In this document: positions 1 through 64,000 of the stretch, in pieces
How the letters are laid out: each line of letters starts with the position of its first letter
Position numbering within the stretch: position 1 is the first letter of the stretch
Assembly: GCF_003546865.1 (NCBI RefSeq)
Contig: NZ_CP023434.1
Coordinates: 992,001-1,056,000, forward strand
Reading direction: 5' to 3'
Length of the DNA stretch: 64,000 nucleotides
Source: Suicoccus acidiformans
Lineage (GTDB): Bacteria; Bacillota; Bacilli; Lactobacillales; Aerococcaceae
Translations under genes and position numbers: made by a program
The notes under the pieces: model-generated
Databases searched by the model: none
What the model saw: only the letters and a program-made list of their open reading frames with translations
What the model was told of the DNA's origin: nothing

Positions 1-45
1 GATTAAGGTGCAGACTGCTTGGATGATGCGTCTCCATGGTTTCAT
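1..45 (-). CDS. Start of an unidentified protein (partial)
   Basis: Only the first 15 codons are inside the window; the gene runs leftward off the edge. An ATG on the minus strand at 45 is preceded at good spacing by an AAGGAAGGG ribosome binding site and further up by a plausible promoter. The visible peptide begins MKPWRRII and turns hydrophobic, as in many membrane-protein N-termini. That is too little to name a family. Confidence 0.45.
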   Translation of the reverse strand, partial: MKPWRRIIQAVCTLI

Positions 46-81
46 GAGTATCCCTTCCTTCTTTTAGATTTCAAGGAAAGT

Positions 82-110
82 ATATCATGATAGTCTCAAG
101 CAAACGTCAA
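82..110 (-). promoter_or_regulatory. Promoter of the partial left-edge gene
   Basis: On the minus strand a TTGACG box (110-105) is followed 17 bases later by TGATAT (87-82). The predicted transcript start lies about 30 bases before the ATG at 45. The stretch from 111 to 316 shows no gene. Confidence 0.45.
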
Positions 111-316
111 GGAATTCTCAATTATCTCTAAAAGTGTGCACGCTAGGAAGCTGTCGAAAGATTCCACAAACCATTGGTTTGTGCAATTTTGTCCATAGAA
201 GGTGAAATCTATAACACTGAACTGCCTTGTATTATGCTGAAAATAAACTCCCCTAAAAAGCAAACCTATCAACCTTCAGTCATCATGATAATCATTGAGG
301 TGTATTTTTGAGGAGT

Positions 317-355
317 GCAAATAAAAGAAGCCACGATGCAAGTTCGTGGCTTCTT
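317..355 (-). terminator. Terminator of malT-mapP
   Basis: A perfect 12-bp stem (325-336 with 344-355, 7-base loop) lies just after the mapP stop codon. On the minus strand it is followed by a T-rich run, as expected for a Rho-independent terminator closing the operon. Confidence 0.85.
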
Positions 356-364
356 AAGTATTCT

Positions 365-1216
365 CTAGTCTAAATTAAGGGTTAAATCAATCCCGAAGTG
401 ATCAGACACAATAGGGCCTCTTTCACCATTGAGGATGATTCGATAGGTTTCTGCTTTTAAGTCAGGTGAGGTAAAGATGTAGTCAATGCGTTTCCCTGCA
501 TCATGACCCTCCCACCCTGCAATCGCTGCTTTGACAGTCACTTTTCCTTCTTGATGCACACTGGTGTGATAACTGTCGCTAAAATCTGCTTGTATAATGT
601 GGTCATAGCCTTGCTTGCGAATGCTTGCTTCGTTATTAAAGTCGCCCATTAAGAGGATAGATGTCTGAAGGGGACTCAAATGCTGGCGGAGTTCCTGCCA
701 TTCTTCTTGGAAACCTTGGTTCCACCAAGATAGGTGGGTAGATACGGCTTGCAGCTTGTGGCCATTCACAACCAAACTGGCAGACAAGGCGACTCGGCGG
801 CGATAATCTGCAAATGCTTTACCGGGACTGAGTAAATATCCCTCAGCTAAGAAGGGGTATTTGGATAGTATGGCGACCCCTTCATCCATGTAATCATAAG
901 AATGATGAGCTGGAAGCCAGGTCCAGTAATAGGATAGGCCTTGTTTAGCTAAAGCTTGAACCAAATTTAAGGCGAAATTATCTACTTTAACAGGAGGCAA
1001 CGCTATCTCGTCCCACACGCCCGTATGTTGAATGCTTTGATAATTCAAGCAAGCGAATTGGGACTCAGGCAAGAGCTCGGCTTTAATCTGCTGGTTAACT
1101 TCTTGCAGGGCAATTAAGTCATAATTATTTTGACTAAGCCAAGCGGCTAAGTCCCTAAGTTGCTTGCTGTTATCTTCTTCTAACCAAGCATGGGCATTTA
1201 AAGTCATGACTTTCAT
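365..1216 (-). CDS. mapP: Maltose 6'-phosphate phosphatase (MapP-like)
   Basis: A 283-residue protein of the endonuclease/exonuclease/phosphatase fold. The N-terminal Asn (TLNAHAW), Glu39 (ALQEVN), a central GDFNNE, DYIFTS and the C-terminal SDHFG histidine give the usual metal and catalytic set. There is no signal peptide, so it should act in the cytoplasm. In Enterococcus faecalis, MapP is a member of this fold encoded directly downstream of malT; it strips the phosphate from maltose 6'-phosphate made by the PTS so that maltose phosphorylase can use the sugar. The same order is seen here: the gene starts 3 bases after the upstream PTS stop and shares its terminator. The name rests on fold plus context; a different sugar-phosphate or nucleic acid substrate is possible, and no maltose phosphorylase gene is in the window. 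Confidence 0.72.
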   Translation of the reverse strand: MKVMTLNAHAWLEEDNSKQLRDLAAWLSQNNYDLIALQEVNQQIKAELLPESQFACLNYQSIQHTGVWDEIALPPVKVDNFALNLVQALAKQGLSYYWTWLPAHHSYDYMDEGVAILSKYPFLAEGYLLSPGKAFADYRRRVALSASLVVNGHKLQAVSTHLSWWNQGFQEEWQELRQHLSPLQTSILLMGDFNNEASIRKQGYDHIIQADFSDSYHTSVHQEGKVTVKAAIAGWEGHDAGKRIDYIFTSPDLKAETYRIILNGERGPIVSDHFGIDLTLNLD

Positions 1217-1219
1217 CGC

Positions 1220-3445
1220 TTAAGCCTCTTCATTAAATTGGACGGAAAGCGTACCAAGTTCATCATTAGCTTGGACTTGGCCAGATTTAATTAAGGTAAG
1301 TTCACCAACAGCTTCATCACTTAAGGCAACAACCATGATAATCGGTGACTTGCCTGCTTCCTTGACTTGAGCTATATTCATCTCAGCCAAGCTGTCGCCA
1401 ATATCTACTAGATCTCCTTCACTCACCCAAATGTCAAAAGGTTTCCCCTCAAGTTCTACCGTATCGATTCCCATATGAATAAGAATTCCTGCGCCAGTGT
1501 CGGTTTTAATATTTATGGCGTGCTTAGCCGGAAAAATTGAGGTAATACGTCCTTTGACAGGTGAGTAGATTTGTCCGTTACTCGGGTCAAGACCGTAGCC
1601 ATCGCCCATTACTTTTGAACGGAAGACCTCATCAGGGACGTCACTAATTGGCATCACTCGGCCATCACTGACAGCCACTAAAGTTTCTTCAAGCCATTTG
1701 CCCTTTGCTTCAGCAACCGCATCGGTTTCTTCTTCAGCTTGGATGTCTTCTATTGAAGCTTCAGGAATAGCAACGCCAGAATCTAGCGCATCTTGAATGT
1801 CCGATTTCAACACATCTGCTTTCGGTCCATAGACGGCTTGAATTCCTTGCCCTTTGACCACCATGCTCATGGCGCCAGCTTTCTTCCACGTATCTGCCTT
1901 AGCGACTTTCTCTGGATCATTAACCGTCACCCGCAAACGTGTCATACATGCATCCACATCTTGAATATTGTCCTTACCACCAAGCATATTGATAATTTGG
2001 ACGATTTCCAAATCTATTTGAGAACCATCCGCTGTTTGCATGCTTGAAGAATTAGCAACGTCGTCAGAAGTGTTCTGGATTTCGTAGTTACCTAAGCGTC
2101 CAGGTGTGGCATATTCAAAGCGTTGAATCATATAGTTGGCAACGAAGTAGGCAATGACACCAAAGACAATACACGCAATAATATAGTTAATGACGTCTTG
2201 GGTCAGGCCAGCAGATATAGCCAGCGGTGTCCGGGTCAGCATTTCCAAGTTACCAAAGGAGTGGACGCGCAGATTGAAGACATCAGCAATCCCAAATGAC
2301 AATCCTTGGATAATAGCGTAGACAACGTATAGTGGCATCGCGATAAACATAAACATAAATTCTAAAGGTTCCGTTACCCCTGTTAAGAATACGGCTAAGG
2401 CAGTGGATAGGAACATGCCTTTGTAGGCTTGCTTTTTGTCTGAGTCAACATTGCGGTACATAGCATAGGCTAAGCCCATCAAAGTACCCGACGAGCCAAT
2501 CATTTGCCCCACTTTAAAACGAGCTGGGACGACGGATTCCAATAATTGATTGTAAGCAGCCGTGTCACCTGCTTGACGTAAATTTACTAAATCGGTTACC
2601 CAGGCAAACCATAGCGGGTCTTGTCCTTCGACAATTTGTCCAGCTTGTGCGCCAGTCATAATGGTATAGACCCCACCCACTGATGTGTAGTTTACCGGTA
2701 CGGTTAACATGTGGTGTAGGCCGAATGGCAAGAGCAATCTTTCCAAGAAACCAAAGAGGAAGGGGGCAATAAAAGGCGCATTGTCTTTTGATTGTGCTAG
2801 CCAAATTCCAAAGGCATTAATACCGGACTGGATGACTGGCCAAATAATTGCAAGGATAATTGCAGCAACTACTGACCAAGCAATTACAACAAAGGGTACG
2901 AAACGCTTGCCATTAAAGAATGAGAGGACTTCCGGAAGTTTACGATAATTATAATAGCGATTATAAGCAGCTGCGCCAAGGAAGCCAGCAATAATTCCCA
3001 CAAAGACTCCCATGTTCAAAGCAGGTGCTTCCAGAACGGAAATAAAATAAGTGTTGACGGGAATCGTTTGACCAAAGAGGGTAGACGTTGTTGCGCTGGG
3101 ATCGAGTAACATATCATTCGATACACCGAAGATTGCTCCCGTCAACCGGTTCAATAAGACAAAGGCAATCGTCGCGGCAAAAGCACCACCTGCCCGGTCC
3201 TTAGCCCAAGAACCCCCGATGGAAACCGCAAATAGTAAGTGTAAGTTACCAATAATGGCCCAACCAATTGCTGAAATAAAACCAGCCAAAGTTTGCAGCC
3301 AAGCAGTCTCAGGTGCAATAATAGGGAGGGAATTGCCAATTGAAATCATCAAGCCCGCAGCCGGCATTGCTGCAATGACCCCCATTAGTGCTTTCCCAAA
3401 TTTCTGCCAAAACTCGAAATTCATCAAGTCTTTTACTTTACTCAT
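1220..3445 (-). CDS. malT: PTS EIICBA, maltose (or glucose) specific
   Basis: A 741-residue permease with the domain order IIC (about 1-440, roughly ten membrane segments), IIB (about 478-560, phospho-Cys500 in DACMTRLRV) and IIA (about 600-741, phospho-His657 in ILIHMGIDT). It imports a sugar and phosphorylates it with phosphate passed from HPr through its own IIA and IIB. Glucose- and maltose-type PTS permeases look alike; maltose is favoured because the next gene is a MapP-like phosphatase, the same pair as malT-mapP of E. faecalis. The start is set by an AAAGGAAG site just upstream of the ATG. The promoter carries a cre-like site, so glucose repression by CcpA is expected. Confidence 0.75.
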   Translation of the reverse strand: MSKVKDLMNFEFWQKFGKALMGVIAAMPAAGLMISIGNSLPIIAPETAWLQTLAGFISAIGWAIIGNLHLLFAVSIGGSWAKDRAGGAFAATIAFVLLNRLTGAIFGVSNDMLLDPSATTSTLFGQTIPVNTYFISVLEAPALNMGVFVGIIAGFLGAAAYNRYYNYRKLPEVLSFFNGKRFVPFVVIAWSVVAAIILAIIWPVIQSGINAFGIWLAQSKDNAPFIAPFLFGFLERLLLPFGLHHMLTVPVNYTSVGGVYTIMTGAQAGQIVEGQDPLWFAWVTDLVNLRQAGDTAAYNQLLESVVPARFKVGQMIGSSGTLMGLAYAMYRNVDSDKKQAYKGMFLSTALAVFLTGVTEPLEFMFMFIAMPLYVVYAIIQGLSFGIADVFNLRVHSFGNLEMLTRTPLAISAGLTQDVINYIIACIVFGVIAYFVANYMIQRFEYATPGRLGNYEIQNTSDDVANSSSMQTADGSQIDLEIVQIINMLGGKDNIQDVDACMTRLRVTVNDPEKVAKADTWKKAGAMSMVVKGQGIQAVYGPKADVLKSDIQDALDSGVAIPEASIEDIQAEEETDAVAEAKGKWLEETLVAVSDGRVMPISDVPDEVFRSKVMGDGYGLDPSNGQIYSPVKGRITSIFPAKHAINIKTDTGAGILIHMGIDTVELEGKPFDIWVSEGDLVDIGDSLAEMNIAQVKEAGKSPIIMVVALSDEAVGELTLIKSGQVQANDELGTLSVQFNEEA

Positions 3446-3537
3446 GATATTCTTCCTTTCTAACTAAGAGACACTAATAGGCCAATACTCCTTTCTAATT
3501 TGCATCGTCTTGCTAACAAAAAATGCTTTCTTCCTCA

Positions 3538-3566
3538 AGTTTAAACGCTTTCATAGAACAAGTCAA
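3538..3566 (-). promoter_or_regulatory. malT promoter with overlapping cre site
   Basis: On the minus strand TTGACT (3566-3561) and TAAACT (3543-3538) are 17 bases apart. The spacer and -10 contain TGAAAGCGTTTAAA (3553-3540), which misses the CcpA cre consensus TGWAANCGNTNWCA by one base. A CcpA dimer bound there would cover the -10 region and block transcription. Nothing else is apparent between 3446 and 3671. Confidence 0.65.
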
Positions 3567-3671
3567 ACAAAGATGTATCAAGGAAAAGTTCAATTTTAAG
3601 CACTGTATAGTGCAAAAGCTGAGCCCGTTTCTATAGTGTCTAAGTTCAGCTGATTTGATGGCGAACTTGCT

Positions 3672-3712
3672 TAAAAAAACCAAAAACGGACCCGTTCATT
3701 GAACGAATCCGT
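3672..3712 (-). terminator. Terminator of the aldehyde dehydrogenase gene
   Basis: A 13-bp stem with G-U pairs (3686-3698 with 3700-3712) has a very tight turn and is followed on the minus strand by T5-GG-T7. It separates the dehydrogenase transcript from the malT promoter. Confidence 0.8.
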
Positions 3713-3762
3713 CTGACTTAACAGCCCTTATATATTTTGAATAAATGTGAGCGTTTGGGGTA

Positions 3763-5172
3763 TTATAAGAACAAGGCCTTAATTTCAACGTAGTCTTCGA
3801 GACCATAGCGGCCGTTTTCCCGGCCAAGTCCCGATTGCTTGTAACCACCGAAAGGTGCCTTGCGATTGCGAGCCCCATTATTGACAAAGATGTTACCGGT
3901 ACGGAGTTTGCGTGCAACGTCTTCCGCTTCAGCTTGTTCTGGTCCAACTACTGCGCCTGAAAGGCCATAGACAGTATCATTGGCTAATTCAATCGCTTCT
4001 TCGACCGTTTCGTAAGTAATGACAGCTAAGACTGGGCCAAAGATTTCTTCTTGGGCGATACGCATATCGTTCTTCACATTGACAAAGACAGTTGGTTCAA
4101 TATAATAGCCTACCCGGTCAACTGCTTGACCTCCGACAAGAATTTCAGCGCCTTCTTCCTTACCAATATCGATGTATTCCATTACAGTATCAAATTGGTT
4201 CTTGGATACCATTGAGCCGACGGTAGTTGCTTCGTCGCGGACGTCACCAATGACGACTGCTTGGTCGTAGTAATCAAGGATAACTTCCTTGTATGCGTCG
4301 TACTCTGCTTTAGGTACCAGTAAGCGGGTTAAGGCTGTACAGGTTTGGCCTTGGTTGTTGATGATAGTATCCATGGCTTGTTTGACCGCAGCTTTCTGGT
4401 CTGCTTGGGGTAGGGCGACGAGAGCGGATTTACCGCCAAGTTCGAGAATGACCTTCTTGATGTGCGGGGCAGCTGCTTCATACATTCCACTGCCAACATT
4501 GGTTGAGCCAGTAAAGGACAAGACAGCAACGTCTGGATGGTGGGTTAGGGCATCTCCGGCCACACTGCCCCGGCCAGTAATCAGATTGAAGACGCCTGCA
4601 GGCAAGTCGGTTTGATCAATCACCTCGGCAAGTAGGAAGGCGGCAAGAGGGGTATCAGAAGCGGGTTTAACGACGACGGTATTACCGGTCAAGATGGCTG
4701 GAATAATCTTGCGTTCGATTTGAAGGAGCGGGTAATTCCAAGGGGTAATACAAGCTACCACGCCAAAGCCTTCTTTAATGACCTTTGCATTGTTGATTTG
4801 CCCTTCAAAGGCGAAAGACTCCATCTCTTCGAGCAAAGCTTCAATCTCTTCAATCGCCGGCTTCACTTGCCCTTGAAGTGCAAAAGAGACGGGAGAGCCG
4901 AGCTCTTTGATAATCGCTTCTGCAAAGTCATCGGCACGCTTTTCGATTCCTTGGAGAATTTGTCGGACGACTTTAATGCGGTCACTTGGTTGACTTTCGT
5001 TCCAAGCAGGGAAGGCTGCTTTGGCAGCTTCAACTGCCTTGTCTACATCCGATTCATTGGCTTGAGGGATGTCCGTAATCTTCTCTTCTGTGGCTGGATT
5101 GTATAATTCAGCGGTATCTGTAGCTATGGGCGTGACCCATTGGCCATTTATATAAAATTTATCGTAAATCAT
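3763..5172 (-). CDS. NAD(P)-dependent aldehyde dehydrogenase
   Basis: A 469-residue member of the aldehyde dehydrogenase superfamily, which oxidises an aldehyde to the carboxylic acid with NAD(P)+. The signature parts are present: Asn146 in TPWNYP, the coenzyme loop FTGSTNVG, the general-base glutamate in ELGGK (Glu244), the catalytic cysteine in GQTCTA (Cys278), and EEIFGPVL and PFGGYKQSGLGRE near the end. Length is normal for the single-domain cytosolic family. A strong GGAGGAG site precedes the ATG. It stands alone with its own terminator, so the substrate cannot be read from context. The closest type is the broad-range bacterial aldehyde dehydrogenase rather than a succinate-semialdehyde or betaine-aldehyde specialist, but that is a judgement from motifs only. 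Confidence 0.85.
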   Translation of the reverse strand: MIYDKFYINGQWVTPIATDTAELYNPATEEKITDIPQANESDVDKAVEAAKAAFPAWNESQPSDRIKVVRQILQGIEKRADDFAEAIIKELGSPVSFALQGQVKPAIEEIEALLEEMESFAFEGQINNAKVIKEGFGVVACITPWNYPLLQIERKIIPAILTGNTVVVKPASDTPLAAFLLAEVIDQTDLPAGVFNLITGRGSVAGDALTHHPDVAVLSFTGSTNVGSGMYEAAAPHIKKVILELGGKSALVALPQADQKAAVKQAMDTIINNQGQTCTALTRLLVPKAEYDAYKEVILDYYDQAVVIGDVRDEATTVGSMVSKNQFDTVMEYIDIGKEEGAEILVGGQAVDRVGYYIEPTVFVNVKNDMRIAQEEIFGPVLAVITYETVEEAIELANDTVYGLSGAVVGPEQAEAEDVARKLRTGNIFVNNGARNRKAPFGGYKQSGLGRENGRYGLEDYVEIKALFL

Positions 5173-5525
5173 GGTATCTCCTCCTGTAATATCCTTATTC
5201 TGTTAGCTTTAAGTTACATATCTATTATCAAGGAAAGCGCTCGCTAATTCAAATAATATGCTGGCAATAAAGCACTAAGACCAAACCTTGGGCTAAAAGC
5301 TCTATTCAATGAGTACCATCACTTTTATCAATGCGCATAATTATTCAATGTCAGTAGCTTTGCATAAATCGAGATTATAGATAGCTTTATAAAGATATTA
5401 CAAATATAATAAAAAATCCTTCTAATAGAGATGGATTACTTATCCAAATCCAAAATAAAAGACAAAGGCACGGGTAAGTATTTTTTTATAGTTTGCACCC
5501 ATTCTTTTTGAAAATCATTCAGTTG
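5173..5525. other. AT-rich intergenic region
   Basis: About 350 AT-rich bases separate the dehydrogenase start from the transposase remnant. Near 5232-5245 there is a poor match to a cre site (three mismatches) upstream of the dehydrogenase. No gene, RNA or terminator is apparent. Confidence 0.4.
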
Positions 5526-6296
5526 ATGCCAAAAGTGCTATCGCTGAATTCAATCGCTATTGGAAAAGAATTAACCTTTGAAAAGGTACTTAAACTGCTA
5601 CTTTACGCCATTAGTAGTGACCTTGACAGCTTTGTCGAACTTTTGATACCTGAGCGATAAATCAAACTAGAACTAGACCTAAAGTCCATCAGTAACTCTC
5701 AGATGTCTAGAACACTGAATGAGATAGCAACAGACCTACTTTGGGAGCTGTTCTATCAATTATCGGGGGTAGGTACATCGATATGATACCCAATCCAATC
5801 ATCATAAGAGATTCTCGATTGATTCACCAACGATTTCGTTTGGCATGTATCGCGATGAGTACTTTTTCGTTACACGACTGAAGAGGAACACCCTGATTAC
5901 TGACATTCAAGAAAATGTTTGGCCAGAAGATGATGACTCACCCATCAAAGAAGATGGACTTGCTAGACTTGTCGGCAGGATTGAAACGATAAACTTCTTT
6001 CGTATAATTACGATTGAACGTCCTGGTAAAGACACTCTACGCTTAGTCACCCATCGTATGGATTTGGTCGCTGAAGAAATTTCAGAGATGTATCAGTCAT
6101 ATTGGCAGGTAGAACTATTCTTTAAGCATATCAAGCAGAGCCTAAAGACTAAGCACTTATATACTCAGTCTGAATAATCAGCTATCCTCTAAATTATTTG
6201 TTAAGGTTAAGGCTATCGAGTAACCGTACGCTATTTGAAGTTGTAAGAGTTTTGAAGACCTTATGGTTCAAGTCATTTGGCTACCATCAATATTAG
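5526..6296 (+). pseudogene. IS4-like DDE transposase remnant
   Basis: Pieces of one transposase can be followed across three frames. An N-terminal piece (5526-5660) ends in a stop. A second piece, containing SISNSQMSR, lies in another frame around 5670-5785. A longer piece (5845-6177) carries the C-terminal signature YQSYWQVELFFKHIKQ, and a tail reading LWFKSFGYHQY ends at 6296. The signature matches the IS4-family Y-x2-R-x3-E-x6-K motif except that Arg is replaced by Tyr. The middle part that should hold the first two catalytic aspartates is largely missing. No terminal inverted repeats could be recognised, so the element is too decayed to bound. Confidence 0.72.
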
Positions 6297-6533
6297 AGCC
6301 TGGTTGACAGCATAAAATCGTCAGTCCCTCTATGCTAATCAAATAACCTAAACAATGGTAAAGTCATCCGCTTGTGCCGGTATTATTTTTTAATTAAAGA
6401 CTCAAAATAATGTTTCGGAAAGGAGATAATTTTAAAGCGTCAAATTATTTTGCTTTTTATGCAACACTTCTGATTAAATTTATCGAAATTTTTGAATTGA
6501 ATGAGTGTTCGGTAGCTTTTTGATACTTGCGTT

Positions 6534-6542
6534 TGCTATAAT
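6534..6542 (+). promoter_or_regulatory. mreB promoter (extended -10)
   Basis: TGC-TATAAT is an extended -10 box with no convincing -35 at 17 bases; a TTGATA lies too close (11 bases). Transcription would start near 6549. This lies inside the longer open frame that begins at 6505, which supports the ATG at 6580 as the true mreB start. Confidence 0.55.
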
Positions 6543-6579
6543 AGTTCAGTATTATATTCAAGCAAAGGAGGCGAAGGCG

Positions 6580-7602
6580 ATGAGTCTATTTCCAAGTCGT
6601 AAGATAGGCATTGATTTAGGTTCAACTAACACATTGATTTATATTTATCGCAAGGGCATTGTCCTGCGGGAGCCTTCCCTCGTCGCTGTCAGACCCAATC
6701 AAGCTGAAGTGATTGCTTATGGCAAAGAAGCTAAAGAATTAGTGGGACGCACGTCAGAGAAGATTGAGCTGATTCACCCCATTCAATCAGGAGTCATTCA
6801 TCACTTTAGTTTAACGAAGCAAATGCTAGCCCACTTCATTCAGAAAAGCACCCATCGCAAAATGACGAGACCAGAAGTTGTGATTTCGGTGCCGAGCAAT
6901 ATATCGAAAGTCGAACGTCGCGCAGTGATTGATGCCTTGCGTGAAATTGGTATCAATCGGGCGATGTTAGTTGATGTACCGGTCGCGGCTATCATCGGTG
7001 CGGGTGTGGATATCTCTGAACCGCTTGGCCATATGGTCGTCGATATTGGCGGTGGGACCACGGATATTGGGACCTTCTCCTTTGGTGAAATGATAGAGCG
7101 GATGACTATACCTGTCGGTGGCGTCCGCATGAATCAATTAATTCAAGCTTATGTGCGGGTAGAGCATCAGCTTGTTATTAGTGATGAAGCGAGTGAACGA
7201 TTAAAGCTGGAAATTGGGAATGCCAATTACACTAAGAGTGACGCCAAGGATCAATTAACCATACAAGGGCGTCATGCAACCTTAGGAACACCGAAAGAGG
7301 TGACGATTCGCTCGCAACTAGTAGCCAATGCGTTAAGTGAAGCAATCGATCAAATAATTGTTGCGATTCGCCAAGTATTGCAACGTACATCGCCTGAGTT
7401 ATCTGCAGATATAATGAATGAAGGAATTATTCTGACAGGTGGGGGCGCTTTATTGAAACGCTTACCCGAACGGCTTAAAGAAGCTCTTGGCGTAGACTTT
7501 CATCTAGCTGATCAGGCCATGGATTGTGTGGCTATTGGTGCAGGACGCTTGTTGGAAAGTTTCGATGATGAGGCGCGCCGCATTGAGCGGATGAATCGCT
7601 AG
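6580..7602 (+). CDS. mreB: Rod-shape actin homologue MreB
   Basis: A 340-residue actin-fold ATPase of the MreB/Mbl family. It shows the phosphate-1 loop (GIDLGSTNT), the phosphate-2 loop (VVDIGGGTTDIG) and the adenosine motif LTGGGALL. MreB forms membrane-bound filaments that steer the elongation wall-synthesis complex. The ATG at 6580 is chosen because an AAAGGAGG site sits 8 bases upstream and the promoter lies inside the longer frame; the resulting length equals the usual family length. The mreC and mreD genes follow at once, giving the classical mreBCD operon. Cocci of this order often keep only mreC and mreD, so mreB hints at rod, ovoid or coccobacillary growth. Confidence 0.92.
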   Translation: MSLFPSRKIGIDLGSTNTLIYIYRKGIVLREPSLVAVRPNQAEVIAYGKEAKELVGRTSEKIELIHPIQSGVIHHFSLTKQMLAHFIQKSTHRKMTRPEVVISVPSNISKVERRAVIDALREIGINRAMLVDVPVAAIIGAGVDISEPLGHMVVDIGGGTTDIGTFSFGEMIERMTIPVGGVRMNQLIQAYVRVEHQLVISDEASERLKLEIGNANYTKSDAKDQLTIQGRHATLGTPKEVTIRSQLVANALSEAIDQIIVAIRQVLQRTSPELSADIMNEGIILTGGGALLKRLPERLKEALGVDFHLADQAMDCVAIGAGRLLESFDDEARRIERMNR

Positions 7603-7627
7603 TGTAAGGAAAGAAAGAGGAGTTTGG

Positions 7628-8572
7628 ATGGTAAATAATAAGCGATTAATTGGTATCTTAATCGGTGCGATTATTGTTGTTTCCCTCATGGCTTTCACCC
7701 TCTTTGGGGGAGGCACTGGGCCAGTTGGAGGTGCTGTGAATGATGCGGGTTCATGGGTAGGGCGCATTTTCTCCGCGCCTGTGAATGGGGTAGTGCGGTT
7801 TGTCGATTCGATTGACGAATTGCTGAACACTTTTGAAGAGAATCAGACCTTAAAGAAGAACATCGATAAAATCGATGAAATGCAAGTCCGTATTGCGGAT
7901 TTAGAGACGGAGAACGAAAAGATGCGTCAAGAATTAGACTTAGCCGAAGTGCTGAGTGACTTTGACACATTGAATGCTACTGTCATTTCTCGTAATCCTG
8001 ATCAGTGGATGGAGACCTTCACGATTAACGTCGGAAGGAATCATGGCGTAACACAAGATATGGCCGTAATGGCTGGTAATGGTCTAATTGGCCGCATCGT
8101 TGAGGTTGCACCTACTAGTTCGAAAGTCTTGCTTTTAACCTCCCAACAAGGTAACGCCGGCAAAATAGCTGCCCGCATTCAAACGCAGAATGAGTCTTCT
8201 GCTAACGGGATCATCAGTGGCTATAACCAAAAGAACGGTCATTACATTATGACCCAAGTTGATCCAGCTGCTGAGATTGCACCGGGCGATATGGTTATTA
8301 CATCTGGTTTAGGTGGGACTATCCCAAGTTCTTTACTTATTGGAGAAGTAGAGAGTGCCTATATGGATGAATATGGCTTGTTCCAAATTGTCGAAGTTAA
8401 ACCTTCGGGTGAATTGACGGACATCCGTTTTGTCACGGTTATCCAGCGTGCTGGTCAAGTGACAGAAGTTCCTGAAGCGACGGAAGAATCAGAAGAAGTG
8501 TCCTTACCCCAGGAGCCATACGAAGAATTGGATACTTTTTCGGTCACAGAAGAAGGGCAGGCTAGCGAATGA
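7628..8572 (+). CDS. mreC: Cell-shape protein MreC
   Basis: A 314-residue protein with one N-terminal membrane segment (about 6-26), a coiled coil (about 70-108) and the extracytoplasmic beta domain with NVGRNHGV and GNGLIGRI. MreC links MreB filaments to penicillin-binding proteins and MreD. A GGAG-type site precedes the ATG, 25 bases after mreB. The acidic, Glu-rich C-terminal tail (about 275-314) has no obvious conserved role. The stop codon overlaps the mreD start (ATGA), so the two are probably translationally coupled. Confidence 0.92.
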   Translation: MVNNKRLIGILIGAIIVVSLMAFTLFGGGTGPVGGAVNDAGSWVGRIFSAPVNGVVRFVDSIDELLNTFEENQTLKKNIDKIDEMQVRIADLETENEKMRQELDLAEVLSDFDTLNATVISRNPDQWMETFTINVGRNHGVTQDMAVMAGNGLIGRIVEVAPTSSKVLLLTSQQGNAGKIAARIQTQNESSANGIISGYNQKNGHYIMTQVDPAAEIAPGDMVITSGLGGTIPSSLLIGEVESAYMDEYGLFQIVEVKPSGELTDIRFVTVIQRAGQVTEVPEATEESEEVSLPQEPYEELDTFSVTEEGQASE

Positions 8573-9114
8573 AGGTAAATCATCGGCAAAGATTACGTTG
8601 GATTGTACCACTGGTCTTGTTCATGATGACCATTATTGATGCAGCTTTACCGGCTATTTTTCCTAGGGCTTTTCTCGGTAGTGGGCAAGTGATTATTTCT
8701 CACTTAACTTTATATTTCATCGTGTTATTTGCCTTCTATTTCAGAGATAGCAATATTCTCTTGTGGAGTGTCATAGCTGGTTTGTTCCACGATTCGTACA
8801 ACACAACCTTTCTCGGTTTATATGCGACACTTTATTTCCTCATTAGTTATATCGTCTTGAAGACGAGGCAATTCTTTCCCAAGAGTCCACTAGTGTTTTA
8901 CATGCTATTCATTGTATTAGTGACTTTATTGGATTTTGTCGTATTTATCTTTTATACTGAAATATTGGACTATGCAAGCTTATCTGTCTTGCATTTTCTG
9001 GTCAATCGCTTAGGACCGACACTCATATTCACTACGGTTATGTGCATCTTACTGTATTTGCCTTCACGCAATTTACTGCGTTGGTTAGGCTATGAGTCGT
9101 ATATTATATTCTAA
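8569..9114 (+). CDS. mreD: Cell-shape protein MreD
   Basis: A 181-residue integral membrane protein with about five or six hydrophobic segments, the size and profile of MreD. Its ATG overlaps the mreC stop by four bases. MreD is the membrane partner of MreC in the elongasome. No terminator follows directly; the promoter of the next transcript begins only a few bases after the stop. Confidence 0.88.
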   Translation: MKVNHRQRLRWIVPLVLFMMTIIDAALPAIFPRAFLGSGQVIISHLTLYFIVLFAFYFRDSNILLWSVIAGLFHDSYNTTFLGLYATLYFLISYIVLKTRQFFPKSPLVFYMLFIVLVTLLDFVVFIFYTEILDYASLSVLHFLVNRLGPTLIFTTVMCILLYLPSRNLLRWLGYESYIIF

Positions 9115-9119
9115 TTTAT

Positions 9120-9148
9120 TTGACAAAATGTTTGAGACTTGGTATGCT
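9120..9148 (+). promoter_or_regulatory. Promoter of the T-box leader
   Basis: TTGACA (9120-9125) and TATGCT (9143-9148) are separated by 17 bases. The transcript would start near 9155, upstream of the T-box leader. Confidence 0.75.
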
Positions 9149-9154
9149 ATTGAC

Positions 9155-9378
9155 ACAATAAAAGACAGTCTATGAAAAAGAGAGTAGTGTAGAGAAAGCA
9201 TAAAGCGACGCAAGGACGGTGGAAGCTTGCGAGTGGCCTTTACATGAACCGCACTTTGGAGACACTCGAAAAGTCGTAACTTGCACGTTATGCAAGCTAA
9301 GTGAGTACATTTGTACTAAATGGAGTGGTACCGCGGTCTATTCGCCTCTATCTGCAATCGCAGATAGGGGTCTTTTTT
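9155..9378 (+). promoter_or_regulatory. T-box riboswitch, probable Arg (CGC) specifier
   Basis: The T-box core TGGAGTGGTACCGCGG (9321-9336) is followed by a terminator stem (9345-9355 with 9360-9370, 11 bp) and T-rich run. Stem I can be traced: base pairing of GAGT/ACTC-type arms (about 9182-9190 with 9260-9267), a kink-turn-like AGAGA, then helix AAAG/CTTT (9195-9198 with 9254-9257). Directly 5' of that helix on the right side lies CGC (9250-9252) plus a purine, the position of the specifier codon. Uncharged tRNA-Arg would then favour antitermination. ACC (Thr) and GCA (Ala), read in other registers, are the alternatives. T-box RNAs in Firmicutes control amino-acid uptake and charging genes, which fits the binding-protein gene that follows. 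Confidence 0.88.
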
Positions 9379-9412
9379 GTAGATTGGATTGAATTACGAG
9401 GAGGAATAATGG

Positions 9413-10213
9413 ATGAAGAAATGGTTAAAAAAAGTATTTGTTGGGCTTAGTTTAAGTTTATTGGCGCTTGCCCCTGTTCAAGCGGAAGCTATTAGCGTGG
9501 AAGAGATTCAAGATAAAGGAGAAGTCGTCTTAGCCACTAGTGCCGACTTCCCACCATATGAATGGGTCAAGATGATTGACGGCAAAGAGCAAATTATCGG
9601 CTCAGATATTGAATTAGCCCAAGCAATTGCCGATAAATTAGGCGTAGAGTTGAAGATTGTTAATACAAGTTTTGATAGCTTAATTACCCAAGTGACAACA
9701 GGTAAAGTAGATATGGTAATTGCCGGTATGAACCATACGGAAGAACGTGCTAAGCAAGCAGATTTCTCTGATGTATACTATTTAGGCGTGAATCAGTTTA
9801 TTGCTACCAAAGAAGTTGCCGAACAAGTTAAAGCTGTGGAAGATTTAGCCGACATGCGCTTAGGAGTGCAACAAACATCACTACAGGAGCAAGTGTTGCT
9901 AGGAGAATTACCGGACGCGACTATTAAATTGATTCCAGACAATGGCGATTTAGTACAATCTTTATTAACTAATCGTTTAGATGCTGTTTTGTTTGATAGT
10001 GTTGTAGCCGAGCAATTTGCGCGTCAGAATGCCGATCGCTTGCAAGTTATTGAAGATGTGGCGATTGAGTATGAAGAAGGAGCCGGTATGTCTGTCTTAG
10101 TACCTAAGGATAGTCCAGAATTTATTGCTTTGATTAACGAAGTGATTGCGGAATTGGCAGCTGAGGATCAGTATAATCAATGGATTGAAGAGTATATTCA
10201 ACAGATTGATTAA
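9413..10213 (+). CDS. Amino-acid ABC transporter binding protein
   Basis: A 266-residue family 3 solute-binding protein for polar amino acids, with the usual opening after the signal (VVLATSADFPPYEW), GSDIELAQAIADKLG and GKVDMVIAGMNHTEERA. The first 24-26 residues are a Sec signal peptide (KK, hydrophobic core, VQAEA). There is no lipobox cysteine, which is unusual for a Gram-positive binding protein: it may be released, or held by a partner. A GGAGG site lies 6-8 bases upstream. It is controlled by the T-box leader, whose likely CGC specifier suggests arginine as substrate. No permease or ATPase gene adjoins; the next gene is an unrelated peptidase behind a terminator and its own promoter. 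Confidence 0.85.
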   Translation: MKKWLKKVFVGLSLSLLALAPVQAEAISVEEIQDKGEVVLATSADFPPYEWVKMIDGKEQIIGSDIELAQAIADKLGVELKIVNTSFDSLITQVTTGKVDMVIAGMNHTEERAKQADFSDVYYLGVNQFIATKEVAEQVKAVEDLADMRLGVQQTSLQEQVLLGELPDATIKLIPDNGDLVQSLLTNRLDAVLFDSVVAEQFARQNADRLQVIEDVAIEYEEGAGMSVLVPKDSPEFIALINEVIAELAAEDQYNQWIEEYIQQID

Positions 10214-10293
10214 GTACTTTCTTCGAGATTGAGGGGTTACTCATTAAGGAGTTTTCTGCTTAACCTAGCCACCAAGATTAAATAGTTTTATAG

Positions 10294-10328
10294 AGACCGA
10301 TGTTTTATTTAATGGCATCGGTCTTTTA
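10294..10328 (+). terminator. Terminator after the binding-protein gene
   Basis: A 9-bp perfect stem (10294-10302 with 10316-10324) is followed by a short T run. It ends the T-box transcript as a single-gene unit. The stretch from 10329 to 10568 shows no gene. Confidence 0.75.
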
Positions 10329-10569
10329 GATGTGTTCAGTGAACCATGCACTGGTTATTTAGGGGAATGAAATAAGTGATTGATCGAAAAGACTTGGTGC
10401 CCTTGCTAAAATTTAATTTATTCGTTTTCTATATTGTGCTGGCAATTAAGGAAAAGTAAACTCTATGCTGTTCTAAAGAGCTATACAAGCAGTCGTCAAA
10501 CAATTTTGGATACTGCGATTTGAGCTAAACGAATCAGTTCACAGAGCTTTTTAGAGATCATTTCGATAT

Positions 10570-10598
10570 TTGGGCTTTCGTGCCTTTCGTGTTATAAT
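10570..10598 (+). promoter_or_regulatory. Promoter of the dipeptidase gene
   Basis: A perfect TATAAT (10593-10598) has TTGGGC (10570-10575) at 17 bases. The leader to the chosen ATG would be about 145 bases; no riboswitch fold was recognised in it. Confidence 0.5.
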
Positions 10599-10749
10599 GA
10601 TGGAAAGAGGAGTCCAAGATTTAGAAGCAAGTTGGTTTGTTCGATAAGGAGGAGAGTTATAAATAAGTAGCCAAACTTGATGTGAGCGAGATTTGGCGAA
10701 TGACTGTGTTGAAACACGTGTAAATATATCAATTAGATTGAGGTATAGT

Positions 10750-12132
10750 ATGAAAGAACAAGTAAAGATGCAAATGGATGCTTGGCTTAATGAGCGAGAA
10801 GAAGCGATTGTTGAAGATTTAAAGACGTTATTGCGCTTTCCGACGGTTTTTGATCCGGATACGGCGACGGCTGAGATGCCATATGGGCAAGCGATTCACG
10901 ATGCGTTAATGTGGCTGAAGGCGCGCGGTGAATCATCTGGTTTCGATATTATTGAAGGGCAAGGGCAGTATCTTGTCTTGTCCAAGCAGGGGGCAAAAGC
11001 AGACGGACGACGGGTGGACTGCGTAAGTCACGTGGATGTTGTGTCTGTTGATGATGCGTGGACACATCCACCTTTTGCTGCGGAAGAGATTGATGGGCGG
11101 ATTTATGCTCGAGGCACTCAAGATATGAAGACCCCCCTTTGGATGACGATTATTGCTTTAGAGATGATTCAAGATTTAGGTCTGCAACATGAACGTGATA
11201 TACGCATTGTTATCGGGACGGATGAAGAGTCAACGATGTTGGATATGGAATATTACGTGGAGCAAGAAGGCCTGCCAGACTTTATGATTACTCCAGATGG
11301 AACGTTCCCGTTGGGAATCGGAGAGTTTGGTGATTTGACTGTACGTATTCAGGGGGACTTGAAGAGTGAACATATTGCAAGTTTTGAAACGTTCAATTCT
11401 GAGAATATGATTTGTGATCGGGTAGATGTCCAGTTCAAATCCGCAGTCCAAGCAAATGTGCTTGCCAAAATAAAAGCTAGTCAAGTGAATGCGGAAGAGT
11501 TAGCCGATGGTACCATCCGGTTCCACGGGGTTGCAGCCCACAGTTCTAAGCCTGAAAAGGGAGACAATGCTCTAGCGAAATTCTTCCATTTCGTGGCCGA
11601 AGATTTAGGTGAGAACTGGGCAGAGCCTTTTGACAAGGCTTTCTCCCCTATTAAAGGAACAGGCTTAGGCTACGAAGCAGATTACCAGCCGATGGGGCAT
11701 ATGACAGTAAACCCTTCCCAAGCAGCCTTTGATGGGCAATCCGTCAATATTGTAGTAGACATGCGTTATCCACATCCTTTGGATGGTAAAGAAATTTTAG
11801 CCAATATCCAAGGCCGGTTCCCGGACTATGACGTGACAACACATTTCCATCAACCGGTTACTCTTCTTTCGGAGGACGATCCTTACATCCAAGCTTTATT
11901 ACGCGTCTATGACGAATGGATTGGTGGCGACGCTAAGCCTTATTACACCAAAGGAATTACTTACGCTAAGCAATTCCAAGGCAGAGGCGTTGTTTTTGGT
12001 ACGGCCTTTGATGGAGACGGTATGGAGGGCTTAGCTCACGAACGTGATGAATATTTCGATCGTCATTTAATTCCTCAAATTACTCAAACCTTAGCCGCAG
12101 CTATGATTGAACTAGCAAATGTGAAGGAATAA
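10750..12132 (+). CDS. pepV: M20 metallopeptidase, PepV-like dipeptidase
   Basis: A protein of about 460 residues in peptidase family M20, which cleaves dipeptides with two zinc ions in the cytoplasm. Visible ligands and catalytic parts are SHVDVVSV (His and Asp), ARGTQDMK (bridging Asp), GTDEES (the Glu pair), TPDGTFP (Asp) and a late LAHERDE (His). The substrate-clamp motif AAHSSKPEKGDNA is also present. PepV enzymes normally read DDKG where this one has DMKT, so it is a divergent member. The ATG at 10750, with a weak GAGG, gives the family length; the open frame extends 19 codons further upstream but with no better site. It has its own promoter and terminator. The encoded role is peptide-derived amino acid supply. 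Confidence 0.82.
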   Translation: MKEQVKMQMDAWLNEREEAIVEDLKTLLRFPTVFDPDTATAEMPYGQAIHDALMWLKARGESSGFDIIEGQGQYLVLSKQGAKADGRRVDCVSHVDVVSVDDAWTHPPFAAEEIDGRIYARGTQDMKTPLWMTIIALEMIQDLGLQHERDIRIVIGTDEESTMLDMEYYVEQEGLPDFMITPDGTFPLGIGEFGDLTVRIQGDLKSEHIASFETFNSENMICDRVDVQFKSAVQANVLAKIKASQVNAEELADGTIRFHGVAAHSSKPEKGDNALAKFFHFVAEDLGENWAEPFDKAFSPIKGTGLGYEADYQPMGHMTVNPSQAAFDGQSVNIVVDMRYPHPLDGKEILANIQGRFPDYDVTTHFHQPVTLLSEDDPYIQALLRVYDEWIGGDAKPYYTKGITYAKQFQGRGVVFGTAFDGDGMEGLAHERDEYFDRHLIPQITQTLAAAMIELANVKE

Positions 12133-12147
12133 TCTATTTGTAGAATG

Positions 12148-12190
12148 CAGCTAATCGATTTGTAAAAATCGGTTGGCTGTATTCTTTATG
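12148..12190 (+). terminator. Terminator of the dipeptidase gene
   Basis: A 14-bp stem with some G-U pairs (12148-12161 with 12166-12179, GTAA loop) is followed by a T-rich stretch. Confidence 0.8.
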
Positions 12191-12224
12191 CTGGAAGCTT
12201 GGGTGTAGGTTGGGTTGCTAATAG

Positions 12225-12347
12225 AAGTATAGGAAAGTAGTCTTATCAAGTTGGTTTTCTAAGACAAGTATAGGAAACTAGTCTTATTAAGTTGGTTTGC
12301 TAAGACAAGTATTCGAAACTAGTCTTATCAAGTCCGGTTTCTAATAG
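12225..12347. repeat. Three tandem 41-bp repeats
   Basis: Copies lie at 12225-12265, 12266-12306 and 12307-12347, with partial copies on both sides (about 12203-12224 and 12348-12353). Each unit holds the inverted pair GTCTTA and TAAGAC, so the array can fold into alternative hairpins. Copies differ at a few positions, mostly in the third. The array lies between the dipeptidase terminator and the ktrB promoter and encodes nothing evident. The rest of 12191-12570 is AT-rich with no gene. Confidence 0.9.
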
Positions 12348-12571
12348 AAGTTTCACAAGCTAATATTAAGAAGAAGGTATAGTCTTGAAAGGAGTAAATT
12401 TATTCAGCCTACGATCCATAAAATTAAAAAAATTTGCCTTTTGCATTAAATTCTACCTGTATAAGGTATGATTGTATCCATTGTTTTTAAAGTATTTATT
12501 CAAGGTCAGTGGAAATTGTTGCCGCAATATAATTATAAAAATCATGACTACTATTTTATATAAGCTTTTGT

Positions 12572-12600
12572 TTGCTTCTTGCTTTCGTTGGGTATATAAT
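12572..12600 (+). promoter_or_regulatory. ktrBA promoter
   Basis: TTGCTT (12572-12577) and a perfect TATAAT (12595-12600) are exactly 17 bases apart. Transcription would start near 12607, giving a leader of about 35 bases. Confidence 0.75.
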
Positions 12601-12640
12601 GACGATACTTTTGATAATTTAGAGAAAGAAGAATGTGTAT

Positions 12641-13978
12641 ATGCTAGAGAAGTTTGTGGATACTTTGTCGGTTCCGCAGCGGATTGTGTTTACTTTTATT
12701 TTGGCGATTCTTGGCGGAGCGACGCTCCTTTCAACTCCTTGGGCTTCGGCTTCGGGGGAAGCGACTTCCTTTCTGGATTGTTTGTTCACGGCTACATCGG
12801 CTGTATGTGTGACCGGGCAAGTAACACTAAACACTGCTGAGCATTGGAATCTTTTCGGTCAAGTGGTGATTATTACTTTGATTGAATTGGGCGGCTTAGG
12901 TTTTATGGCAATCTTGACGATGGCCTATGTGGCGACAGGTCGTAAATTTGGACTGAAGCAACAGAAAGTGATTCAGGAATCCTTGAACTTAGATTCGATT
13001 TCGCAAGCTAAGCCGATGATTATGTACTTGGTTAAATTCGCTCTGAGTGTACAGGCCTTTGGGATGTTGCTTTTAAGTTTCGTTATGATACCCGAATACG
13101 GCTTAGGTAGAGGACTTTGGTTTTCTTTTTTCCATGCGATTTCAGCTTTTTGTAATGCGGGCTTTGATTTATTTGGTGATAGTCTGTTATCCTACACCGA
13201 TCAACCTTTCGTATTACTTGTGATTGCCGGTTTAATTTTCTCAGGAGGGCTAGGCTTTGTCGTGTGGCGGGATGTTCTGGAATATCATCGTACGAAGAAA
13301 TTACTCTTCCATACCAAAATAGTACTCACTGCAACCAGTGTTGTCCTATTGACGTCTTTTGTCTTATTTGCCTTGATGGAGGAGCGTCATGGTAGTTTTG
13401 CGGGCTTGAGTATAGGCGATCGGCTAGCGAATTACCTCTTTATGGCAGTAACACCGAGAACAGCTGGCTATGCTAATGTGAATTATAGTCAAGTATCGAT
13501 GGGGAGCATTTATTTGACGATTGTGCTTATGTTTGTTGGGGGCGCATCAGGTTCGACTGCTGGTGGGATTAAAGTGAATACTTTGGCAGTATTGGCCCTC
13601 TACTTAATTAGGGAATTTCAAGGTCGGACAGTGCATGTCTTTAATCGAAGTGTTACGGACCGTGCTTTGGAGAAAGCGGCCTATATCTTTATTGCAGGGG
13701 TTATATTAGTCTTTATAGCGACGATGGCTTTATCGGTATCGGAAGTGATTCCACATGATTTTGGACTTGAATATATCTTGATGGAGGTTGTTTCTTGTTT
13801 TGGGACAGTTGGACTGACAATGGGGTTGACGCCGTATTTAACTGCTTTTGGTAAATTTATACTGATTGTATTAATGTTAATGGGCCGAGTTGGTTTATTA
13901 ACCTTCTTCTGGTCTTTTGGTAATCATACGAAGACGCAGAAAATTAAGTATCTGAATGGACAAGTCATGATAGGTTAG
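12641..13978 (+). CDS. ktrB: Potassium uptake channel subunit KtrB
   Basis: A protein of about 445 residues of the Trk/Ktr/HKT superfamily, with four membrane-pore-membrane repeats. Selectivity-loop segments are visible as SAVCVTGQ, SAFCNAGFD, TPRTAGYAN and SCFGTVGLT, each with the filter glycine. Together with KtrA it forms a sodium- and nucleotide-regulated potassium uptake system. A GTG at 12635 could also start the frame, but the ATG at 12641 fits the upstream AGAAAGAAG better. ktrA follows 13 bases later, giving a ktrB-ktrA operon. TrkH is an alternative name; the short length and adjacent single RCK protein favour KtrB. Confidence 0.88.
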   Translation: MLEKFVDTLSVPQRIVFTFILAILGGATLLSTPWASASGEATSFLDCLFTATSAVCVTGQVTLNTAEHWNLFGQVVIITLIELGGLGFMAILTMAYVATGRKFGLKQQKVIQESLNLDSISQAKPMIMYLVKFALSVQAFGMLLLSFVMIPEYGLGRGLWFSFFHAISAFCNAGFDLFGDSLLSYTDQPFVLLVIAGLIFSGGLGFVVWRDVLEYHRTKKLLFHTKIVLTATSVVLLTSFVLFALMEERHGSFAGLSIGDRLANYLFMAVTPRTAGYANVNYSQVSMGSIYLTIVLMFVGGASGSTAGGIKVNTLAVLALYLIREFQGRTVHVFNRSVTDRALEKAAYIFIAGVILVFIATMALSVSEVIPHDFGLEYILMEVVSCFGTVGLTMGLTPYLTAFGKFILIVLMLMGRVGLLTFFWSFGNHTKTQKIKYLNGQVMIG

Positions 13979-13991
13979 AAGAGGAGATTAT

Positions 13992-14651
13992 ATGGCACAG
14001 AAATTCGCAATATTAGGTTTAGGAATCTTTGGGACACAATTAGCGCGCACGTTGGTTGAGAATGGCTGTGAGGTTATTGCTGTAGATGGCGAGATGGATA
14101 ACATTGAAGGTATCGCTGATGATGTTCATTTAGCTGTGCAAGGAGATTTCACGCGGTTAGACGTGCTGGTCGAGGCGGGCGTGGCTGAGTGTGATATAGC
14201 AATCGTCACTGCCGGAGAAAAGCTGGAGACATCGGTCTTATCGATTATGAACTTGCAGGAGTTAGGCGTGAAGAAGATTATCGCCAAAACTAGAAGCTTA
14301 GCTTATAAGGAAGTTCTCGAGCGGGTCGGCGCAACGCGCGTAATTATCCCAGAATTAGATGTAGCTCGAATATACGGTAATCAGATGACAAATCCAAATT
14401 TACATAATATACTGAGATTAGATGAGGAGTATAACTTTATAGAATTTCAACCAATTCAAAAGTGGGTTGGTAGGACCATTGATCAATTGGATTTCCGACA
14501 ACGCTATGGGGTAAATATTATTGCGTTTAAGGCGTCGGAAGATGCTCGGCTGTCGATTCATGTGAATCCTAATCATCGCTTAGAAGCAGGGAATATTTTA
14601 TTTGGTCTTACAGATAATGATCGGTTTGAGCAGGAAATCTTGCATAATTAA
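13992..14651 (+). CDS. ktrA: Potassium uptake regulatory subunit KtrA
   Basis: A 219-residue cytoplasmic protein with an RCK_N Rossmann domain (GLGIFG at 9-14, an acidic residue after the second strand, RTLVENGCEVIAVDGE) and an RCK_C domain from about 140. KtrA octamers bind ATP/ADP or NAD(H) and gate KtrB. In some relatives the RCK_C domain binds cyclic di-AMP; that cannot be judged here. It has a GAGGAG site and sits directly after ktrB. Confidence 0.9.
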   Translation: MAQKFAILGLGIFGTQLARTLVENGCEVIAVDGEMDNIEGIADDVHLAVQGDFTRLDVLVEAGVAECDIAIVTAGEKLETSVLSIMNLQELGVKKIIAKTRSLAYKEVLERVGATRVIIPELDVARIYGNQMTNPNLHNILRLDEEYNFIEFQPIQKWVGRTIDQLDFRQRYGVNIIAFKASEDARLSIHVNPNHRLEAGNILFGLTDNDRFEQEILHN

Positions 14652-14825
14652 CATTCGGTTAAGCGTTCGCTTGAGCTGTGGCTTATCAGAGCGAGGAAGT
14701 CGTACTTCGAAGAAAATACTTTTTCTAAAGTTTAGATTTATGACTTTTGCCGGGCTTGATTTTTTGCATGTATATAAAACGCATTTGTGTCCATTCGAAG
14801 ATGAGCTTTGAAGAGAAGGTACAGG

Positions 14826-14990
14826 ATGTCTGGGCGAGTGATTATTGTGCTATTAGGTTGTGTCAGCTTTCTACTAGGTACTGAGTGGGGTTTGGGTTGG
14901 CTTTTGGGCAATGGGTTAATGCTAGTGTTTGTGAACAATAAGCAGAGTATCTTGAGGAGGGTCACGCTGGTTACGCATTCGATTGAGTAA
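14826..14990 (+). CDS. Possible small membrane protein
   Basis: A 54-residue frame (ATG at 14826, AGAAGG-like site 8-12 bases upstream) with a strongly hydrophobic stretch of about 35 residues and a basic C-terminal part. No family is recognised. It could be a small membrane peptide or a chance frame. It lies 174 bases after ktrA with no terminator recognised between. The rest of 14652-15185 shows no gene. Confidence 0.3.
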   Translation: MSGRVIIVLLGCVSFLLGTEWGLGWLLGNGLMLVFVNNKQSILRRVTLVTHSIE

Positions 14991-15187
14991 GGCCATTTGT
15001 GTTATGCTTTAATTTGGTTCTTAGTTTTCACACTTCCCTTTTCTTTTGGCTTATGATAATGTAGATATTTTGCAGCCGGTATCTTTATGCTTAGGGGCTT
15101 TAAATCAATATGCGTTCGGCTATGTGCTATACTTGAATCGAAGACGAGACTATTAAAACTAAATGTGTATATTGTTTTTACATAGTC

Positions 15188-15206
15188 TATCAATTTAAGA
15201 TTGATA
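15188..15206. promoter_or_regulatory. 7-5-7 dyad before the flavin reductase genes
   Basis: TATCAAT and ATTGATA form a perfect inverted repeat around a 5-base centre, 63 bases before the ATG at 15269. Its size and place suit a repressor or activator dimer. A loose cre-like match (two mismatches) follows at 15221-15234. No regulator gene adjoins, so the factor is unknown. Confidence 0.4.
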
Positions 15207-15268
15207 AACTAAAATTACTATGATAACGTTTTTATATAAAATACTCAACCGAAGAAAGGAAGTCAGCT

Positions 15269-15841
15269 ATGAAACTGATTGGTATTGTTGGAACCAACGC
15301 AAGTAAGTCCTATAATCGTGATTTACTACACTTTATCCAAAGACATTTCGCGGATAAAGCCGATATTGAAGTGGTGGAGATTAAAGATATCCCCGCTTTC
15401 CAGACAAACGAAGACCACACGGCACCTGAGGTTGTAATGGAATTAGCAGAGAAAATTGCAGCAGCCGATGGTGTTATTATTAGTACACCGGAATATGACC
15501 ACACAATTCCTGCACCTTTGAAGAGCGTTATTGAGTGGATGTCATATGTAGCGAAACCTTTCATCAATAAACCGGTAATGATTACGGGTGCTTCTTTGGG
15601 TTCGCTAGGCTCTTCTCGTGCCCAGCTTCACTTACGCCAAATCTTGGATGCTCCAGAATTGAAGGCGCGTGTGCTTTCGGGGACGGAATTCTTACTAGGC
15701 CGGGCGACGTCCGCTTTTGATGATGAAGGAAATTTACAAGATTCGGACAAGGTTCAAGAATTAGAGGACCATTTCGAGGAATTTACGACATTGATTGAAG
15801 TATCTCAAGAAATCGATAGTCGTCGTAGCCAGAACGCATAG
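15269..15841 (+). CDS. NAD(P)H-dependent FMN reductase
   Basis: A 190-residue flavodoxin-fold protein of the NADPH-dependent FMN reductase family. It opens with [13 protein letters not shown] (phosphate-binding loop), then [15 protein letters not shown] and [17 protein letters not shown], the typical FMN-binding and dimer segments. It is a clear paralogue of the N-terminal domain of the next protein: long runs match, including the [12 protein letters not shown] segment. The role is probably to deliver electrons from NAD(P)H to flavin for its neighbour. A GAAAGGAAG site precedes the ATG. The next gene starts 16 bases after the stop, so they form one operon. Confidence 0.85.
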
Positions 15842-15857
15842 AAAGGGGCTTTCATTG

Positions 15858-18272
15858 ATGAAATTTGTAGGTATTGTAGGCTCGAACGCTGAACCATCAT
15901 ATAACCGCCAATTATTAGAATTTATCAAGAAACATTTCGCTGATCAGTTCGAGATGGAATTGGGTGAGACAAAGGACATTCCAATGTTTAATGAAGATTT
16001 GGAAGAATCAGAAGAAATTCTAGCCTTAGCTGAGAAGGTGGAAGCAGCTGACGCTGTGATTATCGCTACACCTGAATATAATCATTCCATTCCTTCTGCA
16101 TTGAATAGTCTTATCGAATGGTTCTCTTATCGCATACATCCTTTAGACGGGAAACCTGTCTTAATTGTAGGTGCTTCGACAGACATTCAAGGATCTTCTC
16201 GTGCTCAGCTTCATTTACGACAAATTCTGGATGCACCCGGTGTAGCAGCAGCCGTCTTCCCAGGTAATGAATTCTTACTTGGTAACGCTAAGCATCGTTT
16301 CGATGAGGCAGGGAATATTGCTGATCAAGGCACGATTGACTTCCTTGAATCAGTGATGAAGAAATTTATTCGCTTTACTGGTGTAGCAAACTTATTGAAT
16401 ATTCCTGAAGAAGTGAATTTCGAACCAGGTACTTATGACGTTAAAGCTGTTGGTCATAATGGTGACTTACCGATGGCAGTAACGTTATCAGAGAATCGAA
16501 TTGAAGCGATTGATATCGACACTACCGGCGAAACAGAAGGGATTGCCACTGTCGTCTTCAAGCGCATTCCTGAACAAATCATCGAAGGACAAACCTTAAA
16601 TGTAGATGCAATTTCGGGCGCTTCGGTAACTAGCCAAGGTGTCATCGACGGCGTAGCTGAAGCAGTGAAATTAGCTGGAGCCGATCCAGATGTCTTGAAG
16701 AAACGTCCTAAGCCTGGCCAAGGACCTAAGCAAGAAACGGTTGAGTATGAAACAGATGTTGTTGTAGTAGGGGCTGGGGGAGCCGGTTTGGCTGCAGCAG
16801 CCAGCGTTCTACAGAACGACAAAAGAGTTCTTGTCCTTGAGAAATTCTCGATGATTGGTGGGAATACGGTACGTACCGGTGGTCCAATGAACGCGGCCGA
16901 TCCTGATTGGCAGAAGACGATTGATGCCTTGCCAGGGGAAGATGTAACTCTTCAAGGAATCTTAGACATGGATGAGTCTGAGATTCATGAAGAATACCGG
17001 GCTGACTTCCGTGAATTACAGGACGATATTCGGGCATATTTCGCTGATGTGGAAGGTAAGGATGCTTATCTTTTCGATTCGAAACGTTGGCATGAAATTC
17101 AAACTTATCTTGGCGGCCGTCGACAAGATTTAGAAGGCAATGAAGTTTATGGTAATTACGACCTTGTTCGAACCTTAGCAGATAATGTACTTGACTCTGT
17201 TCATTGGTTAGAAGCCATTGGTGTTGAATTCGATTATGAGACCGTCCAGATGCCTGTTGGAGCGAACTGGAGACGGGGTCATAAACCAGTCGCTAATGAA
17301 GGATATGCTTACGTTGAAGCCTTAGAGAAATATGTGCTCGACAATGGTGGGGAAATTTTAATCGATACGAATGTTCAGAAGCTATTGAAAGAAGACGGTC
17401 ACATCGTTGGGTTGGAAGCTAAGGATGAAAGTGGTCGCAAGGTTATTGTTAAGGCAAATGCGGTTATCCTGACGAGCGGTGGTTTTGGAGCGAATATTAA
17501 GATGCTCCAAGAATATAATACATATTGGACTGAAATTGCCGATGATATTAAGACCTCTAACTCACCTGCGATTACTGGTGACGGTATTCGTTTAGGTGAA
17601 GCGGTTGGTGCTGACTTAGTTGATATGGGTATGATTCAAATGCTTCCAACAACCGATCCTAATACGGGCGCACTCTTCAGTGGTTTGCAAGTACCGCCTG
17701 CAAACTTTGTCATGGTTAACCGTGAAGGTAAACGCTTTGTTAACGAATTTGGTAGCCGGGATGAATTATCTGCCGCTGCGATTGCTAACGGAAATCTTTT
17801 CTACCTGATTGCAGATGAGAATATTAAGAACACAGCCATGAACACCAATGATGAAAAGATTGACCGCGAAGTGGCAAGTGGGGTTCTTTACCGTGCTGAT
17901 ACGCTTGAAGAGCTAGCTGAACAAATCGACATTGACCCAGCTGTCTTAGTCGATACAGTTACCAAATACAATAGCTATGTTGATGCGGGTGAAGATCCTG
18001 AATTCCATAAAGGCGCCTTTGAATTAAAGGTTGAGCGAGCTCCGTTCTATGCAACCCCTCGTCAACCAGCAATCCACCATACGATGGGTGGTTTGAAGAT
18101 TGACAAGGAAACACATGTCATTGATACCGACGGCAATATTATCGAAGGTCTATATGCAGCAGGGGAAGTTGCCGGAGGCTTGCATGGGGGGAACCGTCTA
18201 GGTGGGAATGCCTTAGCGGATATCTTTACTTTCGGACGTATCGCCGGCGCGAATGCTGCTAAAGGCGAGTAG
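15858..18272 (+). CDS. FMN reductase / FMN-binding / fumarate-reductase-type fusion
   Basis: An 804-residue soluble redox enzyme. Residues 1-175 are an NAD(P)H-dependent FMN reductase domain. Residues about 188-275 are an FMN_bind domain with [10 protein letters not shown] (250-259), the type of site where ApbE attaches FMN, predicted at Ser256. Residues about 298-804 are a FAD_binding_2 domain ([15 protein letters not shown]) of the fumarate reductase/flavocytochrome c group. Active-site parts are [12 protein letters not shown] (Arg634), IHHTMGG (His740/741) and GGNRLGG (Arg780). Where fumarate reductases carry the HPT histidine, this protein has Leu596 (MLPT), so the natural substrate may be another 2-enoate such as acrylate, methacrylate or urocanate. 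No signal peptide is present, so it should use cytosolic NAD(P)H as donor. The start at 15858 has an AAAGGGG site. No apbE-type gene is in the window. Confidence 0.85.
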
Positions 18273-18297
18273 CGTTGATTTACTGAATATATGAAGA

Positions 18298-18335
18298 AAT
18301 CTCCAGTACTATGAAGGTGCTGGGGATTTTTATAT
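18298..18335 (+). terminator. Terminator of the flavin reductase operon
   Basis: A 12-bp stem with G-U pairs (18298-18309 with 18317-18328, 7-base loop) is followed by a T-rich tail. Confidence 0.8.
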
Positions 18336-18452
18336 TAAATGTTAATCTTATAAGGCTTTGGTACATAATCGCACTGAATAAAAGGTCTTTAAATGTTATA
18401 AAATTGCTATTTGTGTTAAACTATATTTAGTAAAGAAAAAGGAGGGATGCCC

Positions 18453-19502
18453 ATGGCTAGAGGCGGTGGCCGAGGTGGTGGAGCTGGCGGTCGCACTGGG
18501 GGCTTTGGTGGTTCAAGAGGCGGCGGAGGTCGCAGTAGTTCAGGCGGTCGCGGTGGCGGTCGGCCAAGACAAAGTCAACCGCAACAACCCAGTTTTGGGG
18601 GGAGCCCTTATCGCAGAAGCCGACCGGTATTTATTCCACCAATGATGCCAATGTATGGAAGAAGACGTCGTCGGGTTGGCCCACCGATGGGACCTCAACG
18701 TCCGGTAAGTGGCGGTGGTAGTGGTTGTGGCACATGGATTATTCTACTAATTGTGCTGATGGTCATCTCTGGTGTCTTCTTCAGCTCAAGTGGTTATTCT
18801 GGAAACAACAACTCCCAGCACGAAACGAACCAGATTACGACGTCAACCGTTGAGCGGGAGCCCTTGCCAGCGGGTGCTGTGAATGAGACAGCTTATTACA
18901 CGGATGCAGCTGGTTGGGTCGAAAGTCGCAGTGAATTAGAACAAGGTTTGAAGTACTTCTATCAGAAGACGGGGGTACAGCCCCATGTATATATTGCAAC
19001 AGATCTCAACGGCTCCAAAACACGAGATATGGCTGATGTGAGGGATTTTGCTGAAGCTAAGTACGATGAACTGTTCACTGACGAAGCGCATGTATTGCTC
19101 TTGTTCTATGAACCTTACGAGTCGGAATATAAAACATATTATGTATCAGGGAGTCAGGCTAAGCAGGTTTTTGATGACGAAGCGGGCGATATTCTCTTAG
19201 ATTATATTGACCGTAACTATTACAATATGGATTTAAATACCTCCCAGTTCTTTAGTCAAAGTTTCCGTCAGGCGGCTGATCGTATGATGGAAGTGACGCA
19301 ATCACCTTGGGTTAATGTTTGGCTGGTTGTGGGTGTTCTGGCCATCATCATTGTATTATTTATATGGTGGCGGAAACGTGCAGCCCAGCAAGAAGCTGAA
19401 GCGAAACGTACTGAGGAAATTCTGAGTCGGCCGATTGAAACCTTTGGCTCAGACGTGAGTGAACTGGAGAAGAAATACCAAGATTCTGAAGATACCCAAT
19501 AA
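18453..19502 (+). CDS. Arg/Gly-rich TPM-domain membrane protein
   Basis: A 349-residue protein with an unusual layout. Residues 1-38 are almost only Gly, Arg and Ser with repeated RGG motifs, followed by a Pro/Arg-rich stretch to about 90. A first membrane segment lies at about 95-115, then an exported region of about 170 residues resembling a TPM (TLP18.3/Psb32/MOLO-1) domain, a second membrane segment (about 287-307) and a charged coiled tail. The first ATG (18447) touches the ribosome binding site, so the ATG at 18453 is chosen. pspA follows 14 bases after the stop, suggesting a joint role in envelope stress or membrane maintenance. The exact function is unknown; the TPM assignment is by pattern, not search. 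Confidence 0.65.
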   Translation: MARGGGRGGGAGGRTGGFGGSRGGGGRSSSGGRGGGRPRQSQPQQPSFGGSPYRRSRPVFIPPMMPMYGRRRRRVGPPMGPQRPVSGGGSGCGTWIILLIVLMVISGVFFSSSGYSGNNNSQHETNQITTSTVEREPLPAGAVNETAYYTDAAGWVESRSELEQGLKYFYQKTGVQPHVYIATDLNGSKTRDMADVRDFAEAKYDELFTDEAHVLLLFYEPYESEYKTYYVSGSQAKQVFDDEAGDILLDYIDRNYYNMDLNTSQFFSQSFRQAADRMMEVTQSPWVNVWLVVGVLAIIIVLFIWWRKRAAQQEAEAKRTEEILSRPIETFGSDVSELEKKYQDSEDTQ

Positions 19503-19516
19503 ATGGAGGGATAAAT

Positions 19517-20197
19517 ATGTCAGTTTTAAACCGTTTTACCGATATTATTAGCGCGAATGTGAATAGCTTAATTGATCGGATGGAAGACCCAGAGAAGATG
19601 ATCGATGAGTATTTGCGCCAAATGACGAATGACTTAGCCGAGGTTAAGGACAATACAGCCAGTGTGATGGCTGAAGAGACCCGGGCGAAACGTGAATTAG
19701 ATGCTAATGAAGCGGAAATTAAGAAATATGAAGAACTTGCTAGAAAAGCTGTACAAGCGGGCAATGACGATGATGCACGCGTCTTCTTAACGAAGAAGCA
19801 AGAAATAGAAGATATCGGGGCTAATTTAGCAAGTAGCTATGCTAGCGCGCATGAGAATGCGGTCAAAATGCGTCAAATGCACGATAAATTAGCGCAAGAT
19901 ATTGAAACCTTACGCCAACGTCGGGCAATGATCAAAGGCAAACTCTCCGTAGCACAAGCTCAAGAGAAAGTGAACCAGGCGGCTGGAGATGTCAAGCAAC
20001 GCGAATCTGCGCGTAGTAACTTCGAACGGATGGAAGCCAAAGCTGACCGCTTACTGGATGAAGCCAATGCTAAGGCTGATTTGAATACAGCGCCAGCGAA
20101 TCCGGTACAATCTCTTGAAGAGAAATACGCGAACGAAACAGCTTCAGCTGCGGTTGAGGATGAACTTGCACGTTTGAAGCAAGATATGGGCATGTAA
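19517..20197 (+). CDS. pspA: PspA/IM30 family membrane-protection protein
   Basis: A 226-residue, almost fully helical coiled-coil protein that begins LNRFTDIISANVNSLIDRMEDPEKMI, the amphipathic helix and DP motif typical of PspA/IM30/LiaH. These proteins assemble on damaged membranes in an ESCRT-III-like way and stabilise them. A GGAGGG site precedes the ATG. The gene follows the TPM-domain gene with a 14-base gap, so the two are probably co-transcribed. No LiaFSR or PspF-type regulator is in the window. Confidence 0.88.
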   Translation: MSVLNRFTDIISANVNSLIDRMEDPEKMIDEYLRQMTNDLAEVKDNTASVMAEETRAKRELDANEAEIKKYEELARKAVQAGNDDDARVFLTKKQEIEDIGANLASSYASAHENAVKMRQMHDKLAQDIETLRQRRAMIKGKLSVAQAQEKVNQAAGDVKQRESARSNFERMEAKADRLLDEANAKADLNTAPANPVQSLEEKYANETASAAVEDELARLKQDMGM

Positions 20198-20218
20198 TAT
20201 AATTTAAGCAAACTATTG

Positions 20219-20262
20219 AAACTAAGGCTATGTGTCATGAACACACTGGCCTTGGTTTTTTT
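20219..20262 (+). terminator. Terminator after pspA
   Basis: A 10-bp outer stem (20219-20228 with 20249-20258) encloses a second short hairpin and is followed by a T run. Confidence 0.8.
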
Positions 20263-20309
20263 GTGGGGAGAGGGCTAAGCTGACTTCAACGCGAAGATAT
20301 AGCGAGCAC

Positions 20310-20463
20310 ATTCCGTCGGGCGACTTCCCCACGGAATGAATTTATCGGAAAATTCCGTCGGACACGGGCCCCACGGAATTTTGCTGTGTTTCTCTTCCGT
20401 CGGAGAGCGTTCCCACGGAATTTTGTGTGGTTTTTATTCAGTGGGACCACTTCCCCACCGAGT
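20310..20463. repeat. Four tandem 42-bp hairpin repeats
   Basis: Cores start at 20310, 20352, 20394 and 20436, exactly 42 bases apart. Each 28-base core is an inverted repeat, in the first two copies ATTCCGT-C-GG and CC-C-ACGGAAT, with a variable loop of 6-8 bases. The fourth copy has changed on both arms yet still pairs in part (AGTGGG with CCCACC). Nothing is encoded. The array lies between the pspA terminator and the promoter of the M14 peptidase gene. Confidence 0.9.
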
Positions 20464-20599
20464 CACGTCGCATATAGATGTCGTTTACAATAAAATCCAA
20501 ATCAAAGCACCCTTTATGTATACTAATTAAAAACTGCTTACCCCAAATTTGGTCCACTTCTAGCATAGGGGAAAAGGGATTTTGTATAAGCTTGTTCTT

Positions 20600-20608
20600 T
20601 GCTATAAT
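20600..20608 (+). promoter_or_regulatory. Extended -10 promoter of the M14 peptidase gene
   Basis: TGC-TATAAT matches an extended -10 box; no good -35 lies at 17 bases. It resembles the mreB promoter. The leader to the ATG is about 40 bases and holds a GAAAGAGGAG site. Confidence 0.55.
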
Positions 20609-20652
20609 GGATGAGATGAAGATACAGGTGAACCTTGAAAGAGGAGTGAGAT

Positions 20653-23600
20653 ATGACTACTATACCTAATTTAAAGATAATAGAAGAAGAGATCACGCAA
20701 GCCTTTGTTCTAGGATTTAATTCGGAGCAGATGCATTTCCCGATAACTACTCTTGAAGCCCTTCAAAGTCAAACGTATCCGCAGGTGCTTCAGGAGTCAG
20801 TGGTCAATCATGCCGCTAAAGCTGGAATTATTGTTCCTAATCCGACGTGGGATTTGAGTTATTTATTCGACTTGGGGTCTGGGTCTTGGTTGGCTGATCA
20901 GGATAAAGACGGGTTAGCGGATTCGTTATACTTGCAAATAGATGCCAGCACCATTCAAACAAGCCATCAGTTGACTGCCGCTAATAATTTAGCCTGTCGC
21001 ATGGGAATGGAAGTGACCAGCTTCCAAGGTGAAGTAATATACCGGGGTCAAGCAGAGATAACCCCGATTCGTTTCCGGGGAGACTTGGCAACGGGCATTT
21101 ATTTACGAGATGATGCCCTTGAGATTGGTGGGCAGGGAGAGGCTTTGGTGCAATTTATTAGTGCTTTCTGCAATGAATTCCCGCAAATCAATCGCACCAA
21201 AGCCCTCTCGGACCTTCAAGCATACTTACAAGAAATGGGCGCCATGGCTAATCGTGATGGACAGCTTACGTATCTCAATGCATACAAAGATACGTTAAAC
21301 GGACCGCTAACGTTATATATGTCTCCTGATGCTGAACATGATTTGCCAGAAATTCCAGGGGTTGCCACCCATTCTATCCGGGAAGCGGAGCTTGTCTGGG
21401 AGAAGGACTATCATTTCGATTGGGAAGTGGCTGACTTCAAAGCCCTCATAAATGAGCAAGTATACCCGCAGCTAGAAGAAGGAGATTCTGTAAGAATTGA
21501 AGCTCGGTTGAGTGAGCCAGCAAGCGTAAGGAAAGCCTTGGAACAAGAGTTAAGTCTAAAGCTTCAAGCAAAGGGCGCTCAAGCTGAAGTTCATGTGTGG
21601 AATGCCTACAAGCAAGGGCTTTCCTGGCTGGATGAATATATTATGCCCCAGCTCAAAGAATCCGCTGTGGATGCTATTGAAATTGCGTTTCGGCCTTTCC
21701 TTAAGCCAGAGGAAACAGAGTGGAAAGATGAGGATGGCACCGTACCGACTTATGGCAATAAGGGTCAGGGGGATGCGGAAGGGTGGTACGACCAGCCTAT
21801 TCGCTTCTTGCAAGAGTTATATCCAGTTGATGACTTATTAGCTGAAGGCCTATCCTTGGATCGGCCCCAAATTTGCTTTGTCCTTTTGGAGGATGAAGGC
21901 GACGCAACCTATCGGATTAAAGCCTTTCAAGCAGATAAAGTCATCCTTGAAGATTCATTTAGCGTAAGTTATAGTGAACGACCTTTCTTGTCTACTTATC
22001 CTGAGATGGGTCTTGTGCATCCGAATACTGGAGAGGTAAAGGTTTGGGTCAATGGCGAATTGCTTCTAGCTGAGCGGATAGCAACGGACGTTGAACGCTT
22101 ATGGGATGCGTATCAAGAGGATGTCTTGCCTAAAGTAGGGGCATATATCCACGATAAGCTCCCTTTTGACGTGGATGATCAGCCGCTTTTTGCCCAATTG
22201 CGGATGGATATTTACTTATCTGAACCGAACCGGCATTTGCCGAGTCGTGAGGACATGGTGTCTTCTTTGAACGCCTTGCATCAGGATTTGTATTTCGTTG
22301 GTTTGGATTACTTCAATAATCTGGGGATTGATCTGCTTGGCCAAGGCTTGGATGCACCCGGTTTAATTCTACCGGTGATTCATCAAGCTGAAGGTCCGGG
22401 TCGGATGGAAGTGAGTCTACTTAGGGAGCCAGTCAGTCAACCGCAATTAGTCAGTCCTGAGCGTATCATTACGGGGCCGGCCTTGGACATAGTTAAGTGC
22501 CATTTAACAGCTATTTACCAAGATACTGACGGCCTTGTACTTAAATGGAAGACCAATATAGCAAGTGAGTTGCTGGCAAGTTTTGTTGAGCTATTTAATA
22601 CTCAACAGCTCACGCTTTCCCGATGGGAACTACCGGTGGACCGCCTAGTGTTTACGAATGGACAAGCGACATATACGATCCAAATGCCTGTATATATTAA
22701 TGAACCGATTAAGTTTCTCGACATTGATACCATTGACATCCCTCAAACGGAAGTGATAGGTTATCGGATGTACATGGACTTAATAGAGCAATTTAGCCGA
22801 GTGCCGGAACTGCGTGTGCGACATGTAGGTACCTCTTATCAAGGCCGATATATTTACGCAATTGAATTCAATCATGGCTTTGAAGGCTATGTGTCCCGGA
22901 CGAAACGTCTGAGTCGCTATCCTTCGGAAATTATCAATAACCGTCATCACGCAAATGAAGTATCTGCAACCAATGCAGCTTTTCAATTGGTCCAAGATTT
23001 AGTCAGTAATCCAGAGCGCTTTAAGGAACTTCAACGTTTAAATTTAGTGATTATGCCTTTGGAGAATGTTGATGGTGCAGCGATTCATTATCAATTGCAG
23101 CAGGATAATCCGACTTGGAAATTGCATGTCGCCCGCTTTAATTCAGTAGGTAAGGAATTTTATTATGATTATTTCAAGAAAGATACCATTCATACCGAAG
23201 CACTTGCCTTTACCAAACTGTACGAGGAGTACTTGCCGGATGTTGTTGTAGATAATCATGGGGTTCCGAGTCATGAGTGGGAGCAACCTTTCTCAGGTTA
23301 TACTTCTCCAGCTTACCGCGGCTTTTGGTTACCTAGATCACTTATGTATGGCTATTTCTGGTATATTCAAAGTGAGCCCTTTCAGGTGAATCAAGTAGCG
23401 AATAAATACCTTGAAGACGTCATAGCGGATGCGATGGCTAAAGACCCGGAAATTACCGCTTGGAATATTGAATGGCGCAATCGTTTCGAAAAATATGCCC
23501 ACAGTTGGATGCCCCAATTATTCCCCGCCAATTACTATAAGAATATGATACACTATTGGCTCGGTTATGATTATGATGCGCATCATCGCTATCCATCCAT

Positions 23601-23823
23601 TAAATATCCGTGGATAACAAGCGTCGCTTATACTAGTGAAGTGAGCGACGAAACGGCACAAGGCGATTATTTAGCCTTATGTGCAAGAACCCATGTGAAG
23701 CATTGCCATGCTGTAATTGCAGCCTTATTGGATGCAAATAGTTACATTGAGCGCCGCCAGGATATTTCAGGTACCGAACTAGACTTAGCATACATCCGTC
23801 AGCGGCCAATTCACTGGCTTTAA
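20653..23823 (+). CDS. Large M14-family metallopeptidase
   Basis: A 1,056-residue protein. The C-terminal third (from about 695) is a peptidase family M14 zinc carboxypeptidase domain. It has the zinc motif HANE (His766, Glu769), a third ligand probably in DNHGVP (His869), and the substrate-clamp region around PLENVDGAA. The N-terminal two thirds are not recognised apart from an acidic DQDKDGLAD segment (82-90) that looks like a calcium-binding loop. No signal peptide is visible, so it is probably cytoplasmic. The DUF969 gene begins 81 bases after the stop with no terminator between, so the enzyme likely acts on a peptide or amide brought in by that permease pair. The general-base glutamate near the end was not located with certainty. 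Confidence 0.72.
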   Translation: MTTIPNLKIIEEEITQAFVLGFNSEQMHFPITTLEALQSQTYPQVLQESVVNHAAKAGIIVPNPTWDLSYLFDLGSGSWLADQDKDGLADSLYLQIDASTIQTSHQLTAANNLACRMGMEVTSFQGEVIYRGQAEITPIRFRGDLATGIYLRDDALEIGGQGEALVQFISAFCNEFPQINRTKALSDLQAYLQEMGAMANRDGQLTYLNAYKDTLNGPLTLYMSPDAEHDLPEIPGVATHSIREAELVWEKDYHFDWEVADFKALINEQVYPQLEEGDSVRIEARLSEPASVRKALEQELSLKLQAKGAQAEVHVWNAYKQGLSWLDEYIMPQLKESAVDAIEIAFRPFLKPEETEWKDEDGTVPTYGNKGQGDAEGWYDQPIRFLQELYPVDDLLAEGLSLDRPQICFVLLEDEGDATYRIKAFQADKVILEDSFSVSYSERPFLSTYPEMGLVHPNTGEVKVWVNGELLLAERIATDVERLWDAYQEDVLPKVGAYIHDKLPFDVDDQPLFAQLRMDIYLSEPNRHLPSREDMVSSLNALHQDLYFVGLDYFNNLGIDLLGQGLDAPGLILPVIHQAEGPGRMEVSLLREPVSQPQLVSPERIITGPALDIVKCHLTAIYQDTDGLVLKWKTNIASELLASFVELFNTQQLTLSRWELPVDRLVFTNGQATYTIQMPVYINEPIKFLDIDTIDIPQTEVIGYRMYMDLIEQFSRVPELRVRHVGTSYQGRYIYAIEFNHGFEGYVSRTKRLSRYPSEIINNRHHANEVSATNAAFQLVQDLVSNPERFKELQRLNLVIMPLENVDGAAIHYQLQQDNPTWKLHVARFNSVGKEFYYDYFKKDTIHTEALAFTKLYEEYLPDVVVDNHGVPSHEWEQPFSGYTSPAYRGFWLPRSLMYGYFWYIQSEPFQVNQVANKYLEDVIADAMAKDPEITAWNIEWRNRFEKYAHSWMPQLFPANYYKNMIHYWLGYDYDAHHRYPSIKYPWITSVAYTSEVSDETAQGDYLALCARTHVKHCHAVIAALLDANSYIERRQDISGTELDLAYIRQRPIHWL

Positions 23824-23904
23824 CAAAGGCAAATAAATATACGTAATACGTAACAGGGAAGGTAATTTGAGGGTGAGAGGCCTCGCAAGAAGGAGAGATA
23901 GAAG

Positions 23905-24603
23905 ATGGAATGGATTCGATTAATCGGAATCATGATTGTAATCGTAGGTTTTGCGATGAAGCTCGATTCAATCTTAATCGTGCTACTGGCAATGATAGCC
24001 ACAGCTCTGGTCGGTGGTTTAGGAATCGGTGGCTTATTGGAAACCTTAGGGTCGTCCTTTGTAGCTAATCGTAGTATGGCTATTTTTATTCTAATTATGC
24101 TTGTAACAGGTACCTTGGAGCGTAATGGCTTAGTTCAGGCAGCCGGAAGTCTAATTAGCCGTGTTAAAGGGGCCACGCCAGGGAAAGTTATTGGCATTTA
24201 TGGGGTAATGCGTGGTTTCTTTGCGGCCTTTAACGTTAGTTTCGGTGGCGTTGCTGGATTCGTTCGGCCAATTATTATTCCCATGTCAATCGGGGCAGTG
24301 GAATCTAAAGGTGCCGAAATGCATCCAGAGCACTTAGAACAAGTCAAAGGTATGGCTTCAGGTATGGAGAACGTTGCATGGTTCTTCTGTCAAGTCCTCT
24401 TTGTCGGAGGGGCTGGAGCAATCTTAGTGCAATCAACCTTGGCTGATTTAGGCTATGACGTTGAATTGTTAGCCCTCGCGCAAAAAGCAATTCCTGTGGG
24501 CATTTTTGCGATTATTGTTGGTATTGTATATTATAACTGGCGAGACCGTCGCTTAATGAAGCGATACTATTCCAACCTAAAGGATAAGAAAGGGGATGCA
24601 TAA
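23905..24603 (+). CDS. DUF969 membrane protein (permease half)
   Basis: A 232-residue membrane protein with about six or seven hydrophobic segments and conserved-looking runs such as GTLERNGLVQAA and FGGVAGFVRP. The pattern matches the DUF969 family, which nearly always pairs with DUF979; in streptococci the pair adjoins the pyrrolidone-carboxyl peptidase gene. The pair is thought to form a transporter for small peptides or cyclised glutamate, although no transport activity is settled. It has a strong GGAGAG site, and its stop lies one base before the ATG of the next gene. Confidence 0.78.
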   Translation: MEWIRLIGIMIVIVGFAMKLDSILIVLLAMIATALVGGLGIGGLLETLGSSFVANRSMAIFILIMLVTGTLERNGLVQAAGSLISRVKGATPGKVIGIYGVMRGFFAAFNVSFGGVAGFVRPIIIPMSIGAVESKGAEMHPEHLEQVKGMASGMENVAWFFCQVLFVGGAGAILVQSTLADLGYDVELLALAQKAIPVGIFAIIVGIVYYNWRDRRLMKRYYSNLKDKKGDA

Positions 24604-24604
24604 C

Positions 24605-25549
24605 ATGTCATTCTTTACAAGTGCTGACTTTACCTTAGGGCAGAAATTACTTGAAGTAATCTTCATTATTATGGGTCTCGTTACCCTGTATACAGCCTTC
24701 AAAAACTTCCGCGACAAGAACAATGATGAACCCCTTGCAACAGCCTTATTCTGGGGTCTCCTTGGGATAGTGCTCGCTTTTGGTCGGTGGATACCTGATA
24801 AGGTGAATGGCTTGATTATTATACTCATGACCATCCCTGCTATCCTAGGCAAAGTTAAAGCGGGGACCGTTGAGAAACCAACTGAACTGCAAATGGAAGA
24901 ACGCTTCCAGAAAATTGGCATGAAAATCTTTATTCCGGCTTTAACGATGGGGCTTTTTGCGATTATCTTTGCAATCTTTACGGATTTAGGTGCCTTGGTG
25001 GGAATTGGCGTCGGAGTATTGGTATCGATGATTCTCTTAATGGTTTATGATCGCCGCAATACGCCAACAGTCTTCTTGAACGATTCTGAGCGCATGCTTT
25101 CCATGGTTGGTCCATTGAGTATGTTGCCAATGCTTCTGGCAAGCTTGGGAGCCGTCTTTAATGCAGCAGGTGTTGGCGAGGTGACTGCGCAATTGTTCAG
25201 CTATGTGATCCCTGAAGGAAATGTCAATGTCGGGATTATTGCCTATGCGCTTGCGATGATGTTTTTCACCATGATTATGGGGAATGCCTTTGCAGCCATT
25301 ACAGTGGTAACAGTCGGAATTGGGGCGCCCTTTGTCTTAGAATATGGCGCAGATCCTGTATTAATTGGTATGATCGGCTTAACGTGTGGTTATTGTGGAA
25401 CCTTGTTGACACCGATGGCCGCAAACTTTAATATTGTGCCAGTGGCCATGTTAGAAATGGATGATCGAATGGGTGTTATTAAGAACCAAGTTGTTCCGGC
25501 CCTATGTTTAATTGTCTTTCAAATCGTGTACATGATTTTATTTAAATAA
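24605..25549 (+). CDS. DUF979 membrane protein (permease half)
   Basis: A protein of about 314 residues with around nine hydrophobic segments and the runs GNAFAAITVVTVGIGAPF and GYCGTLLTPMAANFN, typical of DUF979. The ATG at 24605 is preferred over 24596 because the AAAGGGG site then has 9 bases of spacing; it begins one base after the DUF969 stop. The pair with DUF969 is best read as a two-component permease. The upstream M14 peptidase suggests the imported compound is a peptide. A terminator closes the operon. Confidence 0.78.
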   Translation: MSFFTSADFTLGQKLLEVIFIIMGLVTLYTAFKNFRDKNNDEPLATALFWGLLGIVLAFGRWIPDKVNGLIIILMTIPAILGKVKAGTVEKPTELQMEERFQKIGMKIFIPALTMGLFAIIFAIFTDLGALVGIGVGVLVSMILLMVYDRRNTPTVFLNDSERMLSMVGPLSMLPMLLASLGAVFNAAGVGEVTAQLFSYVIPEGNVNVGIIAYALAMMFFTMIMGNAFAAITVVTVGIGAPFVLEYGADPVLIGMIGLTCGYCGTLLTPMAANFNIVPVAMLEMDDRMGVIKNQVVPALCLIVFQIVYMILFK

Positions 25550-25556
25550 TTTATTC

Positions 25557-25590
25557 AAAAGTCCGTAAAAATTTGCGGGCTTTTTGTGCT
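25557..25590 (+). terminator. Terminator of the M14-DUF969-DUF979 operon
   Basis: A 9-bp stem (25557-25565 with 25576-25584) is followed by a T run. A TATAAT for ackA follows at 25609-25614. Confidence 0.78.
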
Positions 25591-25648
25591 TTTTAAAAGG
25601 GTTTCATGTATAATAAGTATCAGATTAATGATGAAGGAGACTTTGTAA

Positions 25649-26836
25649 ATGGCAAAAACATTCGCAATTAATGCAGGAAGTTCAAGTTTAAAATTTCAGC
25701 TTTTCCAAATGCCGGAAGAGGAAGTTATCGCTAAAGGTTTAGTGGAACGGATTGGTATCGGTAATTCAATTTTCTCAATTGAATATGGTGATGATCAAGA
25801 ATTCGAAATGACAGAAGATATTGACGATCACGGACGTGCTGTAGAACTTTTATTTGACAAATTACAAGAGTTCGGAATCGTGGATGACCTTGAAGAAATT
25901 ACTGGTGTAGGTCACCGCGTCGTAGCTGGCGGGGAAGATTTTAAAGAGTCTACTGTAGTGACGGATGCTGTAATTGAACGCGTCGATGAATTATCAGAAT
26001 TCGCACCCCTACACAATCCAGCAGAAGCACAAGTTATGCGAGTGTTCCAAGAGAAATTATCGAACGCTACAATGGTTGCTGTGTTTGATACATCATTCCA
26101 CACAACAATGCCGGCAGTAAACTATGTATACAGCCTACCATACGAATACTATGAAGATTTCCAAGCACGTAAATACGGTGCTCACGGAACGAGCCACCAA
26201 TTCGTTGCCAATCGTGCAGCTGAATTAGTAGGCAAACCAATCGAAGAATTAAAAATCATTACTTGCCACCTAGGTAACGGTGGATCGATTACTGCCGTTG
26301 ACGGTGGTAAATCAGTTGATACCTCCATGGGCTTCACACCTCTTGCTGGTATTACGATGGGTACTCGAACAGGCGACATCGACCCTTCATTGATTCCATT
26401 TTTAATGGACAAGTTAGGTATCGACGATGTAAATGAAATGATTAATATCTTCAACAAGAAATCGGGTCTACTTGGTATTTCTGGTGTATCTAGCGATATG
26501 CGTGACGTTGAAGGGGCAGCAGGTGAAGGGAACGAACGTGCACAATTAGCCCTTGATATTTTTGCCAACCGTGTACAAAAGTATATCGGTCAGTACATTG
26601 CTGTCATGAATGGCGTAGATGTTATCGTCTTCACTGCAGGAATCGGTGAGAACTCTTCTACAACACGTCATCGCATTATGGATCCAATTAGCGTATTCGG
26701 AGCTCTCTTAGACCCAGAGCGTAATGATACACGTAAAGAGGCATTAATTTCCTCAGACGATTCAGATGTTCTAATCTACAACATTCCTACGAATGAAGAA
26801 GTTGCGATTGCACGCGAAGTAGAACGTTTGAAATAA
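25649..26836 (+). CDS. ackA: Acetate kinase
   Basis: A 395-residue acetate kinase, which makes ATP and acetate from acetyl phosphate and ADP in fermentation. It shows the N-terminal [10 protein letters not shown], the phosphate motif CHLGNGGSI, the substrate loop around [11 protein letters not shown] and FTAGIGENS near the end. Length and motif order are standard. An AAGGAGA site precedes the ATG, and the codon choice is noticeably biased, as in a highly expressed gene. It is a single-gene unit with a terminator behind it; pta is not in the window. Confidence 0.96.
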
Positions 26837-26851
26837 TTTAGCCATTCACAG

Positions 26852-26890
26852 AAACTTTCCAGGAGATTTTTCATGGGAAGTTTTTTTATT
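26852..26890 (+). terminator. ackA terminator
   Basis: A 9-bp stem (26852-26860 with 26875-26883) runs into a T-rich tail. Confidence 0.75.
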
Positions 26891-26907
26891 TTGCGAAGTT
26901 TATTTAT

Positions 26908-26936
26908 TTGGACAAAATGCTTCGGTAAGATAGAAT
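26908..26936 (+). promoter_or_regulatory. Promoter of the histidine phosphatase gene
   Basis: TTGGAC (26908-26913) and TAGAAT (26931-26936) are 17 bases apart. A second candidate (TTGATG 26973, TATAAA 26996) would start transcription too close to the ribosome binding site. Confidence 0.45.
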
Positions 26937-27019
26937 ATATTTATAAATTTAAATAATCGGTGGTATACACATTTGATGAATTTTAACTGACAGATTATAA
27001 AGTAGGAAAGGATGGTTCC

Positions 27020-27685
27020 ATGCCGGTAGGGGTGACATTTTATTTCGTGCGACATGGTGAAACGTGGTTTAATCGTGCAGGAAGGATTCAAGGTTGGGCT
27101 GACTCGCCTTTAACACCTGAAGGGATTGCAGGTGTTAAAAAGACAGCCCAACTGTTGAGTGGGCTTGCCTTTGATTATGCCTATGCGAGTGATTTGAAGC
27201 GGAGGATTGATTCGGCGCAATTGTTATTAGATGTGAATCATTATGCAGATAATCTTGTTTTAGAGACAATGCCTGAGTTTCGTGAGGTGCGCTTTGGCTA
27301 TTTTGAAGGGATGTTGGCGCAGGATGTTCGGCCACTGGCGGCTAGAGAGATAGCCTTAAAGCATCCGGAAGTAGATATTGAACGCTCCCCGCATTTATTG
27401 CTGAATGCTTATAAACGTTTGGATCCTTATGGTCTGGCAGAGAGTTTCCCAGAGTTCTGGGAGCGGGTGGAAGCTGGTATCATTTACTTATTGGAACGGC
27501 ACCGGGGAAGTGAGGCGAATGTCTTAGTGGTGGCTCACGGGCAAACGATTCGCCATACCTTACATGCGCTCGTTCCAGAATTAGAGATGCCTGGGCGTCT
27601 GCATAATGGTTCGATATCCAGGGTACAATATATTAATGGACAGTTCCGCTTGCTGGGGTATAATGAATTAGAAGTTAACATTTAG
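27020..27685 (+). CDS. Histidine phosphatase family protein
   Basis: A 221-residue member of the phosphoglycerate-mutase-like superfamily. The catalytic histidine is His12 in FVRHGETWFN, and the second is in VVAHGQTIRH; SDLKRRIDSA and EFREVRFGYFEG are also typical. It is more likely a broad phosphatase on small phosphate esters than a glycolytic mutase. An AAAGGA site precedes the ATG. The next gene begins 53 bases after the stop with no terminator, so the phosphatase and the unknown protein are probably co-transcribed. Confidence 0.85.
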   Translation: MPVGVTFYFVRHGETWFNRAGRIQGWADSPLTPEGIAGVKKTAQLLSGLAFDYAYASDLKRRIDSAQLLLDVNHYADNLVLETMPEFREVRFGYFEGMLAQDVRPLAAREIALKHPEVDIERSPHLLLNAYKRLDPYGLAESFPEFWERVEAGIIYLLERHRGSEANVLVVAHGQTIRHTLHALVPELEMPGRLHNGSISRVQYINGQFRLLGYNELEVNI

Positions 27686-27738
27686 AAGAGACGCTTCCTG
27701 CCAGAATTGGTCAAAGAAGCAAGGAAAGGGTGATTGTT

Positions 27739-28848
27739 GTGCGCTTAATAAGTGGCTTGGCTAATACGGCTTTTTATTTCAAAGTAATGGATATGGCGAG
27801 TTATGCCGAGCAATTGGAAGGCAAATATACCTTCTATCAGGCGCGTTTAGAAGGCTATGAAGAGCTGTACTTTACACCGAAGGGAACAGATTCACAGGCC
27901 ATTGATCAGCTTGGCTTGAACTATGATGCGGTTGAAGCTTTAACCGGCGCGCAGGCACTTCACTTTATCATTCCGTGTTTCTTTTATGGGAACATCGAAG
28001 AAAGCATCTTTACGTTAAACCTTCCCAAAGAAGAAGTACAAACAGTTCTAGCGAAATTGTATCAAGCATGTTTGCAAGCTTATCAGGCCAATATTGAAGA
28101 ATATGCACAAGCGTTGGACTTTCAATTGAGTGAGCAAGCCTATTTAGCTTTGCAAGCCTCGTACGAAACGTCACTTAAAGTCGTATATGTAAAGAAAGCT
28201 AAGCAAAGGTATTATCAAATTTACCAAGACGATGAGAAATTATCGACTTTCCTGGCAGAGGAGTCAGAGAGTCGCGTGTTAGATTTCTCACAGATGATTG
28301 AAGTATTAGTGACCTATTTAATGGAACTTACAGCTACGCCCTTATACTTTAGTGACGAAGCGGGTCAGGCAATTTATACAAAGTTTGTTAATGACTTGTT
28401 GACACAGTTCTTGTCTTTACCAGAAAGATATGCCTACCAATATTTAACTGAAGAGCGTGGGCTCTTAAGTTTCGCTTGGGAGCATTATGGGGCAGAGCTA
28501 ACTAAGTTATGCGACTCCTTGCAAGCATATGTGATTATGGTTCATCAGCCCGAGTCTAATACGATTGTTGAAAGTGTCTTTTTGCAAGATGCGCGTCACA
28601 ATGTGTTGGATTTCTTCCAGGAAGTCAGTCACCTGACCCTCGTTCCTGGTAGCTTTGTCCGGCAATATCCTTCCCCTAAGCCTTTACTCGGCTTCTTATT
28701 GCACCTAGTGTATCAAGAGCTTTATGAAGCTGATGGGCGAGGGTCTATCCAGAAACATCTGGGTATATCACAAAGTAAGTTCGATAGTGGAAGTCAACTG
28801 ATGCAACTTTTACAAGAGGCGGTGCAAGGTTACGTAGGGCACAATTAA
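27739..28848 (+). CDS. Unknown all-helical cytoplasmic protein
   Basis: A protein of about 369 residues that I do not recognise. It is acidic, rich in Leu, Gln, Tyr and Glu, has no signal peptide or true membrane segment, and appears almost wholly alpha-helical. No catalytic motif stands out. The GTG at 27739 is chosen because AAGGAAAGGG ends 8 bases upstream; a GTG at 27730 would overlap that site. It lies between a histidine phosphatase and a sirtuin, all on the same strand with short gaps, so it is probably expressed with them. Confidence 0.7.
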   Translation: MRLISGLANTAFYFKVMDMASYAEQLEGKYTFYQARLEGYEELYFTPKGTDSQAIDQLGLNYDAVEALTGAQALHFIIPCFFYGNIEESIFTLNLPKEEVQTVLAKLYQACLQAYQANIEEYAQALDFQLSEQAYLALQASYETSLKVVYVKKAKQRYYQIYQDDEKLSTFLAEESESRVLDFSQMIEVLVTYLMELTATPLYFSDEAGQAIYTKFVNDLLTQFLSLPERYAYQYLTEERGLLSFAWEHYGAELTKLCDSLQAYVIMVHQPESNTIVESVFLQDARHNVLDFFQEVSHLTLVPGSFVRQYPSPKPLLGFLLHLVYQELYEADGRGSIQKHLGISQSKFDSGSQLMQLLQEAVQGYVGHN

Positions 28849-28945
28849 CAAGTTAAGTGTTGATTTACACTGAATACAGCGTTTGACAAAAACGCATACG
28901 AATTCATTTGTGAATAGTATGGATGAGGGAAGGAGGTTCAATCGA

Positions 28946-29701
28946 ATGCAGAACCAAGTGTTACAGCTGACAAAGTGGATCCAGCAAAACCAGCGTATCG
29001 TGTTTTTCGGAGGGGCTGGCGTTTCAACTGACGCAGGTATCCCTGATTTTCGTTCGAAAGACGGGATTTATACTAAGAATCGCAATAAATATCCTTATGA
29101 ACCAGAGGAAATGCTCTCAGTGTCTATGCTCCTGAATAACCCACGTTTGCATTTCCAATTTGTGCGTGAGAATATGGAACACGGCGACATTCAACCGGCC
29201 TACTCCCATCGTTTCCTAGCTGCCCTGGAAGCGTCCGGCAAAGACGTTGCGGTTGTTACCCAGAATACCGATGGCTTGCATCAAGCAGCCGGCTCTCAGA
29301 ATGTTTGGGTTTTGCACGGGGATAATCGTAGATACTGCATGGCTTGTGGCAAGACAGTTGAGAAAAACCAAGCTCAACTGGATGATGAAGGGATTCCGCG
29401 CTGTCCTTATTGTCAAGAAGGGATTATCCGCGGAAACGTGGTCATGTTCGGCGAGAATTTGGACTCAAAAGTCGTATCTGGCGCAATTGATGCCATTGCC
29501 AAAGCCGATTTACTCATTGTGGCAGGAACATCTTTAAATGTTTACCCAGCTGTGAGCTTTATCCAATATTACCCCGGCGATCGTTTCGTCGTCATTAACA
29601 AAGAGCCAGTGGTACAAGCCCCGGGAAGTTTATTTATTCAAGCCGGTATATCCGAAGTCTTCCAACAAGTAAATGAAACATTGGCACTACCCGTGTCCTA
29701 A
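28946..29701 (+). CDS. Sirtuin NAD-dependent protein deacylase
   Basis: A 251-residue SIR2-family enzyme that removes acyl groups from lysines using NAD. It carries GAGVSTDAGIPDFRS (24-37), TQNTDGLH, the catalytic histidine in VLHGDNR, a zinc site of two Cys pairs (CMAC and CPYC) and GTSLNVYPA. The frame is open 21 codons further upstream to a TTG, but the ATG at 28946 follows a GGAAGGAGG site and gives the usual length. In Firmicutes such enzymes act on acetyl-CoA synthetase and other acetylated enzymes. The acetate kinase gene is close but in a separate unit. Confidence 0.9.
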   Translation: MQNQVLQLTKWIQQNQRIVFFGGAGVSTDAGIPDFRSKDGIYTKNRNKYPYEPEEMLSVSMLLNNPRLHFQFVRENMEHGDIQPAYSHRFLAALEASGKDVAVVTQNTDGLHQAAGSQNVWVLHGDNRRYCMACGKTVEKNQAQLDDEGIPRCPYCQEGIIRGNVVMFGENLDSKVVSGAIDAIAKADLLIVAGTSLNVYPAVSFIQYYPGDRFVVINKEPVVQAPGSLFIQAGISEVFQQVNETLALPVS

Positions 29702-29867
29702 CCTAGCGTAAATCCCCCCTTTTTTATGCAACACTGACCTGGATTATATAATGATGCGAGGTATGCTGAGAATAAATTCTCCTGTAAAACACAGTCCCAG
29801 CAACATTTAGCAATAATTATCTTAATTTTGAGAGAATTTAAAATATAGCCAAAAGCTAATCCATACG

Positions 29868-29899
29868 AAAAAATCGCAGGCTGATCTAAGCACTGCGAT
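29868..29899 (-). terminator. Terminator between the convergent sirtuin and degV genes
   Basis: A stem of TCGCAG with CTGCGA (29874-29879 with 29893-29898) is flanked by A6 on the left and T6 on the right. It can therefore end transcripts from both directions. The rest of 29702-29867 is empty. Confidence 0.7.
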
Positions 29900-29905
29900 G
29901 ATTTT

Positions 29906-30760
29906 TTAAGCTTTCTCGATACCACTAATGCCAAAGGCACCCGGACCACCGTGGCAGGCGATAACAGCGCCTGTTTTGATCCATTCGGGCTTGGTAAAGC
30001 CATATGTTTGTATTTTAGCCTCGATGGCAGCTTTATCGTCTTGCGAAAGTCCTTCTACTTCTGTCAGGCGTAAAGTATCCGCTTCAAGCTGATAGCGTCC
30101 CATAAAGTCCTCAATAAATTTGAGATAGGCCTTCTTAAAGCCTCCCCGGTGCTTCTTTCCTGCAACCAAGTAACCATTCTCCAGTTGAATGCTGGGGAAG
30201 ATGCGCAATAACTTGGCACCAATATACTGGGCATTCGATACACGGCCCCCGGCTAACAAATAGGTTAACGTCTGGGGCAAAAAGCTAAAGTGTGTCCGTG
30301 TGCGAATTTCTTCAACAAAGGCGACCAATTCCTGCGCTGAGATGTCAGGATTCTTTCGCAAATGTTCACAGGCTGCCAGTACAATGGTCCCTAAGCCGGT
30401 ACTAACGTTTTTGCTATCCACAAGGTGCACGTTGCTATAATTCTCTGAAGCAATCCGCGCTGAGTTATATGAGACGGTAGTGACGGATGAGTAGGCTATG
30501 TAGACAATCTCCGCTTGTGGATGTTCCCTAATAATCCGATCGAAGGTGTCTGCAAAGTCCTGAGGTGTACTGCCTGATGTGGTTGGCAAGGTCTTGGTGT
30601 GCTCGAAGTGAGCAAAGACATCCCTTGCTTGAATGTTAAGCTGATCATCATAAGTGACCTCATTCATAACCACATGCATGGGCACAATGTAAATACCATA
30701 CTGCTCAATATAATGCGCTGGTAAATCCGATCCGCTTTCGGTTACGATGACAATTTCCAT
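29906..30760 (-). CDS. DegV family fatty-acid-binding protein
   Basis: A 284-residue DegV-family protein. The start (IVTESGSDLP), the TTSGSTPQDF strand-loop and GGRVS are family hallmarks; the two-domain EDD fold holds one fatty acid. In Firmicutes many members are FakB subunits that present exogenous fatty acids to the kinase FakA for phospholipid synthesis. Whether this one is a FakB cannot be told, since no fakA is nearby. It reads toward the sirtuin gene. Confidence 0.88.
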   Translation of the reverse strand: MEIVIVTESGSDLPAHYIEQYGIYIVPMHVVMNEVTYDDQLNIQARDVFAHFEHTKTLPTTSGSTPQDFADTFDRIIREHPQAEIVYIAYSSVTTVSYNSARIASENYSNVHLVDSKNVSTGLGTIVLAACEHLRKNPDISAQELVAFVEEIRTRTHFSFLPQTLTYLLAGGRVSNAQYIGAKLLRIFPSIQLENGYLVAGKKHRGGFKKAYLKFIEDFMGRYQLEADTLRLTEVEGLSQDDKAAIEAKIQTYGFTKPEWIKTGAVIACHGGPGAFGISGIEKA

Positions 30761-30937
30761 AACTGTCCAACTTTCTATTCCTATATTTGAGTTCCCACTC
30801 TGCTTGAGTATAATCTAATTATTGGCAAAAAGCTAGAAAGGAGTTTAAGAAGTAGTATATAAATATGTATTATGCCGCTTCATGTATGCCGAAATGATAC
30901 CCTATGAATCTTTTCTATGCAGGAATAAGCTAATAAA

Positions 30938-30967
30938 TTTAAGAAACGCTTACATTAGTGATATAAT
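30938..30967 (+). promoter_or_regulatory. Trehalose operon promoter with cre-like half site
   Basis: TATAAT (30962-30967) has only a weak TTTAAG upstream. Over the -35 region, 30941-30954 reads on the reverse strand TGTAAGCGTTTCTT, whose left and central part matches the cre consensus and whose last three bases do not. CcpA repression is plausible. No treR is in the window. Confidence 0.45.
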
Positions 30968-31049
30968 TTAATTGATCCCGATCTAATAATCAGCATGAGA
31001 GGAGGTATTACGTTTACTGCGATGCACTGGATTAGAAAGGAATAGAAAA

Positions 31050-33020
31050 ATGAGTGAATATAGAGAAGATGCGAAGCGGCTCTTGGAGTTAGTCGGAGGC
31101 AAGGAGAATATTTCGTCTGTTTGGCACTGTGCAACGCGGATGCGTTTCGTTCTGGCTGATTCAAGTCAAGCAGATGTTGCAGCAATTGAAGAGCTCCCTT
31201 CTGTGCGTGGCACTTTTACGCAAGCAGGCCAATTCCAAGTGATTATTGGTAATAGGGTGAATGAATTTTTCAAGGAGTTTCAAGCGGTGTCGGGAATTGA
31301 AGAATCCTCGAAAGCTGATTTAAAGCGGGAAGCTGAAAGTAATCAGAATGCTTTCCAGAAAGCTTTAAGCTTCTTATCAGATGTCTTTACGCCGATAATT
31401 CCAGCTTTTATTGTCGGAGGTCTTATTCTCGGTTTTCGTAATTTTATCGGAGATATCCCCTTTGAAGCTTTAGGCGGTACGATTGCGGAATCATCTCCTT
31501 TCTGGCAAGGTTTATATGATTTCTTATGGCTACCAGGAGAAGCGATTTTCCATTTCTTACCGGTTCATATAACGTGGTCCGTAGTTAAGAAGATGGGCGG
31601 TACTGAGGTTTTAGGAATTATACTAGGAATTGGCCTTGTTTCCGGCCAGTTATTGAATGCCTACGGCGCGCCCGATGCGATTATCGCTGGCGAGGTACCC
31701 GTTTGGGATTTCGGCTCCTTCCAAATTCAGAAAATTGGTTACCAAGGGCAAGTCTTACCCGCCTTGTTCGCCGGTTTAGCCCAAGGTTGGCTGGAGCGTT
31801 TCTGGCGTAAGCATGTGCCAGAGTACTTATCAATGATTTTGGTCCCGTTCTTATCCTTAATTCCAGCCCTCATCTTAGCCCATACCATTCTAGGCCCAGT
31901 AGGTTGGAAGATTGGTACGTGGATTGGTAGCTTGGTGTATCAAGGTTTAACGAGTTCTTTCTCTTGGTTATTCGGTTTAGTCTTTGGTAGCTTGTATGCA
32001 CCTTTGGTTATTACCGGTCTGCATCATATGACCAATGCAGTTGATGCCCAATTAATTGCTGACTACCAAGGAACAGGCTTATGGCCGATGATTGCTTTAT
32101 CTAATATCGCCCAAGCCTCGGCCGTCTTAGCTTATTGGTGGATGACCCGCCATGATGAACGCGAAAATCAAATTACCATCCCGGCCATCATTTCGGCATA
32201 TATGGGGGTTACTGAACCAGCACTGTTCGGGGTTACGCTGAAGCGAGTCTACCCGATGATTGCCGCAATGATTGGTTCTGGTATCGCGGGCTTAGTGGCT
32301 ACTTTAACAAAGGTGACCGCTAATTCAATTGGGGTTGGTGGTTTACCAGGTTTTCTTGTTATTCAACCTCAGTCGATGTTATGGTTCTTCATTTGTATGG
32401 CTATCGCGATTGTTGTGCCATTTGTCTTAACGCTTACTTTCCGGAAAGGGGGACTTTTCGTCACTGAGAAGGAACAAGTTGAGCAAGCAGCAGCACCTCA
32501 AACGACTGCTTCGACAGAGCGTGGTACTTCTGAGAAGCTTGCGTTTGAAGTGGAAGTCATTGCGACACCGGCAGATGGTGAAGTAATTGCCTTGGATGAG
32601 GTAGAGGACAAAGTCTTCTCCCAAAAGATGATGGGTGAAGGTTTCGCTGTGAGACCTACAAGTCAAGCGATCTATGCACCCATTAAAGGAACCGTTACAA
32701 GTATCTTCCCAAGTAAGCATGCCATTGGCATATCTGGTTCGAATGAGACGGATGTGCTGATTCATATGGGCTTAGATACAGTTGATTTAGAAGGGAAGCC
32801 TTTTGAGGTGTTGGTTCAAGAAGGGGATACGGTTGATATTGGAGTAGAAATTGCTAGAATGGATTTAGCTGCTGTAGAAGCTGCTGGCAAAGGTACGGAT
32901 ATTGTCGTGGTCTTTACAGAAAGTAGCCAAGTGGAACGTATGGAAGTTAGTGACTACGGTAAGCATGAAGCGTCAGATATTATTGGAGAATATAAACCGA
33001 AGGATCATTTCAGTGACTAG
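31050..33020 (+). CDS. treB: PTS EIIBCA, trehalose specific
   Basis: A 656-residue permease with domain order IIB (about 1-85, Cys27 in HCATRMRF), IIC (about 105-465, some ten membrane segments) and IIA (about 510-656, His572 in LIHMGLDT). It imports trehalose as trehalose 6-phosphate. The specificity comes from the next gene, a phosphotrehalase. The B-C-A order belongs to the beta-glucoside/sucrose/trehalose branch, unlike the C-B-A order of the malT product in this window. An AAAGGA site precedes the ATG. Confidence 0.85.
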   Translation: MSEYREDAKRLLELVGGKENISSVWHCATRMRFVLADSSQADVAAIEELPSVRGTFTQAGQFQVIIGNRVNEFFKEFQAVSGIEESSKADLKREAESNQNAFQKALSFLSDVFTPIIPAFIVGGLILGFRNFIGDIPFEALGGTIAESSPFWQGLYDFLWLPGEAIFHFLPVHITWSVVKKMGGTEVLGIILGIGLVSGQLLNAYGAPDAIIAGEVPVWDFGSFQIQKIGYQGQVLPALFAGLAQGWLERFWRKHVPEYLSMILVPFLSLIPALILAHTILGPVGWKIGTWIGSLVYQGLTSSFSWLFGLVFGSLYAPLVITGLHHMTNAVDAQLIADYQGTGLWPMIALSNIAQASAVLAYWWMTRHDERENQITIPAIISAYMGVTEPALFGVTLKRVYPMIAAMIGSGIAGLVATLTKVTANSIGVGGLPGFLVIQPQSMLWFFICMAIAIVVPFVLTLTFRKGGLFVTEKEQVEQAAAPQTTASTERGTSEKLAFEVEVIATPADGEVIALDEVEDKVFSQKMMGEGFAVRPTSQAIYAPIKGTVTSIFPSKHAIGISGSNETDVLIHMGLDTVDLEGKPFEVLVQEGDTVDIGVEIARMDLAAVEAAGKGTDIVVVFTESSQVERMEVSDYGKHEASDIIGEYKPKDHFSD

Positions 33021-33058
33021 ATTCAAACTGAGGCTAAGCTAGGGGAAAGGGGCAAGAC

Positions 33059-34723
33059 ATGGAATTAGGACAGAAGACGATGTATCAAATTTACCCAAAG
33101 TCCTTTCAGGATACGAACGGTGATGGCATTGGCGACATCCAAGGTATTATTCAACGCTTAGATTACTTAGAAGATTTAGGCATTGATATGCTGTGGATTA
33201 GTCCAATGTATCCTTCACCACAACGAGACGATGGTTATGATGTGAGTGATTACCGCGCGATAAATCCTATATTTGGAACGATGGAGGACTTTGAGGAACT
33301 GGTCTCTCAAGCCAAAGCTCGTGGTATGGATATTATGATGGATATGGTCTTTAATCATACATCCACTGAACATGTTTGGTTCCAGAAAGCTTTAGCAGGT
33401 GACAAGTATTATCAAGACTTTTATTACTTGCGTGAGCCGCAAGCAGATGGTAGTCTCCCGACTAATTGGCAGTCTAAATTTGGAGGGCCAGCTTGGGAGC
33501 CTTTTGCAGATACGGGCCTATATTATTTGCATTTATATGATGTGACCCAAGCGGATTTAAATTGGCATAACCCGAACGTTCGTAAAGAATTGCAAGATAT
33601 TGCGAATTTCTGGTTGGATAAAGGGGTAAAAGGCTTTCGCTTCGATGTCTTGAACGTGATTGGCAAGGACGAGGAGCTGGTGGATTCCGATGGGACGTCC
33701 AGCGCTCAGGAAAAGAGTCTCTATACCGATACGCCCATTGTCCATCAATGGGTTCAGGAATTAAATCAAGCAAGCTTCGGTCAGCGTGATGATGTAATAA
33801 CCGTGGGTGAGATGTCGTCCACGAGTGTACCCGAAGGGATAAAATACACGAATCCTGACCGGGACGAATTAACGATGATTTTCAACTTCCACCACTTAAA
33901 AGTCGATTATCCCAATGGAGAGAAGTGGACTCAAGCACCCGTTGATTTCATGGCCTTAAAGGGCATTCTCAATGAGTGGCAAGTAGGAATGTCCGACGGC
34001 AATGGTTGGAATGCAGTCTTTCTAAGCAATCACGACCAGCCACGAGAAGTGAGCCGTTTCGCGGATGCAGATCGGTATCATTATGAGTCTGCGACGATGC
34101 TAGCCACAACAATTAAGTTACTGCGTGGGACACCCTACATTTACCAAGGGGAAGAGATAGGGATGACGAACCCTGATTTTGACGTGGCCGAGGATTACCG
34201 TGACGTGGAAACGCTCAATGCTTACCAAGAACTACTCGAATCAGGCAAGCCTGAGAGAGAAGCTCTAGCAGTTATCCAACAAAAATCTCGGAGTAGCTCC
34301 CGAACACCTATGCAGTGGGATGCGAGCGCACACGCTGGCTTTACCGACGGTGAGCCATGGATGAAGGTCAATCCCGATTATAAACATATCAATGTGGCCA
34401 AAGAAGTAGCACGGGATGGGATTCTAGCTTACTATAAGGAACTTATTCATCTGCGCAAGAAGTATCCTGTTATTAGCCAGGGAACATATGAGCAAGTTCT
34501 AGCAGGCCATCCAGCTGTTTTAGCCTATAAACGGGTTGAGGATGATAGTGAACTCCTGGTCTTGTCCAATTTCTTTGAACCAGCCGTAAGTATTAATTTG
34601 GCGGATTGTGGCATTAAGAATGCGGAGGAATATACTAAGTTAATTGGCAATGGTATCTCTGACATAGAGGGTAACCAGATTGAATTAGGAGCCTATGAAA
34701 CGATAGTTCTATTGAAAGCTTAA
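33059..34723 (+). CDS. treC: Alpha,alpha-phosphotrehalase (GH13)
   Basis: A 554-residue GH13 enzyme that splits trehalose 6-phosphate into glucose and glucose 6-phosphate in the cytoplasm. It has DVVFNH-like MDMVFNHTS (94-102), the nucleophile Asp196 in GFRFDVLNV, the acid Glu251 in TVGEMSS and Asp326 in LSNHDQPR. Length is typical of TreC/TreA. It follows treB by 38 bases with a GGGGAAAGG site. Oligo-1,6-glucosidases look similar; the PTS neighbour decides for trehalose 6-phosphate. A terminator follows. Confidence 0.87.
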   Translation: MELGQKTMYQIYPKSFQDTNGDGIGDIQGIIQRLDYLEDLGIDMLWISPMYPSPQRDDGYDVSDYRAINPIFGTMEDFEELVSQAKARGMDIMMDMVFNHTSTEHVWFQKALAGDKYYQDFYYLREPQADGSLPTNWQSKFGGPAWEPFADTGLYYLHLYDVTQADLNWHNPNVRKELQDIANFWLDKGVKGFRFDVLNVIGKDEELVDSDGTSSAQEKSLYTDTPIVHQWVQELNQASFGQRDDVITVGEMSSTSVPEGIKYTNPDRDELTMIFNFHHLKVDYPNGEKWTQAPVDFMALKGILNEWQVGMSDGNGWNAVFLSNHDQPREVSRFADADRYHYESATMLATTIKLLRGTPYIYQGEEIGMTNPDFDVAEDYRDVETLNAYQELLESGKPEREALAVIQQKSRSSSRTPMQWDASAHAGFTDGEPWMKVNPDYKHINVAKEVARDGILAYYKELIHLRKKYPVISQGTYEQVLAGHPAVLAYKRVEDDSELLVLSNFFEPAVSINLADCGIKNAEEYTKLIGNGISDIEGNQIELGAYETIVLLKA

Positions 34724-34732
34724 TAAGAGTTC

Positions 34733-34766
34733 AAAAAGCGATGCTGAGAGGCACCGCTTTTTGTTA
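34733..34766 (+). terminator. Terminator of the trehalose operon
   Basis: An 8-bp outer stem AAAAAGCG/CGCTTTTT (34733-34740 with 34755-34762) encloses a small inner pair and ends in a T-rich run. Confidence 0.8.
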
Positions 34767-34879
34767 TTGATAAGGGAAAGCAGCCTTAATAATACTATAT
34801 CTTCAAACTTCTACTAAAGGAATCTATTGTACAGAGATTATACGATGAATATAAAAGAAGAAATTCAACTATTTTTGAA

Positions 34880-34917
34880 TGTAAGCGGTTGCAAAGTAAA
34901 TGATATGTTGCTACAAT
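34880..34917 (+). promoter_or_regulatory. Promoter and cre site of the ClpB-aco operon
   Basis: TTGCAA (34889-34894) and TACAAT (34912-34917) are exactly 17 bases apart. A cre site, TGTAAGCGGTTGCA (34880-34893), has one mismatch to consensus and overlaps the -35 box. Repression by CcpA in the presence of preferred sugars is expected. The start near 34924 lies inside the longer open frame from 34827, so translation should begin at 34944. Confidence 0.75.
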
Positions 34918-34943
34918 ATATTTGTAATACAAAAGGTGGTGAT

Positions 34944-37472
34944 ATGATGGAATATACTCGCGAGGTAGAAGATATTATTACCGAAGCCCAACAAGTTGCA
35001 GAAAATCGTGGAAATCATACAACCGATGTGGTACATATTTGGTTTGTGTTAACGCGTTCTAAAACAAAAACAGCTGAAATTTACCAAGCTTTAGAAGCAG
35101 GACTTATTGAATTGCGACGCCTTATTGTTCGTCTTGCTAATCAAATAGAAGATGAAGACCAAGCCGTCTATTCTCAGAACTTCATCAAATTGTTAGAGGA
35201 TAGTGAGCAGTACACAGTAAAGCTAAATCATCCTAAAGTTTCACAAGAAGCAATTATGTTAGCTATATATAAACAGAATAATCATCCTATAACGCAGTAT
35301 TTGATTGACCAAGGTGTAGGTGAGGAGCAATTATGGACTTATCTTCGGAATCGCTTTGGCCCCTTAGGGCGTATCAATGAATTGGATGCCTTGATGCCTA
35401 ATCTGGCTAAATATGCAACCAACATGAATCGTTTAGCTATAGAAGGAGAGATGGATCCGGTTATAGGTCGTGAAGAAGAAATGCAAGATTTAATACGAAT
35501 TTTATCACGACGTCGTAAGAATAATCCTGTATTAATTGGTCCACCAGGAGTTGGCAAGTCAGCCATTATGGATGGCCTCGTGCAACGAATTATCAAAGGA
35601 GATGTCCCCCGAAATTTAGAAGATAAACAAATCTATGCTTTAAATTTAGGAAACTTGCTAGCTGGAGCACGTTACCGGGGAGAATTTGAAGAAAGATTAA
35701 AATTCTTACTGGAAGAAGTGGCGACGAGTGAAGGAGAGATTATTTTATATTTGAACGAACTTCATTCAATAGTCGGTTCTGGTGCTTCCGATGGAGCAAT
35801 AGATGCTAGTAATATGTTAAAGCCTTTATTTGCGAGAGGAGATTTGAATTTAATTGGAGCAACGACAGTTGAAGAATATCGAAATCGTATCGAGAAAGAC
35901 CCGGCTTTAGAACGGCAATTTCAGCGAGTTCATGTCAATGAACCCACCGTAGCCGAAACAATTCGCTTACTTCGAGGTTTAAAGCAACAATTTGAAGCAT
36001 ATCATCAAGTTCAAATTACTGATCGCGCACTAGTAGCTGCAGCTAATCTTGGGGATCGTTACATTAATGACCGTTATTTACCAGATAAAGCCATTGATTT
36101 AATTGATGAAGCAAGTGCTACAGTACGTGTCCAATTAAATACTACCCCAACTGAACTTGATACGATAAACCGTCAGATACAACAACTTGAAGTAGAACTT
36201 TCAAGCTTAGAATATGATAATGAAAAGCAAACGGACCGTTTCAAAACTAATATTAAGCAAGATTTAGAAAAAAAGCGCAATGAGAAGGAGGCTTTAGAAA
36301 AACAAATTCGAAAGGAAGACCAACTTTTAGAACAATTACAGCAAGCGGAACAAATACTTGAAAACTCGCGTAAGAATGAAGATAACTTGGACGAAATTCA
36401 AGCCAACAGAGAAAAAGTACAGCGCCTTAAAGATAGCCTTAATAACCAGATTTGTTTGCGCAAGGATAAAGTTACTGCTAATGAAGTTGCCCAAGTTGTA
36501 GGTAGACTTACAGGTATACCCGTGACAAGGTTGATAGAGGGTGAGCGCGAGAAATTGATTCATTTGCCTGAAATTCTGCATGAACGGGTTATTGGTCAAG
36601 ATGAAGGGATTAATACGGTGACTCAAGCTGTTATTCGCTCACGAGCAGGTATTCAAAGCCCTAAGAAACCGATCGGCTCCTTCTTATTTATGGGTCCGAC
36701 AGGAGTTGGTAAAACAGAACTAGCTCGCAGCTTGGCGGATGCATTGTTTGATGATGAAGATCAAATGGTACGCATTGATATGTCGGAATATATGGAAAGG
36801 CATAATGTGTCGCGCCTTATTGGTGCCCCTCCAGGTTACGTGGGGTATGAAGAAGGAGGCCAATTGACGGAAGCTGTGCGCAAAAACCCCTATTCTATTG
36901 TGTTATTAGATGAAATCGAGAAGGCCCATCAAGACGTTTATAACTTACTGCTACAAGTTCTGGATGAAGGGCGCTTGACAGATTCTCAAGGTCGTCATGT
37001 AGACTTTAAGAATGTCATTCTTATTATGACGAGTAATCTTGGGTCGAAAATACTCTTAGATGAACAAACAAGTGACGGCAAGATTTTATCATCTACACAG
37101 GATAAAGTTAACCAACTCCTTCGCGATCATTTCCGCCCTGAGTTTTTAAATCGTATTGATGATATTGTACTCTTTAGTCCGCTCACTCAAGATAATATGG
37201 TGCAAATCGTCGAGAAGATGCTTAAAGAAGTTAATCGTCGTCTCCTTGATAGGGGCGTTCGCTTACTTTTAGATGATGAAGCAAAGGCATGGTTAGCAGA
37301 GGAGGGATATGATGCGAATTTTGGCGCGCGCCCTTTGCAAAGATTTATCACGCGCGAATTAGAAACACCTGTGGCTAATGCTATGATACGAAATCAGATT
37401 CCCGATAATACAGATGTTCTGGTTTCATTAACTGAAGGACATTTGGATTTTAGCGTTGAAGCTGTAGATTAA
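34944..37472 (+). CDS. ClpB-like AAA+ chaperone of the aco operon
   Basis: An 842-residue double-ring Clp ATPase. The N-domain (1-145) is divergent. The first AAA+ domain has Walker A GPPGVGKS (199-206) but Walker B reads LYLNELH, with Asn271 where Asp is usual; Glu272 is kept. The middle domain (about 408-510) is coiled coil, roughly a third shorter than in housekeeping ClpB, and lacks its usual second-wing sequence. The second AAA+ domain has Walker A GPTGVGKT (584-591) and Walker B VLLDEIE. Sequence runs such as TPTELDTI and HERVIGQDE are ClpB-type, and no ClpP-docking loop was recognised, so it is probably a disaggregase or remodeller. It starts the operon with acoLABC (11-base gap) and may serve that large enzyme complex. 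Confidence 0.85.
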
Positions 37473-37483
37473 AGAGAGGAGCG

Positions 37484-38836
37484 ATGATTTTGGCAAGCTA
37501 TGACATAGTTATTGTTGGGTCCGGTCCTGGAGGATATGTTGCTGCAGAGCATGCCGCAGATCTAGGACTCAGGACAGCTGTCATTGAACGCGAGAGTATT
37601 GGTGGCACTTGTTTAAATGTGGGATGTATCCCTTCGAAGTCGTATCTTGAACATGCGCATTGGATTAATACTTCTCGTCAGGCAAATGATTATGGGATTG
37701 AAGTGACAATCGGGGCAATCGATTTTCCTAAGTTAGTCAGCCGTAAAGATAAGGTAGTCCAAACTCTCCAACATGGCATATTAAACATGTTCAAGCAAAA
37801 AAACATTGATTTCATTGAAGGTGAAGCAAGTTTCAATGAAGCAAAGCAAGTAATCGTGAATGGGCAAGTTATTCAGGCGCGGCATATTTTGCTGGCAACT
37901 GGGAGTCACCCTTTTGTTCCAGATATGCCTGGTATTGATGAAGTGAATTATCAAACGACAGATGAGTTCTTCCAAATGAATGCATTACCTGAGTGCTTAG
38001 TTATTATCGGCGGAGGTGTTATTGCTACTGAACTTGCCTTTGCTATGCAACCTCTAGGCGTGGATGTAACACTCGTGGAAGTTGCACCGGACATTCTGTT
38101 AACTGAAGATGATGATGCACGGAAATTATTAAAAGGCAAATTAAAGAAGATGGGGATTCATATTGAAACGAATGCTTCAATTCAAGAAATAACCCAAGGC
38201 CAAGTGAAAACCACAAAGGGAACGTATCAATTTGACGAATTACTTGTTGCAACAGGGCGTAGACCCAATATAGAGGCCATTCAGCCGTTAAATTTGAAGA
38301 TGGATGGACGCTTTGTCAAAGTTGATGAATATTACCAAACATCCGAAAAGCATATTTATGCGATTGGCGATCTAATTGGCGGGTATCAATTAGCCCATAC
38401 CGCAAGCGCAGAGGGGATTCGTGCCATTCAAGCCATCGCCCAGCAACGAACTTTACCACTTCAAGCAGAGGAGGTTCCTCGTTGCGTATATACTAGCCCT
38501 GAAATCGCAAGTTTTGGCTTATCCCAGGATGATGCTCAAGCATCAGGCTATGACGTTGCGGTGAATATGTTACCCTTATCAATTAATGGTCGGGCGATTG
38601 CGAGTGGTGAAACAGATGGTATGATAAAGATTATTAGTGAGAAAGTATATGGACAAATTCTTGGTGCGGTCGTGGTGTCAGAAAATGCAACTGAAATGAT
38701 TCATCATTTAATGGGTGTGGCTCATAGTGAAGGAACGATTGAAGAAGTTGCATCGATGGTCTACGCTCACCCAACACTTTCAGAATTAACGGCAGATGTC
38801 GCAAAAGGGATTGTAGGAACGTTGAATTCTAACTAA
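37484..38836 (+). CDS. acoL: Dihydrolipoamide dehydrogenase (E3)
   Basis: A 450-residue flavoprotein disulfide reductase that re-oxidises the lipoyl arm of the complex and reduces NAD. It has the FAD motif GSGPGGYVAA (12-21), the redox pair in GGTCLNVGCIPSKS (Cys43, Cys48), the NAD-binding GGGVIATEL, and the dimer-interface histidine in VYAHPTLSE. There is no N-terminal lipoyl domain. It lies between the ClpB-like gene and acoA with 11- and 13-base gaps and good Shine-Dalgarno sites. Confidence 0.92.
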   Translation: MILASYDIVIVGSGPGGYVAAEHAADLGLRTAVIERESIGGTCLNVGCIPSKSYLEHAHWINTSRQANDYGIEVTIGAIDFPKLVSRKDKVVQTLQHGILNMFKQKNIDFIEGEASFNEAKQVIVNGQVIQARHILLATGSHPFVPDMPGIDEVNYQTTDEFFQMNALPECLVIIGGGVIATELAFAMQPLGVDVTLVEVAPDILLTEDDDARKLLKGKLKKMGIHIETNASIQEITQGQVKTTKGTYQFDELLVATGRRPNIEAIQPLNLKMDGRFVKVDEYYQTSEKHIYAIGDLIGGYQLAHTASAEGIRAIQAIAQQRTLPLQAEEVPRCVYTSPEIASFGLSQDDAQASGYDVAVNMLPLSINGRAIASGETDGMIKIISEKVYGQILGAVVVSENATEMIHHLMGVAHSEGTIEEVASMVYAHPTLSELTADVAKGIVGTLNSN

Positions 38837-38849
38837 GGAGGAAATATCA

Positions 38850-39893
38850 ATGGAAAGACAAACTAAACCTCAAGAAGAACGTGTAAGAGAAGCTAGACTA
38901 GCGACGAGCACTGATATTGATATTCAAACTCAAGCGATATCTAAAGACGATGCTAAATGGATGCATAAGAATATGAATGATATCCGCAATTTTGAAGATG
39001 AAGTGCATCGCTTTTTCGCTCAGGGAGCTATCCCAGGCTTTGTTCACTTGTATGCTGGTCAAGAAGCCATTGCAACAGGTATTTGTGCGCATTTAACCGA
39101 TGAAGACTATATCACTTCTACTCACCGGGGACATGGGCACTGTATTGCTAAAGGGTGCGATTTAAATGGTATGATGGCTGAGATTTACGGCAAAGCCACC
39201 GGCCTTGGCAAAGGTAAAGGTGGTTCCATGCATATTGCTGACCTTGACGTAGGAATGTTAGGTGCTAATGGGATGGTTGGGGGAGGTTTTGGTCTCGGTT
39301 TAGGAGCTGGTCTTCGCAACAAGTATCTTGAAACAGATAATGTCGCAGTTGTGTTCTTTGGTGATGGTGCTTCAAATGAAGGGGTTTTCCATGAATGTCT
39401 TAATATGGCGAAAATTTGGAATATTCCAGTCATTTTTGTTTGTGAAATGAACTATTTTGCTGAATCGACACCGCAATGGTATTCATCAGCATCTGAAACA
39501 ATTGCTGAACGGGCTGCTGCTTATAATATGCCAGGTATTCGTGTCAACGGGAAAGATATTACCGAAGTGTATAAAGTGGCGGGTGAAGCGATTCAACGGG
39601 CGCGTAATGGGGAAGGGCCAACTCTTATAGAATGTGTTACTTATCGTAATTATGGTCACTTTGAAGGAGACGAACAGAAATATAAGAGCAGAGATGGTCT
39701 TGAAAAAGAACTCGCTGAAACTGACCCAATTGTTGAATTTAGAAAATATATGGTCGAAAATAATATCTTTACTGATGAAGAAATTGATCAAATTGAAGAA
39801 GAGTCACGCAAAGATATTGAGGCTGCTATAGAGTTTGCCGAAAAAAGTCCTGAACCTGATCCAGAATCACTCTATGAAGATGTTTATGCTTAA
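38850..39893 (+). CDS. acoA: Acetoin dehydrogenase E1 alpha subunit
   Basis: A 347-residue thiamine-diphosphate enzyme subunit. The cofactor motif is GDGASNEG (171-178). The run HLYAGQEAIATGICAHL and STHRGHGHCIAKG is the type seen in acetoin dehydrogenases rather than pyruvate dehydrogenases. With acoB it cleaves acetoin to acetaldehyde and passes the acetyl group to lipoate. A GGAGG site precedes the ATG. The first 30 residues form a polar, probably flexible extension. Confidence 0.88.
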   Translation: MERQTKPQEERVREARLATSTDIDIQTQAISKDDAKWMHKNMNDIRNFEDEVHRFFAQGAIPGFVHLYAGQEAIATGICAHLTDEDYITSTHRGHGHCIAKGCDLNGMMAEIYGKATGLGKGKGGSMHIADLDVGMLGANGMVGGGFGLGLGAGLRNKYLETDNVAVVFFGDGASNEGVFHECLNMAKIWNIPVIFVCEMNYFAESTPQWYSSASETIAERAAAYNMPGIRVNGKDITEVYKVAGEAIQRARNGEGPTLIECVTYRNYGHFEGDEQKYKSRDGLEKELAETDPIVEFRKYMVENNIFTDEEIDQIEEESRKDIEAAIEFAEKSPEPDPESLYEDVYA

Positions 39894-39926
39894 ACAATCT
39901 AAAAGAAAAACAAAGGAGAGATAATC

Positions 39927-40958
39927 ATGGCTAGAGAAACAACATTTATGAATGCAATCAATGAAGCGTTGGATCAGGCAATGGAGAAAGATGACCGTGT
40001 CTTTCTTATGGGAGAGGACATATACGGGGGTACACAAGTTGAACATTTGGAAGAAGCTAATGAAGATGCTTGGGGTGGTGTTTTCGGAGTAACAAAAGGC
40101 TTAGGACCTAAGTATGGGTACAAGCGTGTTATTGATGTTCCCCTATCTGAACATGGTTATATGAGTGCGGCTGTTGGTGCGGCCGTTACAGGATTAAGAC
40201 CTATTCCGGAACTTATGTTTAATGATTTTCTGGGTTGGTGTTTCGACGCAGTCTTAGGGCAAGGTTCTAAGATGCGTTATATGTTTGGAGGAAAGGCTAA
40301 AGTTCCTGTCACAGTGCGTACGAGTCACGGGGCTGGGGCTAGTGCAGCTGCACAACACTCGGGCTCTTATTATGGAATTTTGGGCAGTATTCCAGGAATT
40401 AAAGTAGTAGTTCCAGCGACTCCATATGATGCGAAAGGACTGCTCCTTGCATCGATTGAGGATGATAATATGTGCTTCTTCTTTGAAGACAAGACATTAT
40501 ATGGACTTAAAGGCGAAGTACCGGAAGACTATTACACGGTTGAAATCGGAAAAGCAAATGTCGTTGAAGAAGGTGACGACTTAACAATTGTAACTATTGG
40601 CAAAATGCTATTTGTAGCCTTAGAAGTTCGTGAAGCTTTAGCTGAACAAGGGGTTTCGGTTGAAGTAATCGATTTGAGAACCGTAGCTCCTTGGGATCAA
40701 GCAACGATTATTGAATCGGTTAAGAAAACCGGAAGATTAATCGTAATTGATGAAGCGAATCCACATAATAATACCGCAACTGATATTGCATCTGTTGTTG
40801 GCCAGGAAGCTTTTGACTATCTTGATGGCCCTATCAAAACAGTGACAGCTCCTAACACGCCTGTCCCATTTGCTAGTAATTTGGAACAGCTTTATATCCC
40901 AGATGCTGACAAAGTCATGCGTGAATGTGCCGAAATAATCGATGATTTAAAAGTTTAG
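39927..40958 (+). CDS. acoB: Acetoin dehydrogenase E1 beta subunit
   Basis: A 343-residue transketolase-like beta subunit that completes the E1 heterotetramer. It opens NEALDQAMEKDDRVFLMGEDI, shows PLSEHGYMSAAVGAA and RTSHGAGASAAAQHS, and ends with the C-terminal domain around VIDLRTVAPWD. Length and order are standard for the family. It lies 33 bases after acoA behind an AAAGGAGAG site. Confidence 0.9.
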   Translation: MARETTFMNAINEALDQAMEKDDRVFLMGEDIYGGTQVEHLEEANEDAWGGVFGVTKGLGPKYGYKRVIDVPLSEHGYMSAAVGAAVTGLRPIPELMFNDFLGWCFDAVLGQGSKMRYMFGGKAKVPVTVRTSHGAGASAAAQHSGSYYGILGSIPGIKVVVPATPYDAKGLLLASIEDDNMCFFFEDKTLYGLKGEVPEDYYTVEIGKANVVEEGDDLTIVTIGKMLFVALEVREALAEQGVSVEVIDLRTVAPWDQATIIESVKKTGRLIVIDEANPHNNTATDIASVVGQEAFDYLDGPIKTVTAPNTPVPFASNLEQLYIPDADKVMRECAEIIDDLKV

Positions 40959-40982
40959 GAATAACAGAAAAGGGGTGAGAGA

Positions 40983-42212
40983 ATGGCAACGAAAATTGTA
41001 ATGCCAACACTCGGCTTAACAATGACCGAAGGAACCATTGATGAATGGCTAGTCTCTGAAGGTGATTCAGTTTCTAAAGGCGACCCCGTTGCTTCAATCA
41101 GTTCAGAAAAACTATCGGCTGATGTAGAAGCACCTGAAGATGGGGTTGTGCTAAAAATTGTAGCTGACGAAGGTGACACCGTTCCTATTAAAGAAGCTAT
41201 GGCCTATATTGGTGAAGAAGGCGAGACGATTGATGTAAGTAATGATGTAAAGGATAAGACTGAAAACAAACAACAAACCGAAGTGCAAGCACCAGAAAAG
41301 CAAGTGACCAAGAAAGAAGTAGCGGAAGACTATGAATCAAAAGAGGGGGGACGTATCTTCATTACTCCGCTCGCACGTAAGATGGCTGCTGAGAAAGGTT
41401 ATGATATCAGCAAAATTAATGGCACAGGTGGTAATGGCCGAATTACACGTAGGGATATAGAAAGATATGTTCCAGAACAGGATGCTATAGAGAGCAAAGC
41501 AGTTTCTGTGGAAAGTGAAGAAATCGGTGCTGGCTTAACAGGTATGCGTAAGACAATTGCTCAACGGATGGTCCGCAGCTTACAGACAACCGCTCAAGTG
41601 ACGATTCATGCCAAAGCGGATGTTACCAGCTTAATGGCTTTTAGAAAAGATATGAAAGCAAAGGTGAATGTGCCACTCGACCGAGGACAATTGAGCATAA
41701 ATACGCTTATCACGCGGGCAACAATTTTGGCTTTGAAAGAGACGCCTGAAATGAATGGTTGGTACGCCAATGGCTCGTATGAGCAAATTGAAGAAATACA
41801 TATCGGACAAGCTGTATCTGTGGATGATGGGTTAGTAGTTCCGGTTGTGAAATATGCCGGCAAAATGAATTTAACTGAACTCGGCAGTGCTTTGTCAGAT
41901 GTGGCGACACAAGCTCGTCAGGGCACATTGTCTGGTGACTTATACGGCGGTTCTACTTTCACAATTACTAACTTAGGTCATTCAGGTATAGAATACTTCA
42001 CACCCATTATTAATAGTCCAGAAATAGGTATTCTAGGGGTAGGAGCAATTCAATCAGAACTAGGTTTTGATGAGAACAAAGAAGTAGTTGAATTAGTGAA
42101 ATTAGGCTTAAGTTTAACCTTTGACCACCAGATTATTGATGGCTCAGAAGCAGCCGATTTTCTAGCGTTAATTATTTCCTTCCTAGAAGATCCATATCGT
42201 TTAGTACTTTAA
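40983..42212 (+). CDS. acoC: Acetoin dehydrogenase E2 acetyltransferase
   Basis: A 409-residue dihydrolipoamide acyltransferase. Residues 1-78 are one lipoyl domain with Lys43 in SSEKLSAD; a charged linker follows; the E1/E3-binding domain lies at about 118-155 (ITPLARKMAAEKG, NGRITRRDI); the catalytic domain has the HxxxDG motif in FDHQIIDGSEA (His382, Asp386). It forms the core of the complex and gives acetyl-CoA. It is the last gene of the operon and is followed by a strong terminator that also marks a group II intron insertion. Confidence 0.9.
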   Translation: MATKIVMPTLGLTMTEGTIDEWLVSEGDSVSKGDPVASISSEKLSADVEAPEDGVVLKIVADEGDTVPIKEAMAYIGEEGETIDVSNDVKDKTENKQQTEVQAPEKQVTKKEVAEDYESKEGGRIFITPLARKMAAEKGYDISKINGTGGNGRITRRDIERYVPEQDAIESKAVSVESEEIGAGLTGMRKTIAQRMVRSLQTTAQVTIHAKADVTSLMAFRKDMKAKVNVPLDRGQLSINTLITRATILALKETPEMNGWYANGSYEQIEEIHIGQAVSVDDGLVVPVVKYAGKMNLTELGSALSDVATQARQGTLSGDLYGGSTFTITNLGHSGIEYFTPIINSPEIGILGVGAIQSELGFDENKEVVELVKLGLSLTFDHQIIDGSEAADFLALIISFLEDPYRLVL

Positions 42213-42327
42213 AAAGCCTAAAAGCTTAGGCGCACACTTAATATGTGTGTCGAAGTTTTTGCTTTTGCAAGCTTAATACTAAATGCTATTTATCCTAATT
42301 CCCCTAAAATATAATATCTACAATTAG

Positions 42328-42366
42328 GTCGATAACATCAACGTTTTTTGATGTTATCGACTTTTT
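42328..42366 (+). terminator. aco operon terminator and intron target
   Basis: A perfect 14-bp stem (42328-42341 with 42348-42361) with a 6-base loop is followed by T5. Group II intron sequence begins at 42368, two bases after the T run. A weaker hairpin pair lies at about 42217-42255. Confidence 0.9.
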
Positions 42367-42367
42367 A

Positions 42368-43830
42368 GTGCGCCCGGCATGGGCGATAACTCGGTGGTGA
42401 AAGTCCACTGCAGGCTTGGTAGCAGGAACTGCTAGCTGAAGGCAAGGATATCCATCGTAAGGCGGAATCTGAAGGAAGCCGGTGGCAAATACTTGCGCTG
42501 ACGAACAGAAACTTTATATCAAGGCTGAGGCAGATGGATGGCTTGCTAAACAAAGCGAACTCCGATACTACACGAAATCTGTAGCAGTAAATAAAGCAGC
42601 GACATGAGTAGAAAGTTATCGCGCTTACCCGGGGAGGTCTCATGGGCGTCATAAGATGTAGTAATAACGAATCATGAGAAGTCAGCAGCAGCCATAGTAG
42701 GTAACAAAGTTACTGAAGGGGTGAACAACAATTCATCTTGAAGTAGACAAGGAGGTAGACGTTGACTCCTCAATTACCGAAAACACCCGCGATTAAGTTC
42801 AAATAAGGGGCGACCCAATGTGGAGGGATAGGGCTGGAAGCCGAAAGAGTAAACATTGGGGTCAAGGACGACACTAAGACTATGAAGAGCCAAGATAATA
42901 TTTCTGAACGATGAATAAACCTCATGGCAACACCAGAAAACTTACAACTGGCATGCGAAAAGGTTTATGCAAATAAAGGAGCTCCTGGTATGGATGGGGT
43001 GACCGTTGATGATATTGAAGAACATATATCGGAATATGGCTCAGCTATTCTTTGGAAAGTGAAGGATGGAAGCTATCAACCCTTACCTGTAAAGGGGGTA
43101 TATATCCCGAAAGAGAATGGAGCTAAACGAGTGTTAGGCATCCCGGTAGTTCGAGACCGTATCGTCCAACAGATGATATTCTTGTGTACTGCGAAACACT
43201 TAAACAAGCGAACTTCATAAAATATATAATTGGCAAAAGATTAGAGGAAGTTGGGCTAGAAATGCATCCAACTAAGACAAAAATCATATACTGTCAAGAT
43301 AAAGATAGAGTTGCCGATTTTAGCGAAATTAAATTCGAATTTCTAGGATATGAATTCCGAAAACGGATGATGAAAAATAGGTACAGAAAGCCAATACTCA
43401 ACTTCACCCCGGCAGTAAGTCCCAATTCCCAAAAGAAATTTAGGAATAGTATCCGGGAACTGAGACTACCTTCAAGGAGTGGGACACTGCTAAGCATGAT
43501 AGCCGAAGAAATTAATCCTAAAGTTCGTGGTTGGTTAAACTATTTCAAGAAATACAATCCGAGCCAAGTTAAGCAGAGTATGAACTGGTTAAAGAGAATA
43601 CTTGTGGACTGAGTCATGAATAAGTTTAAACGATTCAGAGGGCATAAGAAAGAGCCAGTGAATGGATCAAAGGATTTAATCAGAGGGAAGCTGACCTATT
43701 TGTGCATTGGCAAATGGGCTGGCTACCATCATGGTAAGGGAAATAACAAGAGTCATATGAATCGAGAGGTTCACATACGGTGCTGTGAGAGCTTTCAGGG
43801 GAAATTAGGTTATAGTTTTCATAGCATAAA
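42368..43830 (+). mobile_element. Group IIC-type intron, decayed
   Basis: The 5' end GTGCGCCCGGCATGGGC and inner runs such as GGAATCTGAAGGAAGC and TTACCCGGGGAGGTCT are of the bacterial class C ribozyme type. Insertion right behind a terminator hairpin is the habit of that class. The encoded reverse transcriptase is broken. A domain V-like hairpin lies near 43749-43784 (the GAG near its base and tip are visible) but has mismatches in the lower stem. Domain VI and the exact 3' end are blurred, so the right boundary is a guess (about 43,800-43,835). Confidence 0.8.
42882..43737 (+). pseudogene. Broken group II intron reverse transcriptase/maturase
   Basis: Reading from the likely ATG at 42882, the protein meets TGA at 42912-42914, then runs through the N-terminal reverse transcriptase part (KGAPGMDGVTVDD, YIPKENGAKRVLGIP). 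At about 43170-43174 it jumps out of frame from VRDRIVQQ straight to DDILVYCETL. The piece between, which holds the first catalytic Asp and the YA of the YADD box, is deleted. The thumb and maturase part follow in the new frame until TGA at 43610-43612, where Trp is expected. A one-base loss near 43645 shifts the rest; restored, it ends HWQMGWLPSW at 43737. No active enzyme can be made. Confidence 0.88.
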
Positions 43831-44683
43831 CACCTCTCTATAGTATTTATATGTCACATATATTATAACCCGAAAAGGTGTTTATGTTTTTTATCGAGTT
43901 AATTCCTTTAATACCAATGGTTTGTCTGTTTTAGATGTTTCATGTTCGAGATATTACTGAAGGCAATTGTAGAGAGGAAGTTCTTGTATAGCGCTTAGCA
44001 GTCCTATGCGAATTTCAACTTTGTAGATTATGGTTCAAGTAGCACAATCTTTCTTGGCTCTCAAGAAGGGAGTTCGAATATAGCAATTAAAGGTAATCTG
44101 ATGGATTTAGATTTCTGACTTAGGGGTGACGCATGCTTTAAATGTTTGTGTATGCAAGCGTAATGGCATGCGTTTCGGATTCAAATTCGCATCTGAGAGG
44201 GTGTGCTAATACTAACTTGCACTTCATATCTAGGAAGGTCCGTCGTTAAGAGATTAATCATAACAGACGAGATTAGGCCTGTGATGGCAAGGAAGTTTTA
44301 TGATGAGTGGGAATACAAGGGCCTTTGCCTTGGAAAGTTCCCATTTCAGGTGTATAAGTATCTCGCAAACTTATTTCAAAAGCTGGGTAAAGTTAGGTTA
44401 TTAGACTAGACTGGCAAGAAGTAGTATCGAGAGCTTTATTTTTGCTGTAATGTCATTGATTCCTGTTGCAGGGGGTATTTTATTCCATCTCAAAAGTTAT
44501 TTTTCGAAGATAGGATTATAAATTATGAGAAGCAACAATGGGGGGACATGTATTTGTTCCATTAAATGGTTAAGAAGAGCTATAAATCGTTATGGTGGCG
44601 CTATCATCTTCATTCGAAACTTTAGGGAAACAGAAAAATGACTTTTGGAAATAATTCTATAAAATAGTATAATATACAATGTA
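43831..44683. other. Decayed gene debris between intron and adhesin
   Basis: No intact gene is seen. A long-armed inverted repeat (CATAAACACCT at about 43825 and AGGTGTTTATG at about 43877) with a T run may be a terminator or an element end. Short peptide-like pieces remain, such as one reading YGSSSTIFLGSQ around 44030, a 68-codon frame at 44203-44409 containing RPVMARKFYDEWEYKG, and a hydrophobic tail MSLIPVAGGILFHL ending near 44520. They lie in different frames and none could be assigned to a family. Confidence 0.5.
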
Positions 44684-44711
44684 TTGACACTTTTAAGCGA
44701 TGTGTTATAAG
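44684..44711 (+). promoter_or_regulatory. Promoter of the giant adhesin gene
   Basis: A perfect TTGACA (44684-44689) is followed 16 bases later by TATAAG (44706-44711). The leader to the ATG is about 80 bases, with AAAGGAG 8 bases before the start. Confidence 0.75.
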
Positions 44712-44799
44712 ATGTCATAGATTAGTTACAATTATGCCAGTGAGTGCGACTGTTCGGGCTGGTGTTCTCTTCATTTAAATACCCAAAGGAGTAGTGGAA

Positions 44800-47700
44800 A
44801 TGTTAGGTAAGAATAATTATCAGAAGAAATTTGAGCAACAGAGTGATAAAGGGCATCGCTATGCTTTAAAGAAATTGAGTGTAGGTGTGGTTTCTATTGC
44901 GGTATCATCTTTCTTTTTTGTGTCACTAGGTGTCCAGCAAGTACAGGCGATGACGGGACAACCGGAAGTGGCAACAGGGACTTTGGGGACTCCTGAGGAT
45001 ATTGGGTCTACTCCTCAAGGAGGATTTTCGGAGCCTGAAACAGCTGACACAGGAACAGACACGGAGGACAGTTCATTCGGCGTGGAAACGAACAATGCAG
45101 GGGCAGCGGGCTTGTCGGATGAACTTCAATTTCAAACCTTTGCGACACCAGAAGGTCAGTCAGGGGAAAGTGAATCTACAGATGGCCCGAGGCCGATTGA
45201 AGAGAAGGTGGAAGGCGGGACTCTTGACACATATAAAGAACAGAACGTCGAAATCCAAGAGACCGAGTCTGAAGTTACGACACAAGAAGCGGCCGATGCA
45301 CAAGTGGCAAGCCCAGTCCCAAAGCCGGAGTACGGGGTGCAAATCCGCTACCAAGCCACCTATAAAGAAGAGTATCAGGATGAAGTGGGTAATACACAAT
45401 TTCGAGACAGAATCATAGACCTTTCCCAGCCTTATCAAGCTACCTTTAGCCAGGAGGTCTTTGAAAACGGTCTCCATGGTAAAAACGTAGACATCACTTC
45501 TCCGCAGATCGATGGCTATACACCTGATCAAGCGACGGTGACCTTATCCAAAGAAACTTGGAAGGATGCAAAGAGTGGGGAATTCCAATCAACGACGGAC
45601 ACACCCAAAGTGATCATCGTTGAATACAAGCCAGATCAGGTTCAATTTAAGGTTCGCCACTGGTTGCAACGCTTTGACCAAGGTGGCCGCCCTGTCTATG
45701 ACCAATTGAATGCGGCTTATTATGCAGATCCTAAGAAGGTTAAACCACTTTTAATTGAAGGCACCCAAGTCCTTGAGTCTACGACAACCAACTCAGATGG
45801 CTCTGTGACTGAGAATTGGCGGACAGTGGGTGAAGATGAGCAACTTACGAAAGATATGACAATTAAGTCCGGGCTGCGTTATCGTGAGACAGGAAAAGAA
45901 GCAAACTTACCTGAGCGAAAAATCATTTTCGATGGAGATCATACCATTCAAACCGGTCTCGTAGGAGAAGAGGTTGAAGCTTTAGGCTTGCCCATCCAAG
46001 GTTTCACGGCTGAACGACCAACGCTCACTGTTCTACCCCAAAACACTCAGGATGCCGAGACAGGTGAAATCCAGTATGTCTTAGACCTTCGCTACCGTCG
46101 TAACAACTACACGGTAAACTTTGATTCGGGAACGCCAGCTTTAAAGATTCGTAACATGCAACACTATTACGATGCGCCACTCCTAACCATGCAAGAACGA
46201 GGCGACCAAGTTCCTTTCCGTCGAGGCTATATCTTCACTGGCTGGGAGGCCTATGACGAAGAAGGGAACCTGATGCCTGAGTTGGCAGGCTACAACCCCT
46301 ATACAGGAGATAGGAGCAAGATGGCTGACCCTAATCAAGTGGTGGTCATGCCAGCCCATGATGTCACGTTTAAGGCTTTATGGAAAGCGGATGAGAATGC
46401 CTCTTATTCGATTCATTTCTGGGCGGAAAACCCTGATTGGAAGGAAGGCGACAATCCGGCCGACCGTTGGGACTATGTTGGGCGTAAGCTAGGAACGGGT
46501 ACCACCGATACCGAGGCGGACTTATCAACGATCACAGCAGGGCAATTGGACTGGCCGGATATTGATCCAGTAGACGAGAACGACCCATTTGAGTTTGCTA
46601 AATACTACACCCTGAACCAAGAGGAATCCAACCAGGCCAATGCCGGTAAGACTATTGATGGGGATGGATCGACCTCCTACAACCTTTACTATGATCGTAA
46701 GGTTTATACCTTGATTTTTGGGAGGGCACTCCACCAAAGCTCTGCATATCAATTTAACCCAACCATTACCATGGATGGGGTCAAATATGAACCCATCAAT
46801 CCTTATGATGTCTATCGTCGCAAGGTGAAGTTTGGCCAGACCCTAGTAGTGGGTGAAGACTGGCCTAACCAAAACCAGATTGAGGGTTGGCCAGCGAGAA
46901 TGAACAACAATGGCTGGTATCTTTATGGTGCAAAGGGGCCTGTAGATTACCGGGATGCCCCACCTTACACTTTGAATAAGGAGCAGTTTATTCAACATGG
47001 CCCCTATGAAAATAAGGCACTTGGCATCCTAATGCAGCCGGATGAAATCTATCTTGGAATTATGGCAGGAACAAATACAGTACCGGTTCACTTCGCATAT
47101 AATATCGAAACAGTGGAATCTGCCCAAGCTCGTTACGAGGCTCAGATTCAAGGAAAGGCTATACCTGACCCTGTTTATGTCACTGACCCAAGTGTTATTG
47201 AAAATGGCATTCGAAATGATACGAGCGCCCCTGCATATAAGTTCCCCGGCCCTGAAGTGGATGGTTTTACCTTAGTTAATCCGCGTCAAGGAGCAATAAC
47301 AGTTAAAGGTGCTAATAGATGGGCTGCGCAAGGCTTAGAAGAAAAGTACGGTCCCTATATTGCTGTTGGGGAAAATGGTGTGCGATACAGTGAGAATAGG
47401 ACTGTTGACTATTACTATCAACGCAAGATATCTCACGTTGAGTTTATCCCGGACTCTACCAAGCCTAATGTGAGATATGGCCTAGACCAAAGTCTACCTA
47501 ATGTCAATTCGGATAACACCTTGTCCCTGGCTTACCAGACCGACTTGACCAAGATTGACCTGCCAACCATGCCCAAGTATCCAGATCCAATAGACATCCC
47601 AAGCCTGCCACCTAGCCAGCCTGGTCCAGATGCGCCAGCTGAGGTCCAGGCTGAATATGAGGCAGCTATGCAACAATACCAACAAGCCAAAGCTGCTTAT

Positions 47701-50700
47701 GAAGCCGCTTTGGCAGCCTACCATGAAGCATATGCCAAGGTTAAGGAAGAGCTAGACAAATACCGTCCAGCAGATGTGCCTGAAGACTATGAATTCAAAG
47801 GCTGGGGCATTGAAGAAGGCTGGGCAATTAACAGTGGCGTCATTGATGATAACCGGACTAATAATGAGGTTGGGGGACGTCGTGACCACGTACCATCTAC
47901 TTCGCCCTTGACCCTCTATGCTAAGTGGGGGGCGCCTGATGCGGAATATACCGTTTTATATGACTTTAACGGTGGGACGATGCAAGACCATAATGGCCAA
48001 CTTATTAAAGAAGGCCGTTATAAGGTTAAGTACGGCGACAAGATCGCTGAGCCAAGCCAGCTTGAAGAACCTACCCGTGAAGGCTATGACTTTATTGGTT
48101 GGGAATATATTGTAGAGGACAATGATAGCAGCCAGCGAGACACACCGTTACTCTATTCGTTCGACAACCGAGTAAATGACCATATCCGTCTGCGTGCTAT
48201 GTGGGAACCACACCAGAAGACATCCGTGACGGTCAAACATGAATTTTATGACAATCGAAACTTTACGGGTACTCCAACCGAAATCTTCACAGAAGAAATT
48301 GACGGGGTTCGTGTGGGATCTTATTGGTCCAAGGATGCCATCTATGCTGGTGAAGATTATGTGGCGGAACATCGCTTTGGTGTTATAACTGATGTTCAAC
48401 CGGGTGCAGAGCTTACATTTAAATATCGTCCTTATTTACGACGCCAATACACTATTTCCTATGTGGACCAAAACGGTAATAAACTTTTAGATGACAAAAA
48501 AGTAACCAATGGGAATCGCCACTATGATGCAGATCATTACGTGAATATTCCGGGGTATCAATTGGTTGAACAGGCTAGCTTAACTGCCGATGAGAAGAAT
48601 AAGTATGGAATCAACCAATACCAAGATAGCCTCGCTTCTCAATACCAATTTGAATATCTAAATGAAGGCTTGCAAGACGGCCCAGGTATTCCGCCAGAGA
48701 AGGGATTCAAGCGGGTCTATGTCTACCAAGACAAACGAGTGATTCAGCGAGATGTCAGCCAGACTCAAGGGTATAAACCAGAAGACCATCCGGTGCCAGA
48801 AGGCTACACTCGGGTCATTATTCAAACTCAGCCAGAAGGTAAGTTAGCTTATAAAGATTCAATTAACCCAAGCCCTCAGCCACTTGTGTTTGATGTGCAC
48901 AAGTCGGTTCGTATGGAACAATTGCCAGACCTTATCTCGAATGGTAATACTCATCCAGACCCTGCAGTCAATGCCAAGCCTAACGAAGGTTATATGTTCA
49001 AGGACTGGGTAAGGGTAGATGGCGGAACAGCCAGGGCACTACCGCAAGACGAAGCTGTCTTGAGTGAACCGCTTTATACTTTTGAAGCTCGTTATTCTGC
49101 CGATGACCAGAAGGCCTACCTCCGATTTATTGATACGACGAATGATAACAAGGTAATCTACTCCCTCGTTACAGATGGAAAGACAGGGGAAACAGGCAGC
49201 TTTACTAATCCGGATACTCTAAATAATCAATATTATGAAAATTTGGACTTATTCAGAGGAAAAGGTTACGCCATCCAAGGGCTCTATCAAACCAGCACGA
49301 CAGATAACATTCCAGCGAATGCCCCTGTTGAGGCTAAACCTACGCTGACTGATGCGTATGATTTCGCGAATGAATTTACCTTTGACACTGACAAGACCCA
49401 ACACCAGGTCTTCGATGTCTATATGGAACACCGTGTCGTGCCTATTCTCACCTATACCCAGGATGAAGAGGGCAACAACCAGAAGACTTGGGGCACCAAC
49501 ATTGATGGAAATAACCTGCCTCAAAAGGATGCCCCTTATGGTGATTTAAAGAATGAGCCTATGCTCTGGCCAAAAAAAGTCGACCCAGCTGAAATCATGA
49601 ACCAGTTTCATATCCAGCGTAAGGTCAACCACTATCAAGGCGGTACGACCACACCAATTGCAGACCAGACCGTCCAGACCCTCTATTTCGAAGCGCCTGT
49701 CTATATGGATATGGTGACGGGGGACTATATCTACGACTGGGGTGACCTGCAGGTGGGTGATGGTACGCAATACTTCCCACTCAATGCCTTAGATTCTAAG
49801 AAGACCTTCCCGCAAGTGGATGCCATTACGGACCCCGCAAAATATGCAGCAGGTGTGACAGGTTACTGGGTTGCTAATCCAGAAGCAAATTTTGTGGCAG
49901 CTAAGGATGTGGATGCCAAGACCGACACTAAAATAGATGAAATTCTAAGGAATCTGAAAAAGTTAGAAGACAACCGCGCTTACCCTGAGTTATACGGCAC
50001 AGCCGACCTCTTCTACAAGCAAGTCTTAGTAGTCGGTGAACCCCATCAAGAAGGCGAATTTGTTGACCCCAATGCTAATGATTTAAAGAACGAACCAACA
50101 TGGGGGCCGGGCTTGACAGAGACGGACTTGAAAGAGTCGGTTCAGCGTACGATTCGCTTCCAGAAGCAAGCTGGTAGCCAGGTAGATGGTAGCCAGGTAG
50201 CGCCCGATTACATTCAAACTCTCAACTTCCAGCGCAAGGCCCATGTGAATCCTTGGACTTATGAAGTGCTGGCTGAAGGTGACCTAACGGGTGTAGCAAC
50301 CTATACCGATTGGGAGTTTGTGGGAATAGCAGGTCAGAATATTTTCCCTGTCTTGACAGACAAGGAAATCCCAAAACTGGCCGGTTACACCGCGACACAT
50401 CTCCCAACCACTAGTCAAGCAGTTTCAGCAACGGATACGGATACGACTCATACAGTCATCTACACTCCAGATCCTCAAAAGGCTGTGGTGAAGTTCGTCG
50501 ACACCGATGTTAATAAGGGGAGAAACCCTCAATTAGCGAGCATCGACTTAAGCGGTGTGACAGACCAAAATCTAACGGGAGCAACGGAGTATGCAACTAT
50601 TCAGACTCAGATTAATGAATTGCTCAAGCGAGGGTATAAGGTACAGAAGAATCCGCTCGATGGTACGCAGATTTTTGATAAGGATGGCAGTGTTGACCAA

Positions 50701-53700
50701 AGTTATCAGATTTCCATGGTCCACCGTTATGAGCCGATTGCTGACCCTGGTAACTTGCCGACGCCGGGTGAGCTAGTTAATCCGGAAGATCCGAATAGTC
50801 CGAAGTGGCCAACGCCTGAAGGAGACATCCAGACACCGAGAGACTATAAACGAACCATTAAATTCGTTGATGAAGCCGGCACGGAATTGGCTACTTCTGT
50901 TGAACAGACTATTTATATCGAGGCCAAAGTCAGCATCGACCTTGTGACCGGTAAGTACTACTATGATTACTATAAGTACGATACAGAGGGTATTCCTGAG
51001 CCGTATGTGATGGAGGCTGTCCCAGCCAAGGCAATTGACGGCTATGTACCTAAGTCTGCTACCTACGATGGTCAGCCAGCTGAAGGCACTACCGTTCCAG
51101 CCTTGACCATTGAACCCCATTCAACGGAAAACTTCACTAAAGAAGGGCAAATTGTCTATGTCCAACTCATTACAGTCCAGCCAAATAATCCTAAGACAGG
51201 CGGAGAGCCGATTGACCCGGCTCAGCCAGATGGACCGAAATGGCCGGCAGATGTTGACCAGGCAGGCTTGAACAAGACCATTCAGCGGAGGATTGACTAT
51301 GTAGTTCCGGTAGGCTTTGAAGCGCAAAAACCGGCAAACGTGACCCAGGACGTAACTTATACACGGACGGCTAGGGTGAATCCATTGACTGGAGAGGTGG
51401 TTGACTATAGCGACTGGACCAGCACCAAGGCCAGCCATGACCAGGTAAATACGCCTCTAGTTACGGGCCTGATTGCCGATACAGCAAGTGTCCCTGAAAA
51501 GACTCATGTAGCTGTAACGGATACAGACACGCCAGTAACGGTCACTTATAAGAAGTTAGGTCAAGTGAAGCCTCAACTCAAGACGGAAGGTATTACGAAT
51601 CCGGTCAATACGGATGCAAATAAACTACCAGCTGAGATGACGTATCCCAACCATCCGACAGACCCAACCAAAGTAGGCCAGCCAACTATCCCAGTTCTTG
51701 CTGACCATACCCCTGTAGATGCATCAGGTCAGGCGCTTGAATTAGCAGACCCAACCAATCCGTCTAAGGGCTACAAGGTGCCAGTGCCGACTGATCCAAC
51801 GCAAGATGTGTCTGTTTTCTACGTGCCGTTTGCGCAATTGAACAAGACGGATATATCTTTTGACAAGCCAATTACTGGTTTGAACCCAGATCAGATGTCT
51901 GAAGAAGTCGTTCGCACTATCACTTATGTAGTGAAGAATGGTACGGCGACAGCTCCCGAAGCTAAGACAGATAAGCTCACCTTCTCTCGTCAGGCTGTGG
52001 TGGACACAGTGAATAACAAGTTCATTCGCTTTAACGAGTGGACAGCAGATAAGGGTACAAATTTTGAAGCAGTAACTTCGCCAACTGTAGCGAACCATTT
52101 TGTCGATAAACCAGAAGTCCTAGCAAATGATAATGCGAAGGCTGATGACCCAGACATCTCTGTGATTGTAACTTACGCTAAGGAAATTATTCTTGACGGA
52201 GACAATCCGAAAACTACAACGGACCTAGTTGATCCAAATGACCCAACAAATACGACGAAGTTCGGTCAAGGCTTAACTAAGAACGACTTACGTCAAGATG
52301 TGAAACGAACCATTAAGTATATCAAGGCGGAAGATAGCTCTACGGTTCATCGTGATGAAGTTCAAACGGTAACCTTTGACCGAAAAGCTGTGGTTAACCC
52401 ATGGACGGGTCAAGCGGTATCTTATACAGAGTGGACACCGGCGACCGCAACGGTAAATGCTGTTAATTCACCGAATCTTGAAGGCTACAGCCCAGATAAG
52501 GTAACGGTTGAAGCGCATAGCTTTAAGCAGGGCGACCCAGATGCGACTGTAACGGTGATCTACGCTAAGCACCTGATTATCCCAGCTGATCAAGCCAAGA
52601 CACCAGGTCAACCAATTAATGAGCAGAAGCCAGAAGGACCGAAATGGCCAGCTGAAACAGCTCAAGATCAGCTGAATAAGACAATTCAACGGACAATCAC
52701 CCATGACGTGCCAGCTGATTGGACAGGTACGAAACCTGTTGATGAAGTTCAGAAAGTAGACTTTACCCGTTCTGCCATTGTCAACCCATGGACTGGTGAA
52801 TTTATTAAACACACGGACTGGGAGGCAACAAAAGATAGCTATGACAGCTACAAGGCTCCAGTGGTAACTGGATTAGTAGCTGACAAGGTGAATGTAGACG
52901 GTAAGGCTGGCGTAACAGTTAATGATACTGATTCAACCGAAACAATCACTTATAGCGAGCTCGGTCAGCTAACTTTCAGCTACAAGCGTGAGGGCATTAC
53001 TAACCCAGTGAATTCAACTGCAACACTATCTAATAGCATCACTTATCCAAATGATCCGAATGATGCGACGCAGATTGTAACTACGAACACAGTGATTCCT
53101 TATGTCAAGGACCACACGCCAGTGGTTGGCACAAAACCGCTTGAATTAGTTGATCCAACGGACCCAAGCCAGGGCTATAAGATGCCAAGGCCTGAGTCAC
53201 TGACCGGTGATACGGCGATTGAGTACATTCCTTTTGCGCAATTAACGCCAGGGAACTTTAACGAGTCCCATACACCTGCAGGCTTTGATGTGACAAGTTT
53301 GACAGATACCGTAACCCAAACCATCCACTATGTTGACGAAAGCAATAATAAACTTTCTCAACCAACGACAGAAACCTTGACCTTCAAGCGGACTGCGGTT
53401 GTGGATACGGTGAATAACGCGTTTATACGCTATAACGATTGGACAACGGATAAGGATAACTTTGACGCAGTGAAGGCTCATTTAATCGAGGGCTACCTAG
53501 CGACTGTTGCACAAGTAGAAGCTGTCCCTAATATAAAAGCAGGCGCAGAGGATATTACCCAAAAGATTGTCTACAAGAAACTCGGACAAGTTACAGCTCA
53601 ATTTGATACGGTCGGCTTACGTAATCCACTGCCTTCAAATCAAGCAGACTTACCTTGCGTCGTAACTTATCCTAACGACGCTGAAGACGTCACGAAGGCA

Positions 53701-56433
53701 GGCCAACCGACGATTAAGTATATTCCGAACCACACGCCAGTAGTGGATGGACTAGCCTTGACGCCAGTTGATTCAGCTGATTTGAGTAAGGGCTACATAG
53801 TCCCGGTGCCAAATAATCCGTCAGAAGATGTAACGGTATCTTATGTGCCGTTTGACCAGTTGTCGAGTGATGAGCTTACACCGACAAATAGGCCAAAGCT
53901 TTTTGACCCAGAGACATTGAGGGAGACGGTGACTCGCACGATTAAGTATGTTTACGCAGATGGAAGTTCGGCATGGAAAACCGAGGTGCAGACTCTGAAC
54001 TTTACACGTAAAGTGATTGTCGATACGGTGAATACAAGTTTCGAAGGCTATACGCCTTGGCAGCCAACGGAGGCATCTTTAATAGCGGTGAATAGCCCAA
54101 TTGTGCCAGGGTTCATTGCCGACCAAGCGCAGGTGCCTGGTGTGGTGAATGTCCCAGTGACAGCGGAAGATAGTAGGGTGACGGTGATTTACCGGGAGCT
54201 AGGTCAGATTAATACCCAATATGATCCGACCGGGATCTCGAACCCGGTACCGTCTAATCCAGAGGACTTACCAGAAGGTACAAGCTATCCAAACGACAGC
54301 GATAATCCTAGTCAAGCGAAGGGAACGACGATTGGCTACGTGACGAATCATACGCCAGTCATGGATGGTCAGCCGCTTAAGCCGGTAAATCCTGGCGATC
54401 CAACACAAGGATATATTGTCCCAGTTCCAGACAATCCGACAGAAAGTATTACTGTATCTTATATTCCATTTGCGCAACCAAGCGTAGAGGAATTGAAGCA
54501 TATGTCGGATATTGAAGGACTTGATCCGAATGCGTTGAATAAGAAGGTTATCCAAAGGATTCATTTTGTCGATGAGATGGGCAACCCGCTGGCAGAAAAC
54601 GCCGTTCAGCAAATTGATTTCAGCCGTAATGCTGTTATCGATACCGTTAACCAGAAATTAATCAACTACAAATCGTGGACACCGGTTACGAAGAAGATGA
54701 CTTTTGATCCAACACCAGTACCAATCATTCCAGGCTATATTGCCAATAAGACGGTTGTTCCAGGCACCCTCAGCGTGATAGCTACTGATGAGGACCGGAC
54801 GGAAACAGTAAGCTATCAAAGAATCGGCCAAGTTGTAACCGAGTACCAACCGGAAGGCATTGTTAACCCAGTGCCATCCAAGGATAGTGAGTTGCCAGCA
54901 GCCACCACCTATCCGAACCATCCAACGGATCCAACCCAAGTGAGTCAGCCTGTTATCGCCTATGTGCCAAACCATACACCGGTTTCAAACGGCGTTGCTC
55001 TTACACCGGTAGATTCGGCGGACCTAAAGCAAGGCTATCTTGTACCAGTTCCGAACGATGTAAGGAAAGACCTCACGGTTTCCTACGTGCCATTCGCTCA
55101 ACCGAATGCAGAAGAAGCCAAGGTTATGCCAGATGTAGAAGGCCTCAACCCAGACGACCTAGTCCAAACCGTGACACGGACCGTGCATTTTGTTGATGAG
55201 ACGGGTGCACCGCTGAAAGCAGACGCTTTACAACAGCTCGACTTCAAGCGCACGGCTGTGGTAGACACTGTTCACAAGACATTGGTAGGCTTCAATGAGT
55301 GGACAGCGGACGATACGACCTTCCAGGCCGTACAGGTTCCTGTTGTGGCCGGATATATTACGCAAGTCAGAGAAATATCAGCCCAAACAGATGTCACCGC
55401 AGTCTCTTCAGATCAGTCGGTCGATGTAATCTTCGCATCACTAGGTGAGATGCAATTCGAAGTGGAACGCCCAGATGGCAGCTATTCAGCCGCCATCCCA
55501 GCACCGAATAACTTCCAGTATCCGAACCATCCGAGTGATCCATCCCAAATTGGTAAATTTACGCTGCCATATTATGACAATTATGTGGCGGTTTTAACGG
55601 ATACGCGCGAACCGCTTACACTGATTGATCCAGCGAACCCAGCACTTGGCTATTACATGCCAGAGATTAGCGATCCAACCTTGAACTGCAATGTTTTATA
55701 CGTGGCTCTGAGCCTCGTCTCGCCGGACCAAGGACGCATCCCAGGCCAACCGATTTCACCGAGCCACCCAGATATCACATGGCCAAACCAAGTCTCCCCA
55801 GACCTCTTACAAAAAGAGATCACACGGACCATTCACTTGGTAGATGAAAGTGGCCAGGCCTTGCAAAGACCGATTGTGCAACGCCTCCACTTTACACGAA
55901 AAGCCATCGTAAACCCAGTAACGGGCGAATTCGTTGGCTATACAGACTTTGCCCCAAGCACGCAAAGTTTCGACGCCGTGACCTTGCCAGATATTGTGGA
56001 CTATACCTGTGATCAAGATACGGTGCCAAGTTTAGTAATTGACGCCTTGAGCAATCCTATCGAGGTTACTGCGACGTATCGCCATATCGCTTCCGGCGAT
56101 TCAGGTACACCAAGTGTTCCAATCAAGCCACATGTTCCAAGTAATCCTGATGCCCCAGGTGAACCAGGCCATGTGCCAAGCACTCCTGAGCAGCCTACAG
56201 AACTAGGAACAAACACCGGTCAAGAAGGAACCGGCTTACCAGGCACTGGCCTCATCACTTCAGATAGTAGCCAAACCTCACTGCCAGCAACCGGCGGCCA
56301 CGGCTTTGACATCCTACCTGAAACGGGTGAGACGGAGCCAAATTACGCACTATTCTCTGCCGCAGCCCTGTCCTTGTTGTCAGGTTTAGGCTTACTCAAA
56401 GGCAAGAAAAGCGAAGAAGAGGACGAAGCTTAA
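44800..56433 (+). CDS. Giant LPXTG-anchored mucin-binding-type adhesin
   Basis: A protein of about 3,877 residues. Residues 1-50 are a YSIRK-like signal (YALKKLSVGVVS) with cleavage expected after VQA. An acidic Ser/Thr/Glu-rich stretch follows. The N-terminal half holds two InlB B-repeat-like units (about 437-530 and 1049-1137), a Pro-flanked helical segment (about 931-994) and an MucBP-like unit (about 1214-1287, ISYVDQNGNKL). From about 1,600 to 3,766 some twelve Muc_B2-like domains (RTIxxV, then FTRKAVVD, then a W and a DAV/PxVxGY pattern) alternate in the second half with six spacer domains (GITNPV, YPN, HTPV, GY-VPVP, VPFAQ). The end carries LPGTG, LPATG and LPETG motifs, a membrane segment and a charged tail. 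Sortase should link it to the wall, where it probably binds mucin or other host glycoproteins. The ATG at 44800 is set by the AAAGGAG spacing. Confidence 0.9.
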   Translation: MLGKNNYQKKFEQQSDKGHRYALKKLSVGVVSIAVSSFFFVSLGVQQVQAMTGQPEVATGTLGTPEDIGSTPQGGFSEPETADTGTDTEDSSFGVETNNAGAAGLSDELQFQTFATPEGQSGESESTDGPRPIEEKVEGGTLDTYKEQNVEIQETESEVTTQEAADAQVASPVPKPEYGVQIRYQATYKEEYQDEVGNTQFRDRIIDLSQPYQATFSQEVFENGLHGKNVDITSPQIDGYTPDQATVTLSKETWKDAKSGEFQSTTDTPKVIIVEYKPDQVQFKVRHWLQRFDQGGRPVYDQLNAAYYADPKKVKPLLIEGTQVLESTTTNSDGSVTENWRTVGEDEQLTKDMTIKSGLRYRETGKEANLPERKIIFDGDHTIQTGLVGEEVEALGLPIQGFTAERPTLTVLPQNTQDAETGEIQYVLDLRYRRNNYTVNFDSGTPALKIRNMQHYYDAPLLTMQERGDQVPFRRGYIFTGWEAYDEEGNLMPELAGYNPYTGDRSKMADPNQVVVMPAHDVTFKALWKADENASYSIHFWAENPDWKEGDNPADRWDYVGRKLGTGTTDTEADLSTITAGQLDWPDIDPVDENDPFEFAKYYTLNQEESNQANAGKTIDGDGSTSYNLYYDRKVYTLIFGRALHQSSAYQFNPTITMDGVKYEPINPYDVYRRKVKFGQTLVVGEDWPNQNQIEGWPARMNNNGWYLYGAKGPVDYRDAPPYTLNKEQFIQHGPYENKALGILMQPDEIYLGIMAGTNTVPVHFAYNIETVESAQARYEAQIQGKAIPDPVYVTDPSVIENGIRNDTSAPAYKFPGPEVDGFTLVNPRQGAITVKGANRWAAQGLEEKYGPYIAVGENGVRYSENRTVDYYYQRKISHVEFIPDSTKPNVRYGLDQSLPNVNSDNTLSLAYQTDLTKIDLPTMPKYPDPIDIPSLPPSQPGPDAPAEVQAEYEAAMQQYQQAKAAYEAALAAYHEAYAKVKEELDKYRPADVPEDYEFKGWGIEEGWAINSGVIDDNRTNNEVGGRRDHVPSTSPLTLYAKWGAPDAEYTVLYDFNGGTMQDHNGQLIKEGRYKVKYGDKIAEPSQLEEPTREGYDFIGWEYIVEDNDSSQRDTPLLYSFDNRVNDHIRLRAMWEPHQKTSVTVKHEFYDNRNFTGTPTEIFTEEIDGVRVGSYWSKDAIYAGEDYVAEHRFGVITDVQPGAELTFKYRPYLRRQYTISYVDQNGNKLLDDKKVTNGNRHYDADHYVNIPGYQLVEQASLTADEKNKYGINQYQDSLASQYQFEYLNEGLQDGPGIPPEKGFKRVYVYQDKRVIQRDVSQTQGYKPEDHPVPEGYTRVIIQTQPEGKLAYKDSINPSPQPLVFDVHKSVRMEQLPDLISNGNTHPDPAVNAKPNEGYMFKDWVRVDGGTARALPQDEAVLSEPLYTFEARYSADDQKAYLRFIDTTNDNKVIYSLVTDGKTGETGSFTNPDTLNNQYYENLDLFRGKGYAIQGLYQTSTTDNIPANAPVEAKPTLTDAYDFANEFTFDTDKTQHQVFDVYMEHRVVPILTYTQDEEGNNQKTWGTNIDGNNLPQKDAPYGDLKNEPMLWPKKVDPAEIMNQFHIQRKVNHYQGGTTTPIADQTVQTLYFEAPVYMDMVTGDYIYDWGDLQVGDGTQYFPLNALDSKKTFPQVDAITDPAKYAAGVTGYWVANPEANFVAAKDVDAKTDTKIDEILRNLKKLEDNRAYPELYGTADLFYKQVLVVGEPHQEGEFVDPNANDLKNEPTWGPGLTETDLKESVQRTIRFQKQAGSQVDGSQVAPDYIQTLNFQRKAHVNPWTYEVLAEGDLTGVATYTDWEFVGIAGQNIFPVLTDKEIPKLAGYTATHLPTTSQAVSATDTDTTHTVIYTPDPQKAVVKFVDTDVNKGRNPQLASIDLSGVTDQNLTGATEYATIQTQINELLKRGYKVQKNPLDGTQIFDKDGSVDQSYQISMVHRYEPIADPGNLPTPGELVNPEDPNSPKWPTPEGDIQTPRDYKRTIKFVDEAGTELATSVEQTIYIEAKVSIDLVTGKYYYDYYKYDTEGIPEPYVMEAVPAKAIDGYVPKSATYDGQPAEGTTVPALTIEPHSTENFTKEGQIVYVQLITVQPNNPKTGGEPIDPAQPDGPKWPADVDQAGLNKTIQRRIDYVVPVGFEAQKPANVTQDVTYTRTARVNPLTGEVVDYSDWTSTKASHDQVNTPLVTGLIADTASVPEKTHVAVTDTDTPVTVTYKKLGQVKPQLKTEGITNPVNTDANKLPAEMTYPNHPTDPTKVGQPTIPVLADHTPVDASGQALELADPTNPSKGYKVPVPTDPTQDVSVFYVPFAQLNKTDISFDKPITGLNPDQMSEEVVRTITYVVKNGTATAPEAKTDKLTFSRQAVVDTVNNKFIRFNEWTADKGTNFEAVTSPTVANHFVDKPEVLANDNAKADDPDISVIVTYAKEIILDGDNPKTTTDLVDPNDPTNTTKFGQGLTKNDLRQDVKRTIKYIKAEDSSTVHRDEVQTVTFDRKAVVNPWTGQAVSYTEWTPATATVNAVNSPNLEGYSPDKVTVEAHSFKQGDPDATVTVIYAKHLIIPADQAKTPGQPINEQKPEGPKWPAETAQDQLNKTIQRTITHDVPADWTGTKPVDEVQKVDFTRSAIVNPWTGEFIKHTDWEATKDSYDSYKAPVVTGLVADKVNVDGKAGVTVNDTDSTETITYSELGQLTFSYKREGITNPVNSTATLSNSITYPNDPNDATQIVTTNTVIPYVKDHTPVVGTKPLELVDPTDPSQGYKMPRPESLTGDTAIEYIPFAQLTPGNFNESHTPAGFDVTSLTDTVTQTIHYVDESNNKLSQPTTETLTFKRTAVVDTVNNAFIRYNDWTTDKDNFDAVKAHLIEGYLATVAQVEAVPNIKAGAEDITQKIVYKKLGQVTAQFDTVGLRNPLPSNQADLPCVVTYPNDAEDVTKAGQPTIKYIPNHTPVVDGLALTPVDSADLSKGYIVPVPNNPSEDVTVSYVPFDQLSSDELTPTNRPKLFDPETLRETVTRTIKYVYADGSSAWKTEVQTLNFTRKVIVDTVNTSFEGYTPWQPTEASLIAVNSPIVPGFIADQAQVPGVVNVPVTAEDSRVTVIYRELGQINTQYDPTGISNPVPSNPEDLPEGTSYPNDSDNPSQAKGTTIGYVTNHTPVMDGQPLKPVNPGDPTQGYIVPVPDNPTESITVSYIPFAQPSVEELKHMSDIEGLDPNALNKKVIQRIHFVDEMGNPLAENAVQQIDFSRNAVIDTVNQKLINYKSWTPVTKKMTFDPTPVPIIPGYIANKTVVPGTLSVIATDEDRTETVSYQRIGQVVTEYQPEGIVNPVPSKDSELPAATTYPNHPTDPTQVSQPVIAYVPNHTPVSNGVALTPVDSADLKQGYLVPVPNDVRKDLTVSYVPFAQPNAEEAKVMPDVEGLNPDDLVQTVTRTVHFVDETGAPLKADALQQLDFKRTAVVDTVHKTLVGFNEWTADDTTFQAVQVPVVAGYITQVREISAQTDVTAVSSDQSVDVIFASLGEMQFEVERPDGSYSAAIPAPNNFQYPNHPSDPSQIGKFTLPYYDNYVAVLTDTREPLTLIDPANPALGYYMPEISDPTLNCNVLYVALSLVSPDQGRIPGQPISPSHPDITWPNQVSPDLLQKEITRTIHLVDESGQALQRPIVQRLHFTRKAIVNPVTGEFVGYTDFAPSTQSFDAVTLPDIVDYTCDQDTVPSLVIDALSNPIEVTATYRHIASGDSGTPSVPIKPHVPSNPDAPGEPGHVPSTPEQPTELGTNTGQEGTGLPGTGLITSDSSQTSLPATGGHGFDILPETGETEPNYALFSAAALSLLSGLGLLKGKKSEEEDEA
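53300..56095 (+). repeat. Intragenic ~620-bp repeats (Muc_B2 plus spacer)
   Basis: Within the adhesin gene the Muc_B2 starts fall near 53309, 53929, 54544, 55168 and 55816, a period of about 620 bases. Each unit is one Muc_B2-like domain and one spacer domain of about 95-100 residues. Copies have diverged at the protein level, so they are old duplications rather than recent slippage. Earlier, less regular copies extend back to about 49600. Confidence 0.8.
56236..56328 (+). other. Three sortase-like motifs in a row
   Basis: Codons for LPGTG (56236-56250), LPATG (56281-56295) and LPETG (56314-56328) occur in frame within 93 bases at the adhesin C-terminus. Only the last directly precedes the membrane segment and charged tail, so it is the expected sortase A site. 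Confidence 0.85.
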
Positions 56434-56450
56434 AGTTCGCTCCATATAGG

Positions 56451-56486
56451 AACAGGGAATGCCCTTTTAGGCATTCCCTGTTTTTG
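56451..56486 (+). terminator. Adhesin gene terminator
   Basis: A perfect 13-bp stem (56451-56463 with 56470-56482) is followed by a T run, 18 bases after the stop codon. Confidence 0.9.
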
Positions 56487-56553
56487 AATTTGGGTTAGTG
56501 GGGGAGTTGTTTGCGACCTAATAGTATCGGAAATGGATTTCCTTGCATATAAA

Positions 56554-58144
56554 GAGCCTGTAAGATAATTCCTCAAAAAACCCAGAATTTTTTCTCAATG
56601 AATAAGATTTCTGGGTCTTTTGACCTGGGCTGAGTCTCAGTGCAAGTCGTCTTAAGTTTGCAGCCATTAAGGCCAATCCTATTTCGTTTTTCGCCTTATC
56701 GATTCCTCTAACATGGAATCTTGTGAAGCCTAAGCAGGCCTTCAGAAAACCGAGCGCAGGTTCTACGTCTATTTTCCGATTGCCGTAAATTTCTTATTCT
56801 CTTCATCCGACAGAAGTTCCCGTTGCTTGGCTTTATAATACTCAAGTTCGGGGTTTATTCTTATCTTGTGTACATTGCCTTTGTCTGTGAGCGCCGCTTC
56901 TATAATGTTCTGGTCTGCATCAAATTTCTCTGCATGATATTCCTTGAAGCTTCGCTCATAACCATATTTATTTATCATTTTTCGATATGTATGAAAGTTG
57001 AACCTCACGCCTTCGAGGTCTATAGAGTAGTTTTCTTCATTATAATCCCAGTTCATCACTTTTTTAGGGTCTTCTTGCCATTTTTTAGACTTTTCTTTGT
57101 AGTAAGTATCATAGGGAATAAGTGGTGTTAAATCCGGGAAATTCTCTTCGAGATATGGATAATTTGCTTGAGAACCATATCCAGAGTCTAATCCGATATA
57201 TGCACTTGCTTCAAATAAAACTCGATGAATCTCCATAAAAGGAATCAGGGTGCGTGTATCTATCGGGTTAGGAAATAAATCAAAGGCCAAGAAAAATTGA
57301 TGAGACGTCGCTACTTGAAGATTATAACCAGGTTTAGTCTGACCATTCCGCATAGGGCCATCTTTCATCCGCATAAAGGTCGCATCAGGGTCTGTTTTAG
57401 AGTAAGAGTTGCGCTCTTTAAATATCTGATGCTGCGCTTCATATTCCAACGCTTTTCCTCGACGTTCAATGATTTTATTACAACGGCCTCTAAGGAAACG
57501 GCGTACTTGCTTATCTGATTAGGAGACTTCTTAGGATCTGCTTCAATGGCTTCATTTAGGTCTTTGATACGAATCTCAATTTCCGTAATAAGTTCACCAA
57601 GGTCGTTTAGGATGAGCTGTGTATCTTCAGGAATCGTTTGACGATTATAGTTATCATTTAGTTCATTAACCAAACTTACCAATTGTCTACGATTCATCTT
57701 TTCATAACGAATCGTATTCTTCTTCCATTGAAAGCTGTATTTATTGGCATCCGCAAGTAATTTGGTGCCATCAATAAAGACCTTAGCATCAATAAGTCCT
57801 TGTTCTTTAAGGAAGTTTGTGAAGCGTTCAAAGCTATGCGTTAAAATTTCACGCAATTCAGCTGAGCGTCTAAAACGACAAATTGTTTCATGGGATGGTG
57901 TCTGCTCTTGAGTTAGCCACCGAGCCGCTAAGCTATCTTCCGCAAATTCAGCCATTGGTCTACTTGTCTTAATTCCTTGGGAATAAGCTAGGAGCAATAA
58001 CTTTAATAACATTGAAAAGTCCTATTCTCGAGGTCATCCAAAGCCATATGGTTGTTCAATCTCAAGTGCTTCAACAAAAACATTAATATACCATGCGATA
58101 AGGCCTTCTTTCGGTGTATATTGAGTGGACAGCTCCAATGTCAT
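56554..58144 (-). pseudogene. IS1182-family transposase, four lesions
   Basis: The gene reads from an ATG at 58144 (minus strand). Two in-frame stops, TGA at 58036-58034 and TAG at 58024-58022, break the N-terminal part where Arg and Tyr would be expected. The helix-rich N-terminal domain then continues (MLLKLLLLAYSQG, PSHETICRFRR, KVFIDGTKLLADANK). A frameshift between about 57530 and 57450 leads into the DDE part (NSYSKTDPDATFMRMKDG, YIGLDSGYGSQ). Another one-base shift near 56780 leads into the C-terminal part (KIDVEPALGFLK, HVRGIDKAKNEIGLALMA). No functional enzyme can be produced. Confidence 0.87.
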
Positions 58145-58321
58145 CTGATTTATGTATAATGAGTATACAATTTGGGTAGTCCTTTCTGGATTATCTGCGA
58201 CAGAGGGCTCCTACCCTCTGTTTTTCATTTTCATTAACTATATTATAGCACAGAAACCGCCAAGGATGTTGATTTAACAGCATTCTTGGCGGTTTCTGTT
58301 GTTGACTTATCTTACAGCCTC
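56554..58321 (-). mobile_element. IS1182-type insertion sequence, inactive
   Basis: Terminal inverted repeats are visible: GAGCCTGTAAGATAATTCC at 56554-56572 and, on the reverse strand, GAGGCTGTAAGATAAGTC at 58321-58304. They differ at two positions over about 18 bases. The span is 1,768 bp, the size of this family. The transposase inside is broken. No target-site duplication could be recognised at the edges. The right end lies 7 bases from the stop codon of the deacetylase gene. Confidence 0.85.
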
Positions 58322-58328
58322 ACAAAAC

Positions 58329-59876
58329 TTATGATTCAAAGTATTTAATTGGATAATGCACATTATACGGGGTAGTAAATTCAAAGTCCATTTCCTTTAA
58401 CATAGGAATCATCGTCTTTAATGCTTCAGGAGTGGCTTCATGAGTGTCATGCATAAGAATGATTAAATCAAAGCCTTTTTGAGCTTGAGACTCCACTTGG
58501 GCACATATATCCTCTGCATCATGGGTAGCCCAATCCATCGTATCAACATTCCACAGAATTGACTCACTATTGGGTAGCAATTCAATAATATGTTGGTTTC
58601 CTGAGCCAAAAGGCAGCCGATAAATATCTGTGCGAGTTCCAGTCGCTTCTTCAATAGCTATCTCGGTCCATTCAAATTGCTCTAATATCTCTGCATCAGA
58701 TAAGGTCTGTAAGTCAAGGTGATTATAAGTATGATTGCCTAAGATATGGCCTTCATCTAAGATTTGTTGGACAATTTCGGGATGTTCATCCACATAAGCT
58801 CCCATGACGAAGAAGGTGCCTATCACATCATACTCCTTGAGAATTTCTAGTACTTGTTGTGTGTAAGGCACGTTCGGCCCATCATCAAAAGTTAAGACTG
58901 CGTACTTTTGTGGGTCAAAGGCAGTGTGGCGTAGCTGTTTATAAAGGGTAGGGCTAGCCATTACCGTTTCAACGAAACTATCTTTATAACTGTCTGGATC
59001 TGGGTCGGCTTCAATTTCCGCAATGATTCCTTGACTTAATTCGGTTAATCTCTCTTGCACCCGTGTCATAATGGGTTGAGTGTGCAGGTAAACATAATGA
59101 TTTTCGAAAGTATGAATCAGATTAGCTTGCTCGCTTAAATCTGCTTCTTGCATGCTTAGAGTGATGTCGTCTAATTCCTGATTAGCTGCATCAAATTCTT
59201 CGGTTACTTCCAAGCCAAATTGGTTAAGCTTGGCTAAACTCTTGTAGCGTTCACTATTTTCTGGATAGGCTTCTTTGAGCAAAATGAGATTATCTTGAAA
59301 TGCTTGCGACGTTGCATCGGCTTGAACGATTGGCAGACTATCGCCTTGAAGTTCAGAAGCTTCATTTACGGTTGCTTTATCTGCTTTGCTACTTGGACTC
59401 GACGCAAGGCCTACTTCAGAAGAGCTTGCATTTTCAAGATTCGCAGTTGATTCTACCTGTGACGCTCTGTCGTTAGTTGATTGCTTTGTGATTGGTTGTT
59501 GGCGCCTGCTAGTTTGAGGCTCTGTCGGGATATTTTTTGTATTGGTGGCTGAATCGGGAGATGTAATAAATAAAGCCTGCGTCTGTTCTTGGACTTCAAT
59601 TTGCTTATCTGCTTTATTTATGGCATCAATATAGTCGTTTCTAAGACCGGGCAACATGGCTTCAGCATGGGATTTTCCAGCTTGAACATCGCTCTTTGTA
59701 ACATCTTCTCGAACAAGAACCATATGCTCGTCTTCAAATAAAGAGGCAACGGCCTCGGCGTGACGCTGGTGCGACCAAGTTATATAGCCGATTAAGCTCA
59801 GAATAAGCAAAAGAGCGACAATTGGTATAGTGTAGCGCTTAACTTGTTCGAGCCATTGTTCATCTATATTTTTCAT
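58329..59876 (-). CDS. NodB-type polysaccharide deacetylase
   Basis: A 515-residue protein with one N-terminal membrane anchor (about 15-33), a long exported linker rich in Ser, Gln, Thr and Glu (about 110-200), a helical region, and a C-terminal NodB domain of the CE4 family. The catalytic set is visible: TFDDGP, the metal pair GNHTYNH, RLPFGSG and the late ILMHDTH. Such enzymes remove acetyl groups from wall sugars; PgdA acts on peptidoglycan N-acetylglucosamine and raises lysozyme resistance. Peptidoglycan is the likely substrate here, though a secreted polysaccharide is possible. A ribosome binding site with AAAAGGAG lies upstream of the ATG at 59876. The inserted IS begins 7 bases after its stop, so its native terminator may have been displaced. 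Confidence 0.85.
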   Translation of the reverse strand: MKNIDEQWLEQVKRYTIPIVALLLILSLIGYITWSHQRHAEAVASLFEDEHMVLVREDVTKSDVQAGKSHAEAMLPGLRNDYIDAINKADKQIEVQEQTQALFITSPDSATNTKNIPTEPQTSRRQQPITKQSTNDRASQVESTANLENASSSEVGLASSPSSKADKATVNEASELQGDSLPIVQADATSQAFQDNLILLKEAYPENSERYKSLAKLNQFGLEVTEEFDAANQELDDITLSMQEADLSEQANLIHTFENHYVYLHTQPIMTRVQERLTELSQGIIAEIEADPDPDSYKDSFVETVMASPTLYKQLRHTAFDPQKYAVLTFDDGPNVPYTQQVLEILKEYDVIGTFFVMGAYVDEHPEIVQQILDEGHILGNHTYNHLDLQTLSDAEILEQFEWTEIAIEEATGTRTDIYRLPFGSGNQHIIELLPNSESILWNVDTMDWATHDAEDICAQVESQAQKGFDLIILMHDTHEATPEALKTMIPMLKEMDFEFTTPYNVHYPIKYFES

Positions 59877-60125
59877 GATTTACTCCTTTTCCTAAACTAT
59901 TATAAAATAATAGCCTTTTTTTAATGTTAACTCAAGCTGAAATTCTTGGTGAGCCTTTTCCGATGAGATGTAGGGAACACCTATCAGCTCAGGCCTAGAG
60001 ATACATTTTACCATAGCTGACGAGCTCTTCCAATACTGGAAAATTTCTTTAACTTGGCATACTATAAGGAATGATAGGTATTTTCATTCATTTATGATAA
60101 AATATAGCAGATACGAAGGGGGCCT
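59877..60125. other. Divergent intergenic region, deacetylase and rnc
   Basis: About 250 AT-rich bases between two divergent genes. An AT-rich -10 candidate for rnc lies near 60093-60103 (TATGAT or TAAAAT) with a weak -35. No RNA gene was recognised. Confidence 0.4.
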
Positions 60126-60830
60126 ATGATGAGTCAGTTAATTCAACATATCGAATACATTACACATACCCAAATAGATAATGAACAATTAATTTATACT
60201 GCTTTTTGCCATACGAGTTATGTCAATGAACACCGCCGGGAGAATCTTGAATCCAATGAGCGCTTAGAATTTCTCGGGGATGCGGTTTTAGAGTTGGCGA
60301 CGAGTCAGTACTTATATGATTATTATCCCAATAAATCCGAGGGAGATTTGTCTCGTTTAAGGGCACTTTTAGTGCAAGAGGCGAGCCTAGCCCGTTTAGC
60401 CAAGCAATTCAACTTTGACTATTATATTCGATTAGGTCGGGGAGAAAGCCAAAGCGGTGGAGCTTCTAGGCCGTCAATATTGTCGGATTGTTTCGAGGCT
60501 TTTCTGGGGGCCATTTATTTAGATCAAGGAATGAAGCCTGTCCAGGCCTTCTTGAATAAACATTTACTGGAAGATCACGAGAATTTCCTTGCTGAAATTA
60601 ATCGCGATTACAAGACCTTGCTCCAAGAAGTGCTCCAGCAGGACGGTACGGTATCTATTCAGTACCGTGAATTGAAGAAAACTGGACCGGCTCATAATCA
60701 GGTTTTTGAGATGGGCTTATATTTAAATGGGAAATTCTTGGCTAAAGGAATGGGCAAAAGCAAGAAAGCGGCAGAAATGCAAGCTGCCCGCCAAGCTTAT
60801 GAAGCGCTCAATAAAAAGTCCAGAGGTTAA
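60126..60830 (+). CDS. rnc: Ribonuclease III
   Basis: A 234-residue double-strand-specific endoribonuclease that matures rRNA and cleaves structured transcripts. The RNase III signature NERLEFLGDAVLEL is near residue 40, the second acidic cluster is in DCFEAFLGAIYLD, and the C-terminal double-stranded RNA-binding domain runs from about 160 (KTLLQEVLQ to KKAAEMQAARQAYE). ATG 60126 or 60129 could be used; both follow GAAGGGGG. smc starts 11 bases after the stop, the common rnc-smc arrangement in Firmicutes. Confidence 0.95.
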   Translation: MMSQLIQHIEYITHTQIDNEQLIYTAFCHTSYVNEHRRENLESNERLEFLGDAVLELATSQYLYDYYPNKSEGDLSRLRALLVQEASLARLAKQFNFDYYIRLGRGESQSGGASRPSILSDCFEAFLGAIYLDQGMKPVQAFLNKHLLEDHENFLAEINRDYKTLLQEVLQQDGTVSIQYRELKKTGPAHNQVFEMGLYLNGKFLAKGMGKSKKAAEMQAARQAYEALNKKSRG

Positions 60831-60841
60831 GGAGTGTCGCC

Positions 60842-63800
60842 ATGTATTTAAGTAGAATTGAAATGACAGGCTTTAAATCGTTTGCGGATAAGACTGTGAT
60901 TGAATTTGATCAAGGCATGACGGCCGTTGTTGGTCCTAATGGTAGTGGGAAGAGTAATTTATCCGAAGCGATTCGCTGGGTTTTGGGTGAACAGTCGGCG
61001 AAGAGTTTGCGCGGAAGTCGGATGGAAGATGTGATTTTCAATGGCACCCAGGACCGTAAGGCGGTGAATATTGCGCGGGTTACCTTGGTTTTAAATAATG
61101 AAGACCGTTATTTGGATATGGATTTTAGCGAGGTTAGCTTAACCCGGACCTATCATCGCAATGGGGAAAGCAAGTACTATATTAATAATGAAGCGGTTCG
61201 CTTGAAGGATATTGTCAATTTACTGTTAGATACGGGCTTAGGTAAAGATAGTTTCTCTATTATCTCCCAAGGGCAAGTAGAACAGATATTCCTCAATAAG
61301 CCTGAAGAACGGCGCACTATCTTTGAAGAAGCGGCCGGGGTGCAAAAGTACCAATACCGCAAAACCGAGGCTGAACGAAAACTTGAGAAATCCAAGGATC
61401 ACCTCAGTCGGGTCAAAGATATTCTCCATGAACTATCGGGTCAGCTAGAACCTTTGGAAGTTCAACGCAATAATGCATTGACTTATCAAGAACTAAAGGC
61501 GGGCTTGAAAGAGGCAGAAGTATCCCTTTATACCTACCAAATTCAGACCCAACAAGTCCAGTGGCAAGCTGCAGAGCGGGATTTAGAGTCCAAGAACGAA
61601 CAATTTGAGACACTTGAAAAGCAATACCAAGAAGTGCATGAGCGATTAGCCGAACGCAAAATCGAACAAGAAAATCTCATTCAAGCCATAGATGCCTCAG
61701 CCGATCGCTATCAGGGCATGATGCAAGCCTTGGAACGCAAGATGGGCCAAGCCCAAATGCTCGATCAGCAAATTACGTTTCAAACGGATTCATTCACAAA
61801 AGATTCAGCGAGTCATGAGGAGACCTTAACTGCCTTAGCCCAAGAAGAAGATCACTTAAGCAACTTGAAAGCAGAGTATCAAGCAACAAAAAAAGACCTC
61901 CTAGCTTTAAAAGTAAGCATCCAAGACTTAGAGAAGCAAATGCAACGTCTCACAGGCAAGCGTGAGGATCAAGTAGAAGCCTTGCGTCAAGACATGATAG
62001 ATTTGTACCAGAAGCAAGCCACAGCCAGTAATCAACTGAAGCAGTCTGAAGACCTAGTAGAGCGCTTAAGTGAGCGACAAATTCGTTTAGCCGAGGCATT
62101 GGAGGCAGGCAAAGTAGTCGCTGAGACGAGTGAGGCTGAGGCAACCAAGGCCCAGGATTATTTCCAAGCTCAAGATACCGCTTATCAGACCTATCACAAG
62201 ACGTATCAGGCTGTTTTGCTAAGTCAACAAGCTAATCAGGAAGAGCGCGAACAAGCGCAACAAGCGCTCTTCCAGAAAGAACGTCAAGTACAACAACTTC
62301 AAGGGCAAGTAGACAGCCAACGGCAGCAACAAGCCTCTTATGCAGGCTATTACCAAGGGGTACGCTCCGTCATGACTGCCCAGCATCTTCAAGGGATAGA
62401 AGGAACCGTGGCGGATTTAATCCAAGTGGAAGCAAGCTATCAACAAGCCATTGATACAGCTTTAGGGGGGGCTTTGCAGCATATTATTGTGCAAGATGAC
62501 CAAGCGGCGCGCGCTGCCATTGAGTATTTACGTAAGCAACGTGCGGGGCGAGCTACTTTCTTACCGAGGCCGAATATTAAAAGCCGCTCCCTAGCAGATC
62601 ACCTGCATCAAGCGGCCCAAAAGCACCCGGGTTTTGTTGGTGTTGCCAGTGATTTAGTCCAGAGCAGTCCGGAAAATCGGGCGATCGTCGAGAATCTACT
62701 TGGCACTACGGTGGTTGTGGAAGAAGTGAGTCAAGCGCAATTGATGGCCAAAGACTTAAAGCAATCAGTTAAATTAGTGACCCTTGACGGCGAGGTGATT
62801 ATGCCAGGTGGGGCAATTACAGGCGGCCGCAATAAGCATCAACAAAGCTCGATGCTAACCCGCCAAAGGCAGTTAGAAGAGGTAGAAGCAGCTTACAAGC
62901 AAGCCAATGACGAATTAGCTCAACTGGAGCGTAATTGGCAGGCAATTCAATCCCAAGAAAAAGAGCTCCAAAAAGAGCTCACCGAAGTAACCGAACACTT
63001 AAATAAAGCTAGTCAAGCTCGCCAACAAGCTCAACATGCCCAGGAGGCGGCTAAACAAGAAGCAAGACAAGCTTCTGAGCGATTAATCATTCAGTCCGAT
63101 GAACAAAAAACGGTTCAGCAGGAATTAACGGCGGCAACTGAACTGGTTATTAGTTCGCAAGCGGATCTTCAAGAGGCTCAGGCAGCGATTGAAGCGAATC
63201 AAGCGACTTTGGAGCAGTTAACTGCAAGCGAAGCAGATCGCCAGGCGCAAGTAAGTGAATTGGAGCAACAGCTCCATCGTTTTAACACGCAAGAGGCCGT
63301 TCAAAGTGTTGAATTGAAACAATTGCAACAAGCGGTGCTCGAGCGCCAGGAGAAAGTGGCAAATTATCAGGCCCAAATTGAAAGCTATCAACATAGTCGC
63401 GAAAGTCAGACCCTGGATATAGATACTTTGAAAGTCAATTTAGCAAAGCTTCAGACGGAAAACGACCTGGCCAAGATTGAGGCCGAGCAATTGGAAACGC
63501 AAATCGAGGAACAACGGCAAGAACGCACCATCTTAACGGAGGCCATTCGCCTGGATGAAGGGCAAGAGAAGACGCTTCAAGATGAACTTCAGCAGCTCGG
63601 TCGGCAAATCGCCCGTTTGGAAGGGCAAATTGAAAAGTATACGTCCTTTATCGACCGACAACTCGATTATTTAAATAGTGAATATCAATTGAATTTCGAG
63701 ATGGCGCAAGCCATTGCCCAACCGATAGAGAATGAAACGACGAGTGAAAATCGTGTCAAAACATTGCGTCGTAAAATTGACCAATTGGGTCCCATTAACC

Positions 63801-64000
63801 TACAAGCCATTGAAGATTATGATGAACTAAAAGAGCGTTTCGATAATTTGTCTGCCCAAGAAGCGGACCTTTTAACTGCCATGGGGCAGTTGGAAGCGAC
63901 CATGGCAGAGATGGATGAAGAGGTCACCAGTCGTTTCGGGAAGACTTTCCATGAGATTAATGAGCAGTTCCAAGGCACCTTCCAGAAGCTTTTTGCCGGG
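60842..64000 (+). CDS. smc: Chromosome segregation ATPase SMC (partial)
   Basis: The first 1,053 codons of SMC, open to the right edge of the window. It starts MYLSRIEMTGFKSFADKT, has Walker A GPNGSGKSN (31-39), the N-terminal head motif SIISQGQVEQI, a long coiled coil, a hinge domain (about 518-670, with DLIQVEASYQQAIDTALGG and MPGGAITGG) and the returning coiled coil with DQLGPINLQAIEDYDEL-like sequence near the edge. The C-terminal head with the ABC signature and Walker B lies outside. SMC, with ScpA and ScpB, compacts and segregates the chromosome. A ribosome site with AAGGAG precedes the ATG. Confidence 0.95.
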   Translation, partial: MYLSRIEMTGFKSFADKTVIEFDQGMTAVVGPNGSGKSNLSEAIRWVLGEQSAKSLRGSRMEDVIFNGTQDRKAVNIARVTLVLNNEDRYLDMDFSEVSLTRTYHRNGESKYYINNEAVRLKDIVNLLLDTGLGKDSFSIISQGQVEQIFLNKPEERRTIFEEAAGVQKYQYRKTEAERKLEKSKDHLSRVKDILHELSGQLEPLEVQRNNALTYQELKAGLKEAEVSLYTYQIQTQQVQWQAAERDLESKNEQFETLEKQYQEVHERLAERKIEQENLIQAIDASADRYQGMMQALERKMGQAQMLDQQITFQTDSFTKDSASHEETLTALAQEEDHLSNLKAEYQATKKDLLALKVSIQDLEKQMQRLTGKREDQVEALRQDMIDLYQKQATASNQLKQSEDLVERLSERQIRLAEALEAGKVVAETSEAEATKAQDYFQAQDTAYQTYHKTYQAVLLSQQANQEEREQAQQALFQKERQVQQLQGQVDSQRQQQASYAGYYQGVRSVMTAQHLQGIEGTVADLIQVEASYQQAIDTALGGALQHIIVQDDQAARAAIEYLRKQRAGRATFLPRPNIKSRSLADHLHQAAQKHPGFVGVASDLVQSSPENRAIVENLLGTTVVVEEVSQAQLMAKDLKQSVKLVTLDGEVIMPGGAITGGRNKHQQSSMLTRQRQLEEVEAAYKQANDELAQLERNWQAIQSQEKELQKELTEVTEHLNKASQARQQAQHAQEAAKQEARQASERLIIQSDEQKTVQQELTAATELVISSQADLQEAQAAIEANQATLEQLTASEADRQAQVSELEQQLHRFNTQEAVQSVELKQLQQAVLERQEKVANYQAQIESYQHSRESQTLDIDTLKVNLAKLQTENDLAKIEAEQLETQIEEQRQERTILTEAIRLDEGQEKTLQDELQQLGRQIARLEGQIEKYTSFIDRQLDYLNSEYQLNFEMAQAIAQPIENETTSENRVKTLRRKIDQLGPINLQAIEDYDELKERFDNLSAQEADLLTAMGQLEATMAEMDEEVTSRFGKTFHEINEQFQGTFQKLFAG

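Follow-up and report, generated by a model that had tools for sequence, protein, structure and literature searches.

The window, a 64,000-nucleotide stretch of Suicoccus acidiformans DNA, contains an uninterrupted forward-strand frame that an open reading frame scan traces from a GTG at position 44794 through 3,879 codons to a stop at 56433. Since AAAGGAG is correctly spaced for the in-frame ATG at 44800, this ATG is the likely start in preference to the alternative GTG at 44794, and the resulting gene (44800–56433, +) encodes a product of ~3,877 residues. This agrees, start codon included, with the initial annotation, which had read these 11.6 kb as a single gene. A terminator-like hairpin of 17 pairs lies just 3′ of the gene at 56447–56486, and the G+C content of the gene (47.5%) exceeds that of the window (43.5%). 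Directly downstream is a transposase remnant at 56769–58012 (−), split into a DUF772 half and a DDE_Tnp_1 half whose two frames overlap, and a group II intron maturase fragment (GIIM domain, 142 residues) is located upstream at 43184–43612 (+), which places the giant gene between mobile-element remnants. Also upstream are dehydrogenase-complex genes of the pyruvate-dehydrogenase type (E1 alpha, E1 beta and E2; 38850–42212, +), and elsewhere in the window a 41-bp unit occurs in 3.5 tandem copies between long open frames (12209–12351).

The product begins with a YSIRK-type signal peptide at 44848–44922 (+; PF04650, residues 19–43, 8.9e-5; TIGR01168, 1.4e-8) and ends with an LPETG cell-wall anchor region at 56314–56415 (+), which is below the Pfam cut-off with PF00746 (residues 3841–3874) and over the model's own cut-off with TIGR01167 (17 bits). 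As a sortase is present in the same genome, the signal peptide, LPXTG anchor and genomic sortase that define the LPXTG wall-anchored class were all found. The N-terminal part, ~1,770 residues, includes InlB-type repeats, and the C-terminal part is an array of Muc_B2 domains with an alternating spacer of ~95 residues. Besides Muc_B2, Pfam models identified one InlB B-type repeat in the N-terminal region (Flg_new, PF09479, residues 1052–1103, 7.1e-7; 47947–48102, +), one SSSPR-51 repeat, and one MucBP_2, or B1, domain (PF17965, residues 1895–1977, 7.2e-13; 50476–50724, +), the sole clear copy in the gene.

Eleven copies of Muc_B2 (PF17966) scored over the Pfam cut-off of 23.5 bits, the best at 91.4 bits, and one further piece was sub-threshold; both the identity of the repeats and the count of about twelve given in the initial annotation were therefore right. 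On the forward strand the Pfam Muc_B2 model places domain 1 at 50116–50472, the divergent domain 2 at 50839–51075, and domains 3 to 11 at 51256–51555, 51886–52182, 52276–52569, 52660–52959, 53290–53580, 53908–54198, 54523–54822, 55147–55437 and 55801–56085, respectively. Sequence comparison identified six spacers of ~95 residues each, starting at residues 2255, 2723, 2930, 3136, 3344 and 3550 and encoded (+) at 51556–51843, 52960–53247, 53581–53865, 54199–54483, 54823–55107 and 55441–55722. Spacers 1–5 share an N-P after G-I/L and the motifs YPN, HTPV and V/I-PF-x-Q, while the divergent spacer 6 is without most of these. The alternation of spacer and Muc_B2 described earlier for the second half of the protein is strict from residue 2624 on, but three consecutive Muc_B2 domains follow spacer 1. 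Linkers from a spacer to the next Muc_B2 measure ~14–18 residues for spacers 1–5 and ~26–32 for spacer 6. The spacer-bearing units of this gene have no MucBP_2, which leaves a two-part Muc_B2-spacer alternation.

The spacer had not been recognized as a member of any named family, and profile searches gave the same answer. When the six spacers were compared with Pfam at E 10, just two chance-level rows were returned, under the cut-offs of the families concerned. Together with 29 related spacers they matched no known family, SHIRT included, among 24,736 Pfam models, and nothing meaningful was found for these 35 wider-family spacers in Pfam, NCBIfam or PHROGs. A spacer profile likewise matched no solved structure among PDB chain sequences, including the solved half of Lactococcus lactis YwfG. 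A literature search for the spacer motifs found no paper, and the main text of two surveys of fibrillar adhesins names neither Muc_B2 nor MucBP. An origin of the spacer by decay of a Muc_B2 or MucBP_2 domain was unsupported by profile-profile comparison with either family, an insensitive test, as MucBP_2 compared with Muc_B2 also failed.

A first search with a single spacer as the query matched 3 other genomes among 60 relatives. With a profile built from 35 spacers, the module was found in 59 of the 395 Lactobacillales genomes searched, spread over 17 of 80 genera, counting the window's own. Carriers include Streptococcus suis, S. danieliae, S. pacificus, Gemella haemolysans and Weissella confusa, as well as Secundilactobacillus, Lentilactobacillus and Ligilactobacillus, and across genera the spacer is near-constant in length with conserved Y, L, G and P positions. 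Among the 395 genomes, Muc_B2 was present in 53 of the 59 with a spacer versus ~14 expected (odds ratio 59, P about 6e-32). A spacer came directly after Muc_B2 in 51 of 90 cases in an earlier set from relatives. At the loci holding the best match per genome, Muc_B2 was the preceding domain for 40 of 68 spacers, a set that includes the window's locus and others from the earlier 90 and so is not fully independent; the gap between the two domains was 1–2 residues in 39 of these 40. The usual order in proteins of Streptococcus, Gemella and Weissella is MucBP_2-Muc_B2-spacer, in up to about nine repeats, and in another Streptococcus genome (locus L030) Muc_B2 directly follows a spacer. As tandem spacers occur without a detected adjacent Muc_B2 at four loci (L012, L029, L069 and L078), the spacer is not an obligatory partner of Muc_B2. 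On these sequence comparisons, the spacer is not private to this gene: it is widespread in Lactobacillales as the third element of MucBP_2-Muc_B2-spacer repeats. The two-part repeat found here is a variant of that commoner three-part repeat.

To the suggestion that the spacer may be a new structural module, AlphaFold2 models gave a divided answer: the spacer is predicted to be a folded module, and an unnamed one, but its fold is not clearly new. Spacer 5 modelled alone reached a mean pLDDT of 92.8 and a pTM of 0.80. A Muc_B2-spacer-Muc_B2 model had a pLDDT of 96.7 with no residue under 70, and a pTM of 0.79, at which the relative orientation of the domains may be wrong. Within this model the spacer had a pLDDT of about 96, and no spacer residue fell under 50 either alone or in context. 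The first spacer strand (model residues 102–107) begins just after the last Muc_B2 strand (91–99) ends. In the same prediction the Muc_B2 part (model residues 1–102) superimposes on the mucin-binding structure 3nz3 with a Z of 10.8 and an rmsd of 1.9 over 95 residues, as expected of a mucin-binding B2 fold. For the spacer model, Foldseek alone found no PDB match below E 2. VIA-align placed it nearest to stalk domains such as SHIRT (7avk; Z 4.7, rmsd 2.8 over 70 residues, tied with unrelated rows), MucBP (3q69; Z 4.4), the Muc_B2 part of YwfG (7yl4; Z 4.2) and the InlB B-repeat (2y5p; Z 3.9), with a sialidase near the top of the list and ubiquitin-like proteins lower. As all of these neighbors are under Z 5, the model suggests, and does no more than suggest, a beta-grasp-type fold.

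The period of about 620 bases noted in the initial annotation was recovered as start-to-start spacings of 618, 618 and 624 bp in the last units (repeat families D2 and D7), and a longer spacing of 1,401–1,404 bp joins the first two spacer blocks (families D4 and D8). Tandem Repeats Finder listed no array of the ~620-bp unit in the gene, but this is uninformative, as its longest period is 500. Within the gene the spacers are 29–56% identical in protein and 40–59% in DNA, and the Muc_B2 copies 16–47% and 34–55%, respectively. Because the copies have diverged to about 40–60% DNA identity, recent growth is rejected: judged by sequence, the repeats are old, and growth by unit duplication stands as ancient history, not as recent expansion.

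Whether spacer and Muc_B2 duplicated as a pair was assessed with Mantel tests and trees. In this gene, the distances among spacers correlated weakly with those of the preceding Muc_B2 (rho 0.36, P 0.05) and of the following one (rho 0.29, P 0.15). In Streptococcus sp. 121 the preceding domain gave a strong correlation (rho 0.81, P 0.0003) and the following domain none; for the preceding domain, Weissella showed a moderate correlation (rho 0.56, P 0.025), and S. danieliae and Gemella weak ones. In the tree, Muc_B2 2157 groups with 2624 (support 100/96) and Muc_B2 2365 with 2834 (88/75), and a Muc_B2-spacer-Muc_B2 block was probably duplicated at the 1,401–1,404-bp spacing. Of the six Muc_B2 domains located after a spacer, five form one cluster, with support that is modest (82/85). 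The idea that spacers were duplicated along with an adjacent Muc_B2 is thus partly supported, with good support for one block duplication.

Among known systems, the protein resembles the Mub repeats of Limosilactobacillus reuteri (Mub-R5, 3i57; Mub-RV, 4mt5) in the sequence and fold of Muc_B2 and in being a large surface repeat protein. Each Mub repeat pairs MucBP_2 (B1) with a following Muc_B2 (B2), whereas the whole protein studied here has one clear MucBP_2 and its main repeat is Muc_B2 plus the unnamed spacer. A giant protein of Streptococcus sp. 121 (3,907 residues) likewise has YSIRK and LPXTG signals and Muc_B2 directly followed by the same spacer family; its unit is the three-part one, unlike here, and its N-terminal region bears a pectate-lyase-like adhesive domain (PF20585) that was not found in our protein. 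YwfG (7yl4, PMC9815576) combines MucBP and Mub repeats and matches in its Muc_B2 part, but differs in its L-type lectin head. SHIRT, or Periscope, proteins (Sgo_0707, PMC8201768) share tandem stalks in an LPXTG protein and the weak structural similarity to the spacer noted above (Z 4.7), without a sequence match. Periscope proteins carry highly identical tandem DNA repeats; as the copies here are divergent rather than near-identical, recombination-driven changes in length are not expected.

From its signal, anchor and domain composition, a fibrillar wall-anchored adhesin is by far the likeliest reading of this gene. We put a probability of roughly 0.8 on a sortase-anchored Mub-type adhesin in which the spacer is a folded unit of a stiff stalk and contacts with mucus or matrix are presumed. 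The spacer would fold compactly and begin almost immediately after the final strand of the Muc_B2 before it, and the short linker of about 14–18 residues to the next Muc_B2 would yield a stiff rod that could project the N-terminal region away from the wall. Since tandem SHIRT arrays have been measured as rod-like (PMC8201768), we infer a stiff stalk from this precedent and the predicted model. The repeated Muc_B2 domains, and perhaps the spacers, may make many weak contacts with mucus glycans or host matrix; going solely by its Muc_B2 relatives, the protein probably binds mucus. In evolutionary terms, the spacer belongs to the three-part repeat common in Lactobacillales, the spacer-bearing units here being without MucBP_2.

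The nature of the spacer itself admits several readings. It is proline-rich, has few regular strands and matches no family, as a flexible linker without a fold of its own might, yet the confidence of the models (mean pLDDT 92.8 alone, about 96 in context), the near-constant length and the positions conserved across genera make such a linker very improbable. The same conservation, and the tandem spacers without Muc_B2 in some proteins, would suit a spacer that is the main ligand-binding module, merely spaced out by Muc_B2. Most of its invariant positions, however, are taken by proline, glycine or tyrosine, residue types that stabilize turns, and the published mucus-binding work known to us concerns the B1/B2 repeats of Mub, not the spacer, so we regard this role as unlikely. 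That the spacer is a divergent SHIRT, MucBP or Muc_B2 domain, and so belongs to an established beta-grasp stalk family rather than to a separate one, is plausible if doubtful: many of the top structural neighbors (7avk, 3q69, 7yl4 and 2y5p) are Gram-positive stalk domains, but their Z-scores, all under 5, tie with those of unrelated proteins, the spacer profile showed no homology to those of Muc_B2 and MucBP_2, and no spacer matches the SHIRT, MucBP or Muc_B2 Pfam models. That the spacer founds a new, widespread Lactobacillales family of stalk domains, with a distinct loop-rich fold and perhaps a ligand of its own, overlooked as a linker of Muc_B2, is a tentative proposal to which we give somewhat less than even odds. 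On the adhesin reading, the spacer adds a new component to a type of adhesive stalk already known and does not make a new kind of machine.

Many giant adhesins of streptococci, Gemella, Weissella and their relatives, groups that include mucosal pathogens and commensals, have had an unannotated stretch of ~95 residues in each repeat, which the spacer accounts for. Naming the domain would allow such proteins to be annotated, counted and tested. The three-part and two-part repeats offer a natural experiment on the shares of MucBP_2, Muc_B2 and spacer in mucus adhesion. At L012 and L015 (genome G014), tandem spacers are separated by long KPEEQPEQPGETTG repeats, and no Muc_B2 is present. At L030 (genome G406), the protein that carries the spacer also has another, different module (LGKIIQVDEDGNVIPN...) after Muc_B2, at residues about 216–300 of the cut frame, which may be a distant relative of the spacer.
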